Shown piece after piece: positions 1 through 64,000 of a DNA stretch of 64,000 bases; positions within the stretch are counted from its first letter, which is position 1; every line of letters starts with the position of its first letter. The notes under the pieces were generated by a model that was not told the origin of the DNA, searched no databases, and saw nothing but the letters and a program-made list of their open reading frames with translations. The translations under genes were made by a program, and so were the position numbers. This DNA is from Paraburkholderia largidicola (GTDB lineage Bacteria; Pseudomonadota; Gammaproteobacteria; Burkholderiales; Burkholderiaceae): assembly GCF_013426895.1 (NCBI RefSeq), contig NZ_AP023175.1, positions 1,426,001 through 1,490,000 on the forward strand. Direction: 5' to 3'.

Positions 1-156
1 CAGCCGGCACATGATCGAAAACTGCGTGGTCTTGAGGCCCACCTGCCCGAGATGACGGTCGTAAAGCTGCGTCACATAGCGCGCCGCTTGCCGGATCGCA
101 AAGCAGTCGTCGTCGGGTGAAACCTGTATTTCTTCAGTGTCAGTCTCTACGTGCAT
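1..156 (-). CDS. MarR-family transcriptional regulator, N-terminal part (cut by window edge)
   Basis: Only the first 52 codons are present, reading leftwards from an ATG at 156; the rest lies beyond position 1. The visible part carries CFAIRQAARYVTQLYDRHL followed by GQVGL and a TQFSIM segment. It aligns closely with the start of the complete MarR gene at 217-639 (CFALRQAARFVTQIYERHL), so the two are tandem paralogues about 60 bp apart. MarR proteins are dimeric winged-helix repressors that usually respond to small phenolic or oxidising ligands; the N-terminal Cys in both copies could be redox-active, but that is inference. A perfect 12-bp palindrome overlaps the start codon, suggesting tight auto- or cross-repression. 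Confidence 0.75.
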   Translation of the reverse strand, partial: MHVETDTEEIQVSPDDDCFAIRQAARYVTQLYDRHLGQVGLKTTQFSIMCRL

Positions 157-162
157 ATGCAC
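151..162. promoter_or_regulatory. Perfect palindrome GTGCATATGCAC, putative MarR operator
   Basis: A 12-bp perfect palindrome overlaps the ATG of the left MarR gene. A one-pair variant, GTGCGTATGCAC, lies at 657-668 just upstream of the second MarR gene. Two near-identical palindromes at the 5' ends of two paralogous MarR genes are what auto/cross-regulation would look like. No experimental support is available. Confidence 0.5.
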
Positions 163-216
163 ACCATGAAATCGATTTCGTCGAACGCGCGATGCCACGC
201 GCAAGAAACAACGGGA

Positions 217-639
217 TTACGAGGTCAGATTGAACAGCTCGGCGCGCAAGGCCTTGGCGCGGCTGCGGCCGAACTTGCTTTCGAATTCGTCCTGCGCGGC
301 GCGCCACGCGATGGCGGCTTGCTCGAACGTTTCCTTGCCCGCTTTCGACAGGCTGAACTGATAAGTGCGGCCGTCATGCTCGGACGGCTCGCTGAGCACA
401 AGACCATCGCGCTGCAACGGCTTCAGCGCGCGCACGAGCGTGGTGCGTTCCATCACCATCGTGTCGGCCAGCTCCACCATGGTCAGGCCAGGCTTGCGGG
501 CGAGCTTCGCGACGATCGTGAACTGCGCCGCCGTCAGGCCAACCTGGCCGAGATGGCGTTCGTAGATCTGCGTGACGAAACGCGCCGCCTGCCGCAGCGC
601 GAAACAGTTGCAATCGTCGTGAGAAATAGGCTTGCTCAT
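217..639 (-). CDS. MarR-family winged-helix transcriptional regulator (140 aa)
   Basis: Complete 140-residue MarR protein, normal family length. The N-terminal dimerisation helix contains CNCFALRQAARFVTQIYERHL. The recognition region (about residues 50-95: AQFTIVAKL, LTMVELADTMVMERTTLVRALKPL, then the wing RDGLVLSEPSEHDGRTY) fits the MarR winged helix. The ATG at 639 is preceded by GGAAGGAAG-like sequence on the reverse strand. It sits 74 bp downstream of the transglutaminase operon stop at 714 and points the same way, so read-through is possible. The ligand cannot be deduced. It is paralogous to the truncated gene at 1-156. Confidence 0.9.
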   Translation of the reverse strand: MSKPISHDDCNCFALRQAARFVTQIYERHLGQVGLTAAQFTIVAKLARKPGLTMVELADTMVMERTTLVRALKPLQRDGLVLSEPSEHDGRTYQFSLSKAGKETFEQAAIAWRAAQDEFESKFGRSRAKALRAELFNLTS

Positions 640-656
640 GGGAAGGAAGTCTATAT

Positions 657-668
657 GTGCGTATGCAC
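657..668. promoter_or_regulatory. Near-palindrome GTGCGTATGCAC upstream of MarR gene
   Basis: Located 18 bp upstream of the start codon of the 217-639 MarR gene. It differs by one base pair from the perfect palindrome at 151-162. Its position between promoter and start would suit a repressor operator. Confidence 0.45.
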
Positions 669-713
669 GCTGTCAAATCGCGATGCGGTGCGCTGACTGA
701 AATTCATTGTTGC

Positions 714-1604
714 TCATAACGCCAGCACGCTGACGGCGACCTCGACGCGATGCGCGCCGCCGCCAAGAATCATGCCGCGTAGCAGCGACACGTCGCTATA
801 GTCGCGGCCGATTGCGAGCGTCACGTGGTCCATGTCGGCGAGCACGTCGTTGGTCGGGTCCAGATCGATCCAGCCGCTTTGCGGGCAATGCACCGACACC
901 CACGCATGCGACGCATCCGCGCCGATCAGGCGCGGCTGACCCGGCGGCGGATCGTTGCGCAGATAGCCGCTCACATAGCGCGCGGGCAGCCCGAGCGCGC
1001 GCAGGCAGCCGATCATCACCTGCGCGAAGTCCTGGCAGACGCCGCTTTTCATATCGAACGCACGTTCGGCGGGCGTATCGAACATCGTCGCCGACGGCTT
1101 GTAGTCGAAATCCGCGTAAATGCGATGCATCAGATCGATCGCACCCGCGACGATCGGCGTGCCGGGGCGGAAGCTGCGCAGCGCGTAGTCGCGCAACGAA
1201 GGCTTGAGCGCGACATTGGGCGACCCGAAACAGAACTCGACCTGCGGATGACACACGCCGCCCGCGCGAAACCGCAGCGAGTCCGCGACGTCTTCCCACA
1301 CGGGCGTGGCGCCGGGATCGAGATCGCGCCACCGCGGCGTGAGCTGCACGGTCGTTTCGCTGACCATTTGCAGACGTTCGTGCGGCGCATCGAGCGCGAA
1401 ATACAGCACGTCATTGCCGAACGCGTCGATGCGGCTATGCAGATACGAAGGCGACGGCTCGATGCGCTCCGTATGCGCGACCACCCGCTGCCACGCACAT
1501 GCGAGCGGGCGGATCGTCGCGAGATGCTGCGCGGTTTCGACGAGCGTCGAATAGTGATAGGTCGTGCGATGCGACACGGACAGCAACGTCTGCGCGTCTT
1601 TCAT
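714..1604 (-). CDS. Transglutaminase-like cysteine peptidase-fold protein (296 aa)
   Basis: Bacterial transglutaminase-like protein with the N-terminal beta domain (residues 1-90, with TTYHYSTLVETAQHLATIRP) followed by the papain-fold catalytic core. The likely triad is C190 (SGVCQDFAQVM), H233 (ASHAWVSV) and D249 (GWIDLDPTND). No signal peptide is visible, so it is probably cytoplasmic. Its ATG at 1604 overlaps the stop of the upstream ATP-grasp/alpha-E gene by 4 bp, indicating translational coupling. This is the third gene of a leftward operon (7693 to 714). Members of such operons have been predicted from comparative genomics to make or process peptide/isopeptide bonds together with permuted ATP-grasp enzymes; the substrate is unknown. 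Confidence 0.9.
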   Translation of the reverse strand: MKDAQTLLSVSHRTTYHYSTLVETAQHLATIRPLACAWQRVVAHTERIEPSPSYLHSRIDAFGNDVLYFALDAPHERLQMVSETTVQLTPRWRDLDPGATPVWEDVADSLRFRAGGVCHPQVEFCFGSPNVALKPSLRDYALRSFRPGTPIVAGAIDLMHRIYADFDYKPSATMFDTPAERAFDMKSGVCQDFAQVMIGCLRALGLPARYVSGYLRNDPPPGQPRLIGADASHAWVSVHCPQSGWIDLDPTNDVLADMDHVTLAIGRDYSDVSLLRGMILGGGAHRVEVAVSVLAL

Positions 1605-4213
1605 GACGACACCTGCGCGGCCAGCGTGTTCGCGTGGCTAAAATAGCGCGCGCTGATTTCATTCGCCGCTGCCGTCATGCTCATCCCGAGGCGGTCGCAC
1701 AGCGCGATCAGTTCCGCGTACAGGCCGCTGTCGTCCGTCGTGCACAACTGCTCCAGCGAGGGCAGCGTGCTCACGTCCGGCAGCAGGTCGTTGAACCGCC
1801 GGTGACGCGTGTTGCCCGCCGCCATCGAGATATCGTCGAGCTTCGAGCACAGCCGTGCGTACACGCCGTACAGTCCGCGCGGATTGGTCGGCTCGATCAC
1901 GAGCAGATCGATCAGCGCAGGCACTTCGAGGCGCCCCGGATACAGCGAGCGATACGTGAGCGTGCTGTCGAACAGTTGCAGCAGCAGGTCGAAGGCGGCG
2001 GGCGTCGCCAGCTGGCGCTGCGTCGCCACGACGCGCAGTATCGACGTCATCGCCCACACGCGCTCGATATGCCGGCCCGCGAACATCAGGCGCCACGCTT
2101 CGTCGCGCGTCATGCGGTCGCCTTGCGCGCCGCTGATCGCCGCAAGTTGCGTGGAAAGATGTTCGAGCGCGTTCATCAGCGACACGCGGTTGTAGCGCGC
2201 CTTGCCGCGCGACGACGCATTCGACGAGACGGCGGCCGCCGGCGTCAGGTCATGCAGCGCGTCGCGGAAGTCGTTGCGCGCGGCGAGCGTGATGCGCCAG
2301 TGATCGTTCGAGAGCCGCCCGCGAATCTCGCCGCTCGCGCGCGCCTGGCTCGCGAGATTCTGGCCGATGCTGTACGCGCCCGTGTTCTCGTGCAGATTCG
2401 CGACCAGCGTGCGCTCGAATGCTCGCAGCGACTGGCCTGCGACGATATCGCCCGGTTGCACGAGGCCGAATTGCAGCGCGAGTTCGGCGAGCGTGCCGAA
2501 CATGGTGTCCGCGCCGTTGCTTTCCAGCGAGCCGATAATCAGCCGCAACAGCCGTACGTTGTTCTCCGCGCGCTCGCCGTAGCGGCCGCTCCAGAACAGG
2601 TTCTCCGCCGCGCGGCTCGACACCGTGCGATGCTTGCGCGCGAGATCCGCAGGTTTCAAAGGCGACGGCAACAGCGTGAAGGTCGAATTCGGATGGCTCG
2701 ACAGCACCCACGTATCGACGCTGCTGCCGCCGAACTGCATCGACACGGACGACTGCCGTTCCCCCGCGAGACGCGTGAAGCCGCCGGGCAGCACATGCCA
2801 GCTGCCGCTCGCATCGGCGACGGCGATGGCGCGCAGCACGCACGGCCGGTTGCCGAGCGTGCCGTCTTCGTAGCGCGGCGTGCACGAATACGGCAGCGGC
2901 TGCTGGATCGTGAACGCATCGGGCGCGCGCTCGATACGGCTCTTCCACGCGTCGAGCCGCTGCACGCCCGGCGCGATGCCAGGCGGCCCGTCCGCTGTGC
3001 GCGTGGGCCATGTCGGTTGCAGGAAAGCGTCGTCCATGTTCGCGAATGCATGCTCGCGCGCGGCGTCCTCGCCGCACCACCACGTCGACACGCCGCCCAG
3101 CAACAGCGGCTCGTTCAGCAAGGTCTGCGCGATGCCCGGCAAGAAGCCGTGCATCGCCGGGGATTCGAGAAAGCCCGAACCCGGCACATTCGACACGATC
3201 ACATTGCCCGCGCGCATCACCTGCAACAGCCCCGGCACGCCGATCGTCGAATCGGCACGCAGTTCGACGGGGTCGCAGAAGGCGTCGTCGAGACGCCGCA
3301 GCACGACGTGCACGCGCTCGAGGCCCGTGAGCGTCTTCAGATACAGCATGTCGTTGCGCACCGTCAGGTCTTTGCCTTCGACGAGCGTCACGCCCAGATA
3401 GCGCGCCAGGAACGCGTGTTCGAAATACGTCTCCGCGAACGGCCCCGGCGTGAGCAGCGCGATATGCGGCGCGCTGTCCGTCTTGCCGTCGCGCATCGTC
3501 GCGCGCGCCCATTCGGCGAGCGTCGCGATCAGCGTGGAAAACGTCGGCGCAAGGCGGCTCACGCGCATTTCGCGGAACGCATCGGCGAATACGCTCGACA
3601 CGATCATGCGGTTTTCCAGCGCATAGCCGAGGCCGGAAGGCACTTCCGTGCGATGCGACACGACCGTCCACTCGCCGCTGGGCGCGCGCGCCAGATCGAC
3701 GCCGACCACTTGCAGGAACTGGCCTCCTGGCGGCGTGAAACCCTTCACGGCGCGCAGATAGCCAGGGTGCCCATAGACGAGCGCCGGGGGCAGCTTGCAT
3801 TGCTCCAACAGCTTCTGCGGACCGTACACATCGGCGACGATCGCGTTGAGCAACTGCGCGCGCTGCTGCACGCCGCGCTCGATAAGCGCCCACTCGTCTT
3901 CCGCGATGATGAACGGCAGCAGGTCGAGCGCCCACGGACGCGGCTCGCCCTTGTCCGCGTAGACGTTGTAGGTGATGTCGTTGTCGCGCACCTGCTGGGC
4001 GATCGATGCGCGCCCCGGCTCCAGACCCGCGATGCCTTCCTCGCCGAGCAGCTCGAAAAAGCGCTGCCAGGGCTCGCGCAGCGGCCCCGCAGCATCGCGC
4101 AGTTCGTCCCAGTGGCCTTCGCGCACGTCGACCAGCGGCAGCGAGCGCAGCAGCGCCAGCGCGTCAGGATGGCCTGCTGCCGCTTCGAACGGAAAGGTCG
4201 ATTGAAAGGCCAA
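1601..4213 (-). CDS. Circularly permuted ATP-grasp protein fused to alpha-E domain (870 aa)
   Basis: Large two-domain protein. Residues about 1-490 match the circularly permuted ATP-grasp type-2 family (for example VVGVDLARAPSGEWTVVSHR and PSGLGYALENRMIVSS). The C-terminal ~330 residues form the all-helical alpha-E domain (starting near SSRAAENLFWSGRYGERAENNVRLLR). ATP-grasp enzymes ligate carboxylates to amines, so an amidoligase role is likely but unproven. The start is a TTG at 4213: no in-frame ATG lies nearby, and MAFQSTFPFEAAAGHPDAL gives the usual length. It lies 48 bp after the DUF2126-type transglutaminase and overlaps the following transglutaminase by 4 bp, fixing it in one operon. 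Confidence 0.88.
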   Translation of the reverse strand: MAFQSTFPFEAAAGHPDALALLRSLPLVDVREGHWDELRDAAGPLREPWQRFFELLGEEGIAGLEPGRASIAQQVRDNDITYNVYADKGEPRPWALDLLPFIIAEDEWALIERGVQQRAQLLNAIVADVYGPQKLLEQCKLPPALVYGHPGYLRAVKGFTPPGGQFLQVVGVDLARAPSGEWTVVSHRTEVPSGLGYALENRMIVSSVFADAFREMRVSRLAPTFSTLIATLAEWARATMRDGKTDSAPHIALLTPGPFAETYFEHAFLARYLGVTLVEGKDLTVRNDMLYLKTLTGLERVHVVLRRLDDAFCDPVELRADSTIGVPGLLQVMRAGNVIVSNVPGSGFLESPAMHGFLPGIAQTLLNEPLLLGGVSTWWCGEDAAREHAFANMDDAFLQPTWPTRTADGPPGIAPGVQRLDAWKSRIERAPDAFTIQQPLPYSCTPRYEDGTLGNRPCVLRAIAVADASGSWHVLPGGFTRLAGERQSSVSMQFGGSSVDTWVLSSHPNSTFTLLPSPLKPADLARKHRTVSSRAAENLFWSGRYGERAENNVRLLRLIIGSLESNGADTMFGTLAELALQFGLVQPGDIVAGQSLRAFERTLVANLHENTGAYSIGQNLASQARASGEIRGRLSNDHWRITLAARNDFRDALHDLTPAAAVSSNASSRGKARYNRVSLMNALEHLSTQLAAISGAQGDRMTRDEAWRLMFAGRHIERVWAMTSILRVVATQRQLATPAAFDLLLQLFDSTLTYRSLYPGRLEVPALIDLLVIEPTNPRGLYGVYARLCSKLDDISMAAGNTRHRRFNDLLPDVSTLPSLEQLCTTDDSGLYAELIALCDRLGMSMTAAANEISARYFSHANTLAAQVSS

Positions 4214-4261
4214 GATGTCGTCGCGAGTCTGTCGTTATGGGTTTAGGGGTGTAGCAGCGGC

Positions 4262-7200
4262 TTACCAGTGCCGCAAATCCAGCGTGAACGGGAACTCCAG
4301 GCTGCGCGGCGGCGTTTCCGTCACGAGCGGTCCGGGCGTGTGGCCTGTCGTGAAGAAGCGCGCGCGTCGCCGGCTTTCCGCTTCGTACGCGTTCACCGGG
4401 AAGGTCTGATAGTTGCGTCCGCCCGGATGAGCGACATGATACTGGCATCCGCCGATCGAGCGCCCCGTCCAGGTATCGACGACATCGAATGTCAGCGGCG
4501 CGTGCACGCCTATCGTAGGATGCAGCGACGACGACTGCGCCCATGCGCGGAAGCGCACGCCCGCGACGAATTCGCTGATGCGGCCGGTCGGCTGCAGCGG
4601 CAGGGACACGCCATTGACGCTCACGACGTGACGGTTGTCGTTCAGCCCAAGCACCTTCACCTCGAGCCGCTCCACCGACGAATCGACATACCGCACCGTG
4701 CCGCCCGCCGCGCCCTCTTCGCCCATCACGTGCCACGGCTCCAGCGCGCCGCTGATCGTCAGCGACAGGCCGTTCGCGTGCATCTCGCCGATGGCTGGGA
4801 AGCGGAACGCGAAGTGCGGCGCGAACCATTCGCTCTCGAATAGGTAGCCCGCGCCGCGCAGATCGGCGAGCACGTCGTCGAAATCCATCTGCACGAACGT
4901 GCCGAGCAGGAAGCGGTCGTGCAAGCCGGTGCCCCAGCGCGTGAGACGCGCCGTGTACGGCGTCTGCCAGAACTTCGCGACCAGCGCGCGCAGCAGCAGT
5001 TGCTGCACGAGACTCATACGCGCATGAGGCGGCATTTCGAAGCCGCGCAGTTCGAGCAGGCCGAGACGGCCCGTCGGGCCATCGGGCGAGTAGAGCTTGT
5101 CGATGCAGAACTCGGCGCGGTGCGTGTTGCCCGTCACGTCGATCAGGATGTTGCGCAGAGCGCGGTCGATCATCCACGACGGCAGTTGTGCGCTGCCCTG
5201 GCCGCCGAGCAGATCGATCTGCCGTTGCAGTTCGCTGAACGCCAGTTCGAGCTCGTAGACCTGGTCGTTGCGCGCTTCGTCGACGCGCGGCGCCTGGCTG
5301 GTCGGCCCGATGAACAGCCCCGAGAACAGATATGACAGCGACGGATGGTTGTGCCAGTACGCGACGAGGCTCGCGAGCAGATCGGGGCGGCGCAGGAACG
5401 GGCTGTCGGCAGGCGTCGCGCCGCCCAATACGAAGTGGTTGCCGCCGCCCGTGCCCGCGTGGCGGCCGTCGAGCATGAACTTCTCGGTGCTCAGATAGGT
5501 TTCGTGCGCAGCGTTGTAGAGGTACTCGGTGTGATCGACGAGTTCGTTCCAGTTCTTCGCCGGATGAATGTTGACTTCGATCACGCCGGGGTCGGGCGTG
5601 ACCTGCAGCACATGCAGACGCGGATCGCGCGGCGGCGGATAGCCTTCGATCACGACGGGCATCTTCAACTCCGCGGCCGTCGCTTCGATCGCGGCAAGCA
5701 GGTCGAGATAGTCGTCGAGTTCGGTGAGCGGCGGCATGAAGACGTGCAGCAGCGCACGGCCGTCGCCCAGCGCGTCGGCTTCCACTTTCGGGCCCGCTGC
5801 GCGCGCCGGATTGCGCGCTTCGACGCACAGCGCCGTGCGGATCAGCGATGCCGCCGATTCGCCACGCTCGGGGAAGCGGTCCTGCGGCCGCGTGGCCGGG
5901 CCGCTGCCGGTTCCGCCAACACCAGTCCCTCGTCCGCCGACGGGTTCAGCATCGCCGCGAGCGTCGTACGATGCGCCTTCATACTGCATCCGCAATTGCG
6001 CCGACGTGCGCAGCGGCGCGGGTGCCGCGAAAGGATCGTGCGGGTGCTGATACGGGTAATCCCCCTTCGAGACCCACGGCAGCGAATCGAGCGGCAGGCG
6101 CAAGCCCATCGGCGAGTCGCCGGGAATCAGATACATGTGTTCGTCGCGGAAGAACCATGCGCCGCTCGTCCAGCCCGGGCCGGCCGTCGAGCGCGCCAGC
6201 GGCAGCACGTAACCCGTTACGCCCGACAGCCCCGCCTCGAACACGCGGCGCAGCCGCACGCGCTCCATTTCGTCGTCGAGCCGCGAATCGAACGGATCGA
6301 CGTTGACGGGCAAGCGGCGCTCGCGCCACAGGTAGTACCACGTGTCCTCGTAGCCGGGCTGCGCGTGCTGGCTGTCGACGGACAGCTTGTCGGCGAGCCG
6401 CGTGATGAAGCGCTGCGCATCGTCGGACGTATAGCGGCCAGGGCTGCGCTCGTCGGCGAACAGCGCCGGGTCGTTCCAGCACCGCTCGCCGTCCGCGCGC
6501 CAGTACAGCGACAGCGCCCAGCGCGGCAACTGCTCGCCCGGATACCACTTGCCCTGGCCGATATGCAGAAAGCCGTTCGCGCCGTAGTGCGCGCGCAGCT
6601 TGTCCATCAGCGCGACGGCATAGCCGCGCTTGGTCGGGCCGAGCGCGTCGGTGTTCCATTCCGCGGCGTCGCGGTCGCGCACCGACACGAAAGTCGGCTC
6701 GCCGCCCATCGTCAGGCGCACATCCATCGCGGCGAGCTGGCTGTCGACATGCTCGCCCATCGTGAGCACGCGGTCCCACGCGGCTTCCGTATAGGGCTTC
6801 GTCACGCGGGGCGTTTCGAGCACCCGCGTGATCGACATCGCGTGCTCGAACTCGACTTCGGACTCGTCGACGGCGCCCGAAATCGGCGCAGCGCTGCCCG
6901 GCTCCGGCGTGCACGCGACGGGAATATGGCCCTCGCCCGCGAGCAGGCCCGAGGTCGGGTCGAGGCCGATCCAGCCCGCGCCGGGCAGGAACACTTCGCA
7001 CCACGCGTGCAGGTCGGTGAAATCGTACTCCGTGCCGCTCGGGCCATCGAGCGACTTGGTATCGGGCGCAAGCTGTAGCAAATAGCCCGACACGAAGCGC
7101 GCCGCCAGCCCCAGCTGGCGCAGGGTTTCGACCAGCAGCCAGCCCGAATCGCGGCATGAGCCCGACGCATTGACGAGCGTTTCCTCGGGCGTCTGCACGC

Positions 7201-7693
7201 CCGGCTCCATCCGGATCAGATAGCGGATATCGTGCTGCAGGCGCTGGTTGAGTTCGACGAGGAAATCTGCGGTGCCGCGCGGCGTAAGGTCGATGCTGCC
7301 GACGAACTCCTTGAAGCGCGGCGTCATCTCGCGCTTGACGAGATACGGCGCCAGTTCCGCCGCAAGCTCGGGTGCGTATTCGAACGGAAACTGCTCGGCC
7401 GACGGCTCCAGGAAGAAATCGAACGGATTGTAGACAGCCATTTCCGCGACGAGATCGACCGTGATCTTGAACTCGGGCGTGCGCTCGGGAAACACGAGCC
7501 GCGCCTGATAGTTCGCGAAGGCGTCCTGCTGCCAGTTGATGAAGTGCAGTTCCGGCTCGACGCGCATCGAGTACGACAGGATCGGCGTGCGGCAGTGCGG
7601 CGCCGGGCGCAGCCGCACGACCTGCGGCGACAATCCGACGAGACGGTCATAGCGGTAATGCGTGACATGGTTCAACGCGACACGTATGGACAC
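4262..7693 (-). CDS. Large transglutaminase-domain protein, DUF2126 type (1143 aa)
   Basis: First gene of the ATP-grasp/transglutaminase operon. The N-terminal part is a transglutaminase module with the same fold order as the 296-aa protein: [21 protein letters not shown], then likely catalytic C180 ([12 protein letters not shown]), H229 (DLHAWCEVF) and D245 ([10 protein letters not shown]). The remaining ~800 residues correspond to the DUF2126 region of unknown function, interrupted around residues 595-625 by a Gly-rich low-complexity linker. I place the start at the GTG at 7693 ([13 protein letters not shown]), because AGGAG lies six bases upstream; the open frame extends 17 codons further without a better start. 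No membrane segment or signal peptide is seen. Function unknown beyond the fold. Confidence 0.88.
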
Positions 7694-8079
7694 TCCGGAC
7701 TCCTGGGCGGAAAAGGCCGATAAGGGGGCAGACGCGAAAAGCAAGCTCTATGCCGTTGAGCGTGACGAGGCTGTGGGCGCTGCGTTTGCATCTATCGCAT
7801 TGTCACGCGGCGGCTTCATGCTTCGAAGGTCTTCGAATGTCAAAGCATGCATGCTGCGCGACGGCCCGCGCGCACCAAAGCGGCGCATGCGGCGGGTCGT
7901 TCGCGCACGCAATGTGCGCAAGACCCACGACGTTATAGCGAAGCGGCATGAAGATTGCGGGAATCCACGCGCGTCGAGGTTGCCACAGCCGCCGCCGCAC
8001 ATCGACGGCGCGCGGCACGGCCGACGGACACACACCTCATTCACAGCATGACGACCTAAACGTAAAACGGATTGAAGCG
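7694..8079. promoter_or_regulatory. Divergent intergenic region of transglutaminase operon and metallopeptidase
   Basis: 386 bp without a convincing gene between two divergently read units. It contains two TTCGAA hexamers one helical turn apart (7822-7827 and 7832-7837) and, 6 bp further, a perfect 12-bp palindrome AGCATGCATGCT (7844-7855). The cluster is a candidate operator for one or both directions. No clear sigma-70 promoter could be fixed by eye. Confidence 0.4.
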
Positions 8080-9144
8080 ATGAAAGCCTTCCATTGCAAC
8101 CGATGCGACCAGCGCGTGTTCTTCGAGAACGTGCTGTGCGAGCGCTGCGAGGCGTTACTCGGCTACGTGCCGGAACTGGCCGAAATCAGCGCGTTCGAAG
8201 ATGCCGGCGACGGCCAGTGGCGCAGCCTGCATCCCGACGTCAAAGGCAAGCTGTACCGTCAGTGTCACAACTACGCGGTCGAGAACATCTGCAACTGGAT
8301 GCTGCCCGCCGACGATCCCGAGACCCTGTGCCGCTCGTGCCGTCTCACGCACACCATTCCGAATCTCGCGGAACCGAACAACCGGCTCTACTGGTATCGG
8401 CTGGAGACGGCGAAGCGCCGCCTCCTCTATACGCTCGATGCGCTGGGCCTCGCGATCGACTCGCGCCAGGTCGATCCCGACAACGGCCTCGAATTCGACT
8501 TCCGCGAGAACACGGGCGACGGCGAGACGGTGATGACGGGCCATGACAACGGCCGCATTACGCTGAACGTGGCCGAAGCCGACGACGCGCATCGCGAGAA
8601 AGTCCGCAACGACATGCGCGAGCCGTATCGAACGCTGCTCGGGCATTTCCGCCACGAGTCGGGCCATTACTACTTCGAGAAACTGGTTGCGGGCACGCAC
8701 TGGCTCAAGCCGTTTCGCGAGCGCTTCGGCGACGATCAGGCCGACTATGGCGAGGCGCTCGCCGCCTACTATCGCAACGGCGCGCCAGCCGACTGGGAAA
8801 GCCGCTTCATCAGCGCGTACGCGACGATGCATGCGTGGGAAGACTGGGCCGAGACGTGGGCGCATTACCTGATGATCGTCGACGTGCTCGATACGTCGAC
8901 GGCCTACGGGCTTGCGCTGCTGCCGCCCGCGCCGAACGAGCCGTCCCTCACCGACCAGACGCCCGTCGAGGAAGCGAGCTTCGATAACCTGATGAAGCGC
9001 TGGTTTCCGCTGACGGACGTGCTGAACAGCCTGAACCGCAGTCTCGGCATGCCGGACGGTTATCCGTTCGCGCTGGCGCCGCCTGTCGTCGACAAGCTGC
9101 GTTTCGTGCATCGCGTGATTGCGCAGGCGTCGACGCACAAGTAG
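8080..9144 (+). CDS. Putative zinc-binding metallopeptidase with N-terminal zinc ribbon (354 aa)
   Basis: The N-terminus is a treble-Cys zinc ribbon (C6-x2-C9 ... C20-x2-C23). Further Cys pairs follow in the next 80 residues (QCHNYAVENIC, LCRSCRL). The catalytic-type motif HESGH lies at residues 192-196 in HFRHESGHYYFEKL, an HExxH zincin signature. The family (COG4307-like) is uncharacterised. I use the ATG at 8080 (MKAFHCNRCDQ); the open frame extends upstream but that part lacks family features. It is divergent from the ATP-grasp/transglutaminase operon, a gene neighbourhood I recall as recurrent, so it may process the same peptide product. Confidence 0.85.
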   Translation: MKAFHCNRCDQRVFFENVLCERCEALLGYVPELAEISAFEDAGDGQWRSLHPDVKGKLYRQCHNYAVENICNWMLPADDPETLCRSCRLTHTIPNLAEPNNRLYWYRLETAKRRLLYTLDALGLAIDSRQVDPDNGLEFDFRENTGDGETVMTGHDNGRITLNVAEADDAHREKVRNDMREPYRTLLGHFRHESGHYYFEKLVAGTHWLKPFRERFGDDQADYGEALAAYYRNGAPADWESRFISAYATMHAWEDWAETWAHYLMIVDVLDTSTAYGLALLPPAPNEPSLTDQTPVEEASFDNLMKRWFPLTDVLNSLNRSLGMPDGYPFALAPPVVDKLRFVHRVIAQASTHK

Positions 9145-9194
9145 CCGCGCATGCGCGGCCGGTCTTGATGTATGTAGCTTGCGCCGAACGCGCG

Positions 9195-9614
9195 TTACTT
9201 CTTCTGCAGCAGCGTCTTCAGTTCTTCGACGTTCTCTTCGACTCGTTTGGCGATCACCGCATACGAATCGGCCTGCGTGCGATACGCGGCCTGGGTGAGC
9301 TGCTGCATGTCCGCGAGCGCCTTGTGCAGCGTCTGCTGGACGAGCTCCGCTGTCTGCGCCGACGGCACGCCGCCCGTGGCTGCCTGCTTCTGCGCGACTT
9401 CCTGCAGTTCGGAGAGCGTCGAACGCAGCATTTCGGCCTGCTTCTGCGCAAGCGCCTGGATGCCCTGCACGGCCGTCTGATTGGCGGCAATCAAGGCCTC
9501 GACGTCCTTGCGACGCGCTTCCATCACGGCGGGCACGTCGAATCCGGGCAGCTTGAACTGTTCGAACAGCTTGTTGAACTCGGCGAACGGATTGGCGGCG
9601 TCAAAGGGTTCCAT
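9195..9614 (-). CDS. Phasin family protein (139 aa)
   Basis: Small amphipathic helical protein typical of phasins, which coat polyhydroxyalkanoate granules. It starts MEPFDAANPFAEFNKLFEQF and continues with Ala/Gln/Glu-rich helices (VEALIAANQTAVQGIQALAQKQ, then ELVQQTLHKALADMQQLTQAA). The ATG at 9614 has GGAG seven bases upstream, and the start gives the usual phasin beginning; the longer frame adds 21 unlikely residues. It is monocistronic and convergent with the metallopeptidase gene (50 bp between stops). Confidence 0.88.
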   Translation of the reverse strand: MEPFDAANPFAEFNKLFEQFKLPGFDVPAVMEARRKDVEALIAANQTAVQGIQALAQKQAEMLRSTLSELQEVAQKQAATGGVPSAQTAELVQQTLHKALADMQQLTQAAYRTQADSYAVIAKRVEENVEELKTLLQKK

Positions 9615-9765
9615 GCTTGATCTCCACAAGGTGCTTCGGTGGGTTGGGCATGTGCCTCGAAGGCTTGACGCAGGCACATGGCACGATCATGCCCGTTAAT
9701 GCGGCAATGCGCCAGCGAGCAAAGACGACGCCAGCAGCGACAGCCACCGCTTCATGCCGGATTCA

Positions 9766-9780
9766 TATCACGTCATGATG
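9766..9780. promoter_or_regulatory. TATCA-N5-TGATG site, putative MarR operator
   Basis: TATCACGTCATGATG matches the perfect inverted repeat TATCA-N5-TGATA at 11226-11240 in nine of ten arm positions. It lies in the divergent phasin/HPP-CBS intergenic region. Confidence 0.4.
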
Positions 9781-9865
9781 CAGTGCAACGAGGTGGATCA
9801 TACGGGTTTTCCCTGCATTTACAGGCTCCGCGGGCGTCCACGCGGCGGGCGTTGCGCGGGATTTA

Positions 9866-9880
9866 TATCACGTTAGCATA
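9866..9880. promoter_or_regulatory. TATCA-N5-GCATA site, putative MarR operator
   Basis: The left half and its flank (ATTTATATCA, 9861-9870) are identical to 11221-11230 upstream of the MarR gene. The right half is degenerate. It lies 85 bp upstream of the HPP-CBS start codon. Confidence 0.35.
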
Positions 9881-9964
9881 TATCCATGACGACAAGTTGT
9901 TTCCTTTCTGACAGCTTTTCCCTTAACTTACGCCTGCCCGTTTCCCTCACAACAGAACAATATC

Positions 9965-11152
9965 TTGACCCGTTCCCCTTTTTCCCAGTGGCTGGCGCGC
10001 TTTTATCCCGCCGCGATGAACGTCAAATGGCCCGAGCGCATGCGCTCGGCGCTCGGCGCGTTGATCGGCATTGCCTTCACGGGCGGCAGCATGCATCTGC
10101 TGCTCGGGCCGAACGTGAACATTCCGCTGCTGGTGGCGCCGATGGGGGCCTCGGCCGTTCTGCTGTTCGGCGTACCCGCCAGTCCGCTCGCGCAGCCGTG
10201 GTCGATCATCGGCGGCAATCTGGTGTCGGCGACCGTGGGCGTGGCCTGCGCGATGCTGATCTCCGACCCTGTCGCGGCAGCCGCGCTCGCGGTAGGCGTG
10301 GCGATCGCCGCGATGTTCGCGCTGCGCTGCGTGCATCCGCCGTCGGGCGCCGTGGCGTTGACTGCCGTGGTCGGCGGACCGGCCATTCACGCGCTCGGCT
10401 TTCGCTTCGTGCTCGAGCCGATTTTGATCCAGTCGGCGGCGCTGCTCGGCGCGGCGCTCGTCTATCACGCGGTGACGGGCCACCGCTACCCGCACGCGGT
10501 GCGCGCCGCGCCGTCCGTGCCGCAAGCGCCCGCATCCGGTAACAGCATCACGCGCGCCGACCTCGAAGCCGTGCTGAACCGGCGCGGCGAACTGCTCGAC
10601 ATCGACCCTGAAGACCTCGAAACACTGTTTCGTGAAACGCAGTTGCAGGCTTACGCGCGCACCTTCAGCGAACTGTCGTGCCGCGACGTGATGTCGGCCC
10701 CCGTCGTCAGCATCACGCCCGACACCACACTGCGCGCCGCAGCGGACCTGCTGCAACGCCACTCGATCAAGGCGCTGCCCGTCGTCGACAAACGTCAGCA
10801 CGTGGCCGGCATCGTCACGCGCGCCGATCTCGCGAACAAGCCGAAAAGCGCGGACCTGCGTCTGATGGAAGCGCTGTCGGCGCGTCTCTTCAAGCGCGAC
10901 GCGACACGCGGACGACTCGTCAGCACCGTCATGACGACGCACGTGCGCACCGTCTCGACCAGCACGCCAATTGTCGAACTCGTGCCGCTCTTCGCCGACG
11001 ACGGCCACCATCACATTCCCGTGGTCGATTCGCACGACAGGCTGGTCGGCATCATCACGCAATCCGATCTGATCGCGGGTCTGTACCGGCAGACGCAGAT
11101 GCAAGCTCAAGTTCAAGCACAGGCTCAGGCACAACAGCGCCCCGCGGCGTGA
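9965..11152 (+). CDS. HPP-family membrane protein with two CBS domains (395 aa)
   Basis: The N-terminal ~180 residues contain four or five hydrophobic helices and the HPP-family signature with CVHPPSGAVAL near residue 120. A soluble tail follows with a CBS pair (about 235-295, CRDVMSAPVVSITPDTTLRAA; and 310-380, VSTVMTTHVRTVSTSTPIVE). CBS pairs usually bind adenosyl nucleotides and gate transport; HPP proteins are suspected transporters, substrate unproven (some are nitrite carriers). The C-terminus is a Gln-rich tail (QAQVQAQAQAQQ). The TTG at 9965 gives MTRSPFSQWLARFYP; an ATG at 10016 is an alternative. It precedes a MarR gene and a ClC-CBS channel on the same strand. Confidence 0.85.
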   Translation: MTRSPFSQWLARFYPAAMNVKWPERMRSALGALIGIAFTGGSMHLLLGPNVNIPLLVAPMGASAVLLFGVPASPLAQPWSIIGGNLVSATVGVACAMLISDPVAAAALAVGVAIAAMFALRCVHPPSGAVALTAVVGGPAIHALGFRFVLEPILIQSAALLGAALVYHAVTGHRYPHAVRAAPSVPQAPASGNSITRADLEAVLNRRGELLDIDPEDLETLFRETQLQAYARTFSELSCRDVMSAPVVSITPDTTLRAAADLLQRHSIKALPVVDKRQHVAGIVTRADLANKPKSADLRLMEALSARLFKRDATRGRLVSTVMTTHVRTVSTSTPIVELVPLFADDGHHHIPVVDSHDRLVGIITQSDLIAGLYRQTQMQAQVQAQAQAQQRPAA

Positions 11153-11225
11153 GCGCAACCATCGCGCGCCGCTGAATCAACAATCCTGAAAATTCCGCAT
11201 GGCGAGGCGCAGGCATCGCCATTTA

Positions 11226-11240
11226 TATCATTTTGTGATA
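11226..11240. promoter_or_regulatory. Perfect inverted repeat TATCA-N5-TGATA, putative MarR operator
   Basis: TATCATTTTGTGATA lies 33 bp upstream of the MarR start codon within an AT-rich stretch. Spacing and position suit auto-repression. Two similar sites precede the HPP-CBS gene. Confidence 0.5.
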
Positions 11241-11272
11241 GATTTTTTGCTTTCCCTTGCGCGACTACCGAC

Positions 11273-11686
11273 ATGAAAGTTCTCACACGCACGTTGAACA
11301 AGGCCGACTACGAACAGCTCTCTGAGTTTCGCTATCAGATGCGGCGCTTCGAGCGCTTCTCCGAGCAGGCCGCGCAGGGCGAGGGCATTACGCCGCTGCA
11401 GTACCTGTTGCTGCTGCACATCAAGGGCTATCCCGATCGCGAATGGGCCACCATCGGCGAACTGGCCGAACGGCTGCAGGCGCAGCATCACGGCGTTGTC
11501 GCGCTGGTGTCGCGCTGCGAAGCGCTCGAACTGGTCAAGCGCAAGATCAGCGAGACCGACCGCCGCCAGGTCGAAGTGCATCTGCTGAAAGCGGGAGAAA
11601 AGGTGCTGGCGCGGCTTGCGGAACTGCATCGCGCGGAGTTGCGCTCGCTCAAGGGCGCATTCACGATTCCGCAAATCGATCTCTGA
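11273..11686 (+). CDS. MarR-family transcriptional regulator (137 aa)
   Basis: Normal-length MarR protein. The winged helix is at residues 40-105: ITPLQYLLLLHIKG, ATIGELAERLQAQHHGVVALVSRCEALELVKRK, and the wing SETDRRQVEVHL. The ATG at 11273 follows the palindrome at 11226-11240. It sits between two membrane genes that both carry CBS pairs, the HPP protein upstream and the ClC channel 46 bp downstream, and probably controls one or both. The ligand is unknown; the gene order suggests an ionic or stress signal, which is only inference. Confidence 0.9.
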   Translation: MKVLTRTLNKADYEQLSEFRYQMRRFERFSEQAAQGEGITPLQYLLLLHIKGYPDREWATIGELAERLQAQHHGVVALVSRCEALELVKRKISETDRRQVEVHLLKAGEKVLARLAELHRAELRSLKGAFTIPQIDL

Positions 11687-11732
11687 TTCCGGCCTCCAGT
11701 TAGCAAGCGACACCGTATTCGACACACCATTC

Positions 11733-13544
11733 ATGAGCGACAACTCTCACAAGCGGGACTTTTCCAGCAACGCGCGCTTGCCGGGCATTTCCGCGCTGGC
11801 GGCGGGCATCGGCTTACTCAGCACGCTGGCCGCGTTCGTGCTGCTGAGTCTGATTCATCTGTTCACGAACCTGTTTTTCTTCGGCAGCTTTTCGTTCGCT
11901 GACCGTTCGCCTTCGACGAATACGCTAGGCGCGTGGGTGATCGTGATTCCCGTGGTCGGCGGCCTGATCGTCGGCATGATGGCGCGCTTCGGCTCGGAGA
12001 AAATCCGCGGACACGGCATTCCCGAAGCGATCGAAGCCATTCTGTTCGGCAAGAGCCGCATGTCGCCGAAGGTCGCCGTGCTCAAGCCGCTGTCGTCGGG
12101 CATCGTGATCGGCAGCGGCGGCCCGTTCGGCGCGGAAGGCCCCATCATCATGACGGGCGGCGCGCTCGGCTCGCTGATCGCGCAGTGCGTGAAGGTGACG
12201 TCGGCGGAGCGCAAGACGCTGCTCGTCGCGGGCGCCGCCGCGGGCATGACGGCTGTGTTCGGCACGCCCGTCGCCGCCGTGCTGCTCGCCGTCGAACTGC
12301 TGCTGTTCGAATGGCGGCCGCGCAGCTTCTTGCCTGTCGCGTTGGCCTGCGCAGTGGCCGGTTTCGCGCGCGCGATCTTCTTCGGCACCGATCCCCTGTT
12401 TGCGCTCCAGACCGCGCCGCCGACGGCGATTTCGCTGTTCTCGTGCGTGATCGCGGGGCTGTTGTCGGGCGCACTGGCTTCGGGTCTGTCCGCTGCGCTC
12501 TACAAGACGGAAGACCTCTTTCACAAGCTGCCGCTGCACTGGATGTGGTGGCCGGCTATCGGCGGGCTGGCGGTGGGTATCGGCGGATTCATCGAGCCGC
12601 GTGCGCTCGGCGTCGGCTATGACGTGATCGGCGATCTGCTGCATCAACATATCGCGTTGCAGGTCGCGGTAGCGATTCTCGTCGTGAAGGCGGTGATCTG
12701 GGTGATCGCGCTCGGCTCCGGCACGTCGGGCGGCGTGCTCGCGCCGCTGCTGATGCTCGGCGCGGGGCTCGGCACCGTGCTCGGCCACGTGCTGCCCGGC
12801 AACGAGCCCGCGCTGTGGCCGCTCGTGTGCATGGCCGCGACGCTCGGCGCCACGCTCGGCGCGCCGCTGACGGCGATCGTATTCGCGTTCGGCCTCACGC
12901 ACGACAGCAACGCGCTATTGCCGCTGCTCGCTGCGACGCTGGTCGCGCACGGCTTCGCAACCGTCGTGATGAAGCGCTCGATCATGACCGAGAAGATCGC
13001 GCGGCGCGGTTATCACATTTATCGCGAGTACGGCGTCGATCCGCTCGAACGGCATTATGTGGACGAAGTAATGACGCAAAAGGTCGATTCGGTCAGCGGC
13101 GCGCTCAGCGTGCGCGACACGCTCACTGAGTATTTCGGCGCGACGCAGAAGCGGCGTGCGTATCCTGTCGTGCGCGCAAACGGCGCGGTGCTCGGCATCG
13201 TCGACCGCGCGATGCTCGATGCGGTGCGCGAAGGGGCGACGCCGCACACGCTCGATACGCCGCTCGCTGAGGTGCTGAAAGACATTTCGCTGGTCGTCGC
13301 GCTGCCCGACGAAACCTGCCGCCTCGTCGCGACGCGTCTGGCCGTGCACGATCTTGAACGGCTGCCTGTCGTCGTCGATCGCGATTCGATGCAACTGCTC
13401 GGCGTCGTGTCTCGCAGCGATCTCGTGAAGCCTTCCGTCGCGCACTTCGAAGAGGAGCACAAGCGCGAGCGCTTTCGGCGTCTGAGCTTCACGTCGGGCA
13501 AAAAGCATTTTCCGCCCGTGCGCAACTCGCGCCCGCACGGCTGA
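11733..13544 (+). CDS. ClC-family chloride channel/antiporter with C-terminal CBS pair (603 aa)
   Basis: Typical ClC membrane domain (about residues 20-440, many hydrophobic helices). It has the gating-glutamate motif GAEGP (E135) and the first selectivity loop as GHGIP (H94), where the best studied ClC proteins have Ser (GSGIP). A CBS pair follows (about 455-515, VDEVMTQKVDSVSGAL; 530-590). The start is the ATG at 11733 (MSDNSHKRDFSS), 46 bp after the MarR stop; the longer frame overlaps the MarR gene. The function would be anion transport across the inner membrane, possibly nucleotide-regulated. Confidence 0.92.
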   Translation: MSDNSHKRDFSSNARLPGISALAAGIGLLSTLAAFVLLSLIHLFTNLFFFGSFSFADRSPSTNTLGAWVIVIPVVGGLIVGMMARFGSEKIRGHGIPEAIEAILFGKSRMSPKVAVLKPLSSGIVIGSGGPFGAEGPIIMTGGALGSLIAQCVKVTSAERKTLLVAGAAAGMTAVFGTPVAAVLLAVELLLFEWRPRSFLPVALACAVAGFARAIFFGTDPLFALQTAPPTAISLFSCVIAGLLSGALASGLSAALYKTEDLFHKLPLHWMWWPAIGGLAVGIGGFIEPRALGVGYDVIGDLLHQHIALQVAVAILVVKAVIWVIALGSGTSGGVLAPLLMLGAGLGTVLGHVLPGNEPALWPLVCMAATLGATLGAPLTAIVFAFGLTHDSNALLPLLAATLVAHGFATVVMKRSIMTEKIARRGYHIYREYGVDPLERHYVDEVMTQKVDSVSGALSVRDTLTEYFGATQKRRAYPVVRANGAVLGIVDRAMLDAVREGATPHTLDTPLAEVLKDISLVVALPDETCRLVATRLAVHDLERLPVVVDRDSMQLLGVVSRSDLVKPSVAHFEEEHKRERFRRLSFTSGKKHFPPVRNSRPHG

Positions 13545-13583
13545 ATGACGAACAAAGGTCTATAGCAACATCAGTGAACCCAG

Positions 13584-13608
13584 CGAGCCGGAACAGCCTT
13601 CCGGCTCG
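13584..13608 (+). terminator. Hairpin after ClC gene
   Basis: A perfect 10-bp stem CGAGCCGGAA / TTCCGGCTCG with a 5-nt loop begins 40 bp after the ClC stop codon. No clear U-tract follows, so it could be a weak terminator or a 3'-end stabiliser. Confidence 0.45.
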
Positions 13609-13689
13609 TGACATCTAACTCCTCGAATCGTGCCCGAGCGCCTGCCCTTGCAGAAGAGGACAGACCGCACATCTTCGTGGAGGCATCAG

Positions 13690-14220
13690 ATGAAATCCGC
13701 ACGCTGGTTCCTGCTCACCGCGCTTGCACTTGCAGGCGCTCCCGCCTGGTCCCAGGGCTCAGGTCCAACCGATCCGCAAATCGCCGCGATCGTCGTCGCC
13801 GCGAATCAGGCCGATATCGACGCGGGCAAGCTCGCCGAATCGAAGACGCAATCGAAGGACGTGAAAGCGTTCGCGCAACAAATGGTCACGGATCACACGG
13901 GTGTCAACAAGGCGGCTGTCGATCTCGTTCACAAGCTCGGCGTCAAACCCGAAACGAATCCAACCAGCGACAGCCTCAAACAGGGCGGCGACGCGAACAT
14001 TGCGAATCTGAAGCCGCTGCAAGGCGTGAAATTCGATCGCGCGTATATCGATCATGAAGTCACGTATCACCAGAACGTGATCGATGCGCTCGACAAGACG
14101 CTGATACCGTCCGCGCAGAATGCCGAACTGAAAGCGCTGCTGGTGAAGGTCAGGCCCGCGTTCGTTGCGCATCTCGAACACGCGAAGATGGTGCAGGCCT
14201 CGCTGCCGCAAACGCAATGA
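13690..14220 (+). CDS. DUF4142 domain-containing exported protein (176 aa)
   Basis: Signal peptide MKSARWFLLTALALAGAPAWSQG, then a helical DUF4142-like domain with the family pattern of a diheme-less four-helix bundle (IAAIVVAANQADIDAGKLAESKTQ, VKAFAQQMVTDHTGVNKA, FDRAYIDHEVTYHQNVID). His and Asp/Glu residues recur in ferritin-like positions, but no metal has been shown. The ATG at 13690 was chosen because it begins the signal peptide. The stop overlaps the next start (ATGA), so it is coupled to the cupredoxin gene. The likely location is the periplasm; the role may be envelope stress, by inference from the neighbouring sigma factor. Confidence 0.85.
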   Translation: MKSARWFLLTALALAGAPAWSQGSGPTDPQIAAIVVAANQADIDAGKLAESKTQSKDVKAFAQQMVTDHTGVNKAAVDLVHKLGVKPETNPTSDSLKQGGDANIANLKPLQGVKFDRAYIDHEVTYHQNVIDALDKTLIPSAQNAELKALLVKVRPAFVAHLEHAKMVQASLPQTQ

Positions 14221-14549
14221 GCCGCGTACGCAACGCGGTGCTGCGCGGCATCGCAATGGCGTCGTACGTGTTCGCAGCGCCCGCGTTTGCCGGGGCCTAT
14301 GTCGTCACGATCGAACAGATGCGCTTCAATCCACCCACGCTGACCGTGCATCGCGGCGACGAAGTCGTGTGGGTCAACAAGGATTTCGTCGCGCACACGG
14401 CGAGTACCGACGCACAAGGCTTCGACTCCCGCAGCATCGCGCCCGACGCATCATGGCGCTTTCGGGTCGGCACGCCTGGACGCTATACGTACCGCTGCAT
14501 CTTTCATCCGACGATGCATGGCACACTGATCGTCGAACCGGCACCATGA
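14217..14549 (+). CDS. Exported cupredoxin (plastocyanin-like), 110 aa
   Basis: Signal peptide ending near AFA-G (residue 25), followed by a single cupredoxin domain (MRFNPPTLTVHRGDEVVWVN). The type-1 copper ligands are visible: H60 (FVAHTAST), C94, H97 and M100 in YRCIFHPTMHG. It would carry single electrons or bind copper in the periplasm. Its ATG overlaps the DUF4142 stop by 4 bp, and the ECF sigma gene begins only 4 bp after its stop, so the three form one operon. Confidence 0.88.
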   Translation: MSRVRNAVLRGIAMASYVFAAPAFAGAYVVTIEQMRFNPPTLTVHRGDEVVWVNKDFVAHTASTDAQGFDSRSIAPDASWRFRVGTPGRYTYRCIFHPTMHGTLIVEPAP

Positions 14550-14553
14550 CATT

Positions 14554-15273
14554 ATGAAGAGCGACACGATGAACGGCATGACGGCGCAAGCCGCTTCCAC
14601 GCCACGTTTCGACGACGATGCCGAAATCGTGCGCCGCATCGTCGCGGGCGACCGCACCGCATTCGAATTGCTGATGCGCCGCCACAACCGGCGCCTCTAT
14701 CGACTTGCGCGTGCCACGCTGCGCAACGACGCCGAAGCGGAAGACGCATTGCAGGACGCGTATCTGAACGCATATCGGTCCATCGCGCAGTTTCGCGGCG
14801 ATGCACGGCTCTTCACATGGCTCTCGCGTCTCGTGCTGAACGAATGCTTCGCGCGGATGCGCCGCGAAGCGCGGCGCCAGAATGTGCTGCCGATGCTGCA
14901 CGATTGCCCCGACGACGAGCACCTGTCATCCATCATGGACACGCTGAACGCCCACGACCGTCACACGCCCGACCAGGCGGCGTCACGCGCGGAAATTCGC
15001 GCGCTGCTCGAACGAAAACTCGATGCGCTGCCTTCCGGCTTTCGCACGGTATTCGTGCTGCGTTCGGTCGAAGAGATGAGCGTCGAAGAAACGGCGCAAT
15101 GCCTCGATATTCCCGAAGCCACGGTGCGCAGTCGTCACTTCAGGGCGAAAGTGCTGTTGCGCGAATCGCTTGCGGACGAAGTGGAAAGGTTAGGCCCGGA
15201 GCTATTCGAGTTCGGCGGCGCACATTGCGACCGCATCGTCGCTTCGGTGCTGACGCGATTGCGCGACGAGTAG
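14554..15273 (+). CDS. ECF-type RNA polymerase sigma factor (239 aa)
   Basis: Sigma-70 region 2 occupies about residues 28-100 (IVAGDRTAFELLMRRHNRRLYRLAR, DAEDALQDAYLNAYRSIAQFRGDARLFTWL). Region 4 is at about 160-215 (ALPSGFRTVFVLRSVEEMSVEETAQCLDIPEATVRSRHFRAK). The size is usual for the RpoE-like group. No anti-sigma gene with a membrane or zinc-binding pattern lies next to it, so control must come from elsewhere, from a distant anti-sigma, or from the exported proteins encoded upstream. Start ATG at 14554; ATGs at codons 6 and 9 are alternatives. Confidence 0.92.
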   Translation: MKSDTMNGMTAQAASTPRFDDDAEIVRRIVAGDRTAFELLMRRHNRRLYRLARATLRNDAEAEDALQDAYLNAYRSIAQFRGDARLFTWLSRLVLNECFARMRREARRQNVLPMLHDCPDDEHLSSIMDTLNAHDRHTPDQAASRAEIRALLERKLDALPSGFRTVFVLRSVEEMSVEETAQCLDIPEATVRSRHFRAKVLLRESLADEVERLGPELFEFGGAHCDRIVASVLTRLRDE

Positions 15274-15286
15274 CGGGAGAAACATC

Positions 15287-15640
15287 ATGGCGTGCAGACT
15301 CGGCTTGCTCGTGATCCTCACTTGCGCTGCCTCCCTGCTCAGCATCGCGGCGCAAGCGCAACGCATCCACATCGAATCAGGCACGTACGGCGCGAATTGC
15401 GGCGCAGCATCGGGCAACGCCACACGCGACCTCGCGAAGCGCTGCAACGAGCACGCAACTTGCCGCTACATCGTGAACACGCGGCTCGGTGCAACGCAAC
15501 GCGCGGCATGTGCGCGCGATTTCACAGCCGAATGGTCGTGCGACCACCGTGAGTTTCATCGCGCGATGTTGAGCGCCGAAGCAGGCAACGGCAGTTCGCT
15601 GATCCTCACATGCGTGCCTTCGACGGGCGCGGGCAAGTGA
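15287..15640 (+). CDS. Small secreted six-cysteine protein (117 aa)
   Basis: Signal peptide about residues 1-24 (LGLLVILTCAASLLSIAAQAQ). The mature part has six cysteines and the repeated feel of SUEL/rhamnose-lectin-like cysteine folds (IHIESGTYGANCGA, CRYIVNTRLG, CARDFTAEWSC). The last point is a tentative resemblance only. A good RBS (GGGAGAAAC) precedes the ATG at 15287, and it starts 13 bp after the sigma factor stop, so it is probably the last gene of that operon. Likely a periplasmic or secreted binding protein; function unknown. Confidence 0.7.
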   Translation: MACRLGLLVILTCAASLLSIAAQAQRIHIESGTYGANCGAASGNATRDLAKRCNEHATCRYIVNTRLGATQRAACARDFTAEWSCDHREFHRAMLSAEAGNGSSLILTCVPSTGAGK

Positions 15641-15655
15641 CCTGAACAACAAAGC

Positions 15656-17701
15656 TCAAAGATCCAGCGTCAAACTCACACTCTCCCCTTCGACAACAGG
15701 ATGCGCCATGCAGATCAACGCGCAACCTTCCGCGACTTCCGCTTCGATCTCGCCATCGTAAGCGACATGTCCCGACAACACTTTCGTCGAACAGGTGCCG
15801 CACATCCCTGAACGGCAACTCGATTGCGCTTCGATACCGAGTTTTTCCGCGAGTTCGAGCAGGCTGCCATGCTTCGGCAGCCATTGAATCGTGCGTTGCG
15901 AGCTCGCGAACGTCACCTGCGCGCCGCCTGCTTCGGTCTTTTCTTCAGCGACGGGTTCGGCCAGCGTCGGCGTGCGCTTCACGCTGGCGGGGCCGAACGC
16001 TTCGAAACGGATGCGTTCATCGGCGACATTCAATGCACGCAAACCTTCATACAGATCGCGCATGAACCGCTCGGGGCCGCACAGATAGAAGTCGTAGTCG
16101 TCGAACGGCAGCGCGCGTTTCAACGCGGCGACGTCCACGCGCCCTTGCGTGATGCCCTCGACAGGCTCGCTCGCTGCGCTGTCGAACAGATGCATCGACA
16201 CCGACGGATACCGCGCCGCCACGTCCTTAAGATGCGCGCTGAACGGTCGCTCGCGATCGCTGCGCGCGCCATGAAAGAAGAACAGACGTTTTGGCTGACC
16301 CTCGTCGGCAACGCGCGCGTTCAATGCGTGATGCAGCATCGCGACCATCGGTGTGATGCCGATGCCGGCGGAAATGAACACCGCCGGCCGCGAGCTCTGC
16401 GCGTCGAAGGCAAATGCGCCGCGCGGCGCCATCGCCTCGATTTCCGTGCCCGCCGCGAGATGATCGTGCAGCCAGTTCGACGCGATGCCCTCGCGCTTCA
16501 CGCTGATCCGGTAATGATGGGGATCATGCGCATCCGACAGCGTATAGGTGCGCGTCAACGGCGCATCGCGTCCTTCGACGGGTACGCGAATCGGCAGATA
16601 CTGGCCTGGCTGATACGCAGGCAACGGCGCGCCATCGGTGGCTTCGAAATAGAACGAGCGAATCGAAGGCGTCTCTTCGACGACGTGCGCCACCTTCAGC
16701 TTGTGCCACGGCGACGGGGCCGCCGCCTTGCGAATCGCCGCCGCGAACTGCGGCGCGTATTCGACGTCGGACCAGCGAAACGGCAGCACGCCTTTACTGC
16801 GCCGCACCTCCTGCACGTGAAAGCGCATCAGCCTCTCCGCGCCTTCGAAAGCGGCGAGTTCGGCACCCTGCCAGATGATCTCGGCGCGCACGGCCAGATA
16901 CAGCAGATCGCCGCTCGCGAAGTCGATGAACAACAAACCCGCGCGCGGAGCGTGCAGCAGGTTGCCGATCGTGTTGAAGAACTTGTTGCCGGTGAAGTCG
17001 GGTGTGGTGAGCGTGGCTGCGTCGTCGATGCGCACGAAGCCCGGCGCGCCGCCGCGATGCGACACGTCGACGCCGCGCGCCAGGCCCGCTTCATCCGCCA
17101 TATTCGCGCTCGCGATGAAGAAGGTGTCGGCGCGCGCGAGGAACGCGCGATCCGCGTCGCTCAGGTGCGTCGAGATTTCCTGCGGCACCGGGCCGCCGCC
17201 GACAGCACGGTCGATGAAGGTCGGCACGCGCCCCTGAATGTACTTCGCGCAGTTGCCGAAACTCTGCGTCACTTCGAGCGTCACCGTATCGCCTTCCACG
17301 CCCGTCACGACGCCGTTGATCCGGTTGCGCCGCCGCGTATGCGGCTGAATGCCGAGGCCGCCGATCATCGCGCCTGTCTGCCAGCGCGGACCGAGCGGAT
17401 CGCCGGGCAGCGCGCGGCTGTCGATGCGCAGCGTGCGCGCATCCGGCGACGACACGAATCCCGGTTCGCCCGTGCGCATCGTCGCCCAGGGCTGCCCGCT
17501 CGCATCGACGCCGCCGAACACCATGAACGGCTGCTGCGCGAAGAACTCGCGGTGCTGATCCGGCATGTAGCGCCGGATGCTGCGGCGGCCCGACGCGTTC
17601 GCCTGACTGTCCACGCCCGCGAGCCGCTGCGCGGCGAGTTCGTCGGCGTGAAACGGCGAGGTATCGAGACCCCAGCCGTTCAGAGGAATGAAATCGGACA
17701 T
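15656..17701 (-). CDS. PNPOx-like / ferredoxin-reductase / [2Fe-2S] ferredoxin fusion oxidoreductase (681 aa)
   Basis: Three modules in one chain. Residues about 40-310 are a pyridoxamine-5'-phosphate-oxidase-like FMN split barrel (FVRIDDAATLTTPDFTGNK, AGLLFIDFASGDLL). Residues about 345-570 are an FNR-type FAD/NAD(P)H reductase (TYTLSDA, GIGITPMVAMLHHAL, FYLCGPERFMRDLYEGL). Residues 595-681 are a plant-type [2Fe-2S] domain with C629, C634, C637 and C664 (CRSGMCGTCS, ALICMAHP). The start ATG at 17701 has AGGAG six bases upstream. It would shuttle electrons from NAD(P)H through FAD and Fe-S to the flavin domain; the substrate is unknown. It shares the strand with the GST gene upstream (59-bp gap), possibly one operon. 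Confidence 0.88.
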   Translation of the reverse strand: MSDFIPLNGWGLDTSPFHADELAAQRLAGVDSQANASGRRSIRRYMPDQHREFFAQQPFMVFGGVDASGQPWATMRTGEPGFVSSPDARTLRIDSRALPGDPLGPRWQTGAMIGGLGIQPHTRRRNRINGVVTGVEGDTVTLEVTQSFGNCAKYIQGRVPTFIDRAVGGGPVPQEISTHLSDADRAFLARADTFFIASANMADEAGLARGVDVSHRGGAPGFVRIDDAATLTTPDFTGNKFFNTIGNLLHAPRAGLLFIDFASGDLLYLAVRAEIIWQGAELAAFEGAERLMRFHVQEVRRSKGVLPFRWSDVEYAPQFAAAIRKAAAPSPWHKLKVAHVVEETPSIRSFYFEATDGAPLPAYQPGQYLPIRVPVEGRDAPLTRTYTLSDAHDPHHYRISVKREGIASNWLHDHLAAGTEIEAMAPRGAFAFDAQSSRPAVFISAGIGITPMVAMLHHALNARVADEGQPKRLFFFHGARSDRERPFSAHLKDVAARYPSVSMHLFDSAASEPVEGITQGRVDVAALKRALPFDDYDFYLCGPERFMRDLYEGLRALNVADERIRFEAFGPASVKRTPTLAEPVAEEKTEAGGAQVTFASSQRTIQWLPKHGSLLELAEKLGIEAQSSCRSGMCGTCSTKVLSGHVAYDGEIEAEVAEGCALICMAHPVVEGESVSLTLDL

Positions 17702-17760
17702 GTCAGGCTCCTGCAGGCAATACGTCAGCGTGTTGCGTCGTACGGAACCGCTCGTCGCTG

Positions 17761-18402
17761 TTACCCGGCGAGCAGCCCCGCCTTCGTCGCCGGCATCGCG
17801 ATGAAGTGCGGCAGCGCCTCCACGCGACGCAGCCACGCGCGAATGTTCGGATACGGCTCCAGCGACACGCCGCCTTCCGGCGCGTGCGCGATATACGTGT
17901 GCGCGGCGATGTCGGCGATCGTCACATGCTCGCCGGCTGCGAATGGCTTCGTGCCCAGCTCGCGCTCGATCACGTCGAACAGCTTCACCGCGATGCCCTT
18001 CGCCGTTTCATGATTCAGCGGCGCGCCGAACACGGTGACGAGCCGCGCCGAGCACGGACCGAAGGCAATCTGCCCCGCCGCCAGCGACAGCCAGCGCTGC
18101 ACGGCCGCCGCGCCAAGCGGATCTTCCGGCAGCCACGACGCGTCGCCGTAGCGCCTGGCCAGGTACACCAGAATCGCGTTCGAATCGAACAGCGTGACGT
18201 CGCCGTCCTGAATGGTCGGCACCTGGCCGAACGGATTCAGCGTCAGATACTCGGGCTTGCGGTTGTCACCCGCGCGCATGTCCAGTTCGATCACTTCGAA
18301 CGGCAGGTCGAGCAAAGTCAGGAACAGCTTCACGCGATGCCCATGACCCGACAGCAGGGTCGTGTACAGGCGGATTGGCTGGGCGGGCTTGGCTGCGGGC
18401 AT
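17761..18402 (-). CDS. Glutathione S-transferase family protein (213 aa)
   Basis: N-terminal thioredoxin-fold domain (residues 9-85: IRLYTTLLSGHGHRVKLFL, NPFGQVPTIQDGD, LFDSNAILVYLARRYG), where the NPFGQVP and DSNAIL segments bind glutathione. The all-helical C-terminal domain follows, with TIADIAAHTYIA. Normal length. It is divergent from a LysR gene, and upstream of the flavin/Fe-S fusion, so LysR probably controls both. The role is cytoplasmic detoxification or conjugation; substrate unknown. Confidence 0.9.
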   Translation of the reverse strand: MPAAKPAQPIRLYTTLLSGHGHRVKLFLTLLDLPFEVIELDMRAGDNRKPEYLTLNPFGQVPTIQDGDVTLFDSNAILVYLARRYGDASWLPEDPLGAAAVQRWLSLAAGQIAFGPCSARLVTVFGAPLNHETAKGIAVKLFDVIERELGTKPFAAGEHVTIADIAAHTYIAHAPEGGVSLEPYPNIRAWLRRVEALPHFIAMPATKAGLLAG

Positions 18403-18426
18403 TCGTCTCTCCAGGTTCAGTCATGT

Positions 18427-18509
18427 TGGACAATACGAAGGTTAATGCGCGCCGCGCGGCCGCAGAAGCCTGATAACCTTGAAAACACAATCCTCTGAAA
18501 GTGGACAAT
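18427..18509. promoter_or_regulatory. GST/LysR divergent control region with inverted and direct repeats
   Basis: The 111-bp gap contains AAGGTTA (18438-18444) inverted as TAACCTT (18474-18480), and TGGACAAT repeated directly at 18427-18434 and 18502-18509. LysR regulators bind such divergent regions; which repeat is used is not decidable by eye. Confidence 0.35.
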
Positions 18510-18513
18510 CGAC

Positions 18514-19437
18514 ATGGCCGACGTGCGTGACGTGAACCTGAACCGGCTGGCCGTCTTCGTCGCCGTGGTCGAAGCGGGCTCGCTGACGGCAGCCGCCGCA
18601 CGGCTCGGGCTCGCGAAAACGATGGTCAGCACGCACATGCAGCGGCTCGAAGCGGAAGTGGGCGCGAGCCTGCTTGTGCGCACCACGCGCCGTCTCGGCG
18701 TTACCGAGGCAGGCCGCGCGTTCTATGACGCAAGCGTGAAGATCCTGCGCGCCGCGGAGGAAGCGCTGGCTGAAATCGGCGGCGAGGAAGCGCCCGTGCG
18801 CGGCACGCTGCGCGTGAGTTGCCCGATCGACTACGGCACGCTCGTGGTCGCGCCCGTGCTGGTCGAATTGCGCCGCGCGCATCCGCGGCTCGATATCGAA
18901 CTGCTGTGCAGCGACCACGTCGTCGATCTGATCGCGGACGGCATCGACGTCGCGATCCGGCTCGGGCGTCTCGCGGATTCGAACTATCGCGCGGTCACGC
19001 TCGGCCGCTTCGAGAAGTGGGTCGTGGCGAGCCCTGAGTTCATCGAGACGTGGGGCGCGCCGCAAACGCCCGCCGATCTCCCCGCGCTGCCTTTCGTCGC
19101 GCTGACGGTCCTGCCGCGCCCGCAAACGCTCGACTTGCGCCACACGAACGGCGCCGCGGAAAACGTGCGCTGCGAGAACGTGTTTCTCGTGAACACGGCG
19201 GAAGCCGCGCGCGCGGCGACGCTCGCGGGCGGTGGGCTGGGGCTGTTGACGGACTTTTCGATCGGCGCCGACGTCGCGGCCGGGCGCCTCGTCCGGCTGC
19301 TGCCCGAATGGTCGACGGAGCCCGCGGGCATCCAGGCCGTCTTTCCGCCGACGCAGCACACGCCGCCGAAGGTTCGCGCGCTGATCGAGACGTTCAGAGC
19401 CTATCTTGCGCGCGACGCGGCGCCACTCCATCAGTAG
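18514..19437 (+). CDS. LysR-family transcriptional regulator (307 aa)
   Basis: N-terminal helix-turn-helix (residues 6-65: NLNRLAVFVAVVEAGSLTAAAARLGLAKTMVSTHMQRLEAEVGASLLVRTTRRLGVT) and a LysR-type effector domain with CPIDYGTLVVAPVLVEL and IADGIDVAIRLGRL. It belongs to the common subgroup of ~300-aa LysR activators resembling AaeR/CrgA. It is divergent from GST (111 bp). The likely target is the GST/fusion-oxidoreductase operon; the inducer is unknown. Confidence 0.92.
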   Translation: MADVRDVNLNRLAVFVAVVEAGSLTAAAARLGLAKTMVSTHMQRLEAEVGASLLVRTTRRLGVTEAGRAFYDASVKILRAAEEALAEIGGEEAPVRGTLRVSCPIDYGTLVVAPVLVELRRAHPRLDIELLCSDHVVDLIADGIDVAIRLGRLADSNYRAVTLGRFEKWVVASPEFIETWGAPQTPADLPALPFVALTVLPRPQTLDLRHTNGAAENVRCENVFLVNTAEAARAATLAGGGLGLLTDFSIGADVAAGRLVRLLPEWSTEPAGIQAVFPPTQHTPPKVRALIETFRAYLARDAAPLHQ

Positions 19438-19537
19438 AATTGTCCGTCCGGGTTTCAGCCGATCAAGAAACGATGCCGCCGTGCCGTTGACATGGCGAGA
19501 CGCGCCATCGGGCGCCATCGACAAACACGAAGCGACC

Positions 19538-20590
19538 ATGAAAAACATCGACGACACGCAAGACATGCTCGGCGCCGCGTTTCTGCGCCATGACGATGCC
19601 AGCGCCAGCATGCGCGCCGAAGGCGAGCGGCTCGAACACGACGGCGCGGTGTATCGCACGCTGCTCGAATCGACGAAAGCGATTCCGTGGAAGATCGACT
19701 GGGCGACGATGGCCTTCACCTACATCGGCCCGCAGATCGAGGCGCTGCTCGGCTGGGCGCCGTCGTCGTGGAAAACGGTCAACGACTGGGCCGAACGGAT
19801 GCATCCCGACGACCGCCAGAAAGTGGTCGAGTTTTGCGTCGCGCAGTCGCAGGCGGGCACCGACCACGAAGCGGACTATCGCGCGCTGACGAAAGACGGC
19901 GGCTACGTGTGGCTACGCGACGTCGTGCATGTGGTGCGCAAACCCGATGGCGGCGTCGATTCGCTGATCGGCTTCATGTTCGATATCAGCGAACGCAAGC
20001 GTACGGAAGAAAAACTCGCGCGTCTGCAGAAGGAACTCGAAGACCTGTCGTTCAAGGACGGACTGACGGGCGCGGGCAACCGCCGCATGTTCGACGCCGT
20101 GATGCAGCGCGAGTGGGCTGCTGGTCACGAAAGCGGCAAGCCGCTGTCCCTGATCATGATCGACATCGACTTCTTCAAGGCCTACAACGATTACTACGGC
20201 CACCTCCAGGGCGACGAATGCCTGAAGCGCGTCGCGGGCGTGCTCGCGCAAGCCGCGCGTTCCAGCGACTTTCTCGGACGTTTCGGCGGCGAGGAATTCG
20301 TGCTGGTGCTGCCGGACACGGATGCGGATACCGCCGTGAAAATGGCCGAACGCTGCCGCGATCTGATCGATGCCGAGGCGATCGCGCATGTGCGCTCGCC
20401 GCATCAGCAGCGCGTGACGGCGAGCTTCGGCGTGGGCACGATCGTTCCCAACGGCAGCATGGACACGACCGCGTTCATCAATCTGATCGACGCGCAGCTG
20501 TATCAGGCGAAGGACAACGGCCGCAACCGCATCGTCGCCGTCGATCGCGCGGGCCTGGGCGGCGAGGCGTTCCGTACGCACTCGCGATAA
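19538..20590 (+). CDS. PAS-GGDEF diguanylate cyclase (350 aa)
   Basis: A PAS/PAC domain (about residues 35-155: TLLESTKAIPWKIDW, ending in IGFMFDISERKRTEEKLARLQKEL) leads by a short coiled linker into a GGDEF domain. The active site is GGEEF at 250-254. An inhibitory I-site RSSD at 241-244 lies exactly five residues upstream, so product inhibition by cyclic-di-GMP is expected. No membrane segment, so it senses a cytoplasmic signal. The start ATG at 19538 is preferred over the longer frame, which runs back into the LysR gene. Confidence 0.92.
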   Translation: MKNIDDTQDMLGAAFLRHDDASASMRAEGERLEHDGAVYRTLLESTKAIPWKIDWATMAFTYIGPQIEALLGWAPSSWKTVNDWAERMHPDDRQKVVEFCVAQSQAGTDHEADYRALTKDGGYVWLRDVVHVVRKPDGGVDSLIGFMFDISERKRTEEKLARLQKELEDLSFKDGLTGAGNRRMFDAVMQREWAAGHESGKPLSLIMIDIDFFKAYNDYYGHLQGDECLKRVAGVLAQAARSSDFLGRFGGEEFVLVLPDTDADTAVKMAERCRDLIDAEAIAHVRSPHQQRVTASFGVGTIVPNGSMDTTAFINLIDAQLYQAKDNGRNRIVAVDRAGLGGEAFRTHSR

Positions 20591-20636
20591 CGCGCGCTCG
20601 CGGGCAAGCTGAATCCGAGTGAAACGCCGCGACGGA

Positions 20637-20972
20637 TCAAACCGTCTTCAGCACACGCGGTTTCACCTCGGGGATGGGAACGGGAAAGCTGGTTAATTCG
20701 CTTTTGCCCGCAACGATCGACAGATACCTCAGGCAACACACGCGCAGGAACGACGCGAAGTTGCTCGGCACTTCGCCGCGCAGCGCGATGAGTTCGTCGT
20801 AGAGCTTGACGGCGAATTGCGTGGTCGTCATGTTCTCGCGCGACGCGATTTCATGCAGCACGTCCCAGAAGAGATTCTCCAGCCGCACGGTCGTGATCAC
20901 GCCGTGGATGCGCAGCGAACGCGTGCGCGATTCGTACAGGATCGGGTCCGCGTTGACGTACACGTTGCACAT
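20637..20972 (-). CDS. Ribbon-helix-helix domain protein (111 aa)
   Basis: Contains an RHH_4-like pattern: a short strand and turn RSLRIHGVITTVRLENLFWDVLHEIASRENMTTTQFAVKLYDEL, followed by a conserved tail with FASFLRVCCLRYLSI. Such proteins are small DNA-binding or antitoxin-like factors. No toxin partner is adjacent. ATG at 20972 with GGAGACAC upstream. The next gene in the same direction upstream of it is the GMC dehydrogenase, 92 bp away, so they could be cotranscribed. Confidence 0.78.
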   Translation of the reverse strand: MCNVYVNADPILYESRTRSLRIHGVITTVRLENLFWDVLHEIASRENMTTTQFAVKLYDELIALRGEVPSNFASFLRVCCLRYLSIVAGKSELTSFPVPIPEVKPRVLKTV

Positions 20973-21064
20973 GGTGTGTCTCCATTGTTCGTATGAGTGC
21001 GGCGGCGAGTGCGGCGGCTCGCATCGCGCCTGCCCGCCGCAGCTCGTTCGTTCACGCGCCTCGA

Positions 21065-22648
21065 TCAGATTGTGCGCCTGTTCATCTGGTTCGCGATGTA
21101 GTCGGCCTGACGGATCGCCAGCGTCACGATGGTCAGCGTCGGGTTTTCCGCGGCGCCCGTCGTGAACTGGCTGCCGTCGGAGATGAACAGGTTCGGCACG
21201 TCATGCGTCTGGCCGAAACGGTTGCATACGCCGTCCTGCGGCTTCGCGCTCATGCGCGCGGTGCCTAGGTTGTGCGTCGACGGATAAGGTGGCACCTTGT
21301 ACACGGTCTTCGCGCCCGCCGCCTGATACACGGCGCTGCCCTGCTTGAAACCGTGCTCGCGCATCGCTTCGTCGTTCGGGTGATCGTCGAAATGCACGTT
21401 CGGCACGGGCAGGCCGTACTGGTCCTTCACGTCGTTATTCAGCGTGATGCGGTTGGTCTCGCGCGGCATGTCTTCGCCGACGATCCACATGCCCGCCGTG
21501 TACGGATACGCGTCCATCGCCTGCGTGAAGTCAGAGCCCCATGCGCCGGGATCGAGAAACGCCGCATAGAAAGGCAGCCCGAGCGACACCGTCTCCATGT
21601 GATAGCCACCCGCGAAACCGCGCGACGTATCGAAGCGCGCTTCGTCTTCGATGATGCCCGCCATCGTCGTGCCCTTGTACATGTCGACCTTGTCGTTGAA
21701 CACGGCGTAGACGGAGCCCGTCGTGTGACGCATGTAGTTGCGCCCCACCTGTCCCGATGAATTGGCAAGTCCGTCAGGGAAGCGGCTCGAATGCGAATTC
21801 AGCAAGAGACGCGGCGTTTCGATCGCATTGCCCGCCACCGCGACGATACGCGCCTTCTGACGTTGCAGCTTGCCCGCGGCGTCGTAATAGACGACGGCGC
21901 TCGCCTTGCCCTTCGCATCCGTTTCGATCTTCACGACCTGCGCCTGAGTGCGCAATTCCATATGGCCCGTGGCCTGCGCGCGCGGAATCTCGGTGTAGAG
22001 CGTCGACCATTTCGCGCCCGTGCGGCAGCCCTGGAAGCAGAAGCCGCGCTGGAAGCAATGCGCGCGGTCGTCGCGCACGACGCTGTTGGTCGCCATGTGG
22101 CCGGTGTTGCATTCCTTGTAGCCGACCTTCGTCGCGCCGTTGTACATCACCTTGAAGTTGTTGTTGCCGGGCAGGCCCGGCAAGCCGTTGGTGCGCGTCA
22201 CACCCATTTTCTTCTCGGCGCGGTCGTACCACGGCGCCATTTCCTCGCTCGTGACAGGCCAGTCGAGCAGGTTCGCATCCTTGATCGTGCCGTAGTTCGT
22301 TTTGGCCTTGAACTCGTGCGGCTGAAAGCGCAGGCTCGCGCCCGCCCAGTGCGTCGTCGTGCCGCCGACGGTCTTGCAGATCCACGCGGGCAGATTCGGG
22401 AAGTCGGTGGCGATGCGCCAGCTGCCGGATGTGGTGCGCTTGTCGAGCCACGACAGCATCGAGAACGAGCCCCATTCGTCGGTAGTGAAATCGCCTTGCG
22501 TATGCATCTTGCCGGCTTCGAGCACGATCACGTCGATGCCCTTTTGCGCCAGCTCGTTCGCCAGCGTGCCACCGCCCGCGCCGGAGCCGATGATGACCAC
22601 GGCGCGCGCATCGTTGTGCGAGAAATGCACCTTGTTGTTGTCGTCCAT
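21065..22648 (-). CDS. GMC-family FAD-dependent oxidoreductase, large subunit (527 aa)
   Basis: The Rossmann FAD motif is at the N-terminus (VVIIGSGAGGGTLANELAQ). GMC hallmarks follow: GGTTTHWAGASLRF, NSVVRDDRAHCFQRGFCFQGC, and at the C-terminus HNLGTARMS and TGAAENPTLTIVTLAIRQAD. It resembles the large subunit of membrane gluconate / sugar-alcohol dehydrogenases. It starts 16 bp after the subunit-3-like gene, confirming the pair. A cytochrome c subunit, the usual third partner, is not adjacent. Substrate not deducible. Confidence 0.9.
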   Translation of the reverse strand: MDDNNKVHFSHNDARAVVIIGSGAGGGTLANELAQKGIDVIVLEAGKMHTQGDFTTDEWGSFSMLSWLDKRTTSGSWRIATDFPNLPAWICKTVGGTTTHWAGASLRFQPHEFKAKTNYGTIKDANLLDWPVTSEEMAPWYDRAEKKMGVTRTNGLPGLPGNNNFKVMYNGATKVGYKECNTGHMATNSVVRDDRAHCFQRGFCFQGCRTGAKWSTLYTEIPRAQATGHMELRTQAQVVKIETDAKGKASAVVYYDAAGKLQRQKARIVAVAGNAIETPRLLLNSHSSRFPDGLANSSGQVGRNYMRHTTGSVYAVFNDKVDMYKGTTMAGIIEDEARFDTSRGFAGGYHMETVSLGLPFYAAFLDPGAWGSDFTQAMDAYPYTAGMWIVGEDMPRETNRITLNNDVKDQYGLPVPNVHFDDHPNDEAMREHGFKQGSAVYQAAGAKTVYKVPPYPSTHNLGTARMSAKPQDGVCNRFGQTHDVPNLFISDGSQFTTGAAENPTLTIVTLAIRQADYIANQMNRRTI

Positions 22649-22664
22649 GTCAGGTCTCCGTTGC

Positions 22665-23285
22665 TCAGCTGTCGGTGGGAATCGGACCGCTCGCGGCGGC
22701 GGGCGGATTCGGCAGCCACGCCAGATCGTTGAAGCCCTTGGTCAGATAGCCGCCGTCGCCTTGCGCGGCGCCATAGCCGAAGTGCGCGTAGGCCATGTCG
22801 TTGCTGTACAGCGAGACGATGGCCGTCGTGCGCACGGTCGTGAAGAACGGCGTCTTCTGCATCGCGGCGACATCGCGCGCCTGGTCGGCGGGTGAGCGTT
22901 TGGTCCAGTCCGAGCCGTTGAGCGCGTCGAGCTGCTTCACGCCATCGACGAGTGTCTGGCGCGCGGCGGGATCTTTCTGCGCCTTCGCGTCGAGGTCCTT
23001 GACGACGAGCGCATAGACCGCGTCGTCGAGCGTCTTGTGCGGGTACTGCTGCTTGACGAAGGCAAGCAGCACCGCGCCCTGGTGCGTATCGAGCGCCTGC
23101 ATTTCGAGCGCCCATACGCGGCTGGGCGCGAGTGTCGCGAGTATCGACGGGAACGCGAGCGTGCCGACCAGCACGCCCGTACCCTTGAGCCACTCGCGCC
23201 TCGCCAGCGAGCGCGGCGCATGTGGCGCATCGGGCTCATGAGCCGTGCCAGACGTTGCGGCGATTGGAATCACTCTGTGACTCAT
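22665..23285 (-). CDS. Gluconate 2-dehydrogenase subunit 3-like protein with Tat signal (206 aa)
   Basis: The N-terminus carries a twin-arginine-like motif (ARREWLKG) and a hydrophobic stretch (TGVLVGTLAFPSILATLA), as in the small subunits that pilot GMC dehydrogenases across the membrane. The rest matches the subunit-3 family (LLAFVKQQYPHKTLDDAVYALVVKDLDA, YSNDMAYAHFGY). It is cotranscribed with the GMC subunit (16-bp gap). Likely role: export and assembly of the FAD subunit in the periplasm. Confidence 0.85.
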   Translation of the reverse strand: MSHRVIPIAATSGTAHEPDAPHAPRSLARREWLKGTGVLVGTLAFPSILATLAPSRVWALEMQALDTHQGAVLLAFVKQQYPHKTLDDAVYALVVKDLDAKAQKDPAARQTLVDGVKQLDALNGSDWTKRSPADQARDVAAMQKTPFFTTVRTTAIVSLYSNDMAYAHFGYGAAQGDGGYLTKGFNDLAWLPNPPAAASGPIPTDS

Positions 23286-23337
23286 GCCTGTCTCCTTGAT
23301 GGTTGTGTTGTGGGGGTACCGTGTCGTGCGCGGCTTT

Positions 23338-23736
23338 CTATTGGTAATGTCCGTGTCGTTCGAGCACTTCGATCTTGTAGCCGTCCGGGTCCTGAATGAA
23401 GAAGTAACGCGCGAGCAAGGTGCCGTCGTCGTTCTTGAATTCGCGCACGTCGTTCGGCGTCATGCCGAGTTGAATCAGACGCTCGCGTTCGCGCTTCACG
23501 TCGTCGACGACGAACGCGACGTGTCCGTAGCCATCGCCATGCGAGTACGCGTCTTCGCGTCCCTTGTTCCAGGTGAGTTCGATCTCGTTGTCGGATTCGT
23601 CGTTGCGTAGATAGACCAGCGAGAAGTCAGGAAAATCGAGCCGATGCGAAGGCTCGAGCCCGAACGCGCGTTGATAGAAGCTCAGCGAGCGGTCGAGATC
23701 CTGAATGCGGACCATCGTGTGGATCATCTTGGCCAT
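23338..23736 (-). CDS. gloA: Lactoylglutathione lyase / glyoxalase I-like protein (132 aa)
   Basis: VOC-fold protein of glyoxalase I length. The four candidate metal ligands occupy the expected positions: H6 (MIHTMVRIQDLDRSLSFYQ), a Glu in NEIELTWN, a His in GHVAFVVDDV, and a Glu in YKIEVLER. It would convert the methylglyoxal-glutathione hemithioacetal to lactoylglutathione. ATG at 23736 with GGAGG upstream. It precedes the GMC pair on the same strand (52 bp), though a functional link is not evident. Other VOC enzymes are possible. Confidence 0.85.
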   Translation of the reverse strand: MAKMIHTMVRIQDLDRSLSFYQRAFGLEPSHRLDFPDFSLVYLRNDESDNEIELTWNKGREDAYSHGDGYGHVAFVVDDVKRERERLIQLGMTPNDVREFKNDDGTLLARYFFIQDPDGYKIEVLERHGHYQ

Positions 23737-24037
23737 GTCGTCCCTCCTCCATTTGATGCTGAGTGTAGAAGGGCGATGTGCGACGTGGTAATGCAGGGCT
23801 AAATGCGCTTAGGGACTTGCCCTATGTTGCAGATGCGTGCGGGTGCGATGGGACGGGGAGGTGTCTTCGAGTGTGAAGACGATGCGATGCGCCGCCGGAC
23901 AACGGAGTGCGGCGCAGCATGCGCGCACGGCGCATGCTGCTGTCCGACGCGCGATCCAGGGAAAGCGATAGGCCCATGCGAATGCCGCAGCGTGGCTGCT
24001 GCGATGCGCCATCGGCTGGGCGACGTGGCCCGTACGC
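23737..24037. other. Non-coding 301-bp intergenic stretch
   Basis: Lies between the gloA start and the SulP stop, all leftward. It must contain the gloA promoter near 23740-23800. No gene, hairpin or repeat stands out. Confidence 0.4.
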
Positions 24038-25753
24038 TTATAGCGCATTCACCTCGCGCGGCGGGCTGATGCCCGCATGCGCGAGCGCTTCATGCAGCGT
24101 GTCGAATATGTTCGACTCGCCGACGATCTGCGTAATGCGATGCCGGTCCATATCGGCGCGCAGATAAGGATTCACACGCCCGAAAATGACAGCCACCTTG
24201 CGCTCTTGCAGATCCGTAATCAGATCGCTCAGCGTGAGGGCCGCTGAATAGTCGAGTGCCGTGATCGCGCCCGCATCGATCACGAGCGAATGCAGATCGC
24301 CGGATGCCGCATCGACGAGTTCGATCACTTCCGCCGTGAAGACATGATCGTTCGCGAAGAACAGATCGGAGCCGAAGCGGTACACGATGAGTCCCGGCGC
24401 GGTCATGATCCCCGGCTTCGTGGGCACGGGCTGCCATCTTCCGTTGAGCGGCGACGGTTCCATCACCATCGTATGCGGACGATAGCTGTGCCGCACATGC
24501 CGCAGCAGCGACAACGCGACGGCGAGCAGAATGCCATGCTCGACGCCGACCATCACGACGGCTGCCGCCGTGATGAGCGCGAGCGTGAACTCGCCGGGGC
24601 TTTCGGCGCGGATCGCCACGAGGCTCGGCACGTTGACGAGACCGACTGCGATCGTGAACACGATCCCGGCAAGCACGCAATGCGGCAGATATTGCAGATA
24701 CGAACTCAGAAACAGCAGCACGATGACTACGACACCCGCGAACGCCAGTTGCCCGATCTGGCTGCGCGTGCCCGCGCGTTCCGCCATCGCGGTCTGCGTC
24801 GGGCTGCCGTTGACGACGAACGTGCCGCTGAATGCGGCAGCGGCGTTGGCCGCGGCCAGCCCGAGGATGTCCGCGTTGGTGTCCACTTCTTCGTGATACT
24901 GCTGCGCGAACACGCGAGCCGCGGCGGCGCTCTGCGCAATGATCATCACGAAGCACGACGCCGCCACCGGCACGAGGTCGAGAAACTGTTGCCATGTGAC
25001 AGCCGGAAACGCGAACGGCGGCAGACCGCCGCTGATCGGGCCGAGGATCGTGATGCCGTGCCCGGCGAAATCGTAGGTCTTGCTCGCGGCGATGCTGCCG
25101 ATCACGGCAATGAGCGGTATCGGCACGCGCGGCAGGAAGCGCTTGCCGACGAGAATCGCGCCCACCACCAGCACGGTGAGCATGAGTGTCGGCAGATGCG
25201 CATGCACGACATGCCCGACCACATACACCAGTTGCGCCAGACTTCGCGACGAAGGATACGGCACGGTCATGCCGAACATGTCGCCCAGCATCGCAATCGA
25301 TACCTGTATGCCGACGCCCGTCAGGAAGCCGACCAGCACGGTGCGCGAAAGGAAATCGGCGAGAAAGCCGAGCCTGAAGATGCGGGCAAGCAGCAGGAGC
25401 GCTGCCGTCAGCAATGCGACCATACCCGCCAGCGCGACATACTCGGCGCTGCCCATCGGCGCAATGGTCGACGCGCGGCTGGCGAAGATGGTCGCGGTGG
25501 CCGAGTCGGCGGCGACCACGAGGTGGCGCGACGCGCCGAAGAATGCGAACGCGACGAGCGGCAGAAATACGGTGTAAAGCCCCGTCACCGCGGGCATGCC
25601 GGCGATGCGCGCATAACCGAGCACCTGCGGTATGTCCATCGACGCGAGCGAGATGCCGGAGAACACGTCGCGCAGCGCCGTCGAGCGGCTGATCGGGAGG
25701 ATGCCCTTCAGAAGGCTCAGGGATGCTGACGATTTTTCTTTTGGGTTGTGCAT
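24038..25753 (-). CDS. SulP-family anion transporter with STAS domain (571 aa)
   Basis: About twelve hydrophobic segments across residues 25-430, with the SulP start pattern (RDVFSGISLASMDIPQVLGYARIAGMPAVTGLYTVFLPL). A cytoplasmic STAS domain follows (about 445-560: RFGSDLFFANDHVFTAEVIEL, LVIDAGAITALDYSAALTLSDLI). The substrate may be sulfate, bicarbonate or a dicarboxylate. I use the ATG at 25753 (MHNPKEKSSASLSLL); the open frame continues another 266 codons through the divergent LysE gene without family features. It is divergent from lysE-like (174 bp). Confidence 0.9.
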   Translation of the reverse strand: MHNPKEKSSASLSLLKGILPISRSTALRDVFSGISLASMDIPQVLGYARIAGMPAVTGLYTVFLPLVAFAFFGASRHLVVAADSATATIFASRASTIAPMGSAEYVALAGMVALLTAALLLLARIFRLGFLADFLSRTVLVGFLTGVGIQVSIAMLGDMFGMTVPYPSSRSLAQLVYVVGHVVHAHLPTLMLTVLVVGAILVGKRFLPRVPIPLIAVIGSIAASKTYDFAGHGITILGPISGGLPPFAFPAVTWQQFLDLVPVAASCFVMIIAQSAAAARVFAQQYHEEVDTNADILGLAAANAAAAFSGTFVVNGSPTQTAMAERAGTRSQIGQLAFAGVVVIVLLFLSSYLQYLPHCVLAGIVFTIAVGLVNVPSLVAIRAESPGEFTLALITAAAVVMVGVEHGILLAVALSLLRHVRHSYRPHTMVMEPSPLNGRWQPVPTKPGIMTAPGLIVYRFGSDLFFANDHVFTAEVIELVDAASGDLHSLVIDAGAITALDYSAALTLSDLITDLQERKVAVIFGRVNPYLRADMDRHRITQIVGESNIFDTLHEALAHAGISPPREVNAL

Positions 25754-25927
25754 GCTGGGGTGCGTTGGAGTGCTATCTACGCATCCTGCCCTGAATGCTT
25801 GCGCTGTGGCAAGGAACCTCGGCAATCGAGCGCCGTACCGGAAATCATTCACCCATCTGTACCGGTACTGTACCGGCCTCGCTCGGTACACTGTCGCCAG
25901 TCTCGAAAATTCTTTGCGGAGCCGCCC

Positions 25928-26548
25928 ATGACCCTCGACACCCTGAGCGCCAGCGCCCTGCCCGCCGGCATCCTGTTCGCGCTCGTCACGACCATCACAC
26001 CTGGACCGAACAACACGATGCTGCTCGCATCCGGCGTCAATTTCGGTTTTCGCCGCACGCTGCCGCATATTCTCGGCATCAGCGCGGGCGTCGCGCTGCT
26101 GATGCTGTCGGTCGGTTTTGGGCTTGGCGAAGCGTTCCGCCGCTTCGAGGTGCTGTACACGGTGCTCGAAGTGCTGAGCGTCGTGTATCTGCTGTATCTC
26201 GCGTGGAAAATCGGCACGTCGGGTGAAATGCAGGTCAAGAAAGGCGAGCGCCGCCCCATGCGCTTTCATGAAGCGATCGCCTTCCAATGGGTCAATCCGA
26301 AGGCATGGATGATGGTGCTCACCGCCGCGACGACGATTCATCTGAGCGCCGACTTCGGCATCAACGCGCTGTTGATGGCCGTGCTGTTCTACGTGATCGG
26401 CTTGCCGTGCATCTGCCTGTGGGCCGCGTTCGGCACCGCGATGCGCCGCGCCCTGTCGAACCCCGTGTGGCTGCGCACGTTCAACATCGCGATGGCGCTG
26501 ATGCTCGTCGCGACGCTTTATCCCATCGTGTTGCGCCTGCTTGCGTGA
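25928..26548 (+). CDS. LysE-family amino-acid/homoserine-lactone exporter (206 aa)
   Basis: LysE/RhtB protein with the N-terminal signature TTITPGPNNTMLLASGVNFGFRRTLPHILGIS and about six hydrophobic helices; normal length. The start is the ATG at 25928 (MTLDTLSASALPAG), preceded by GCGGAGCCGCCC; the longer frame runs into the SulP promoter. It would export small amino acids or derivatives; substrate unknown. No adjacent LysR/ArgP partner. Confidence 0.9.
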   Translation: MTLDTLSASALPAGILFALVTTITPGPNNTMLLASGVNFGFRRTLPHILGISAGVALLMLSVGFGLGEAFRRFEVLYTVLEVLSVVYLLYLAWKIGTSGEMQVKKGERRPMRFHEAIAFQWVNPKAWMMVLTAATTIHLSADFGINALLMAVLFYVIGLPCICLWAAFGTAMRRALSNPVWLRTFNIAMALMLVATLYPIVLRLLA

Positions 26549-26858
26549 CACGCCAAGAGGCTGGAAATTTTTCCCTCCCTACACGCCTTTTTGGCCAGCC
26601 TCGCTACGCTTCAAACGTGCGTTTTCCGCCACGTCCCGTCTCGCGAATTGACAGTAGAATAGCCAACACATAACCCTGTCCTCGCGAGCGGGTTCCGCGC
26701 TGTCCTCACCGGCACCATCGCCGGATTGCGACACGCGACGGGCTCAATAATTGCTCCAAGACCACGGTTATCTCCGAGCAGATTTCACCGGCGCGTACCC
26801 GACGCGCCAGTCCCGCCATTGACAGACGCAGACCGCAAGGGTCGGAGGCGTTGCACAC
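26549..26858. other. 310-bp intergenic region with a possible promoter
   Basis: No gene supported. A consensus -35 TTGACA lies at 26648-26653, but the hexamer 17 bp on (TAACCC) is a poor -10. A pyrimidine-rich stretch near 26570-26600 could end lysE transcripts. Confidence 0.3.
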
Positions 26859-27488
26859 ATGGACGCACAGGAATCTCCGGACCGCGCGCGCGGCGGCCGG
26901 GAGCAGCAGTACGAGAGCGCATTTCTATCCGATAGCGACGATCCGCAGGCACGGCATTACAGCTGGGTGCAGATTTGCCTGATCTCGGCGATGGGTCTCG
27001 CCGTTGGCGTGATGGGCGCGGCTGCGTATGTGATCTGGTTCAACCGTGACCAGGTGGCGTACGCCGAAGCGGTCGAATCGGCCCGGCGCCCGCTTGCCAC
27101 GACGGCAACCAGCACGAGCGCCGACCTGCGCATCCCGAGCCATGCGGCCGTGCCGACGAGTTCAGTGTCGGGCCGCGTGATACCGGCCGCGCCGACGCAA
27201 AAGCCCGCGCCCGCCGACTCGCTCGCGGCAGCCCAGACAGCCGACGACGAAACGGACGCAGACGCGAGCGACCCGCCGCAAACCGCGCGCACCGCGCCCG
27301 GGCCAAACAATGCCGCCGCCGCTCGCGCCGACCGCGGCAAGCAGCCTGGCAACGCCGCGCGCCATGCGCAACGGGCGAAACCGAAGGAAACCTTCGTCTC
27401 GCGGCTGACCGCGATGTTCCGCAAAGTCGACTATCACCGTCGCACCCGAGATCCCGGCAACAACCCCGATCCGTATTCGCATCCCTAA
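26859..27488 (+). CDS. Single-span membrane protein with Pro/Ala-rich tail, unknown function (209 aa)
   Basis: A short charged N-terminal part, one transmembrane helix (about residues 35-60: WVQICLISAMGLAVGVMGAAAYVIW), and then a long low-complexity periplasmic tail rich in Ala, Pro, Thr and Arg. It ends with a more ordered patch (KETFVSRLTAMFRKVDYHRRTRD). No known domain recognised. It ends 9 bp before the GTG-started GGDEF gene, so it is probably cotranscribed and may modulate or localise that protein (inference). The start at 26859 has GGAGGCG upstream, supporting it. Confidence 0.75.
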   Translation: MDAQESPDRARGGREQQYESAFLSDSDDPQARHYSWVQICLISAMGLAVGVMGAAAYVIWFNRDQVAYAEAVESARRPLATTATSTSADLRIPSHAAVPTSSVSGRVIPAAPTQKPAPADSLAAAQTADDETDADASDPPQTARTAPGPNNAAAARADRGKQPGNAARHAQRAKPKETFVSRLTAMFRKVDYHRRTRDPGNNPDPYSHP

Positions 27489-27497
27489 CCCGCCGGC

Positions 27498-28586
27498 GTG
27501 AAGCAAACCGTCACGCCGATCCGCCCGCTCAGCCCGCGATGGCGCCCGCAACCCATCGTGGTCGGCGCGATCGCTCTCGCGTGCCTCGTGGTCGGGCTGC
27601 TCTACGTCGCCGTGCAGCTCAAGGCGCTATTCTCCGATCACTTCCAGCAGCAATACGCCACGCTCGTGCTGGAAGCCGTCGGGCGCGCCGACAACGCGCT
27701 CAACGTCGCAAGCCTGCTGAAGCGCAGCGCGCCTTCGAGCGCGGCTAACCCAACCTACCAGCAGGCGCTCGGTGAACTGGGCGCACGGGTGACCGAACTC
27801 GACGCGCTGATCGGCTCCAGTCCCGTTCCCGCGCCACGCTTGCCGCAAGCCAATGCGACGGCCAGGAGCCTCGACGAACTGAAGCAGTCGCTCGCAGCCA
27901 CGGCGAACGACTGGCACGCGCGCCGCGACGCCGTCGGCAACGATGTCCGCCGGCGCACGCTGCGCGTCGCGAGCGTGCTCGCGGTGCTGACCGTCGTGGT
28001 GACGGGCGCGCTGTGCGCGGCACTCGTGGTGTTCGCGCGGCGGCATCGGCGGCTCGCGGGTCTCACGCATCAGTTCCGCCACGCCGCCCAGCACGACGCG
28101 ATGACGGGCCTGCCCAACCGCCAGCAACTGCTCGCGCGGCTCGACCGCATCGCGGCCGAACGCGTGCCCGGTAATTGCGCGGTGCTGTATGTCGATCTCG
28201 ACGGCTTCAAGCAGGTCAACGACACGCTGGGCCACGCGATCGGCGACGAATTTCTGATCGCCCTCGCGCAGCGCTTTCGCCAGTCGCTGCGCCCCGGCGA
28301 TCTCGTCGCGCGCATGGGTGGCGACGAATTCGCGGCGCTCGTCTCCGGCTTCGGCAACGACACGGAGCTCACGGGCATCGCCACGCGGCTGATGAACTGC
28401 GTCGGCGAAACCGATACGCAAATGGGCCTCGGCTTCGTGCGCGCGAGCGTCGGCATCGCGACCTATCCCGATCGCGTCGCCGATCACCGGCTGCTCGTCG
28501 CCGCCGCCGACGGCGCGATGTACGAAGTCAAGCGCCACGGCAAGAACGGCTATGCGTTCGCCATCAGTCCCATTCCGCCCGCATGA
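27498..28586 (+). CDS. Membrane-anchored GGDEF diguanylate cyclase (362 aa)
   Basis: Two transmembrane helices (about 18-40 and 155-180) bracket a ~110-residue periplasmic sensor region without recognised domain. The cytoplasmic GGDEF domain follows (about 190-360). The active-site GGDEF is at 274-278, with I-site RPGD at 265-268. It starts with GTG at 27498 (no in-frame ATG gives the first membrane helix), 9 bp after the preceding gene. Predicted to make cyclic-di-GMP and to be feedback-inhibited. Confidence 0.88.
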   Translation: MKQTVTPIRPLSPRWRPQPIVVGAIALACLVVGLLYVAVQLKALFSDHFQQQYATLVLEAVGRADNALNVASLLKRSAPSSAANPTYQQALGELGARVTELDALIGSSPVPAPRLPQANATARSLDELKQSLAATANDWHARRDAVGNDVRRRTLRVASVLAVLTVVVTGALCAALVVFARRHRRLAGLTHQFRHAAQHDAMTGLPNRQQLLARLDRIAAERVPGNCAVLYVDLDGFKQVNDTLGHAIGDEFLIALAQRFRQSLRPGDLVARMGGDEFAALVSGFGNDTELTGIATRLMNCVGETDTQMGLGFVRASVGIATYPDRVADHRLLVAAADGAMYEVKRHGKNGYAFAISPIPPA

Positions 28587-28794
28587 TTTCGACGCGCGGC
28601 ACCGCTTCCATCGAGTCGATTCCCGCGATCAACGCCGTCAGTTCAGCACGTCCATGCTGTTTCAAACGAATCTGAGAACCGCAATCAACTTCCGCCCGCT
28701 GCTGCCGTTATAAGGGTTCAGCAAGGCGGCGGCAGCGTGCGCCGTCGTTCATGAACGGTCGAATTGAAGTGCCTCACGCGTCAGCCATCAGCCA

Positions 28795-30315
28795 GTGAAG
28801 AACACCGCGTCCGTAATGAGGTCGTTGACAGGCAGACTTCGCACCTTCGTCCCGCGCTTCCAGCCGCGCAGCCATGGCAACGCGCCGCACCGCGCGTTCA
28901 TTCTGCTGCCCGCGCTGACCGTGCTGATCCTCGCTGTTTTGTGGGTCACGATCCTGATGCGGCTGCGCGTCGAGAAAGCTGCCGTGCTGCACGATGCGCG
29001 CGTCGCCGCCCGCACCGTCGCGGGCGCGCTCGACACGCACACGCTGAAAACGATTCACGACGTCGACGCAATCGCGCTGCTGGTCAAATACGGCTACGAA
29101 AGCTCGCCCGACACCTTCGACCTCAAGAAATACCAGGCCTACGGCCTTATCACCGCGGATACCGCGCTGCAAGTCACATTGGCGGGCGCGGACGGCCATG
29201 TGATCGCGTCGACGATTCCGTTTTCGGGCGCGATCGATCTGAGCGACCGCAAGCACTTTCGCGTGCATCGCGAGCGAGACGATGTCGGGCTGTTCCTCAG
29301 CGAACCGCTGATTGGCCGCATCTCGCGGCAATGGTCGATCCAGGCGACGCGGCGCATCAACCGTCCGGACGGTAGCTTCGGCGGCGTGGTGATCGTGTCG
29401 GAGAATCCCGCCTGGCTCACCGATGGCTTTTATACGAGCGCCGCGCTCGGCGAGCACGGCATGATCGCGGTGCTGTCGGGCGGCGGTTCGATGCTGTCGC
29501 GCCGCGCAGGCGACGCGCCGAGCCGTACGGGCGATACGCTGCCGACGGGCTACATCGATCCGCGCGGGACCAACGAAATGTTCACCGACCCGATCGACCG
29601 CGTGGAGCGCATCGTCGCGCGCCGCGAGGTGAAGCGGTACGGACTCACGGTGATGGCGGGCCTCTCCGTCGCCGAGACGCTCGACGATTACTACCGGATG
29701 CGCCGCGTCTACGTGACGATGGCGAGCGTGATCTCGGTGATTCTGGTCGGACTGTCCACGTGGATCGCCGCGCTGATCCTGAAACTGCTGAAAGGCCGGG
29801 AGCAGTTGCACCGGCTCGCGCATACCGACCGCCTGACGGGCCTGTCCAATCGCGGCTGCATCATGGATCGGCTCGAGGAAGCCGTCGCCGCGCCGGATGC
29901 CGCCGGCCGCGTGGCCGTGATTTTCGTCGACCTGGACCGCTTCAAGGAACTCAACGATACGTTTGGCCACCATCTGGGCGACACGATTCTTGCCGAGATC
30001 GCGCGGCGCCTCACGGACGTCGCGCAGGACCGCGCGCAGGTCGGACGGCTGGGCGGCGATGAGTTCCTGGTCGTCATCGAGGACGACGCGGCGCTGGCAC
30101 CCGACGTCGCCGCCGCGATCACGGCGGCGCTCGAGGCGCCCGTCAGCGTGCACGGCAATGACTACCGCGTGTGCGCGAGCCTCGGCATCGCGGTGCTGCA
30201 ACCGGGCGAACGCGCGGCGGATCTGGTGAAAAGCGCGGACCGGGTGATGTACGACGCGAAGGAGCGCAGCCGCGCAAACCTCGCGCCAAGGGCAAAAAAT
30301 GCGCTCGTTGCGTAG
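28795..30315 (+). CDS. dCache/PDC-type sensor GGDEF protein (506 aa)
   Basis: An N-terminal membrane helix (about 35-55), then a ~250-residue extracytoplasmic region with PDC/Cache features (DTHTLKTIHDVDAIALLV, DGHVIASTIPFSGAIDLSDRKHF, INRPDGSFGGVVIVSENP). A second helix follows (about 305-328), then a GGDEF domain with GGDEF at 420-424 (GRLGGDEFLVV). Unlike its neighbour it lacks an RxxD I-site five residues upstream (the positions hold Q and A), so feedback inhibition is not expected. Start GTG at 28795; an ATG at 28816 is an equally possible start. Confidence 0.88.
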   Translation: MKNTASVMRSLTGRLRTFVPRFQPRSHGNAPHRAFILLPALTVLILAVLWVTILMRLRVEKAAVLHDARVAARTVAGALDTHTLKTIHDVDAIALLVKYGYESSPDTFDLKKYQAYGLITADTALQVTLAGADGHVIASTIPFSGAIDLSDRKHFRVHRERDDVGLFLSEPLIGRISRQWSIQATRRINRPDGSFGGVVIVSENPAWLTDGFYTSAALGEHGMIAVLSGGGSMLSRRAGDAPSRTGDTLPTGYIDPRGTNEMFTDPIDRVERIVARREVKRYGLTVMAGLSVAETLDDYYRMRRVYVTMASVISVILVGLSTWIAALILKLLKGREQLHRLAHTDRLTGLSNRGCIMDRLEEAVAAPDAAGRVAVIFVDLDRFKELNDTFGHHLGDTILAEIARRLTDVAQDRAQVGRLGGDEFLVVIEDDAALAPDVAAAITAALEAPVSVHGNDYRVCASLGIAVLQPGERAADLVKSADRVMYDAKERSRANLAPRAKNALVA

Positions 30316-30442
30316 TACGTGGACGACTCAGGAAAGAACCAATACAACGCATTCGGCCCACAGTTTGATCGCGGCGCAACGAATGCTCTAAACCAGGGGA
30401 AAACGGCTCAAGCTTTGCGGCTTGCTGTCGTTAGCGAAGTGT

Positions 30443-30634
30443 ATGGAAAAGAAACTCGCACAACGCATCGTCAGTTCGGCGCACCGCGCGGCGGAAGCGA
30501 TCGCGAACGCCCGCTCGGATCTGCCCGAAGTGCAGCGGGATCAACTCTACAGCCGCGTGTTCATCGGGCTGCTGGAAGACAATGTCGGCGCGGCAAACAT
30601 CGGCGAACTGATCGACTCGCTCGCCCGACCCTGA
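30443..30634 (+). CDS. Small helical hypothetical protein (63 aa)
   Basis: Short charged protein MEKKLAQRIVSSAHRAAEAIANARS... ending IGELIDSLARP, predicted mostly helical. The GC-rich third-codon bias and sensible composition support a real gene. The ATG at 30443 is chosen over an upstream one at 30422; no strong RBS is seen for either. Isolated between the GGDEF gene and the convergent MocR gene. No function recognised. Confidence 0.5.
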   Translation: MEKKLAQRIVSSAHRAAEAIANARSDLPEVQRDQLYSRVFIGLLEDNVGAANIGELIDSLARP

Positions 30635-30658
30635 AGCTTTGTCCCCGCGTTTCGCGGC

Positions 30659-32071
30659 TCAGCCCCGGCCAACGCGTTCGATGAAGCGCCACAACGCGTC
30701 ATCCGTCGAATGCGGGACGTTGAAGCGGAACCACGCGCTCGGCGCATCGTCGGGACGGAAATAGGAACCAGGCGCGAGCCAGATGCCGTCCGACAACGCC
30801 GCCGTCGCAATCTCGCCCGCGCGCTCCGGCTCCACGGGCAAGCGTGCAAACAGGAACAGCCCCGCGCGCGGCCGGTGAAACGCTTCCAGCCCCAGCGCAT
30901 CCAGCCGTTCCTCGACGATCGCATGCGCGGCCCGCAACCGCTCGTTGACCTGCTCGACATGGCGCGCATAACGGCCCTCATGCAACACCTTGTCGACGAT
31001 CCGCTCGATCGCCTCCGACGACGTCAGCCCCACCGCCATCTTCGTGCGCGCCAGTTCGCGCAGCACGTCGCGCTCGGCGACGACATAGCCGCAACGCAAC
31101 GCCGGCGTCACCGTCTTCGAAAAGCCGCTGATATACAGCACGCGGCGCAGCCCTTCCATGGCGGCAAAAATCGGCGCGCCCGGCGAGCCGAGTTCGCGGC
31201 TCACGTCGTCCTCGATCACCCACATGCGATTGCGCTCGGCGATCTGCAGCAGGCGGAACGCTGACGCCATGCCGTAGGTCGCGCCCGTCGGATTCTGCAA
31301 GGTCGTGTTGACGAAAATCGCCTTCGGATGATGCGCGTCGACGACTTGCTCCAGCGCGTCCGTATCGATCCCCGCCGGCGTGCGCGGCACGCCGATCACG
31401 TTCAGCCCGGCAAGCTTCAGGATTTGCAGCAGATTGCAGTAGCCCGGATCTTCGACGACGACGGTATCGCCCGCGCGCAGCAGCGTGCGCACGATCAGAT
31501 CGAGCGCCTGGGTCGCGCCCTGCGTCAGCAGCACGTTCGACACCTCGACGGGCAGGCCGCGCCGGTCCATCTGCTCAGCGATCTTCGCGCGCAGCGGCGC
31601 GAAGCCATACGGATGCCCGTAGTCGCCGAGGCGCGCGGCGGGCACGCGGCTCATCGCGCGGAACGCGTGCTGCATGCCCGTTTCGTTGATCCACTCGTTC
31701 GGCAGCCAGCCGCCGCCCGCCTTGATCGGCATGGAATGGTCGGCGAACACGTCGGACAGCAGCCAGGTCGCCGTGAGGCTGGGCGGCTGCCAGTCGACGG
31801 TATTTGCCTGCGCGGCCCGCGCACGCGGCGCGACGCGATAACCGGAGCCGCGCCGCGAGGTCACGAGGCCCATCGACACGAGCCGGCTGTACGCCTCCGT
31901 CACGGTGAAGGTACTCAGTGAATGCGATTGCGCCAGCTGACGCACCGACGGCAACAGCGCGCCGGCGCGCAGCGCCTGGCTGTCGATCGCCTGCGCGAAG
32001 CCTTGCACGACCTGCTCGACGAGCGTCGGCGCTAAACGGCGGTCACGATCCAGTTCGAGTTCGATCATCAA
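30659..32071 (-). CDS. MocR-type GntR/aminotransferase transcriptional regulator (470 aa)
   Basis: A GntR winged helix at the N-terminus (residues 15-75: LVEQVVQGFAQAIDSQALRAGALLPSVRQLAQSHSLSTFTVTEAYSRLVSMGLVTSRRGSGYRV) is fused to a type-I aminotransferase fold (about 115-470). PLP-binding elements are visible: DPGYCNLLQI, and ISGFSKTVTPALRCGYVVA with the Schiff-base Lys in SGFSKT. MocR proteins sense PLP or an amino-acid aldimine and usually control a neighbouring divergent metabolic gene, here the omega-aminotransferase. Start at 32071 (MMIELELDRD). Confidence 0.93.
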   Translation of the reverse strand: MMIELELDRDRRLAPTLVEQVVQGFAQAIDSQALRAGALLPSVRQLAQSHSLSTFTVTEAYSRLVSMGLVTSRRGSGYRVAPRARAAQANTVDWQPPSLTATWLLSDVFADHSMPIKAGGGWLPNEWINETGMQHAFRAMSRVPAARLGDYGHPYGFAPLRAKIAEQMDRRGLPVEVSNVLLTQGATQALDLIVRTLLRAGDTVVVEDPGYCNLLQILKLAGLNVIGVPRTPAGIDTDALEQVVDAHHPKAIFVNTTLQNPTGATYGMASAFRLLQIAERNRMWVIEDDVSRELGSPGAPIFAAMEGLRRVLYISGFSKTVTPALRCGYVVAERDVLRELARTKMAVGLTSSEAIERIVDKVLHEGRYARHVEQVNERLRAAHAIVEERLDALGLEAFHRPRAGLFLFARLPVEPERAGEIATAALSDGIWLAPGSYFRPDDAPSAWFRFNVPHSTDDALWRFIERVGRG

Positions 32072-32114
32072 CGGATTAGGATTATCAAGACAGACGACAG
32101 ATGCAGCGCAATAT

Positions 32115-32170
32115 CCAGCACAGTTGAGCTGATTCGACCAGCACAGTTAGCAGCGCAGTGAGTCAACTGT
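32115..32170. promoter_or_regulatory. MocR-type operator: two direct repeats plus an inverted half site
   Basis: CCAGCACAGTT occurs at 32115-32125 and again at 32138-32148 (23-bp period). The inverse of its ACAGTT end, AACTGT, is at 32165-32170. Direct repeats with one inverted copy are typical of MocR binding regions such as those of PdxR. The array sits between the divergent mocR and aminotransferase starts. Confidence 0.55.
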
Positions 32171-32229
32171 TTATGTCCGCCATTTAACCTCGGACGCTAC
32201 AGTTTCGCTACCCATTCGAGGAGAAACCC

Positions 32230-33558
32230 ATGACTTCGCGCCCCGTGATCGACGATCTGTCGAACTTCTGGATGCCGTTCACTGCCAACCGCCAGTTCAA
32301 GTCGGCGCCGCGCCTGCTGGAATCGGCAAAAGGCATGTACTACCGTTCGACCGACGGGCGCGACGTGCTCGACGCGTGCGCGGGCCTGTGGTGCGTGAAC
32401 GCGGGTCACGGCCGCGACGAGATCGTTGCCGCCGTCCAGAAGCAGGCCGCGACGCTCGATTTCGCGCCGACTTTCCAGATGGGCCACCCGCTCGCGTTCG
32501 AAGCGGCGTCGAAAGTCGCTGAGTTGATGCCCGAAGGGCTCGACCGCGTGTTCTTCACGAATTCCGGCTCGGAGTCGGTCGATACCGCGCTGAAGATCGC
32601 GCTCGCCTATCACCGCGCGCGCGGCGAAGGACAGCGCACGCGCCTGATTGGCCGCGAGCGCGGTTATCACGGCGTCGGCTTCGGCGGCATTTCGGTTGGC
32701 GGCATTGCGCCGAACCGCAAGACGTTCTCGGGCGCGCTCCTGCCGTCCATCGATCACCTGCCGCACACGCACAACCTCGAACACAACGCGTTCTCGAAAG
32801 GCCAGCCGGCCTGGGGCGCGCATCTCGCCGACGAACTGGAGCGCATCGTCACGCTGCACGACGCGTCCACGATCGCCGCGGTGATCGTCGAACCCGTCGC
32901 GGGCTCGACGGGCGTGCTGATCCCGCCGCAAGGCTATCTGCAAAAGCTGCGCGACATCTGCACGAAGCACGGCATCCTGCTGATTTTCGACGAAGTGATT
33001 ACGGGCTTTGGCCGTCTGGGCGCGGCAACGGCCAGCGAATATTTCGGCGTGAAGCCCGATCTGCTGACGATGGCCAAGGCGATCAACAACGCCTCCGTGC
33101 CGATGGGCGCGGTCGCGGCAAGCCGCACGGTGCACGACACGATCGTCAACGCCGGCGCACAAGGCGCGATCGAGCTGTTCCACGGCTATACGTACTCGGC
33201 GCACCCGTTGGCCGCAGCGGCCTGTGTGGCAACGCTCGACCTGTATCGCAGCGAAGGGCTGTTCGAGCGCGCGGCATCGATGGCGCCGAAGTTCGAGGCC
33301 GCCGCTCACGCGCTGCGCGACGCGAAGCACGTGAAGGACATCCGCAACCTCGGCATGGTCGCGGGCGTCGAACTGGAGCCGCGCGACGGCGCGCCGGGCG
33401 CGCGCGCTTACGAGGCGTTCGTCAAGTGCTTCGAAGCAGGCGTGCTGATCCGCTTCACGGGCGACATTCTGGCTTTCTCGCCGCCGCTGATCATCGACGA
33501 AGCGCAGATCGACCAGGTCTTCCAGACCGTCCGCAACGCGCTGGCTTCGATCCAGTAA
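32230..33558 (+). CDS. Omega-amino acid:pyruvate aminotransferase (beta-alanine type), 442 aa
   Basis: Class-III PLP aminotransferase of typical length with the beta-alanine:pyruvate subgroup start (LSNFWMPFTANRQFKSAPRLL). Other features: FFTNSGSESVDTALKIA (PLP phosphate cup), LIFDEVITGFGRLG (the Asp that contacts the pyridine), and the Schiff-base Lys in LTMAKAINNASVPMG. It transfers amino groups from beta-alanine or other omega-amino acids to pyruvate. GAGGAG lies six bases before the ATG at 32230. It is divergent from the MocR gene that probably controls it. The methylmalonate-semialdehyde dehydrogenase gene often next to it is absent. Confidence 0.9.
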   Translation: MTSRPVIDDLSNFWMPFTANRQFKSAPRLLESAKGMYYRSTDGRDVLDACAGLWCVNAGHGRDEIVAAVQKQAATLDFAPTFQMGHPLAFEAASKVAELMPEGLDRVFFTNSGSESVDTALKIALAYHRARGEGQRTRLIGRERGYHGVGFGGISVGGIAPNRKTFSGALLPSIDHLPHTHNLEHNAFSKGQPAWGAHLADELERIVTLHDASTIAAVIVEPVAGSTGVLIPPQGYLQKLRDICTKHGILLIFDEVITGFGRLGAATASEYFGVKPDLLTMAKAINNASVPMGAVAASRTVHDTIVNAGAQGAIELFHGYTYSAHPLAAAACVATLDLYRSEGLFERAASMAPKFEAAAHALRDAKHVKDIRNLGMVAGVELEPRDGAPGARAYEAFVKCFEAGVLIRFTGDILAFSPPLIIDEAQIDQVFQTVRNALASIQ

Positions 33559-33568
33559 GCGTCTTGCA

Positions 33569-33616
33569 CGCTGCCGCCGCTCGCCGACTGTTTAACCGTC
33601 GGCGAGCGCGGCAGCG
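33569..33616 (+). terminator. Long hairpin after aminotransferase gene
   Basis: A ~19-bp stem with one unpaired base (left arm 33569-33588, right arm 33598-33616, 9-nt loop) begins 10 bp after the stop. It likely ends transcripts from both convergent genes. Confidence 0.55.
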
Positions 33617-33632
33617 GTTCTCCCGCTAGCCT

Positions 33633-34199
33633 TCAGTGATGCGCACGCGTGGCCCGCGTATGCGCAGCCTTCTTCGCGGCCGCCGACCGGCCTGCCGCGC
33701 CCTTCGTTTCAGCCGCCTTCTTCGCCGCAGCCGAACGGCTTGCTGCTGGACGACGCGCTGCCGCTGCCATGGTCTGCTTCGACAATGCTTCTTTCGATGC
33801 GCCCTGTCCGCTTTCGCGTTTCAGCACGGCTTCGGCAACGCGCGAGCGCTTCGCCGTCGATTCGCTGCCCGGACGGCGCGCAGCCGTGGTCTTCGAGGCC
33901 TTCTTCGCGGCTGAGTGCTTAACGGCAGGCGTCTTGTGCTGTCCCGCAGCCGTGTCCTTCGCGGCTTTCTTGCGCGTCGCTTCGCTCGTGGTTCCCGCCT
34001 TCGGCTGCTTCAGTGCGACACCCGCGCGGCGAGCCTTCGACAGGCCGATTGCAATTGCCTGCTTCGCCGATTTGACGCCGTGCTTGCCTTCGCGCACGTG
34101 GTCGATTTCTTCCTTCACGAATTCGCCGGCTTGAGTGCTCGACGACTTGCCGGCGCGCTTGTCGGCGGCGGCACGCTTGAGGGTTGCTTTATCAGGCAT
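33633..34199 (-). CDS. Histone H1-like Lys/Ala-rich protein with DUF6496-type N-terminus (188 aa)
   Basis: The first ~75 residues form a conserved basic block (FVKEEIDHVREGKHGVKSAKQAIAIGLSKARRAGV), which I recall as a DUF6496-like motif. The remaining ~110 residues are Ala/Lys/Ser/Thr/Arg-rich repeats (AAKKA, SRSAAAKKAAETKGA), like eukaryotic H1 tails and bacterial H1 homologues. It is expected to bind DNA as a nucleoid protein. It ends in THRATRAHH-like basic residues. Start ATG at 34199 with GGGAGCACTGTC upstream. No operon partner. Confidence 0.8.
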   Translation of the reverse strand: MPDKATLKRAAADKRAGKSSSTQAGEFVKEEIDHVREGKHGVKSAKQAIAIGLSKARRAGVALKQPKAGTTSEATRKKAAKDTAAGQHKTPAVKHSAAKKASKTTAARRPGSESTAKRSRVAEAVLKRESGQGASKEALSKQTMAAAARRPAASRSAAAKKAAETKGAAGRSAAAKKAAHTRATRAHH

Positions 34200-34453
34200 G
34201 ACAGTGCTCCCGTTGAATGGTGGCCATTCATATGCAGCAACGGGTGTGCCTTGTCCTCGCTGAGGCCCGCACCGGCTCGAAACCCGCGACTTTTGCGGTC
34301 CTTCGGCCGCTTGCCACGCAACGGGCGTTTCGCTTCGCGCTGCCTGGCAATCGCGACGCAGGCGGCCTCGATGCGCAACGAGGGCTGCGCAATGGGCCGA
34401 TAGCGTCTATGGTTTACGTCAAAGGCGGCGATGCAACCGTCAGGAGACGCCTC

Positions 34454-34705
34454 ATGAATACACAGACAGTCAGGGCAGGCGCCCATATCGAAGGGATTCA
34501 CTGGGTGGCGGAATACGCGGAGACGATGCACGAGATCCGCATTTTCCGCGAAGGCCAGGAAGTGGACGTGCACAATGCGCCATCGACGCTTTTCGGCGAC
34601 GAAGAGAACGCGGGTTCGAAAAGCTGCGCGGACCATCGCGCGGCGGAAGCAGCCGTACTCGCGTATCTGCGTCATTTCGTGGCCGAGCACGACGCCGAGG
34701 AATGA
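34454..34705 (+). CDS. Small acidic hypothetical protein (83 aa)
   Basis: Starts MNTQTVRAGAHIEGIHWVAEYAETMHEIRIFREGQ and ends RHFVAEHDAEE. Composition and codon use look coding, and AGGAG precedes the ATG by 7 bases, which decides this start over a longer frame. It is followed by a perfect terminator. No domain recognised. Confidence 0.65.
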   Translation: MNTQTVRAGAHIEGIHWVAEYAETMHEIRIFREGQEVDVHNAPSTLFGDEENAGSKSCADHRAAEAAVLAYLRHFVAEHDAEE

Positions 34706-34720
34706 CGGCGGCCCCATGAA

Positions 34721-34746
34721 AAAGGCCAGCCGCGCGGCTGGCCTTT
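34721..34746. terminator. Bidirectional rho-independent terminator
   Basis: AAAGGCCAGCC GCGC GGCTGGCCTTT: a perfect 11-bp stem, preceded by A's and followed by TTT in both readings. It separates the small rightward gene at 34454 from the leftward solute-binding-protein gene. Confidence 0.8.
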
Positions 34747-34771
34747 GAAACGCGCCTTACCTGTTCGCGAA

Positions 34772-35980
34772 TCAGTCCGCGGGACGCAGTTTCTTCACTT
34801 CGGCGTCGGACGGCTGCACGCTCGCGCCGTCGATATAGCGATACGACGTCATCACACCCTTGCCGTCTTTCAACGCGGTCACGCCGACGAACGCGCCCAT
34901 CGTCGACTGGTTGTCCTGCGGGCGATAGATGATCGGCCCGAACGGCGTATCGACATTCAAGCCTTTGAACGCGGCCGCGAGCTTGTCGGGATCGGTCGAG
35001 CCGGCCTTCTTGATGCCATTCGCAATCGACATCAGCGCCGTATAGCCGACCACCGAACCGAGGCGCGGATAGTCGTGATACTTCGCCTCGTAGTCCGCGA
35101 CGAACTTCTTGTTGGCGGCGGTATCGATGGAATACCACGGGTAGCCCGTCACGATCCAGCCGACGGGGGCTTCCGCGCCGAGCGTGTCGAGATAGTCCGG
35201 CTCGCCTGTCAGCAGCGACACGACGCTGCGGTCCTTGAATAGCCCTCGCGTGTTGCCTTCGCGAACGAACTTGCCGAGGTCGGCGCTGAACAACACGTTG
35301 AAGATCGCGTCGGGTTTCGCGTCGGCGAGCGCCTGCACCGTCGAGCCGGCGTCCAGATTGCCGAGCGGCGTGGCCTGTTCGGTGACGAACTCGACATCGG
35401 GTTGCGCGGCCTTCAGCAGCTTCTTGAACGTCGCCGCCGCTGACTGACCGTATTCATAGTTCGGGTAGACGAGTGCCCAGCGCTTTTTCTTCAGCTTTGC
35501 CGCTTCGGGGACGAGCATCGCGACCTGCATATACGTGGAAGGACGCAGGCGGTACGTGTACTTGTTGCCGTCGGCCCAGACGATCTTGTCGGTGAGCGGC
35601 TCGGCGGCGAGGAAGAACATGCGCTTCTGTTTTGCGAAGTCCGTCAGCGCGAGACCGGTGTTCGACAGATAGCCGCCGAATAGCAGTTGCACCTGTTCGC
35701 GGGCAATGAGTTCTTGCGCGACGCGGATCGTGTCGCCGGGGTTCGCGTTGTCGTCGCGGGAGACAACTTCGAGTTTTTTGCCTAGCACGCCGCCGGCTGC
35801 GTTCACCTGATCGAGCGCGAGGTTCCAGCCGTTTTTATAGGGCATCAGGAAGGCCGGCTGCGCCTTGTAGCTGTTGATTTCGCCGATTTTGATGGTCTGT
35901 TGTGCGGAAGCGCTGAAGGCCGTCAGTGAGACGGCCAGGGAAGCCGCGATGCGGGAGGTCCATGCTGCGCGCGAGGTCAT
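34772..35980 (-). CDS. Branched-chain amino acid-type ABC transporter solute-binding protein (402 aa)
   Basis: Signal peptide MTSRAAWTSRIAASLAVSLTAFSASAQQ, then a type-I periplasmic binding fold of the Leu/Ile/Val family (TIKIGEINSYKAQPAFLMPYKNGWNLALDQVNAAGGVLGKKLEVVSRDDNANP, then ALVYPNYEYGQSAAATFKKLL). It delivers ligand to the permease encoded by 36832-40246. It is the last gene in the leftward array, but separated from livF by the 593-bp repeat element, so it needs its own promoter or read-through across the element. The true ligand may be an amide or aromatic acid rather than a branched-chain amino acid. Confidence 0.9.
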   Translation of the reverse strand: MTSRAAWTSRIAASLAVSLTAFSASAQQTIKIGEINSYKAQPAFLMPYKNGWNLALDQVNAAGGVLGKKLEVVSRDDNANPGDTIRVAQELIAREQVQLLFGGYLSNTGLALTDFAKQKRMFFLAAEPLTDKIVWADGNKYTYRLRPSTYMQVAMLVPEAAKLKKKRWALVYPNYEYGQSAAATFKKLLKAAQPDVEFVTEQATPLGNLDAGSTVQALADAKPDAIFNVLFSADLGKFVREGNTRGLFKDRSVVSLLTGEPDYLDTLGAEAPVGWIVTGYPWYSIDTAANKKFVADYEAKYHDYPRLGSVVGYTALMSIANGIKKAGSTDPDKLAAAFKGLNVDTPFGPIIYRPQDNQSTMGAFVGVTALKDGKGVMTSYRYIDGASVQPSDAEVKKLRPAD

Positions 35981-36072
35981 GCGGGTGGCTCCGTGTTATT
36001 TGTCCGTTCCGGGTGGAGGTGCGAAGTGTGAATCGTACCGGGTCTTTGGTTTTTGCGGTGCGGGGTTGTCGT

Positions 36073-36101
36073 TTGGTGTTGGTGTTGGTGTTGGTGTTGG
36101 T
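36073..36101 (+). repeat. TTGGTG hexanucleotide microsatellite
   Basis: Four perfect tandem TTGGTG units (36073-36096) and a partial fifth lie just left of the large inverted-repeat element, upstream of the solute-binding-protein gene. Slippage here could alter spacing in the promoter area. Confidence 0.7.
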
Positions 36102-36149
36102 TTGGTTTTGGGTCTGCGCTGGCATCCGCGTGACGTTATCGGTTCGCTA

Positions 36150-36742
36150 GCGTTGCCCCTGTGCGGGGCGGCACCTACTTTTCTTTGCCGCCGCAAAGAA
36201 AAGTAGGCAAAAGAAAGCGGCTCACACCGCCAGCACGTATTCTTATCCACGGGCCCCCAACGTCCCCACATTTCACACGGCAGCGATTTTGTTCGCGTGC
36301 GTTGCCAACGCTTTGAATGGAAGCCTCACCCGCTTCAGACACCCGCACACGGGCGAGCGGCAGCAAATGGTTTGTGCCGCCAAGGTGGCAAACGGTGTGT
36401 AGGTTGTCGCGTCGTTTAGCCTGGGGCTCTTACAGCGTGGGCCGCGTGCGCTATCGGTCCGAAGTCAGACGCGTGCAGTACCTGGGCCGACACAGAGTTT
36501 GCCGCCTGGGCGGCCGTGGACTATCTGGCACAGCGTGCCGCGACGCGGACACATGAAGCGGGTGAGGCGTCAATTAAGAGCGCTGGCAACGAGCATGTAT
36601 GACGTGATTGCCGCGTGAAGCGTAAGAACCTGTGGGGGCCCTCAAGCAAACACAAGAACTGGCGGTGTGAGCCGCTTTCTTTTGCCTACTTTTCTTTGCG
36701 GCGGCAAAGAAAAGTAGGTGCCGCCCCGCACAGGGGCAACGC
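36150..36742. repeat. Repeat element A: 593 bp, perfect 84-bp terminal inverted repeats
   Basis: The left arm (36150-36233) and right arm (36659-36742) are exact reverse complements over 84 bp, and both are identical to the arms of element B (40469-41062). Within each arm three hairpins can form: GCCCC-N5-GGGGC, a 15-bp stem CCTACTTTTCTTTGC with CGCC loop, and GCGG-N6-CCGC. The ~425-bp centre resembles that of element B but has many differences. It has an imperfect internal inverted repeat (a GTGCCGCC..GGCAAAC motif and its inverse near 36373 and 36491). No transposase or convincing gene. Weaker similarity between the copies continues ~30-40 bp outside. It lies between livF and the solute-binding-protein gene. 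Confidence 0.9.
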
Positions 36743-36814
36743 TTGAAGCACCAACGACAAAACGCGGACGCCAGCGCAAACACAAGCAAACCGCACCGCT
36801 TGCGCAGCAAAAAC

Positions 36815-36832
36815 CAAAATCAAAATCAAAAT
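36815..36832 (+). repeat. CAAAAT x3 microsatellite running into livF stop codon
   Basis: Three tandem CAAAAT units end on the first base of the livF stop (36832-36834 on the plus strand), followed by a partial CAAA. It marks the junction between the repeat element flank and livF. Confidence 0.7.
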
Positions 36833-37545
36833 CAAACCCCAAGATACGCCCGCCGCACGGCATCATCCTTAACAAGTTCGCGCATCGCACCCCCATACCG
36901 AATCTGCCCTTTCTCAAGCACGTAAGCGCGATCACTCACCAGCTCAGCGAAATGCACATTCTGCTCCGAAAGGAGAATAGAGAGCCCTTCACGCTTCAGC
37001 TCAAGAATCATATTAGCTATCTGCTCGACGATCACAGGCGCGACGCCTTCCGACGGCTCGTCGAGCAACACCAGATACGGATTCCCCATCAGCGTCCGCG
37101 CCACAGTCAGCATCTGCTGCTCGCCGCCGCTCATCTGCCCACCAGGACGCTGCGGCATTTCCCCGAGATTCGGAAACAGCTTGAAGAGCTTGTCAGGCGT
37201 CCAGGAGGGCGCACCCGCTCGCGCCGGCTGACGCCCCGTGTCGAGGTTCTCCATCACGGTAAGACCAGAAAACACTCGACGATCTTCGGGCACGTAACCG
37301 AGCCCCATCCGCGCAATCCGATGCGTCGGCAACGCGGAGATATCCGCCCCGTCGAATTGAATCGCGCCTTCGCGCCGCGCCATCAATCCCATGATCGACT
37401 TCATCGTCGTCGATTTGCCCGCGCCGTTGCGGCCCATCAGCGCGACGACTTCGCCGCGCCCCACTTCGAGGCTCACGTCGAAGAGGATTTGCGCGCGTCC
37501 GTAGAACGCGTTCAGTCCATCGACTTTCAGCAGCGGTGCATTCAT
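36832..37545 (-). CDS. livF: Branched-chain-type ABC transporter ATP-binding protein LivF (237 aa)
   Basis: ABC ATPase of LivF length with Walker A GRNGAGKST, Q-loop region, signature MSGGEQQML and Walker B YLVLLDEPSEG. The C-terminal part is typical of LivF (VLEKGQIRYGGAMRELVKDDAVRRAYLGV). Its ATG overlaps the livG stop (ATGA), so they are translationally coupled. It energises uptake with LivG and the fused permease. Confidence 0.95.
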   Translation of the reverse strand: MNAPLLKVDGLNAFYGRAQILFDVSLEVGRGEVVALMGRNGAGKSTTMKSIMGLMARREGAIQFDGADISALPTHRIARMGLGYVPEDRRVFSGLTVMENLDTGRQPARAGAPSWTPDKLFKLFPNLGEMPQRPGGQMSGGEQQMLTVARTLMGNPYLVLLDEPSEGVAPVIVEQIANMILELKREGLSILLSEQNVHFAELVSDRAYVLEKGQIRYGGAMRELVKDDAVRRAYLGV

Positions 37546-38348
37546 GCGCGCGGCTCCGTGTGTGACTCGCCGCGATCGCCCGATAACGCCGCGCGCGGCT
37601 GGAACGTCTTGCCCGTGCCGAAGTAGACGGCCTGCACGTTGGCGTCGTTGCGTATCGTGTCCGCGTCGCCCTGCGCAATCAGCTTGCCGCGTGCCAGCAC
37701 GATGATCCGGTCCGCGCTGGAAAATACGACGTCCATGCTGTGCTCGGTGAACAGCACGCCGATATTACGCTCGGCTGAAAGACGCTTCGTCAGCGCCATC
37801 AGATCGGTGCGTTCCTGCGGCGCCATGCCCGCCGTCGGTTCGTCCATCAGTAGAAGCTTTGGACAGTTCGCGAGCGCAATGGCCATCTCGACACGCTTCA
37901 CGTCGCCATAGGCGAGCACGCTGCACGCGCGATACGCATGCGCCGTCATGCCGACCTGATCGAGCAGCGCAAGCGCTTCATCCTCGAAGTGCGACGCCGC
38001 CGGTTTCCACAAGCCGTACAGACGCTGTTCGCGCGATACGAGCGCCATCTGCACGTTCTCGAGCACGGTCATCGAGTTGAAGGTCGCCGCGACCTGGAAC
38101 GTCCGGCCGACGCCGCGCCGCCAGATATCGCGCGGCCGCATGCCGACGAGCTCGTGTCCGTCGAGCATCACCGAGCCATGCGTCGGACGTAGCTGTCCGT
38201 TGACGATGTTGAAACACGTCGATTTACCCGCGCCGTTCGGGCCGATCAAGGCCAATAGTTCGCCGGGTTTTACGTCGAACGAAACGTCGTCGACGGCTTT
38301 CACGCCGCCGAACGACATCGACAGATTCGATACTCGTAGAAGGCTCAT
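37542..38348 (-). CDS. livG: Branched-chain-type ABC transporter ATP-binding protein LivG (268 aa)
   Basis: ABC ATPase with Walker A GPNGAGKST, the LivG-like signature VLAYGDVKRVEMA and Walker B LLLMDEPTAGM. The C-terminal region is RIIVLARGKLIAQGDADTIRNDANVQAVYFG. I use the ATG at 38348 (MSLLRVSNLSMSFGG), which overlaps the permease stop by 4 bp; the open frame reads further into the permease gene but only as an overlapping frame. Coupled on both sides. Confidence 0.95.
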   Translation of the reverse strand: MSLLRVSNLSMSFGGVKAVDDVSFDVKPGELLALIGPNGAGKSTCFNIVNGQLRPTHGSVMLDGHELVGMRPRDIWRRGVGRTFQVAATFNSMTVLENVQMALVSREQRLYGLWKPAASHFEDEALALLDQVGMTAHAYRACSVLAYGDVKRVEMAIALANCPKLLLMDEPTAGMAPQERTDLMALTKRLSAERNIGVLFTEHSMDVVFSSADRIIVLARGKLIAQGDADTIRNDANVQAVYFGTGKTFQPRAALSGDRGESHTEPRA

Positions 38349-40246
38349 TGTCGGCCTCCCGCTCGTGCATCGTCGCGCTCGAAGCGCTCGCGCACGAACC
38401 CTACGATGCCTTGCGGAAAAGCGATCACGAGCAGCAGAATCGCGATGCCGAGCAGCGCCTGCCAGTAATCGGTCTGACGCGCGACTGTGTCCTGCAGCCA
38501 CGTGAATAACGCCGCGCCCGCCACAGGCCCCGTCAACGTCTGGATGCCGCCGAGCAGCACCATCACGAGTCCGTCGACGGAACGGCTCACGCTGATCACT
38601 TCCGGCGAAATCGTGCCTTTGGAAAACGCGTACAGCGAACCAGCGAGCCCGCAGAACAGCGACGCGATCACGAATGCGGCCCACTGCACGCGCTTCGTAT
38701 CGATGCCGATCGCTTCCGCGCGCAACATCGAATCGCGGGACGCGCGCATGGCGAATCCAAGCGGCGAGAACAGCATGCGGCGCAGCAGCCACACGCCGAG
38801 CACGGCGAATGCCAGCGTCAGATAGTAATAAGCGACGGGCGACGACAGCCAGTTCGACGGCCATAGCCCGAGAATGCCGTTGCTGCCGCCCGTCACGTCA
38901 TCCCATTGATACACGACCGACCAGACGATCTGCGCAAACGCGAGCGTGAGCATCGCCAGATACACGCCCGACAGGCGCACGCAGAACCAGCCGAACACCA
39001 GCGCGCCGAGCACGGCGAGTAACGGGCCGAGAACGAGCGCGACTTCCATCGGCAGATCGAGCACTTTCAGAAAGAGCGCCGCGCCGTATGCACCGAGCCC
39101 GAAGTACGCGGCATGACCGAACGAATGCATGCCGCCCGGCCCCATGATGAAGTGCAGGCTCGCCGCGAACAGCACGGCAATCAAAATTTCGACGAGCAGC
39201 ACGGGCATGTACGGAAACGCGCTGGCGGCGAGCGGCGCAAGCACGAGCACGGCCAGCACGCATGCCGCGAGCCACTTGAGCGGCTTGCCTGCGGGCTTCA
39301 AGGGCATGTCGGCGGGCGCCGCCGCGCGAACCGTCGACGTCGGGCGTCCCAGCAGGCCCCATGGCCGCACCACGAGCACCACGGCCATCACGACGAACTC
39401 CGCGACGAGCGTGAAGCGGCTCAACGAAATATCGACGCCGAACAGCGACACATGTCCGATGCCGATGCACAGCGCCTTGATCTCCGCAATCAGCAATGCC
39501 GCGATGAACGCGCCGGGAATCGAGCCCATCCCTCCTACTACTACGACGACGAACGCATTGCCGATTGTTTCGAGATCGAGCGACAGATTCGCCGACATGC
39601 GCGGCCCCTGCAGTGCACCGCCAAGCCCCGCGAGAAACGCGCCGACGAAGAACACGCCCGTGAACAGCCACGCCTGGTTGATGCCGAGCGCGCCGAGCAT
39701 CTCTCGATCCTGCGTCGCCGCGCGCACCAGCGTGCCCCAGCGCGTGCGCGTCAACGCATACCAGAGCAACAGGAGCACGAGCGGCCCGATCACGATCAGC
39801 GCGATGTCCCACGTGGGCAGCTGATGGCCGAGCAGTTCGACGGCGCCGGACAGATGCGGCGCGCGCGGGCCGAACAGGTCTTGCGGTCCCCAGATCGCGA
39901 GGGCGGCGTCGCGGAAGATCAGGACCAGCGCAAATGTCGCGAGCAGATGGAACAACTCGGGGGCTTTGTAGATGCGCCTCAGGACGATGAACTCGACGAG
40001 CGCGCCGAGCAGGCCGATCACGAGCGCCGATGCGAGCATCGACAGCCAGAAGCCCAAGATGCTGCTGCTGCCGAAACGGCTCGCGATGCTGTAGGCGACG
40101 TAGATGCCTAGCATGTAGAACGAGCCATGCGCGAAGTTGACGATGCGCGTGACGCCGAAGATCAGCGACAGGCCCGCAGCAACGAGAAAGAGCGCCGAAG
40201 CGTCGGCGAGTCCGTTTATCAATTGGACCAGCAGGTTGGGGAGCAT
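38345..40246 (-). CDS. Fused LivH-LivM ABC transporter permease (633 aa)
   Basis: A single chain holds both permease halves. Residues about 1-300 are LivH-like (LINGLADASALFLVAAGLSLIFGVTRIVNFAHGSFYMLG, with GGMGSIPGAFIAALLIAE). A linker follows (around 310-335), then a LivM-like half to about 620 (FIMGPGGMHSFGHAAYFGLGAYGAALFLK, GGIQTLTGPVAGAALFTWLQD). Such fusions occur in beta-proteobacterial hydrophobic-amino-acid transporters. The start ATG at 40246 (MLPNLLVQLING) begins the first helix; the open frame extends 66 codons into repeat-like DNA with a Lys/Pro-rich spurious sequence. Confidence 0.92.
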   Translation of the reverse strand: MLPNLLVQLINGLADASALFLVAAGLSLIFGVTRIVNFAHGSFYMLGIYVAYSIASRFGSSSILGFWLSMLASALVIGLLGALVEFIVLRRIYKAPELFHLLATFALVLIFRDAALAIWGPQDLFGPRAPHLSGAVELLGHQLPTWDIALIVIGPLVLLLLWYALTRTRWGTLVRAATQDREMLGALGINQAWLFTGVFFVGAFLAGLGGALQGPRMSANLSLDLETIGNAFVVVVVGGMGSIPGAFIAALLIAEIKALCIGIGHVSLFGVDISLSRFTLVAEFVVMAVVLVVRPWGLLGRPTSTVRAAAPADMPLKPAGKPLKWLAACVLAVLVLAPLAASAFPYMPVLLVEILIAVLFAASLHFIMGPGGMHSFGHAAYFGLGAYGAALFLKVLDLPMEVALVLGPLLAVLGALVFGWFCVRLSGVYLAMLTLAFAQIVWSVVYQWDDVTGGSNGILGLWPSNWLSSPVAYYYLTLAFAVLGVWLLRRMLFSPLGFAMRASRDSMLRAEAIGIDTKRVQWAAFVIASLFCGLAGSLYAFSKGTISPEVISVSRSVDGLVMVLLGGIQTLTGPVAGAALFTWLQDTVARQTDYWQALLGIAILLLVIAFPQGIVGFVRERFERDDARAGGRQ

Positions 40247-40468
40247 TTTTGCCTGGCGGCGGGGGGTCGGTTTGGGTTTGATTCGGTGTTTGGGCGACAG
40301 GTATACCGGAAATGTTTTTGGTTTGCAGGGGTTTTTGATCTGCGGTTTGGGTTTTTTGTTGGCATTCGCCGGGCTTTGATGTTGGTTTGCCTTTGCGCTG
40401 GCATCCGTGTATTGCCTGCGGATTGCTTGCTTTTGGGTTGGCATCCGCGTTTTGTTATTGGTTCGCGA

Positions 40469-41062
40469 GCGTTGCCCCTGTGCGGGGCGGCACCTACTTT
40501 TCTTTGCCGCCGCAAAGAAAAGTAGGCAAAAGAAAGCGGCTCACACCGCCAGCCCATGTTCCTATCCACGGGCCCCCAACGTCCCCATGCTTCACACAGC
40601 AACGTCTTTATCTGCGTGCGTTGCCAACGCTTTGAATAAATGCCTCACCCGCTTCAAACACCCGTACTCAAGCACGCGACAGTGAATGGCATGTGCCGCC
40701 CAGGTGGCAAACTGTGTGCAGGTTGTCGCGTCGTATAGCGTGGTGCTCTTACAGCGTGGAACGCGTGCGCCATGGGTCCGAAGTGAGGCGTGTGGAGCAC
40801 AAAGGGCCTACACACAGTTTGCCACCTGGGCGGCGGCGGACTATCTGGCGCGGCATGCTGAAGTGCGGGAGCGTGAAGCAGGTGAGGCGCACTGCAAGAA
40901 CGCTGGCAACGGACGTCAGTCACATGATTGCCGCGTGAAGCGTAAGAACCTGTGGGGGCCCTCAGGCAAGTACTAGAACTGGCGGTGTGAGCCGCTTTCT
41001 TTTGCCTACTTTTCTTTGCGGCGGCAAAGAAAAGTAGGTGCCGCCCCGCACAGGGGCAACGC
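40469..41062. repeat. Repeat element B: 594 bp, perfect 84-bp terminal inverted repeats
   Basis: Same architecture and orientation as element A: arms 40469-40552 and 40979-41062 are perfect inverted repeats and identical to A's arms. The centre contains a perfect 23-bp inverted repeat (40696-40718 and 40811-40833) enclosing ~92 bp. The region between arms differs from A at many positions, so arm identity exceeds centre identity. Flanking similarity (GCATCCGCG left; a GCCAGCGCAAAC-containing flank right) also continues outward. It lies between pcaC and the fused permease; with element A it brackets livFG and the permease in direct orientation. Confidence 0.9.
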
Positions 41063-41217
41063 ATGAAGCACGAAGGCAAAGCGCGGATGCCAGCGCAAAC
41101 ACAAGCACACAACCCAAAACCCAAAACCTTGCACCACAACCACGACAAAAAAACAAAAGCCGCGTGACCCAAAATCACAACGGCTTCGCCAAAAAAAAAC
41201 CAAACCACTACCCGGAT

Positions 41218-41616
41218 TTAACCCTTCCCGGCATCCACCTCATCCTGCTCCTTAAAAACCTTATCAGCCAGATGAAAAGCAGAATTCGCCGCAGGCACAC
41301 CACAATAGATAGCCGTCTGCAACAAAACCTCTTTCACCTGCTCCCGCGTCACCCCATTATTCCTTGCGGCACGCAAATGCAGCGCAAGCTCCTCGCTGCG
41401 ATTCAACGCGACCATCATCGCGATAGTCAGCAAGCTCCGCGTATGCCGCGGCAACCCCTCGCGGGTCCAGATCTCACCCCACGCATACCGCGTGATGAAG
41501 TTCTGAAACTCTTCCGTCACTTCCGTGCGATTCACCAGCGACCGGTCCACATGCGCATCGCCCAGCACCGCGCGGCGCACACCCATTCCCGCTTCGTATC
41601 GTTGATCGTCGTTCAT
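41218..41616 (-). CDS. pcaC: 4-carboxymuconolactone decarboxylase (132 aa)
   Basis: Matches the carboxymuconolactone decarboxylase family: YEAGMGVRRAVLGDAHVDRSL, ITRYAWGEIWTREGLPRHTRSLLTIAMMVALNRSEELALHLRAARNNGVTREQVKEVLLQTAIYCGVPAAN. It decarboxylates 4-carboxymuconolactone to 3-oxoadipate enol-lactone in the protocatechuate branch of the beta-ketoadipate pathway. Normal length. Its ATG overlaps the pcaD stop by 4 bp; it is the last gene of the leftward pca operon. Confidence 0.95.
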   Translation of the reverse strand: MNDDQRYEAGMGVRRAVLGDAHVDRSLVNRTEVTEEFQNFITRYAWGEIWTREGLPRHTRSLLTIAMMVALNRSEELALHLRAARNNGVTREQVKEVLLQTAIYCGVPAANSAFHLADKVFKEQDEVDAGKG

Positions 41617-42404
41617 CGCTGTCCCTTCAGGAAATCAAGCACGGTCTTCGTGAACATATCGGACACCTCGATGTTCGAGATATGCGACGCATCCAGTTCG
41701 ACATACCGCGCACCCGGAATCGCCGCCGCCAGTTCACGGCCCTGCGCCGGCGTCGCAGCGAGATCGTGCGTGCCAGAAATCACCAGCGCAGGTGCCTTGA
41801 TGCCAGGCGCTTCCGGGCGCAGATCCGTCGCGTTGATCGCTTCGCAATTCAGCGCGTAGCCTTCCTTGTCGGTATGCACGAAAACGTCGCGAACATAGTT
41901 GAACACGAGCGGCTCACGCGCAATGAACTCCGCCGTGAACCAGCGCGGCAGCACGGCATCCGACAACGCCAGCATGCCTTCCGTGCGCGCCCGCGCCGCG
42001 CGCGGCACCCAGACTTCCGGCGAGCCGATGCGCGCCGCCGTATTGCACAGCACGACGCGATCGATGCGGTCCGCGTGGCGCGCCGCGAGGCCGACGCCCG
42101 TCAAACCGCCCATCGAAATGCCGCAGAAATTCGCCCGCGCAATCTTCAACGAATCGAGCAGGCCGATCACGTCGCCCGTCAATTGCTCGATCGAATACGG
42201 TCCCTTCGGCGCTTCCGAATGACCGTGACCGCGCGTGTCGTAACGCAACACGCGAAAATGCTTCGCGAATTCGGCAACCTGCGGCGTCCACATCGACAGA
42301 TCGGTGCCGAGTGAATTCGACAGCACCAGCCACGGCGCGTTGCCGTGCCGGTCGCCGTCGATGCGGTAGTGAAGCTCGATGCCATTGACTGCGGCGTAAG
42401 GCAT
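41613..42404 (-). CDS. pcaD: 3-oxoadipate enol-lactonase (263 aa)
   Basis: Alpha/beta hydrolase with nucleophile elbow GISMGG, oxyanion region LSNSLGTDLSMW, and a C-terminal His in ASHISNIE; PcaD length. It hydrolyses 3-oxoadipate enol-lactone to 3-oxoadipate. Start ATG at 42404, 4 bp after the pcaB stop; the stop overlaps pcaC. Order pcaB-pcaD-pcaC as in many beta-proteobacteria. Confidence 0.95.
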   Translation of the reverse strand: MPYAAVNGIELHYRIDGDRHGNAPWLVLSNSLGTDLSMWTPQVAEFAKHFRVLRYDTRGHGHSEAPKGPYSIEQLTGDVIGLLDSLKIARANFCGISMGGLTGVGLAARHADRIDRVVLCNTAARIGSPEVWVPRAARARTEGMLALSDAVLPRWFTAEFIAREPLVFNYVRDVFVHTDKEGYALNCEAINATDLRPEAPGIKAPALVISGTHDLAATPAQGRELAAAIPGARYVELDASHISNIEVSDMFTKTVLDFLKGQR

Positions 42405-42408
42405 TCCT

Positions 42409-43791
42409 TTACTCCTGATGTTGGTTCACGCGCGCCTTGCGCGCGGTATGAAGCGCCAGCACGGCATCCACGAAAGCGTGCGCGCTGCCGACGTAATGCG
42501 CCGGATCGAGCAGACGTCTGAGTTGCTCGACGGGCAGATGTTGAGTGACGGACGCATCGGCGGCGAGCACGTCGAAGAGCGTTTTGCCAGTCTTCACCGC
42601 CTCTTTCGATGCATGCTCGACGAGATGATGCGCATCCATCCGGCCAATCTTGTCGCCGAGCGCGAGCATCACCGCTTCGCCGAGAATCAGGCCATGCGTC
42701 ACATCGAGATTCGCCGCGAGACGCGCGACGTTCACTTCGAGTCCCTGCGCGATCTGTTCGATGTTCGCCAGCGCGCCGCCCGCGAGGCGCGCGAGATCGG
42801 GCAACGCGTCCCATTCGGCCTGCCAGCCGCCGAGCGCGCGCTCATGTTCCTGCACCATGCCGCCGAATACCGTCGCGATAAGGCCCGGTGCGCGCGCCGC
42901 CGCCGTCAGCACAGCTGCGCAGCCAACCGGGTTGCGCTTGTGCGGCATCGTCGACGAACCGCCTTTGCCAGCGGCAACCGGCTCGCCGAGTTCGCCGAGT
43001 TCGGTCTGCATTTGCAGCGAGATATCGCGCGCAATCTTGCCGAGCGTGCCGATCAGCATGCCGAAGAACGACGCCGTCTCGGCGATGCGGTCGCGCTGCG
43101 TGTGCCACGGCACAGCGGGCAATTGAAGACTCAGTTCTTTCGCCAATGCTGCGGCAACCACGCCGCCCTTGTCGCGCAAACTCGCGAGCGTGCCTGCCGC
43201 GCCGCCGAATTGCAGCACCAGCACGCGCTCACGCAACGTGTCGAGCCGCTCGCGATGGCGCAGCAGCGCATCGAGCCATTGCGCGAATTTCAAACCGAGC
43301 GTGATGGGCAGCGCCTGTTGCAGCCACGTGCGGCCGATCATCGGCGTCGCGCGATGCTGCCGTGCGAGCGCGGCAATCGCATCGCAAGTGGACGACAGCG
43401 CGCCGTCGAGGAGATCGAACGCATCGCGCAGTTGCAGCACGGTCGCTGTATCGATGATGTCCTGGCTCGTCGCGCCCCAATGAACGAATTTCGACGCCTC
43501 TGCGTCGGCGTCCTTGACGCGCGCAGTCAGTTGTTTGACGAGGGGAATCGCGAGATTGCCGCCGAGCGCGGCGTCGCGGCCGAGCGCGTCGGCATCCAGC
43601 TTGTCGGCGTGACAGGTGGCCTCGATGGCGGCAACGGCCGACTGCGGAATTACGCCATGTGCCGCCGAGGCGCGCGCCAGCGCGGCTTCGACGTCGAGCA
43701 TCCGTTGCAGCGTCGCGCGCGGCGACCAGATGTCGTTCATCGGCTGCGTGCCGCAGATCAGGCCAGTCAAGCGAGCGCTAGCTTCTAGCAT
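42409..43791 (-). CDS. pcaB: 3-carboxy-cis,cis-muconate cycloisomerase (460 aa)
   Basis: Fumarase/aspartase superfamily enzyme. The family signature GKGGSSTMPHKRNPVGC is near residues 278-294, and early segments include VHWGATSQDIIDTATVLQLRDAF and HRATPMIGRTWLQQALPITLG. It converts 3-carboxy-cis,cis-muconate to 4-carboxymuconolactone. Start ATG at 43791 (MLEASARLTGLICGTQP). A strong double hairpin lies between pcaJ and pcaB. Confidence 0.95.
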   Translation of the reverse strand: MLEASARLTGLICGTQPMNDIWSPRATLQRMLDVEAALARASAAHGVIPQSAVAAIEATCHADKLDADALGRDAALGGNLAIPLVKQLTARVKDADAEASKFVHWGATSQDIIDTATVLQLRDAFDLLDGALSSTCDAIAALARQHRATPMIGRTWLQQALPITLGLKFAQWLDALLRHRERLDTLRERVLVLQFGGAAGTLASLRDKGGVVAAALAKELSLQLPAVPWHTQRDRIAETASFFGMLIGTLGKIARDISLQMQTELGELGEPVAAGKGGSSTMPHKRNPVGCAAVLTAAARAPGLIATVFGGMVQEHERALGGWQAEWDALPDLARLAGGALANIEQIAQGLEVNVARLAANLDVTHGLILGEAVMLALGDKIGRMDAHHLVEHASKEAVKTGKTLFDVLAADASVTQHLPVEQLRRLLDPAHYVGSAHAFVDAVLALHTARKARVNQHQE

Positions 43792-43839
43792 GATGTTCTG
43801 TGCGTTGGGATGAATGCGCGTTGGGTCGCGCCTGAAAGC

Positions 43840-43906
43840 GCGCGGCGTTCGGCTTCATTGTCGCCGAACGCCGCGCCGAGGTCACGCGCGCATTTGCGCG
43901 CGCGTG
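43840..43906 (-). terminator. Two tandem GC-rich hairpins between pcaJ and pcaB
   Basis: First hairpin: GCGCGGCGTTCGGC (43840-43853) and its exact inverse (43863-43876), 9-nt loop. Second: CACGCGCGC (43883-43891) with GCGCGCGTG (43898-43906), 6-nt loop. They lie between pcaJ stop (43935) and pcaB start (43791), so could partially terminate or stabilise the operon mRNA. No U-tract. Confidence 0.5.
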
Positions 43907-43934
43907 CTGGCTATCTCTCCAGGCCGAGCAAGGC

Positions 43935-44594
43935 TCAAGCCGCGCGAGCCTGCTGCGTGCCGTCGATCAGCGCGACGCCCGTCAGCTTCTCCAGTTCCGC
44001 GAAGTCGATATCCGAGAAGATTTCGCGCACGACGAGGCCGTCCTTCGTCACGTCGATCATCGCGAGGTCGGTGTAGATGCGATCCACGCAACCGACGCCC
44101 GTCACCGGGTACGAGCATTCGGCGACGATCTTGCTTTCGCCCTGCTTGGTCTGATGCTCCATCATCACGAACACCTGCTTCGCGCCGATCGCCAGATCCA
44201 TCGCGCCGCCGACGGCGGGAATCGCATCGGGCGCGCCCGTGTGCCAGTTCGCCAGATCGCCCTTCGACGAGACCTGGAACGCGCCGAGCACGCAGTAGTC
44301 GAGATGGCCGCCGCGCATCATCGCGAACGAATCGGAATGGTGGAAGAACGCGCCGCCCGTCAGCAGCGTGACATGCTGCTTGCCGGCGTTGATCAGTTCG
44401 TCGTCTTCCTCGCCTTCGGCGGGCGCGGGGCCCATGCCGAGCAGGCCGTTTTCGCTGTGCAGGAAAATTTCCTTGTTCGCGTCGAGGTGATTCGCCACCA
44501 GGGTCGGCACGCCGATGCCGAGGTTCACGTAAGCGCCTTCAGGAATGTCCTGCGCGACGCGCTTCGCCATTTCATCGCGGGTCAGTCGTTTCAT
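43935..44594 (-). CDS. pcaJ: 3-oxoadipate CoA-transferase subunit B (219 aa)
   Basis: Class-I CoA-transferase beta subunit: AYVNLGIGVPTLVANHLDANKEIFLHSENGLLGMGPAP (the catalytic Glu is in SENG), GGHLDYCVLGAFQVSSKGDLANWH, and KQVFVMMEHQTKQGESKIV. With PcaI it moves CoA from succinyl-CoA to 3-oxoadipate. It may equally be a generic 3-oxoacid CoA-transferase (ScoB); context favours pcaJ. It starts 12 bp after the pcaI stop, GGAGAC near the ATG. Confidence 0.88.
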   Translation of the reverse strand: MKRLTRDEMAKRVAQDIPEGAYVNLGIGVPTLVANHLDANKEIFLHSENGLLGMGPAPAEGEEDDELINAGKQHVTLLTGGAFFHHSDSFAMMRGGHLDYCVLGAFQVSSKGDLANWHTGAPDAIPAVGGAMDLAIGAKQVFVMMEHQTKQGESKIVAECSYPVTGVGCVDRIYTDLAMIDVTKDGLVVREIFSDIDFAELEKLTGVALIDGTQQARAA

Positions 44595-44606
44595 GTCGGG
44601 TCTCCT

Positions 44607-45308
44607 TCAGGCGGCTTGTTCGGGACGTTGCGCGGCGTGGGCCGCCTGCGGCACTTCGACGATACGCTGCACGAAGATGCCTGGCGTGACGATCACTTCC
44701 GGGTCGAGCGCGCCGAGCGGCACCACTTCCGACACCTGCACGATCGCCGTCTTCGCTGCGCTCGCCATGATCGGGCCGAAGTTGCGCGCCGTCTTGCGAT
44801 ACACCAGATTGCCCCAGCGGTCGCCCTTGTACGCCTTGATCAGCGCGAAGTCCGCGTGCAGCGGCGCTTCCAGCACGTAATGCTTGCCGTCGATCTCGCG
44901 CGTTTCCTTGCCTTCGGCGAGCTTCGTGCCGTAGCCCGTCGGCGTGAAGAAGCCGCCGATGCCCGCGCCTGCTGCGCGGATGCGCTCGGCCAGATTGCCC
45001 TGCGGCACGAGTTCCAGTTCGATTTCACCGGCGCGATAGAGCGCGTCGAACACGTATGAATCGGTCTGACGCGGGAACGAGCAGATGATCTTGCGCACGC
45101 GCTTCGCCTTGAGCAGCGCCGCGAGGCCGGTGTCGCCGTTACCGGCGTTGTTGTTGACGATGGTAAGTTCTTTCGCGCCCTGTTCGATGAGCGCGTCGAT
45201 CAGCTCGGAAGGCATGCCCGCCGTGCCGAAGCCGCCGATCATGACGGTCGCGCCGTCATGCACGTCGGCGACCGCCGACTGGAGTGACTCGAAAATCTTG
45301 TTGATCAT
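44607..45308 (-). CDS. pcaI: 3-oxoadipate CoA-transferase subunit A (233 aa)
   Basis: Class-I CoA-transferase alpha subunit with ATVMIGGFGTAGMPSELIDALIEQGAKELTIVNNNAGNGDTGLAALL and GIGGFFTPTGYGTKLAEGKETREIDGKHYVLE. Pairs with the following pcaJ. It is the first gene of the leftward pcaIJ-pcaBDC group, 320 bp downstream of pobA. Two TTC..GCGAAC repeats in that gap are candidate operators. Confidence 0.88.
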   Translation of the reverse strand: MINKIFESLQSAVADVHDGATVMIGGFGTAGMPSELIDALIEQGAKELTIVNNNAGNGDTGLAALLKAKRVRKIICSFPRQTDSYVFDALYRAGEIELELVPQGNLAERIRAAGAGIGGFFTPTGYGTKLAEGKETREIDGKHYVLEAPLHADFALIKAYKGDRWGNLVYRKTARNFGPIMASAAKTAIVQVSEVVPLGALDPEVIVTPGIFVQRIVEVPQAAHAAQRPEQAA

Positions 45309-45627
45309 GTCGAATATCCTCTAAAACGCGTCGATCCGCGCCGCGCGATCCGCCATTCACTGGCGAAACGCGCGCCGGACGGTCTCCACGTCCGCTTTCG
45401 TCCTTCATAGCCTTGCTGACGACGGCATGCAGACCCGCTGCAGGCCGCATGTGTTTGGCTCGCCCTTCAATCCCTATCGCCCGTCGAACTTGCGAAAAGT
45501 TCTTTATGCGAACACAGTTTCGTTTAGCGAACGTACTGGCGCATTATGGTTTGCGCCCGCATCTCTTGTCAAGGCAACGGTTTCGTGGTTTGCCCTATGC
45601 CGCTCCGCCTGCCGCCGCGCCCGCAAA
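45309..45627. promoter_or_regulatory. pcaI upstream region (319 bp)
   Basis: No gene. It holds the probable pcaI promoter and the tandem operator-like repeats at 45500-45532. The pobA stop lies at 45628. Confidence 0.45.
45500..45532. promoter_or_regulatory. Two TTCnTTnnGCGAAC direct repeats, putative pca operator
   Basis: TTCTTTATGCGAAC (45500-45513) and TTCGTTTAGCGAAC (45519-45532) share 11 of 14 bases; each is partly palindromic (TTCG-N5-CGAA in the second). IclR-type regulators PcaR/PcaU bind repeats near pca promoters, so this is a plausible target; the regulator gene is not in the window. Confidence 0.45.
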
Positions 45628-46806
45628 TCAATCGCGAAACGGCAGCCCCACGTAATTCTCTGCCAGCATCCGTGCCGCCGCATCGGAATGCGCGACGTAC
45701 CGTAGCTCGGCCATCTTCAGCCGGTTGACGAACGGCGTGTCGTCGAACGACGGATGCAGCATGTTCGTCATGAAATACGAGAAATGCTCGGCGCGCCAGA
45801 CGCGTTCCAGGCAGGTCGCCGAATAAGCGGCGAGCAGATCGTCGCGGCCTTCGCGATAGCGCGCGGCGAGCGCCTTCGACAGCATGCCTACGTCGGCGAC
45901 GGCGAGGTTCATGCCTTTTGCGCCCGTCGGCGGAACGATGTGCGCGGCGTCGCCGGCAAGATAGAGGCGCCCGTACTGCATCGGCTCGCACACGAAGCTG
46001 CGCATCGGCGTGACGCCCTTCTGCGTGATGTCGCCGACAGCGGGCAGCCAGCCATCGTCGTTCTCGAAGCGCGTGTGGAGTTCGGCCCAGATGCGCTCGT
46101 CGGGCCATTGCGCAAGGTCTTCGTCGGGACGGCATTGCAGATAAAGACGCGTCACCTCCGGCGAACGCATGCTGAAAAGCGCGAAACCGCGCTCGTGATG
46201 CGCGTACACCAGTTCGTCGCAGGTCGGCGCGGCGTTCGCGAGGATGCCGAGCCATGCATAGGGGTAGATACGTTCGAAGGTTTGTATCGCGTCGGCGGGA
46301 ATCGACTCGCGCGCAATGCCGTGAAAGCCGTCGCAGCCCGCCACGTAATCACAATCGATGCGCTGCACCGCGCCATCGTGCGAAAACTGAACCCAAGGTG
46401 TGTCGCTCGTCAGATCGTGCAGCGACACCTCGGACACGTCGAAATACAACGGTTGCTGGTACTCGACAGCGGCGGCGATCATGTCGCACACCACCTCATG
46501 CTGGCCATACACGGTGATCGCGCGGCCGCCCGTCAGTGCCGTCAGATCGATCCGATGCCGCTTGCGGCCGAACAGCAATTCGATGCCGTGATGCACGAGC
46601 CCTTCGCGCTGCATCCGCGCGCCGAGGCCGGCTTCGTTGAGCGTATCGACGGTGCCCTGTTCGAGCACGCCCGCGCGTATCCGATGCTCGCAATGTTCGC
46701 GCGACCGGCTTTCCAGCACCACCGCTTCGACGCCCGCCAGCCGCAGCAGATGCGACAGCAGCAGACCGGCGGGACCCGCGCCAATAATGGCAACCTGAGT
46801 GCGCAT
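45628..46806 (-). CDS. pobA: 4-hydroxybenzoate 3-monooxygenase (392 aa)
   Basis: Flavoprotein aromatic hydroxylase of PobA length. It has GxGxxG (AIIGAGPAGLLLSHLLRLAG), the EHRIRAGVLEQGTVDTL segment, the DG motif CDYVAGCDGFHGIAR and GD motif YLAGDAAHIVPPTGAKGMN. It hydroxylates 4-hydroxybenzoate to protocatechuate using NADPH and O2. The start ATG at 46806 (MRTQVAIIGAG) fits the fold; the longer frame adds 32 non-family residues. Divergent from a LysR gene. Confidence 0.95.
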   Translation of the reverse strand: MRTQVAIIGAGPAGLLLSHLLRLAGVEAVVLESRSREHCEHRIRAGVLEQGTVDTLNEAGLGARMQREGLVHHGIELLFGRKRHRIDLTALTGGRAITVYGQHEVVCDMIAAAVEYQQPLYFDVSEVSLHDLTSDTPWVQFSHDGAVQRIDCDYVAGCDGFHGIARESIPADAIQTFERIYPYAWLGILANAAPTCDELVYAHHERGFALFSMRSPEVTRLYLQCRPDEDLAQWPDERIWAELHTRFENDDGWLPAVGDITQKGVTPMRSFVCEPMQYGRLYLAGDAAHIVPPTGAKGMNLAVADVGMLSKALAARYREGRDDLLAAYSATCLERVWRAEHFSYFMTNMLHPSFDDTPFVNRLKMAELRYVAHSDAAARMLAENYVGLPFRD

Positions 46807-46885
46807 CGTTCGTCTCCGAGTTTTTGTTCGAGTATTCAAACGATTCTCGGCGCTTTCCCGAATATGCGACAACGCGATTTTTAGG

Positions 46886-46909
46886 ATAGGTTGTATACGC
46901 ATAACCGAT
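46886..46909. promoter_or_regulatory. LysR-type inverted repeat ATAGGTT-N10-AACCGAT
   Basis: Imperfect dyad (6 of 7 pairs) centred on a GTATAC core in the 140-bp pobA/lysR gap. It lies 37 bp upstream of the lysR start, the usual place for an autoregulatory LysR site. Likely also controls pobA. Confidence 0.45.
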
Positions 46910-46946
46910 ACTGCACAGGGGCTTCCCGACGCCCGCGCACCAAAGC

Positions 46947-47870
46947 ATGGCCGAACTCGATCTCAACCTGATTCCCTACCTCGTCGCGCTCGAAGACATG
47001 CGCAACGTGAGCCGCGCCGCCGAACGTCTCGGCGTGAGCCAGCCGCGCGTGAGCACCGCGCTTGGCCGCTTGCGCGAGTATTTCAACGACCCGCTGTTCG
47101 TGCGCACGTCGCGCGGCATGGAACCGACGCCGCGCGCGCTCGCGCTGATTCCCGCGGCCCGCGAGGCGCTAGCGCGCATCGAAAAGGGCATGCTCGACTC
47201 ACAGGATTTCGATCCTACGACGTCGACGCATACGTTCTCGCTGGCGTTGTCCGACGTCGGCGAGATCGTGTTTCTGCCGCGCCTGCTGCAGCTCTTCGCC
47301 GAGCGCGCGCCGCACGCGAACCTGCGTTCGGTGTCGCTGCCGCCCGCGCATGTCGAACGCGGGCTGGAATCGGGCGATGTCGATCTCGCCGTCGGCTACT
47401 TTCCCGATCTTTCCGGCAACAACTTCTTTCAGCAGCGTCTGTTCACGCATCGGTTCATCTGTCTGATGCGCAGCGATCATCCGCTCGCGGGCGCGCCGCT
47501 CACGCTCGATCAGTTCATCGGACTCGGTCACGCCGTCGTACGCGCCGAAGGACGTAGCCAGGAAGTGCTCGAGCAGTATCTGGAAAAGAAGCGCATCCGC
47601 CGGCGCGCCGTGCTGGAAACGCCGCACTTCATGAGCCTGCCGTTCATCCTCGCACGCACCGATCTGATCGCAACCGTGCCGCACGCGATCGGCTTCGCGT
47701 ATGTGTCGGAACACGCGTCGATCACGCTCGTCGAACCGCCTTTGCCGTTGCCCCGCTTCGACTTGCGCCAGCACTGGCATCGCAAGTTCCACAACGATCC
47801 GCGCGCGAGCTGGCTGCGCAGCGTTGTTGCAGAACTGTTCAACGATGCGAAGGACGAGTGGCCGAAGTAA
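46947..47870 (+). CDS. LysR-family transcriptional regulator, probable pobA regulator (307 aa)
   Basis: HTH at residues 6-65 (LNLIPYLVALEDMRNVSRAAERLGVSQPRVSTALGRLREYFNDPLFVRTSRGMEPTPRA). The effector domain belongs to the NahR/NodD-like subgroup, with VDLAVGYFPDLSGNNFFQQRLFTHRFICLMRSDHP. Divergent transcription from pobA strongly suggests it activates pobA in response to 4-hydroxybenzoate. In other bacteria this job falls to PobR proteins of different families, so the name is not assigned. Normal length. Confidence 0.9.
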   Translation: MAELDLNLIPYLVALEDMRNVSRAAERLGVSQPRVSTALGRLREYFNDPLFVRTSRGMEPTPRALALIPAAREALARIEKGMLDSQDFDPTTSTHTFSLALSDVGEIVFLPRLLQLFAERAPHANLRSVSLPPAHVERGLESGDVDLAVGYFPDLSGNNFFQQRLFTHRFICLMRSDHPLAGAPLTLDQFIGLGHAVVRAEGRSQEVLEQYLEKKRIRRRAVLETPHFMSLPFILARTDLIATVPHAIGFAYVSEHASITLVEPPLPLPRFDLRQHWHRKFHNDPRASWLRSVVAELFNDAKDEWPK

Positions 47871-47975
47871 CGCCTGCACGCGCTTGCGGCGCATATCCCT
47901 GTTCGGCGTAGGGCCGGGAAACATGGAACAATGCCGCAACGTGCGATGCGCGTTTTACTGGAACTGGAGCGAAGG

Positions 47976-48605
47976 ATGAATACGAAGAAAACGACGTCCG
48001 CCGACGCACCCGGCCGGCCGTCCCGCGATGAGGCCGAAGAAGCCGTGCGCGTATTGCTGCGCTGGGCCGGCGATAATCCTCAGCGTGAAGGTCTGCTCGA
48101 CACGCCCGCGCGTGTCGTCCGGGCGTATGAAGAATTTTTTGCGGGCTATGAGGTCGATCCGCGCGAGATTCTGGCCCGCACGTTCTCCGAAGTGGACGGC
48201 TACGACGAAATGATCGTGCTGAAGGACATCCGCTTCGAAAGCTATTGCGAACATCATATGGTGCCCATCATCGGGCGCGCGCACGTCGCTTATCTGCCTG
48301 AGCATCGCGTGGTGGGCATCTCGAAGCTCGCGCGGCTCGTCGATGCATTCGCCAAGCGTCTGCAGATCCAGGAAAAGATGACCGTCCAGATCGCCGATAC
48401 GCTCAACGAAGTATTGCAGCCGAAGGGGGTCGGCGTGATTCTCGAAGCCTCGCATCAATGCATGTCGACGCGCGGCGTGCACAAGGCCGGCGTCGAGATG
48501 GTGACGTCGCGCATGCTCGGGACGTTCCGCACCGACCCGTCGACGCGTCGCGAGTTTCTGTCGATCGTCCACGGCCCGACTTCCGTCAGCGTGGCGAATA
48601 CCTGA
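47976..48605 (+). CDS. folE: GTP cyclohydrolase I (209 aa)
   Basis: Contains [27 protein letters not shown], the zinc/active-site region [37 protein letters not shown], and [26 protein letters not shown] with the second zinc Cys. It makes dihydroneopterin triphosphate from GTP, the first step of folate/tetrahydropterin synthesis. The start ATG at 47976 has GGAG ten bases and AAGG immediately upstream. Stands alone. Confidence 0.95.
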
Positions 48606-48766
48606 TCTGTCGAGAGCGGGCAGCGTTTCCGCCCTGCTCCGGCCACGCGCCTCGCGGCGCGTGCTGCCAATGCCGCACAGATCATCTCAGAACAAGCTTA
48701 GTGGTTCTGACGGAAATGACACATTCAGACATTTGAGTGGTCTGAGCAAAGCTCAGCGTGGGTTAA

Positions 48767-49687
48767 TCAGGCTTCTGCGCGCGCTTCGACCGATCGAAAC
48801 CGTCCGAAGGTCGCCAGTAGCACCGCCGCAAGCACGCACACGACACCCGCCATCTGCGCGCGGCTGATCGGCTCGTGCAACACGCCCGCCGCCAGCGCGA
48901 GCGTCGACACGGGCACGAGTGCCGTCACGAGGCCCGCTTCCGCACCACTCACGCGCGAAGCGCCCGCGTACCAGAGCACGAAGCCGAGCACCGTCGGCAC
49001 GAGCGCGTAATAGACGACGCCCGCGAGCGCGGCAACGAGGTTCGCGTCGAACGGCAGTCGCCACGGTTGCTCGAAGCACGCGGGCACGATCGCGACGAGC
49101 AGGCCGATTCCGCTCATCAGCGCCGACAGCGGCAACGCCGCGACAGGCTTATGCAATTTGCGGTTGAGCAAGATAAAGAGCGCTTCGCAGACAATCGCGG
49201 CGAATATCAGCGCATTGCCCGCGAGAGAATGCGCGCCGCCCGCAGCCACCGTGTCGTCGAGGCGCACTGTGCAGGCCAGCACGCCGAGCGTCGCAAGCGC
49301 AATCGCGCCGAGCAACGCAGGCGACAGACGTTCACCGAGTGCGAGCGCCGCGAAACCCGCCGACACAGCCGGCAAGGTGCCCGCGATCACGCCCGCATCG
49401 GCCGCCGACGCGAGGCGCATCCCGCCGATCAGGCAAACCGTATAGCCGACGCTGCCCGCTCCCGCCTGCGCGACCACGAGCAACACATCGTGCGTGTCGA
49501 GCTTCGGCCAGCGGACCCTGCGCACGCGCATCATCGCGATGAAGACGGGAAACGCAATCGCAAAGCGCAACGCTGTCGCCGCGAACGGCGGCAAGCCGCC
49601 CGCAATCGCCTTGCTGACGACGACTGTGCTGCCCACGCCGATCATCGCCAGCGCGCAAAAGGAATAACCGACGTAACGCGCGTTCAT
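48767..49687 (-). CDS. EamA/DMT-superfamily permease (306 aa)
   Basis: Ten hydrophobic helices arranged as two EamA repeats (about 5-140 and 150-290), including GGLPPFAATALRFAIAFPVFI and ASRVSGAEAGLVTALVPVSTLALAAGVLHEPI. Probably exports metabolites or amino acids. The start ATG at 49687 has GAGGAGG upstream, which decides against a frame 17 codons longer. It follows an AraC gene on the same strand (83 bp), which may control it. Confidence 0.88.
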   Translation of the reverse strand: MNARYVGYSFCALAMIGVGSTVVVSKAIAGGLPPFAATALRFAIAFPVFIAMMRVRRVRWPKLDTHDVLLVVAQAGAGSVGYTVCLIGGMRLASAADAGVIAGTLPAVSAGFAALALGERLSPALLGAIALATLGVLACTVRLDDTVAAGGAHSLAGNALIFAAIVCEALFILLNRKLHKPVAALPLSALMSGIGLLVAIVPACFEQPWRLPFDANLVAALAGVVYYALVPTVLGFVLWYAGASRVSGAEAGLVTALVPVSTLALAAGVLHEPISRAQMAGVVCVLAAVLLATFGRFRSVEARAEA

Positions 49688-49770
49688 GCGCTGCCTCCTC
49701 GTATCGAATGATGAGGCGAGCGTACGGGCCGCGCACACGCGCGGTCTTGAACGTTATTGCAGATGAGGTA

Positions 49771-50598
49771 TCAGCGGATGGCGGCCGCGTAGCTCGCGGG
49801 CGTGACACCGAGCAGCCGCACGAAAGCGCGCGTCATATGGCTTTGATCCGAAAAGCCCGCCGAGACCGCCGCATCCGCAAGTGCAGACCCGCTGGCGATC
49901 AGATGGCGCGCGAGCGCGACGCGGCGCTGCATCCGGTACGCATGCGGCGGCAAGCCGACTTCATGCGCGAAACTGCGCAGCAGTCGAAAGCGGCTCATGC
50001 CGGCTTCGGCGGCGAGATCGGCGAGTGTCGATGCCGACGCGGGATCGTCGTCGATGCGAGATCTCGCGCGCGCGACGGGACCCATGCGCTCGGGTCCGCG
50101 CTGCAATGGCGTCGCGTGGTATTGGCTCACATACGAAAACAACGCGATCAATGCTTCTTCGCAAGCGAGATTGTCGGGCGGTACACCTTCGTTTGCCTCG
50201 TCCGCCGCGACCGAGAAGAGCCGCGCAAAACGCAGCGACAGTTGCGTGTCGTTCAACACGGGGCGCGTCAGTTCAACTTCCCGCAACGGCGTACCCGCGC
50301 ATTCGGCGACCGTGCCGATCACCAGCGAAGGCTCGAAATACAGCATCCGCCACGCGCGTCCGCGTTCGTCGAGGGGACTGCCGTCATGCACTTCGCCGGG
50401 ATTGACGGTGATGACATCGCTCGCGCGCGCTTCGACCGGGCCGCGCCCGCTAGCCGATCGCTGTCCGCCAGCGACCACGATACCGATGCCGAAGCGATCG
50501 TGCGAATGACGCGCGAACGCGTGCGTCGTATGCGCGACGGTCGCTTCGACGCCGTCGAGCGCGCAACGCAACATCTGGACGCGCCCACGCGGCTTCAT
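49771..50598 (-). CDS. AraC-family transcriptional regulator (275 aa)
   Basis: An N-terminal cupin-like sensor (HTTHAFARHSHDRFGIGIVVAGGQ, VNPGEVHDGSPL) and a C-terminal double HTH (about 180-275: STLADLAAEAGMSRFRLLRSFAHEVGLPPHAYRMQRRVALARHLIASG, DAAVSAGFSDQSHMTRAFVRLLGVTPASYA). Lies between serine acetyltransferase and the EamA exporter, all leftward; its target is probably the exporter. Confidence 0.9.
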   Translation of the reverse strand: MKPRGRVQMLRCALDGVEATVAHTTHAFARHSHDRFGIGIVVAGGQRSASGRGPVEARASDVITVNPGEVHDGSPLDERGRAWRMLYFEPSLVIGTVAECAGTPLREVELTRPVLNDTQLSLRFARLFSVAADEANEGVPPDNLACEEALIALFSYVSQYHATPLQRGPERMGPVARARSRIDDDPASASTLADLAAEAGMSRFRLLRSFAHEVGLPPHAYRMQRRVALARHLIASGSALADAAVSAGFSDQSHMTRAFVRLLGVTPASYAAAIR

Positions 50599-50637
50599 CG
50601 TCTCACGTCCTCTCGCAGACGAGGCGGCCGTCGCACA

Positions 50638-51570
50638 TCAACGGCGCCCTTCGTCGTTGCGCCCGCGCTCGCCTTCGCGGATCTTGCCCTGCGACACGCT
50701 GCTGCCCGGCGGCACGCTATGCGTGAGCCACACATTGCCGCCGATCACCGAGCCGCGCCCGATCGTCACACGGCCCAGAATGGTCGCGCCTGCGTAGATC
50801 ACGACATCGTCTTCGACGATCGGGTGACGCGCGTTGCCCTTCACGAGCGTGCCGTCTTCATCCGCGGCAAAGCTCTTCGCGCCGAGCGTCACCGCCTGAT
50901 AGACGCGCACGCGCTCGCCGATGATGGCCGTCTCGCCAATCACGACACCCGTGCCGTGATCGATGAAGAAACTCGGGCCGATCTGCGCGCCCGGGTGAAT
51001 GTCGATACCCGTCGCCGAGTGCGCAATCTCGTTGATGAAGCGCGCGAGCAGCGGCACGCCGAGCCGGTGCAACGCATGCGCGAGCCGGTGATGCGTCATC
51101 GCCCATACGCCCGGATAGCAGAGCAGGATTTCGGTAATGTGCTGCGCGGCGGGATCGCCGACGTACGCCGCCTGGATATCGCTGACCAGCAACGCGCGTA
51201 TGCCCGGCAACTGCTTGCCGAACTGGCGCGCGACATCGAATGCCAGCGTGCCCAGATCGGCATCCGAGGTCTCCGCATGCTCCGGCAGGAAGCGCAACGC
51301 GCGGCGGATCTGCTCGGCCAGCAGCCGTAGCGTGCTTTCGAGCGTATGGCCTACGTAATAATCGACGCTCTCGTCGGTCAGATCGGGCGCGCCATAGTGC
51401 GTCGGGAAAAGCGCGGCGCGCAATCCTGCGACGATGTTGATCACGCCGTCGCGCGAAGGCAGCTCGCGGATGCCGCGCGGATGGCGCGTGCGATGCAGTT
51501 CTTCACGCGACGCGCGCAGTTCGGCGACGATCTGTTCGAGGCCCCAGTTGTGGGAGGAAACATTTGACAT
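50638..51570 (-). CDS. epsC: Serine O-acetyltransferase, EpsC/CysE type (310 aa)
   Basis: A helical N-terminal part followed by a left-handed beta-helix of hexapeptide repeats: GIDIHPGAQIGPSFFIDHGTGVVIGETAIIGERVRVYQAVTLGAKSF, then HPIVEDDVVIYAGATILGRVTIGRGSVIGGNVWLT. The DHGTGVVIGE motif is typical of serine acetyltransferases; the ~310-aa size fits the EpsC group. Makes O-acetylserine for cysteine synthesis. ATG at 51570. Confidence 0.9.
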   Translation of the reverse strand: MSNVSSHNWGLEQIVAELRASREELHRTRHPRGIRELPSRDGVINIVAGLRAALFPTHYGAPDLTDESVDYYVGHTLESTLRLLAEQIRRALRFLPEHAETSDADLGTLAFDVARQFGKQLPGIRALLVSDIQAAYVGDPAAQHITEILLCYPGVWAMTHHRLAHALHRLGVPLLARFINEIAHSATGIDIHPGAQIGPSFFIDHGTGVVIGETAIIGERVRVYQAVTLGAKSFAADEDGTLVKGNARHPIVEDDVVIYAGATILGRVTIGRGSVIGGNVWLTHSVPPGSSVSQGKIREGERGRNDEGRR

Positions 51571-51741
51571 GGCGAGGACGGCAGTCGCGCGTGAAGCGCG
51601 ACGAAAGTGAATTGTCCCCAGAGATTACCGCGTTTCGGCGCGCGCCGCCGGGCGCCGGTGCGGATTGCATAACGAACGCATAAGGAACGGCTCATGCAGT
51701 GCAGGCCGTTGCATGTGCGGGAGTGCGTAGCAAATGACGTG

Positions 51742-51975
51742 CTATACGGTCATACTGCTTGCATCGATCCAGCGCACGGCCCAGTCGCGGGCATGCGCGA
51801 TAGCAGCTGCTTCGTCAGTGAAGCGGAGGTCGGTGGGGAAGAAACGGTTGGCGACGAGTTCGCCATCGCTGGAGCGCGACACAACCACATACGGTTGCCA
51901 AGTCCCATCGCCCGCGCGCGCTGGCGCGCAGTTAAGCAAGTAGCCACGATGTGTGAATGCAGCATCAACGTGCAT
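51742..51975 (-). CDS. Small conserved-looking hypothetical protein (77 aa)
   Basis: MHVDAAFTHRGYLLNCAPARAGDGTWQPYVVVSR... ends RDWAVRWIDASSMTV. The pattern of a short beta-rich domain (YVVVSRSSDGELVANRFFPTD) is what I recall in many small Burkholderia proteins of unknown function. Sensible composition, coding bias, and isolation in a gene-poor segment make it real but uncharacterised. Confidence 0.65.
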   Translation of the reverse strand: MHVDAAFTHRGYLLNCAPARAGDGTWQPYVVVSRSSDGELVANRFFPTDLRFTDEAAAIAHARDWAVRWIDASSMTV

Positions 51976-52260
51976 GAGTCACCCGCCCCTGACTGCCTCA
52001 TAGATGGTCCTTGTGCGAGTGCGATGCCGTGTGTCGAGGCAGTCCGTAGGACTGCGGCGGTCATGCTCTTGTGTGCGTTGCTGCACTCGAACCAGAATCA
52101 TACTCTGTAGGAAAAGGGCGTCCACCAAAAAAAATAGTAAAAATTCGCGGGTTGCCCTAAGCGCCGTCGCGCGTGGATTCCAACGTGATTGGGCGCTCAC
52201 GCGGAACGAGTTTTGCTCGCTCCTAATGCTTCGAAGGCACGAGTCAAGGAGGGCGTAAAA
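51976..52260. other. 285-bp non-coding region upstream of DUF3005-like gene
   Basis: Contains an A-rich run (52110-52145) unusual for the window. It presumably holds divergent promoters for the 77-aa and 149-aa protein genes. No gene supported. Confidence 0.35.
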
Positions 52261-52710
52261 ATGAGCCTCAACACCCGCAAGATACCCGCGACACAATCGG
52301 GAACCGACGTCGCGCGCAGCGCCGAGATGCACAACGACCGCACGCACGACAGCACGGTGGATACCGACAGCAAGAATCACGAAGCCGCGCGCATCGCAGG
52401 CCACGCGCCGATCGGCCCCGATGAGATCACGACGAGCAACGCATCGCTCGTCAATAGCGTGCCCGACAACCCGTATGCGGAGCTGGCGGGATTCGACAGC
52501 CGCATCGGCGGAAATCATCTGCTGCTCGCGCTGGAACCGGGCTATCGCGTGATCGACAAGGGCATGACCATGCCCGAGCCCGTCGAACACTTCGACGACC
52601 GCTTTCATGAGGCCAGCACACAAGCGGGCCAACGCACGCGCGGGCGCGTGCATTTCGCGCTGAATCATCAGCGGCCGATGCGCGTGATCGAGCTCGAACG
52701 CGTCAAGTGA
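52261..52710 (+). CDS. DUF3005-like hypothetical protein (149 aa)
   Basis: Begins MSLNTRKIPATQSGTDVARSAEMHNDRTHDSTVDTDSKNHEAARI and has a conserved-looking core (NASLVNSVPDNPYAELAGFDSRIGGNHLLLALEPGYRVIDKG). I recall this as DUF3005, a Burkholderiaceae family of unknown function; not verified. GGAGGG lies six bases before the ATG at 52261, fixing the start. Hydrophilic, no signal peptide; likely cytoplasmic. Confidence 0.7.
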   Translation: MSLNTRKIPATQSGTDVARSAEMHNDRTHDSTVDTDSKNHEAARIAGHAPIGPDEITTSNASLVNSVPDNPYAELAGFDSRIGGNHLLLALEPGYRVIDKGMTMPEPVEHFDDRFHEASTQAGQRTRGRVHFALNHQRPMRVIELERVK

Positions 52711-52724
52711 ACGCGATGTCCTCG

Positions 52725-52759
52725 TCGCACGACGCGTCGTTGCATGGCGCGTCGTGCGA
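52725..52759 (+). terminator. Hairpin after DUF3005-like gene
   Basis: A 12-bp stem TCGCACGACGCG / CGCGTCGTGCGA with an 11-nt loop, beginning 14 bp after the stop codon. No U-tract. Confidence 0.5.
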
Positions 52760-52884
52760 GCTTGCGTTCGTATGCATGCAGCTGCGATTCGAAACTGCTG
52801 GTTTCATGACTTCGTCGCATGCACATCTTGTTCGCGTGTGAAACGATCAGCACAATCGGCGCAATCTCACCCACGGAGCAGCAG

Positions 52885-53490
52885 ATGAGCAGAATCGTCG
52901 TGATCGGCGCAACGGGCACACTCGGCCAGGCCGTCGCCGCCGAACTGAAAGCGCGGCATGAAGTGATCGAAGTCGGCGCGACGCGTGGCGCGCATCAGGT
53001 CGACAGCACGGACCCGGCGAGCGTCGAACGGCTGTTTCAAACCATCGGCAAGGTGGACGGCGTCGTCACGACGACGGGCAAGGTCCACTTCGGCCCGTTG
53101 CCCGAGATGACCGTCGAGCAGTTCTGGGTTGGCCTGCGCGACAAGCTGATGGGACAGATCAACGTCGTGCTCGCCGCGCAGAAGTATGTAAGCGACGGCG
53201 GCTCGTTCACGCTGACGAGCGGCATTCTCGCCGACGAGCCGATCAACCTGGGCGTCAGCGCGACGACGGTGAATCTTGCGCTCGAAGGCTTCGTGCGCGG
53301 CGCCGCGATCGAACTGCCGCGCCATATTCGGATCAATCTGGTGAGCCCGACTGTGCTGACGGAATCGATGGAAAGCTACGCGCCGTTCTTCCGCGGCTTC
53401 GAGCCTGTCGATGCGAAGAAAGCGGCGCAGGCGTATCTGCGCAGCGTCGAAGGCGCGCAGACGGGACGCGTGTATCGCGTCGGTTACTAA
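52885..53490 (+). CDS. Short-chain dehydrogenase family protein lacking the YxxxK pair (201 aa)
   Basis: Rossmann fold with the glycine motif GATGTLG at the start, the short LTSGIL segment with S112, and an SDR-like C-terminus (HIRINLVSPTVLTESM). Where the catalytic Tyr and Lys should be, aligned on the ALEGFVRGAAIELP helix, the sequence has A126 and N130. It is therefore a degenerate SDR that may bind NAD(P) without normal catalysis. I recall a small SDR subfamily of ~200 aa with the same feature. Start ATG at 52885 (MSRIVVIGATG) with GGAGCAGCAG upstream. Terminator follows. Confidence 0.85.
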   Translation: MSRIVVIGATGTLGQAVAAELKARHEVIEVGATRGAHQVDSTDPASVERLFQTIGKVDGVVTTTGKVHFGPLPEMTVEQFWVGLRDKLMGQINVVLAAQKYVSDGGSFTLTSGILADEPINLGVSATTVNLALEGFVRGAAIELPRHIRINLVSPTVLTESMESYAPFFRGFEPVDAKKAAQAYLRSVEGAQTGRVYRVGY

Positions 53491-53513
53491 AACGTTCAAT
53501 TGACGTCTGTTCG

Positions 53514-53542
53514 CGAGCGCACGTTGTCGTGCGCTCGTTTTT
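53514..53542 (+). terminator. Rho-independent terminator after SDR gene
   Basis: CGAGCGCAC GTTGTC GTGCGCTCG TTTTT: a perfect 9-bp GC-rich stem followed by a five-T tract, 24 bp after the stop codon. It also lies just before the convergent dehydratase gene. Confidence 0.85.
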
Positions 53543-53562
53543 CATTGCGCGGCGCCTGTCGC

Positions 53563-55314
<1,752 letters not shown>

Positions 55315-55322
55315 TTCGACTC

Positions 55323-56228
55323 CTACCGGCGCTGCTCCTTCACCCGCGACACGATCTGTGTCGGGCTGACGAACTGCAGCGCAATCAATACCCAGATCAG
55401 CGTGATCGCCATGTAGATCATCGCCATTGCGTCGATCGACTGCGGCGCGCGCACGCCCGTTGAAAATACAGCGTAGTACAACGCGACGACGAGCGTTTGC
55501 GTCGCCGGCCCCGCTGTAAAGAACGTCAGTTCGAACATGCCGATGGTACGGACCAGCACCAGCAGACCGGCCGCAAGCATGCCGGGCACCAGCAAGGGCA
55601 GCAGAATATAGCGGAAATAGCGGAACGTATTCGCGCCGAAGATGCGCGCCGCCGATTCAAGGTTCGGATCGATCTGCTCGATAAACGGTGTCATCACGAG
55701 AATGACGAACGGCAGCGCGGGCACCAGGTTCGCGAGAATCACGCCGGACAGCGTACCCGCCAGCCCGATCTTGTACATCACGGTCGCCATCGGAATGCCG
55801 TATGTCACGGGCGGCACCATCAACGGCAGCAGGAACACGAGCATCGCGAAACGCTTGCCGCGAAACTGCACGCGCGCGAGCGCATACGCGGCGGGCACGC
55901 CGAGCAGGATGGACAGCAGCACCACCGCGCCGACCACTTCGACCGTCACCCACAGCACCGCCGCAAGCTGGAAGTCGCTCCACGCCTGCGCATACCAGTG
56001 CAGCGTGAAGCCCTGCGGCAGCAGCGTCCCGAACCAGCGCGTCGCGATCGAATTAACCGCCACGGTGGCGATCAGCAGCACGATGTTCAGCAGGAAGAAA
56101 ATCATCGCGCCCCAGACGAGCGCCTTGTAGATGCGGTCGCGCAAACTGACATGCGGTTTCATCGATTTCACCGTTTGCCCTTGCGGCTCAGCGGGCCACG
56201 GATGCGCGACTTGATGATCGGTTGCCAT
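55323..56228 (-). CDS. ABC transporter permease, PotC-like (301 aa)
   Basis: Six-helix permease with the inner-membrane EAA-loop-type segment ([29 protein letters not shown]) near residues 190-220. N-terminus [16 protein letters not shown], first helix about 33-55. Belongs to the polyamine/iron/phosphonate-type permease family. The start overlaps the stop of the preceding permease by one base (TGATG), so they are coupled. The second of two permeases of the transporter. Confidence 0.9.
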
Positions 56229-57115
56229 CAGCCTTTACCTCCCGTCGCCGGTCCACTGTAGAAGAAGCGGCGCGCGCCGAGCATCGCGGCGACGATCACC
56301 AGTTGCACGAAACCCATCACGATCGCGATCGCCGATGCCAGCGAGTAATCGTAGCTCTCGAACGCGGCTTCCGCCGCTGCAATCGACATCACGCGTGTCG
56401 GCCCCGCAGGCGCGCCAAGCAGCACCGCCGATGGAAACACCGAAAACGCCTGTACGAACGACAGACACGCGGCCATCGTCAGCCCCGGCACGAGCAGCGG
56501 CAAATAGATCTGTCGGAACTGCTGCCACGGGTTCGCGCCGAGCGTTGCGGCGGCGCTCGCGAGCGTCGGATCGATGCCCGTCACGTACGAGAGCGTCAAC
56601 AGAAACGCGAACGGGAAACCCGACACCACCAGCGAGATCAGCACACCCCAGAAATTGTGCGTGAGACGCACTTCGTCGGTATAGAGATGCAGCCCTTGAA
56701 GCGCTTGCGGAAACCAGCCGTTCGGACCGAAGTACGTGAGCATGCCGTCCGCGATCAGCACGGTGCCGAGCGTGACGGGAATCACCAGCAGCGTCGTGAT
56801 GAACTTCTGATACGGCGACGGACGGCGCAGCGCGAACGCGACGGGCACCGATACGCCGACGTTGATCAATGTGGCAGGCACGGCGAGCTTCAGCGTGACG
56901 AGGATGGTCGGCCACATCGACGTGTCGCTGAAGAACTTCGCGTAGTTCGCCCACATGCCGCCGCCTTCCATCGGGCTGAAGGACAGCGCGAGGCCATAGA
57001 CGAACGGATAGACGAACAGCGCGAGGATGAACAGCAAGGCAGGCGATACGAGCCACGCCTTGCCGTCCCGTTGCGCGGCGGGTGTCGCTGCGGACGCGGG
57101 CGTCAGCGTGCTCAT
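56228..57115 (-). CDS. ABC transporter permease, PotB-like (295 aa)
   Basis: Six hydrophobic helices and the EAA-like loop (DPTLASAAATLGANPWQQFRQIYLPLLVPGLTM). I take the ATG at 57115 (MSTLTPASAATPAAQRDGKAWL), which overlaps the ATPase stop by 4 bp; the longer frame lies inside the ATPase gene. Forms the heterodimeric channel with the next permease. Confidence 0.9.
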   Translation of the reverse strand: MSTLTPASAATPAAQRDGKAWLVSPALLFILALFVYPFVYGLALSFSPMEGGGMWANYAKFFSDTSMWPTILVTLKLAVPATLINVGVSVPVAFALRRPSPYQKFITTLLVIPVTLGTVLIADGMLTYFGPNGWFPQALQGLHLYTDEVRLTHNFWGVLISLVVSGFPFAFLLTLSYVTGIDPTLASAAATLGANPWQQFRQIYLPLLVPGLTMAACLSFVQAFSVFPSAVLLGAPAGPTRVMSIAAAEAAFESYDYSLASAIAIVMGFVQLVIVAAMLGARRFFYSGPATGGKG

Positions 57116-58191
57116 GACGGCTCTCCGTCGTAGACCAGCGTGCGCGACGACGGCACGCGCAGCGTGATGCGCTCGCCTTCGGCAAAGTCGCCCGCGACGC
57201 GCGCCCACAACTCGCCGAACGCGCTCTTCACACGAATCAGCGAATCGCGGCCGCCGTATTCGACCGTCGTGACCTGTGCGTCGAACGCGTTTTCTGCACC
57301 GGGCGCGGCGCGCTCCATGTCCTCCGGTCGCAATGCGACGGAAACACGTTTGCTATTGAAGCCGTCCATGGCCATACCGATCAGGCGCACGCCGTTCGAT
57401 TCGACTGCCACGCCTTCGCCCTGCGTGCCTTCGAGCGTGAACGGCAGCACATTGCGATAACCCATGAACCGCGCGACGTGCAGATTTTTCGGCCGCCCGT
57501 AGACTTCCTTCGGCGTCGCGACCTGCTGCACGACACCCTCTTTCATCACGACGATGCGGTCGGCCATCGACAGCGCTTCGTCCTGATCGTGCGTCACATA
57601 GATGGTCGCGCGATCCAGCTGGCTATGAATGCGGCGAATCTCGGCGCGCATTTCGATGCGCAGCTTCGTGTCGAGATTCGACAGCGGTTCGTCCATCAGG
57701 ATCAGTGGTGGCTCGATCACAATGGCGCGCGCAATCGCCACACGCTGCTGCTGACCGCCCGACAACTGTCCCGGCAGCTTCCTCTCATGGCCGACCAGTT
57801 GCACGAGTTGCAGCGCTTCGCGCGCGCGCTTCACCGTTTCCGCCTTCGCCATGCCGCGCATCTTCAGGCCGAAGCCGACGTTGTCGAGCACCGACATATG
57901 CGGAAACAGCGCGTAGTTCTGAAACACCATGCCGAAGCCGCGCTTTTCGGGCGGCAACACATCGATGCGTTTGTCGTCGAGCCAGATGCCGCCGCCGGAC
58001 AATGGCTGCAAGCCCGCGATGCAGTTGAGCGCCGTCGACTTGCCACAACCCGACGGCCCGAGCAATGCGATGAATTCTCCGCGTCGGATATTCAGATCGA
58101 GACCCTGCAACGCGGCCACCGACTGCCCTTCGGCATTCACGAAACTGCGGCTGACGGACTCGAGGCGCAACTGTTCAAAGTGATGCTTCAT
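57112..58191 (-). CDS. ABC transporter ATP-binding protein, PotA-like (359 aa)
   Basis: Walker A GPSGCGKST, signature LSGGQQQRVAIARA, Walker B LILMDEPLSNLD, then a C-terminal TOBE-like regulatory domain (about 280-359). The subfamily includes polyamine, iron and sugar-acid importers. I use the ATG at 58191 (MKHHFEQLRLESVSRSF) with GGAAGCG upstream, rather than eight codons earlier. Its stop overlaps the permease start. Confidence 0.93.
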   Translation of the reverse strand: MKHHFEQLRLESVSRSFVNAEGQSVAALQGLDLNIRRGEFIALLGPSGCGKSTALNCIAGLQPLSGGGIWLDDKRIDVLPPEKRGFGMVFQNYALFPHMSVLDNVGFGLKMRGMAKAETVKRAREALQLVQLVGHERKLPGQLSGGQQQRVAIARAIVIEPPLILMDEPLSNLDTKLRIEMRAEIRRIHSQLDRATIYVTHDQDEALSMADRIVVMKEGVVQQVATPKEVYGRPKNLHVARFMGYRNVLPFTLEGTQGEGVAVESNGVRLIGMAMDGFNSKRVSVALRPEDMERAAPGAENAFDAQVTTVEYGGRDSLIRVKSAFGELWARVAGDFAEGERITLRVPSSRTLVYDGEPS

Positions 58192-58358
58192 GATCGCTTC
58201 CCTACGATGTTGCATGGCCGCGCCTTATGACGCTTCATAAGACGACACTTCATAAGACGCGCCGACACATATCGCCGATGTGCGCAAGGCGTCATGCAGG
58301 CCCTGCGCGGCATCGGCTGCTCCGCTTTGCGCGGTGATGGGTACGCGTTGGTATGAAC

Positions 58359-59549
58359 TTACTTGGTCTTTTGCGCGCCCACTTCGCGGTCCCACTTCTG
58401 GAACGCTGCGACCATCGCTGCCGCGCTCAACGGCTGAACGTGCGGACGATCGGCAAGCAGTTTCGCGTATTCCGGACGGCCGAACTTCTTCAGCACGTCC
58501 TGGCTGTGCTCGGGCGCTTGTGCTTCCGTCACGCCCTTGATGGCCGGGCCCGGATAGAAGTAGCCGTCGTCATAGGTCAGGGCTTGCTGCGCCGGCTCAA
58601 GCATGAAATTCATCAGCTTGTAGAGCGTGTCGAGCTTTTCTTTGGGCACGCCTTTCGGGATCACCATGAAGTGCGCGTCGTTGACCCACGTCATGTTGTC
58701 GAACGCCTGCACCTTGAACTCAGCCGGCACGATGCCGAGCGCACGCGGGTTGATGTCCCAGCCCGTCACGGTGACGGTCATGTCGCGCGTGCCTTCGCCG
58801 AGTTCCTTCATCACCGCCGACGTGCCGCCCGGATAATAAGGAATGCAGTCGTTCAGCTGCTTGAGGAACGCCCAGGTCTTATCCCAGCCATTGACAGGGT
58901 CTTTCGGGTCCTTGTCGCCAAGCACGTACGGCAGGCCCATCAGGAACGTGCGGCCCGGACCGGAATTGGCCGGACGCGCGTAGATCAGCTTGTTCGGATG
59001 CGCCTTGCACCATTGCAGGAGTTGATCTGGCGTCTTGGGCGGATCGCTGACTTTGGCCGGGTTGTATTCGATCAGCGGTCCGGCCGGCATATAGGCGACT
59101 TCGAGCCCGAAGCCCTGTGCGAGATCCTGCATCTTGCGCGGACCGGGCGCGTACTTGTCGAGCACGCCGGGGAATGCCGCGTTGTTCTCCGGCAGCAGCT
59201 TGACCCACAGGTTCTGCTCGATGCCGGCGGCAAGCGCGTCGGTGCCTGTCAACACGAGGTCGATGTCCGAGCGGCCGGCCGCCTGCATCGCCTTGATCTT
59301 GCCGGGCAACTGCGGCGCGGGCGCGTTGGTGTAGGTGATGTTGGAAACGAGATTCGGGTACTTGGCCTTGAAGGCTTCAAAGCCCTTTTGCGTCAGCTGG
59401 AGATCGCCCGCGACGTCGACGATATTGATCGTGACGGCATCTGCCGCTCGCGCCGCTTGCGTGAATCCTGCCACTGCTGCGCCAACGGCTACGCACAGTG
59501 CCGCCACCTTGAGTGGCAACTTCGCTGACAACTTGCCAGAAAAAGCCAT
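58359..59549 (-). CDS. ABC transporter periplasmic solute-binding protein, PotD/iron-type (396 aa)
   Basis: Signal peptide (MAFSGKLSAKLPLKVAALCVAVGAAVAG...ARAAD), then a type-II binding fold (ITINIVDVAGDLQLTQKGFEAFKAKYPNLVSNITYT, SDIDLVLTGTDALAAGIEQNLWVKLLPENNAAFPGVLD). Group members bind spermidine, Fe or sugar acids, so substrate cannot be read from sequence. First gene of the operon with a good upstream promoter. 167 bp separate it from the ATPase gene. Confidence 0.9.
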   Translation of the reverse strand: MAFSGKLSAKLPLKVAALCVAVGAAVAGFTQAARAADAVTINIVDVAGDLQLTQKGFEAFKAKYPNLVSNITYTNAPAPQLPGKIKAMQAAGRSDIDLVLTGTDALAAGIEQNLWVKLLPENNAAFPGVLDKYAPGPRKMQDLAQGFGLEVAYMPAGPLIEYNPAKVSDPPKTPDQLLQWCKAHPNKLIYARPANSGPGRTFLMGLPYVLGDKDPKDPVNGWDKTWAFLKQLNDCIPYYPGGTSAVMKELGEGTRDMTVTVTGWDINPRALGIVPAEFKVQAFDNMTWVNDAHFMVIPKGVPKEKLDTLYKLMNFMLEPAQQALTYDDGYFYPGPAIKGVTEAQAPEHSQDVLKKFGRPEYAKLLADRPHVQPLSAAAMVAAFQKWDREVGAQKTK

Positions 59550-59629
59550 TTCGTCTCCTCGCCTCTTTATATGGAACGTCCGCCGACGGGATCCGCGGCG
59601 CTGACGTGTTACGGGCTGCTAGTGGGTGA

Positions 59630-59659
59630 AACATAACGAACGGGCACGCATGATGTCAA
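59630..59659 (-). promoter_or_regulatory. Sigma-70-like promoter of the transporter/dehydratase operon
   Basis: On the reverse strand a perfect -35 TTGACA (59654-59659) is followed after 18 bp by TATGTT (59630-59635) as -10. This would start transcription about 75 bp upstream of the solute-binding protein ATG (59549). Confidence 0.5.
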
Positions 59660-59799
59660 GCAAATTTTAGCCTGACGCGTTCATTGCGCGATGACCTTTC
59701 AAATTCTTCAAGTCCTTTTATGGTAAGGATTTCAGCGGGTTTTGCCGATTCGTCCGTTCGGCATAGGGAGAACACCAAGATACGACTTGTTAGGCAACT

Positions 59800-60750
59800 T
59801 CAGCCGCCGCGCAAGCCCTGGGTATTCACATACAGCGAATACAGACCGTGGCTCGCGGCCATGAACAGGCGGTTGCGATGCCTGCCGCCAAAGCACACGT
59901 TCGCGCAGCGCTCCGGCAACGCGATATGCCCGAGGGCTTCGCCTTGCGACGAGAACACGCGCACACCGTCGAGTTCGTCGGTGCCCATGCCCCAGCCGCA
60001 CCACAGGTTGCCGTGAATATCGATCCGGAAGCCATCCGGCGTGCCGTCCTGGGCGTCGATCAGTACGCGGTTGTTCGCGAGCGTGCGCCCTTCGCCGACC
60101 ACATCGAATGCGCGGATCGTGCGCGGATTCGATCGCGATTCGACGATGTACAGCACCGATTCATCCGCCGAGAACGCGAGCCCGTTCGGGCCGATCACTT
60201 CGTCGCAAACCATCGTCACTTCACCCGTCTGCCCGTCCACGCGATATACGTTTTGCGGCAGTTCCGGCTCCTGCTTCTCGCCTTCATAGAAGCTGTCGAT
60301 GCCGAACGATGGGTCCGTAAACCAGATCGAGCCATCCGACTTCACGACGACATCGTTCGGCGAATTGAAGCGCTTGCCCTGGTAACGGTCGGCGATCACG
60401 GTGATCGAGCCATCGTATTCGGTGCGCGTGACGCGCCGCGTCAGATGCTCGCAGGTGACGAGCCGCCCTTCGCGGTCACGCGTATTGCCGTTCGCATTGT
60501 TCGACGGCCGGCGAAATGGCCTCACCGCGCCCGTCTCCTCGTCCCAGCGCAGCATGCGGTTATTCGGAATGTCGCTCCACAGCACGTAGCGGCCGTCGCC
60601 GAACCATACGGGCCCCTCGGACCAGCGCGCGCCCTGATAGAGACATTCGACGGAAGCCGAGGCGAGGCGCAATGCATCGAAGCGAGGATCGAAACTGCGA
60701 ATGGCGGGATCAGGATAGCGGCGCGAGTTCGGGTAGTTGAGTTCGGTCAT
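59800..60750 (-). CDS. SMP-30/gluconolactonase family protein (316 aa)
   Basis: Six-bladed beta-propeller family with metal-ligand motifs: a Glu in WSEGPVWFGDGRYVLWSDIPNNRMLRWDEETG, an Asn in FNSPNDVVVKSDGSIWFTDPSFGI, and an Asp in GPNGLAFSADESVLY. It hydrolyses sugar lactones to aldonates. Likely an L-arabino/pentonolactonase in this cluster. Start ATG at 60750; it follows the ALDH gene (115 bp, with a hairpin between). Confidence 0.88.
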   Translation of the reverse strand: MTELNYPNSRRYPDPAIRSFDPRFDALRLASASVECLYQGARWSEGPVWFGDGRYVLWSDIPNNRMLRWDEETGAVRPFRRPSNNANGNTRDREGRLVTCEHLTRRVTRTEYDGSITVIADRYQGKRFNSPNDVVVKSDGSIWFTDPSFGIDSFYEGEKQEPELPQNVYRVDGQTGEVTMVCDEVIGPNGLAFSADESVLYIVESRSNPRTIRAFDVVGEGRTLANNRVLIDAQDGTPDGFRIDIHGNLWCGWGMGTDELDGVRVFSSQGEALGHIALPERCANVCFGGRHRNRLFMAASHGLYSLYVNTQGLRGG

Positions 60751-60764
60751 GGCGCTGTCAGAGC

Positions 60765-60799
60765 AACGCCGGGCGTCGAATCGATCGACGCCCGGCGTT
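60765..60799 (-). terminator. Strong hairpin between ALDH and lactonase genes
   Basis: A perfect 15-bp stem (60765-60779 with 60785-60799, loop ATCGA). No long U-tract on the transcribed side. Could attenuate ALDH transcripts entering the lactonase gene, or protect mRNA. Confidence 0.55.
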
Positions 60800-60864
60800 C
60801 GTGGTGGTGACGGGTTATGGGTAGTAATGCTGCCTGAAAGGCTACCGCGAACAACCGCGAGCCG

Positions 60865-62445
60865 TCACGTCTGCGCCGGCTTTCCGTCGCGCAGACGCCA
60901 GAGCTTCAGCGGATTGTCGTCGTGCAGCGATTGCGGCAGCAATTCGGCCGGCAGGTCCTGGTAGCAAACGGGACGCAGGAAGCGCTCGATCGCCGTCGCA
61001 CCGACCGACGTCGCGCGCGGATCGGACGTCGCCGGGAACGGGCCGCCGTGCACCATCGCGTACGACACTTCGACGCCCGTCGGGAAGCCGTTGGCCAGAA
61101 TGCGGCCGGCCTTGCGCTCGAGCGTCGGCAACAGGCGTCGCGCGATGTCGTAGTCTTCAGGCTCGATCTGCAGCGTGGCCGTGAGCTGGCCTTCGAGGTA
61201 TTCGGCCACCTTCACCATTTCCTCGATGTCGGCGCATGTGACGATCAGCGAAGTCGGCCCGAAAATCTCGTCTTCGAGTTCCGCGGAAGTCAGAAACTGT
61301 ATCGCCGACGTCTGGAACAGCGCGGGCAGCGCGGCGCAGGTCGCATCCGACGACGTGCCGCGCGCAATGCTCTGCACGCCACGCTGCTCGGTGCGATGCG
61401 TAATGCCGCCCTGATACGCGCTGGCGATGCCCGGCGTGAGCATCGTCTGCGCGCTCTTTTGCGCGAGCGCCTTCGCCGCAGCGTCGATAAATATCTGCTT
61501 GTTCGGTCCGTCGAGAAGCAGCACGAGACCAGGATTCGTGCAGAACTGTCCGACGCCGAGCGTGACCGATTCAATAAAGCCCGTTGCGATCTGCTCCGCA
61601 CGCCTTGCCAGCGCGCCGGGCAGCACGAAGAACGGGTTGATGCTGCTCATCTCGGCGAACACGGGAATCGGCTCGCGCCGCTTCTGCGCCAGATTGACCA
61701 GCGCAAGGCCGCCGGCTCGCGAGCCCGTGAAGCCGACCGACTTGATCGCCGGATGCTGAACGAGCGCTTCGCCGATCTCATTGCCCGCGCCGACCACGAG
61801 CGAGAACACGCCTTCGTGCAAGTCGCAATCAGCGACCGCTTTCTGAATGGCGCGGCCAACCAGTTCGGACGTACCGAGATGCGCAGGGTGTGCCTTCACG
61901 ACAACCGGGCAACCCGCCGCGAGCGCCGATGCCGTATCGCCGCCCGCTACGGAAAACGCGAGCGGAAAATTGCTCGCTCCGAATACGCCGACGGGACCAA
62001 CGGGAATCTTCTGCAAACGCAGGTCGGGACGCGGCAGCGGCTTGCGATCCGGCTGAGCGGAATCGAGTGTGGCGGTGAGCCAGCGGCCCTCGCGCACCAG
62101 CGATGCGAACAGCTTGAGCTGCCCGACGGTACGCGCCCGCTCGCCTTCGAGCCGCGCCTTGGGCAGCGCGGATTCGGCCTGCGCGCGCTCGATCAGGGCG
62201 TCGCCGAGCCCGAGGATGTTCTCTGCGACGGTCTCGAGAAAATGCGCGCGAATTTCGAGGGAAGTCTGACGGTACGAATCGAAGGCGAGCGCGGCCAGTG
62301 TGCACGCGCGATCCACTTCGACCGTGCCGCCCGCACCGAACTCGGGTTCGATTTCCATGTTGCGCGCCGGGTCGAACGCGCGCAGCGTGCCTTTGGTGCC
62401 GCGCACCTCGGACCCGCCGATCAGCATGTCACCGGTAATTTGCAT
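60865..62445 (-). CDS. Aldehyde dehydrogenase, probable alpha-ketoglutaric semialdehyde dehydrogenase (526 aa)
   Basis: ALDH fold with the catalytic Cys in GVGQFCTNPGLVLL and the general-base Glu in FAEMSSINPF. Coenzyme-binding elements are GPVGVFGASNFPLAFSVAGGDTASALAAGCPVVVKAHPAHLGTSE and GFTGSRAGG. The N-terminus MQITGDMLIGGSEVRGTKG and ~525-aa size match 2,5-dioxovalerate dehydrogenases that finish non-phosphorylative pentonate or glucarate catabolism, giving 2-oxoglutarate. Start ATG at 62445 with AGGAG upstream. The 2-keto-3-deoxyacid dehydratase usually next to it is not seen. Confidence 0.9.
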   Translation of the reverse strand: MQITGDMLIGGSEVRGTKGTLRAFDPARNMEIEPEFGAGGTVEVDRACTLAALAFDSYRQTSLEIRAHFLETVAENILGLGDALIERAQAESALPKARLEGERARTVGQLKLFASLVREGRWLTATLDSAQPDRKPLPRPDLRLQKIPVGPVGVFGASNFPLAFSVAGGDTASALAAGCPVVVKAHPAHLGTSELVGRAIQKAVADCDLHEGVFSLVVGAGNEIGEALVQHPAIKSVGFTGSRAGGLALVNLAQKRREPIPVFAEMSSINPFFVLPGALARRAEQIATGFIESVTLGVGQFCTNPGLVLLLDGPNKQIFIDAAAKALAQKSAQTMLTPGIASAYQGGITHRTEQRGVQSIARGTSSDATCAALPALFQTSAIQFLTSAELEDEIFGPTSLIVTCADIEEMVKVAEYLEGQLTATLQIEPEDYDIARRLLPTLERKAGRILANGFPTGVEVSYAMVHGGPFPATSDPRATSVGATAIERFLRPVCYQDLPAELLPQSLHDDNPLKLWRLRDGKPAQT

Positions 62446-63411
62446 GTCCTGCTCCTGTCGATGGCTGCGCGGCAGGAACACATGTCGCGTCGCGCGGCCG
62501 GAAATCCAAATAGTGCGACGTCAAGAATGGGCGGACGATTCCGCGAGACGGCGCTCGAAGTCGAGCAAAGCCGGCGTCGCAACTTCGATCTTCGCATGAT
62601 GTTCAAGCGGCGTCGAACAGCGGCGTCGAACGCAACAGCGGCGAGATCGGCCGCATGTCCGCGAGCGTCGACAACGTGACCGCGTCGTGCAGCGAACGCA
62701 TCAGTCAGTCGCTCATTCCTGATATCACCTTTGACCGGTTCACGCTTTTCAGCAGCCGGCGCAGGTAGTCGTCGCGCGAAGGATCGTCGCGCACGATCGC
62801 GTACTTCACAGCAACGAATGTGCCGCGCGAGCCTGTCGACGGACGATCTGGAACACGTGCGTCGGGCGGCTCGGCGCAAAGACAATCACCTGGCCAAATT
62901 AGCATCGTCTCGCCAATGTTGTCAAACAACTTTGGGTGCGCGAATACTACAATGCAACATGCATGATCGTGCTTTCTTCATATGAATAAAGGCCCGAGAT
63001 GCTGCGCTGCAGATCTGACTTATAAAAATGCTGGTATGACAACGAATGGAAAATCGGACCGGTTTGAATCAAACGTTTTGTAATCTCTTCCGATTTTCAA
63101 GATCGAACCGTATTTAATACCGACCCAAAATCGCGCAAAAACCCTACTAAATAACAGCTTATTCAGATGGCTGTCAGCCACGGCAGGAGCGGATTTGCGG
63201 CATTTGCTGCAGAATTGCGTCAACGCAATTAATTCCCGGTTGGCGCAACGCCCGATTTTGAGCCATAAATGAAACAGGCGAGAAATTCTCTATCGCCAAT
63301 TCGTATTAACCGGCGAATATAGTGATAAATTGATGCGCAACAAGACCCATGAGTAACCGCAGCATCGGCATGGCCATAGCCCCCACCGCTGCGAACCTCG
63401 AGAGATAGACT
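62446..63411. other. 966-bp region without clear gene, with AT-rich right half
   Basis: Between divergent ALDH and luxR starts. The left part (to ~62930) is GC-rich, with only short frames not resembling known proteins. From ~62930 to 63330 the DNA is distinctly AT-richer, with runs such as TTTAATA and AAATAACAG. The 10-bp inverted repeat GAAAATCGGA (63049-63058) / TCCGATTTTC (63089-63098) lies there. It must hold the luxR promoter; a lux-box-like 20-bp dyad was looked for and not found. Confidence 0.4.
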
Positions 63412-64000
63412 TTGCCGCAACATTTCATTGAACAGATGTCGCCGTTGCTGGAAGCGGAGAACGATGTCAGCTGGTTCCGCGAAGTCGCCCGACTGGCAGA
63501 CGGCTGGGGCTTCGACCGCGTGCTGGTCGGCATCCTTCCACGGCCGGGCATGCGGCTGGAAGACGCGTTCATCCGGAGCACGTACTCTCCATCGTGGCGG
63601 CAGTTCTACAACGATCAGGGGTTCGCGCACATCGACCCGACCGTCGCGCATTGCATGACGAAGTCGTCACCCCTGATCTGGTCGCCAGATCTGTTCGTCA
63701 CCTATCCGGCTCAGACGATGTACGAAGAAGCTCGCGCGCACGGCTTGCGCGCCGGCGTGAGCCTGCCTATTCACGGGCCGAGGCAGGAATCGGGGCTGAT
63801 CTGCTTCGTCAACGACCGTAATCCGACCGACGACTTCTGGCGTCATCTCGACGTCGTGTTGCCCAACCTGGTGCTGTTGCGCGATCTCGTCATCGACACG
63901 AGCCAGCCGCACCTGAATGCTCACACGCAGGCGTTGGTGCCGAAGCTCACGCCGCGCGAACAGGAATGCCTGAAATGGACCGCACGCGGTAAGTCCACTT
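63412..64000 (+). CDS. LuxR-family quorum-sensing regulator, N-terminal part (cut by window edge)
   Basis: The autoinducer-binding domain is visible, with the conserved ligand-pocket residues W62, Y66, D75, P76 and W90 (SWRQFYNDQGFAHIDPTV, PLIW). An HTH start, LTPREQECLKWTARGKS, appears at the right edge. This fits acyl-homoserine-lactone receptors of the BraR/XenR type. Start TTG at 63412 (LPQHFIEQM) is plausible; the ATG at 63436 is a shorter alternative. The luxI partner, if present, would be to the right. Confidence 0.85.
   Translation, partial: MPQHFIEQMSPLLEAENDVSWFREVARLADGWGFDRVLVGILPRPGMRLEDAFIRSTYSPSWRQFYNDQGFAHIDPTVAHCMTKSSPLIWSPDLFVTYPAQTMYEEARAHGLRAGVSLPIHGPRQESGLICFVNDRNPTDDFWRHLDVVLPNLVLLRDLVIDTSQPHLNAHTQALVPKLTPREQECLKWTARGKST

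Follow-up and report, generated by a model that had tools for sequence, protein, structure and literature searches.

Elements A and B, two direct copies in the 64,000-nucleotide stretch of Paraburkholderia largidicola DNA analysed here (the window), are members of an extensive family of long palindromes that lie at gene ends in Paraburkholderia. Read outward, each arm can be modelled as an H-type pseudoknot that contains a major-groove triple helix and is followed by a hairpin, a predicted fold that is well supported by sequence comparison. Such a knot in the ends of a repeat is unexpected for an ordinary bacterial repeat. We tentatively favour, with rather less than even confidence, the view that these elements are back-to-back RNA 3′-end modules, acting in termination or stabilisation, which spread as non-autonomous repeats.

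Elements A and B and their family

The two copies, originally described as about 594 bp long, measured 593 bp (A) and 594 bp (B), and lie in direct orientation with a spacing of 4319–4320 bp. The inverted arms were indeed perfect (36149–36233 versus 36659–36743, 85 nt, 100% complementarity), and the identity claimed for all four was reflected in the same score, 102.5 bits, for every arm module of A and B. The palindrome extends past the arms, so that boxes related to GCTGGCATCCGCG and the T/G-rich (left) and A/C-rich (right) zones are included in it. The elements and their outer zones are as follows.

36150–36742, no strand: element A, two 84-bp arms and a 425-bp centre, forming one imperfect palindrome
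40469–41062, no strand: element B, 594 bp, 86% identical to A
36010–36149 (outer limit approximate), minus strand: left outer zone of A, an A/C-rich, T-poor exit on the outward strand, with linker and box inside
36118–36130, plus strand: left outer box of A, GCTGGCATCCGCG
36743–36830, plus strand: right exit zone of A, with linker, box (36763–36775, one variant base) and an A/C-rich stretch reaching the livF stop
40437–40449, plus strand: left outer box of B, one variant base
41082–41094, plus strand: right outer box of B, CGCGGATGCCAGC

The box GCTGGCATCCGCG has 308 exact matches genome-wide, counting both strands. The minimum free energy of element A as RNA was −386 or −392 kcal/mol, depending on the strand (z = −20 and −25, 100 shuffles each), and terminator-like matches numbered 8, versus 1.8 in shuffles. 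As had been noted, the element appears gene-free: no open reading frame of convincing size was seen in the intact element or in its centre, and the centre was accordingly rejected as a conserved coding region. It was also rejected as a covarying helix, because only few true compensations were found, although both partners are variable in 86 of the 231 consensus pairs.

The prediction of a multi-copy intergenic repeat was borne out by 342 arm cores in the genome of origin, corresponding to roughly 170 copies distributed over contigs C1, C2 and C3. Further copies were found elsewhere: of 144 genomes from the genus, the own one included, 77 have the arm core, with a patchy copy number of 0 to 365 cores per genome, and a covariance model built from one genus only detected the arm in 145 of 299 family genomes, representing 11 of 25 genera. 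With the best 16 candidates scored per genome, counts of 16 are lower bounds. Copies are present on plasmid-collection replicons too, while a phage collection contained no match to the arm. They lie mostly just past the 3′ ends of genes (73/94 flanks), between neighbours that are convergent in 27 cases, codirectional in 19 and divergent in 1. The spacing of cores is near-constant in several genomes (~370 bp in G013, ~415 bp in G002 and ~511 bp in the own genome, G000) but not everywhere (401 and 481 bp in G009; H1 hairpin spacings of ~500 to 1080 bp in G027). The searches run gave no match to a known transposon. The longer copies were rejected as autonomous elements, since all those examined (5 own, 1 in G005) carry insertion sequences: three own copies hold an element which we take to be IS30-like, two own copies one presumably IS481-like, both as secondary insertions, and the copy in G005 an IS256-like insertion.

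The arms are more constrained than the centres, as the original reading had it, and copies exchange sequence. In an alignment of 46 of the 54 core groups, a non-random sample comprising the best-scoring copies and those in the first 2.35 Mb of C1, 78 of 84 columns of the left arm were near-invariant, versus an average identity of 79% in the centres. Linkage disequilibrium between copies faded within ~80 bp, and the four-gamete test was failed by 77% of site pairs. Centres at sites shared with relatives were no closer than paralogues, which indicates free recombination or conversion. In several species the centre of A had no match at E 1e-3, whereas the arms were alike across species. Two expectations found no support: recombination between A and B, suggested as able to delete livF, livG and the permease, has not done so in three relatives, which keep both copies, and recent movement is not supported by the identity of the arms, since related species also carry an element at each of the two sites.

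Predicted fold of the arm

The arm was originally thought to fold into three stacked hairpins. Single-sequence folding does give three, but only two are supported across species, together with a pairing between a loop and a downstream segment: the middle hairpin's loop shows covariation with the third hairpin on its 5′ side. The suggestion of a structured RNA fared better, the arm being a candidate for one on the evidence of covariation. The modules, and the parts of the right arm of A, are listed below.

36150–36221, minus strand: RNA module of the A left arm, predicted pseudoknot, triple helix and hairpin H1, read outward; 102.5 bits, E 9e-31
36671–36742, plus strand: RNA module of the A right arm, outward; 102.5 bits
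40469–40540, minus strand: RNA module of the B left arm, outward; 102.5 bits
40991–41062, plus strand: RNA module of the B right arm, outward; 102.5 bits
36671–36675, plus strand: S1 5′ strand, GCCGC, pairs with 36698–36702; column 3–30 has GC 21, CG 14, UA 1, other 2
36676–36683, plus strand: loop L1, UUUCUUUU, proposed third strand, parallel to 36706–36713, with mirror covariation
36685–36697, plus strand: S2 5′ strand, CCUACUUUUCUUU, pairs with 36706–36718; 99.8% of cells paired, 5 pairs changed on both sides
36698–36702, plus strand: S1 3′ strand, GCGGC, inside the S2 loop
36706–36718, plus strand: S2 3′ strand, AAAGAAAAGUAGG, purine strand of the proposed triple
36723–36737, plus strand: H1 hairpin, GCCCC-GCACA-GGGGC; pair 53–67 changes from G-C to C-G in 2 rows; overlaps RF02421

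With the pseudoknot brackets, 98.9% of cells were paired, versus 94.9 ± 0.4% in shuffled controls (0/500 reached it) and 48–64% when the brackets were slid. The loop pairing S1 was standard in 354 of 356 Paraburkholderia arms, with three pair types, and broken in two. In other genera S1 had 0–5 bp, as counted by an earlier parser, and was weaker in some cases, such as L297 and L307.

To our knowledge, sequence data rarely reveal the covariation of a base triple. In the present case, the third strand matched the stem in 349 of the 356 Paraburkholderia arms parsed (from 408 H1-anchored places), and 7 break the triple; these arms span 55 labels, but some assemblies occur twice (e.g., P. tagetis, which appears to be G133), which makes the real genome count smaller. 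Among 79 arms with a changed stem, L1 was changed to match in 73 and the majority third strand was kept in one. In 61 of the 79, the changed stem is the symmetric TTTCTTT, for which length is the informative part. Asymmetric stems in the genus matched in the reversed direction in 292/295 cases and in the direct one in none. The other ten genera were scored by a rule in which L1 has at most 12 letters, the leading C of the stem is dropped, and L1 ends in the reversed stem or has at most one extra letter at its end (needed in 3/39). This parsed 39 of 42 full-length matches, leaving out two with a longer loop and one without a separate L1. The third strand matched in all 39 (an exact match in 36, one or two additional letters in 3); asymmetric stems were reversed in 18/18 cases and direct in none, and 14 of the 18 are the commonest variant. 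Altogether, the match is kept by seven or more stem variants, of which five are asymmetric, across eleven genera, the own one included.

Strand, exit and possible role

Two observations point to the outward strand. All five wobble-type departures in S2 are G·U on it, four of them being one identical change, and RF02421 matches it at both ends of A. The exit beyond the arms is A/C-rich on this strand, with more C than G in 86 of 92 own flanks and 55 of 58 flanks of other species; this is a Rho-site-like composition only. In contrast, the outer two pairs of H1 in 273 arms are mostly T-G inward, a wobble, which reads C-A outward (both so in 192 arms), and the folded H1 hairpin is longer on the inward strand. 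As these pairs point to the inward strand, they slightly weaken the explanation that we consider best and make two of its rivals slightly more likely. That the arm acts as an RNA in the cell, and on its outward strand, we infer from such patterns.

According to this explanation, the arm would be the working part of a high-copy, non-coding, interspersed Paraburkholderia element. In a module of ~72 nt, an A/G-U/C stem would take up a U-rich 8-nt loop in its major groove, with formation of U·A-U and C+·G-C triples, and the pseudoknot would be followed by the short hairpin and then by the A/C-rich exit. Two such modules would stand back to back, mostly past stop codons, with a long fold-back centre between them, so that RNA polymerase arriving from either side would leave by way of the opposite arm. 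Decay in the 3′-to-5′ direction might then be blocked by the triple helix and hairpin, and the A/C-rich, G-poor exit might let Rho halt transcription ahead of the neighbouring gene. The copies may have spread long ago as non-autonomous repeats and still exchange sequence, the arm being kept because it is selected. While copy number, position, covariation (that of the triple included), recombination and exit composition can be read from the sequences themselves, the role in termination or stability and the manner of spread are our interpretation of them. In a full-length transcript, an 84-bp duplex between the arms would compete with the pseudoknot. At the pdhB–lpdA site in L307 the module strand is antisense to both genes, which makes a simple mRNA 3′-end role doubtful there, and selection against insertions into promoters could be an alternative cause of the location at 3′ ends.

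A bolder reading, for which we see a slender chance, is that of a family-wide class of bacterial RNA, based on the covarying major-groove triple helix, that turned into a mobile repeat. The outward RNA, shielded by this helix, would itself serve as the intermediate in spreading. It would be copied back into DNA after genes, and the fold-back centre would derive from second-strand or template-switch synthesis.

A selfish element similar to MITEs or REPINs is also possible, if on balance unlikely. The arms would then be terminal inverted repeats which a transposase supplied in trans recognises in single-stranded or cruciform form, and the covarying fold, triple included, would be one of DNA and have no RNA role. 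Consistent with this are the high and patchy copy number, the genome-specific core spacing (near-constant in several, not all, genomes), constrained arms beside a free centre, H1 outer pairs that do not favour the outward strand, and one site at which 8 aligned relatives lack the element, where the flanks are too diverged to place the insertion ends or define a target duplication. The element has MITE-type traits (terminal inverted repeats, non-coding, multi-copy) and a REPIN-type layout (GTAG adjoining a hairpin, inverted pairs, high copy), and in our own reading its GTAGGT-hairpin arrangement resembles GTAG-type REPs. However, the sites of A and B are stably occupied among relatives, the module has only 1–4 copies in each of six genomes of genus g12 tested, and no consistent link to Y1/RAYT genes was found. 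A Y1 match of some kind occurs in 143 of 144 genomes of the genus. The best E value in the high-copy genomes G000, G021, G134 and G107 is only ~4e-5, a level reached in most of the genus; strong matches are present in the high-copy G047 (8.6e-34, with an internal stop) and G106 (4.1e-41), and also in the low- or zero-copy G008, G029 and G100. Neither of the two own Y1 genes has the arm motif within ~1.5 kb on each side. A RAYT association was thus rejected as inconsistent across genomes, G047 and G106 being the exceptions.

It is less probable still that each arm is a separate small-RNA gene, encoding a trans-acting or protein-binding sRNA (a many-copy sponge), and that the palindrome just carries two. 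RF02421 (Bp1_684) lies on the outward strand, its founding candidate is in a table of RT-PCR validated sRNAs whose authors suggest a possible trans-acting role (PMC3521395), and the module is located between pdhB and lpdA at the g12, g25 and g14 loci. Against this, no sigma-70-like promoter was found around A, and there are 342 cores in one genome, mostly at the 3′ ends of genes.

We consider it distinctly improbable that the element is an architectural DNA site, a supercoil-driven cruciform or H-DNA triplex serving replication, segregation or nucleoid folding. A long perfect palindrome with a homopurine mirror repeat, present on C1, C2 and C3, would suit such a function, but H-DNA requires the mirror repeat alone, not the extra covarying stem and loop pairings, and core numbers range from 0 to 365 inside one genus. 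Finally, although draft contigs often end inside the element, an assembly or annotation artefact, including the misassembly considered originally, has a negligible chance and is refuted by the same sites in independent assemblies and the copies on plasmid-collection replicons; the 342 cores also make misassembly unlikely.

If the module works as an RNA, at least 100 genes per genome would have a ready-made triple-helix 3′ element in common, with implications for the ending and protection of bacterial mRNAs and for the purpose of interspersed palindromes. Even if it is selfish DNA, a freely recombining population of copies with conserved ends in one genome would make gene conversion between repeats measurable.

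Comparison with known systems

No Rfam family reached its gathering threshold in the window; RF02421 Bp1_684 matched at 37.7 and 27.4 bits, below its gathering score of 44. It covers only the hairpin side of the arm, H1 and the preceding AGAAAAGU (the 3′ end of the stem), on the same strand. Bp1_684 (Bp1_Cand684_SIPHT) was described as a single 114-nt Burkholderia sRNA, with pdhB/lpdA as its neighbourhood in a figure legend, and the word "repeat" is absent from the accessible main text of that 2012 paper (PMC3521395). The module shares the pdhB/lpdA location, but the Rfam consensus consists of hairpins, without pseudoknot or triple. This sRNA may be re-read as part of a larger fold.

REP, BIME and REPIN sequences resemble the element in being many-copy, intergenic and palindromic, in lying at gene 3′ ends and in inverted pairs, and as hot spots of insertion sequences. 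However, the element is ~600–770 bp long, while REP-type repeats have tens to ~100 bp, and it differs from REPIN/RAYT systems in its pseudoknot-triple module and in having no consistent RAYT. The accessible text of a survey of GTAG/CGTC REPs does not name Burkholderia, Ralstonia or Cupriavidus, and mentions "C. taiwanensis" three times, for CGTC repeats, the wider group thus being partly covered (PMC3733652). Bacterial MITEs and ERIC-like palindromes also have terminal inverted repeats and no gene; the element differs from them in arms that are alike across species while the centres of several species have no match to that of A. Searches of the open-licence literature turned up neither an account of this repeat nor one of a comparable triple in interspersed repeats of bacteria.

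Telomerase-RNA-type pseudoknots and the SAM-II and preQ1-II riboswitches are H-type, with loop 1 in the major groove and U·A-U triples. The predicted arm resembles them in its H-type fold and loop-1 major-groove triple, and differs in that the triple covaries between U·A-U and C+·G-C over 5–8 positions and in that this RNA forms one end of an interspersed repeat. RNA stability elements of the ENE type, triple helices that are also present in plant retrotransposons, act together with the 3′ tail of the RNA (PMC12501189). Like them, the proposed arm would protect RNA by a triple helix and has a tie to transposable elements; unlike them, it is a self-contained fold, is bacterial, and is paired back to back. 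If its RNA were indeed the intermediate of spread, it would be a bacterial counterpart of ENE-bearing retrotransposon RNAs.

Copies of the element and their history

The window contains two copies of one element in direct orientation, both set between codirectional genes (the gene names are our reading of the open reading frames):
36150-36742, element A, flanked by livF and an ABC substrate-binding-protein gene
40469-41062, element B, flanked by a permease gene and a carboxymuconolactone-decarboxylase-like gene

Element A has 85-nt arms that complement each other perfectly, and RNA folding predicted one long imperfect palindrome from either strand. The four arm modules (folds of about 72 nt) of A and B all had the same score, 102.5 bits, with a covariance model of the arm.

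In a DNA search of the window's own genome (G000), 40 of 241 candidates were scored, representing A and 39 further copies of 591-595 bp with 85-89% identity on three large contigs. The arm core, our search motif, occurred 342 times in G000 (control, 0), which would correspond to about 171 elements if all cores are paired; the fetched regions of this genome contained 49 core pairs and 5 lone cores. An alignment of 46 own copies (588-596 bp) bore out the original observation that the arms are more alike than the centres: 78/84 columns of the left arm and 77 of the last 84 of the right arm were invariant, and the mean pairwise identity of the centres was 0.794. Each arm is followed on its outer side by a short linker of variable sequence, by the box GCTGGCATCCGCG (or the complement of this box) and by sequence with a strand bias; the box was nearly as numerous in G000 as the core (308 vs 342). 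Among 41 distinct copies, r2 was 0.17 for sites 1-5 bp apart, about 0.04 for those separated by 40-160 bp and 0.03 at longer distances, and all four gametes were present at 10236/13348 site pairs, indicating free sequence exchange among copies. In one own copy (L023:5982-6576), one end of the centre was a reverse match to the opposite end of typical copies, which suggests from the alignment an exchange between the two halves of an element.

Site A lacked the element in 8 aligned relatives, where the anchor-to-anchor stretch was 99-149 bp. Three genomes (G047, G134, G021) carried a two-core element at both site A and site B, G107 a single core at each, and in G106 site A was occupied. The orthologous centres were no nearer to the window's copies than paralogues were; for A and B in three genomes, 18 to 42 of the 45 own paralogues ranked closer. 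Shared sites together with such centres point to old insertions whose sequences were reshuffled since, even if relatives may instead have acquired an element independently at the same place.

The core was present in 77/144 genomes of the genus, at 0 to 365 per genome. Its spacing was near-constant in G000, G002 and G013, and variable in G009 and, as H1 hairpin spacing, in G027. With two mismatches allowed, the core pattern was found in 20/349 genomes of the family, every one in the same genus. The H1 hairpin was still found in 24/25 tested genomes without the core, and one of the genomes without it (G109) had divergent arms. Named matches came from Paraburkholderia species and 'Burkholderia sp.' records (at least 120 stretches); in several species the arms matched and the centres had no match to A at E 1e-3 among the matches listed. 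In the plasmid collection, a full-length copy occurred in six Paraburkholderia records and arm-sized matches only in two Caballeronia records; 0/9 rows had an annotated feature beneath the match in that collection's incomplete gene table. Many short-read draft contigs, including those of G109, stopped inside or beside an element, so that the copies counted in drafts are probably too few.

Some elements were interrupted or reduced. Three arms of G000 (L028, L045, L047; C1 near 487685, 1374910 and 2196390) contained the same element of about 1.1 kb with a 341-aa frame, each inserted at the base of the core hairpin or close to it, and two other own copies (L029, L032; C1) an element of about 1.28 kb with a 386-aa frame within the core hairpin loop; we take these to be IS30-like and IS481-like, respectively. 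Ends resembling the latter were also seen in L265 (G098) and L275 (G142), and the arm at L097 (G005:C1:2042682-2044570) was broken by an IS256-like element with a 425-aa frame. The arms look like preferred targets of insertion sequences that seek out hairpins. Compact forms without arms and centre (L231 and L234 in G011, L232 in G014), with outer boxes around or beside one H1 hairpin or two boxes nearly abutting, are possible remnants or building blocks of the element. Upstream of the site-A element of G021 (L064), tandem box, linker and H1-start repeats formed a minisatellite of element parts.

A covarying fold in the arms

Read outward, from the centre towards the element's end, the arm consists of GCz'GC, an 8-nt pyrimidine loop (L1), G, and CCTAC with a pyrimidine stem, followed by GCn2'GC, a short spacer, the complementary purine stem with GTAGG, and then H1. 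We parsed 356 of 408 H1-anchored places with a regular expression in which n2, z, stem and L1 were free but the GC letters next to n2 and z were for the most part fixed. Loop position n2 was complementary to the downstream z in 354/356 arms (C-G 223, G-C 124, T-A 7). This held where the two arms of an element differ (P. tagetis), and therefore is not due to left-right complementarity. L1 fitted the purine strand of the stem in a parallel Hoogsteen-like register in 349/356 arms, as if it were a third strand. In the 79 arms with a changed stem, L1 was altered to match in 73 and the old L1 was kept in 1, with the limit that 61 of these stems are the symmetric TTTCTTT, in which length alone is informative. 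In asymmetric stems L1 was the reverse in 292/295 and a direct copy in 0. To our knowledge, a Y.R-Y triple helix is the only base-specific contact that yields such a reversed match. In 38 eight-nucleotide arms the stated structure gave 98.9% paired cells, compared with 94.9 +/- 0.4 in shuffles, which relatedness inflates, and 48-64% when slid.

Other genera provided an independent test. A covariance model built from Paraburkholderia arms alone matched 145/299 genomes of the family in 11/25 genera, with 42 full-length matches in 30 loci from 28 genomes of ten other genera. In the 39 of these that were parsed, representing all ten, L1 equalled, ended with or began with the reverse of the stem's pyrimidine strand (39/39, 36 exact). 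Asymmetric stems had a reversed L1 in 18/18 and a direct copy in 0; since 14 of these carry the most frequent variant, the fresh evidence comes from the remaining four (TTCTCTTT, TTTCTTTT, TCTTCTTT, TTTCTT) and from the changes in length (TTTCTTT, TTTTTT). By a crude parser, the loop pairing S1 reached 5 bp at some of the loci, whereas others had 0-4 bp. Two loci, L301 (G176) and L309 (G167), had an additional long hairpin in the core loop, outside the parser's scoring; their L1 and stem letters look unchanged. We are highly confident that the fold, with its covarying triple, is real.

Strand, gene context and possible role

The pyrimidine third strand and the match to RF02421 described below favour the outward strand as the likely carrier of the module, as judged from sequence. 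Stem wobble departures placed G.U on this strand in 5/5 cases, four of them being one change in four genomes. However, the two pairs beside the H1 core were mostly T-G inward, hence C-A outward (both so in 192/273 arms), which counts against it. We consider it likely that the module is RNA rather than DNA, and, given RNA, slightly more likely still that it is read outward.

Genes were called by a simple method based on codon usage. Of 47 own copies, 27 lay in convergent, 19 in codirectional and 1 in divergent gaps; the corresponding totals for every gap of 30 bp or more in these loci, counting those that hold an element, were 58, 98 and 43. Gene 3' ends were at 73/94 flanks (median distance 113 bp). 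In the 75 nt past the arm, the outward strand contained A 0.40, C 0.32, G 0.20 and T 0.08, and C exceeded G in 86/92 own flanks and, for 12 other labels with a box sequence that can differ, in 55/58. The element presents a conserved fold with a covarying triple, back-to-back pairing, a position mostly at gene 3' ends and an A/C-rich exit.

A 3'-end role of the element is a tentative proposal that we hold to be somewhat doubtful. The element would have to be transcribed, the arm would fold despite the competing arm-arm duplex, Rho would act at the element, and the module would protect the 3' end; the manner in which the copies arose is likewise presumptive.

Relation to known systems

The element did not qualify as a RAYT-REPIN system in either of two defining tests, although the high-copy genomes G047 and G106 carry strong Y1 genes. 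Identification as an intact transposon or as an artefact was rejected. The element may belong to the MITEs; at the empty sites in relatives, the flanking sequence had diverged too far for its insertion ends to be located.

A known relative is RF02421 (Bp1_684), which matched the outward strand at both ends of A (37.7 and 27.4 bits, under the 44-bit cut-off) over the 3' end of the stem and H1. In its source paper, Bp1_684 is listed among RT-PCR validated sRNAs, is drawn beside pdhB and lpdA, and is suggested to have a possible trans-acting role (PMC3521395). The module lay between genes reading as pdhB and lpdA at five loci of three other genera (L307, L308, L311, L309 and L297; g12, g25 and g14), on the strand antisense to both genes at L307. 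Whole genomes contained 1-4 module copies in the six tested of g12 and 1 in each of the two of g25.
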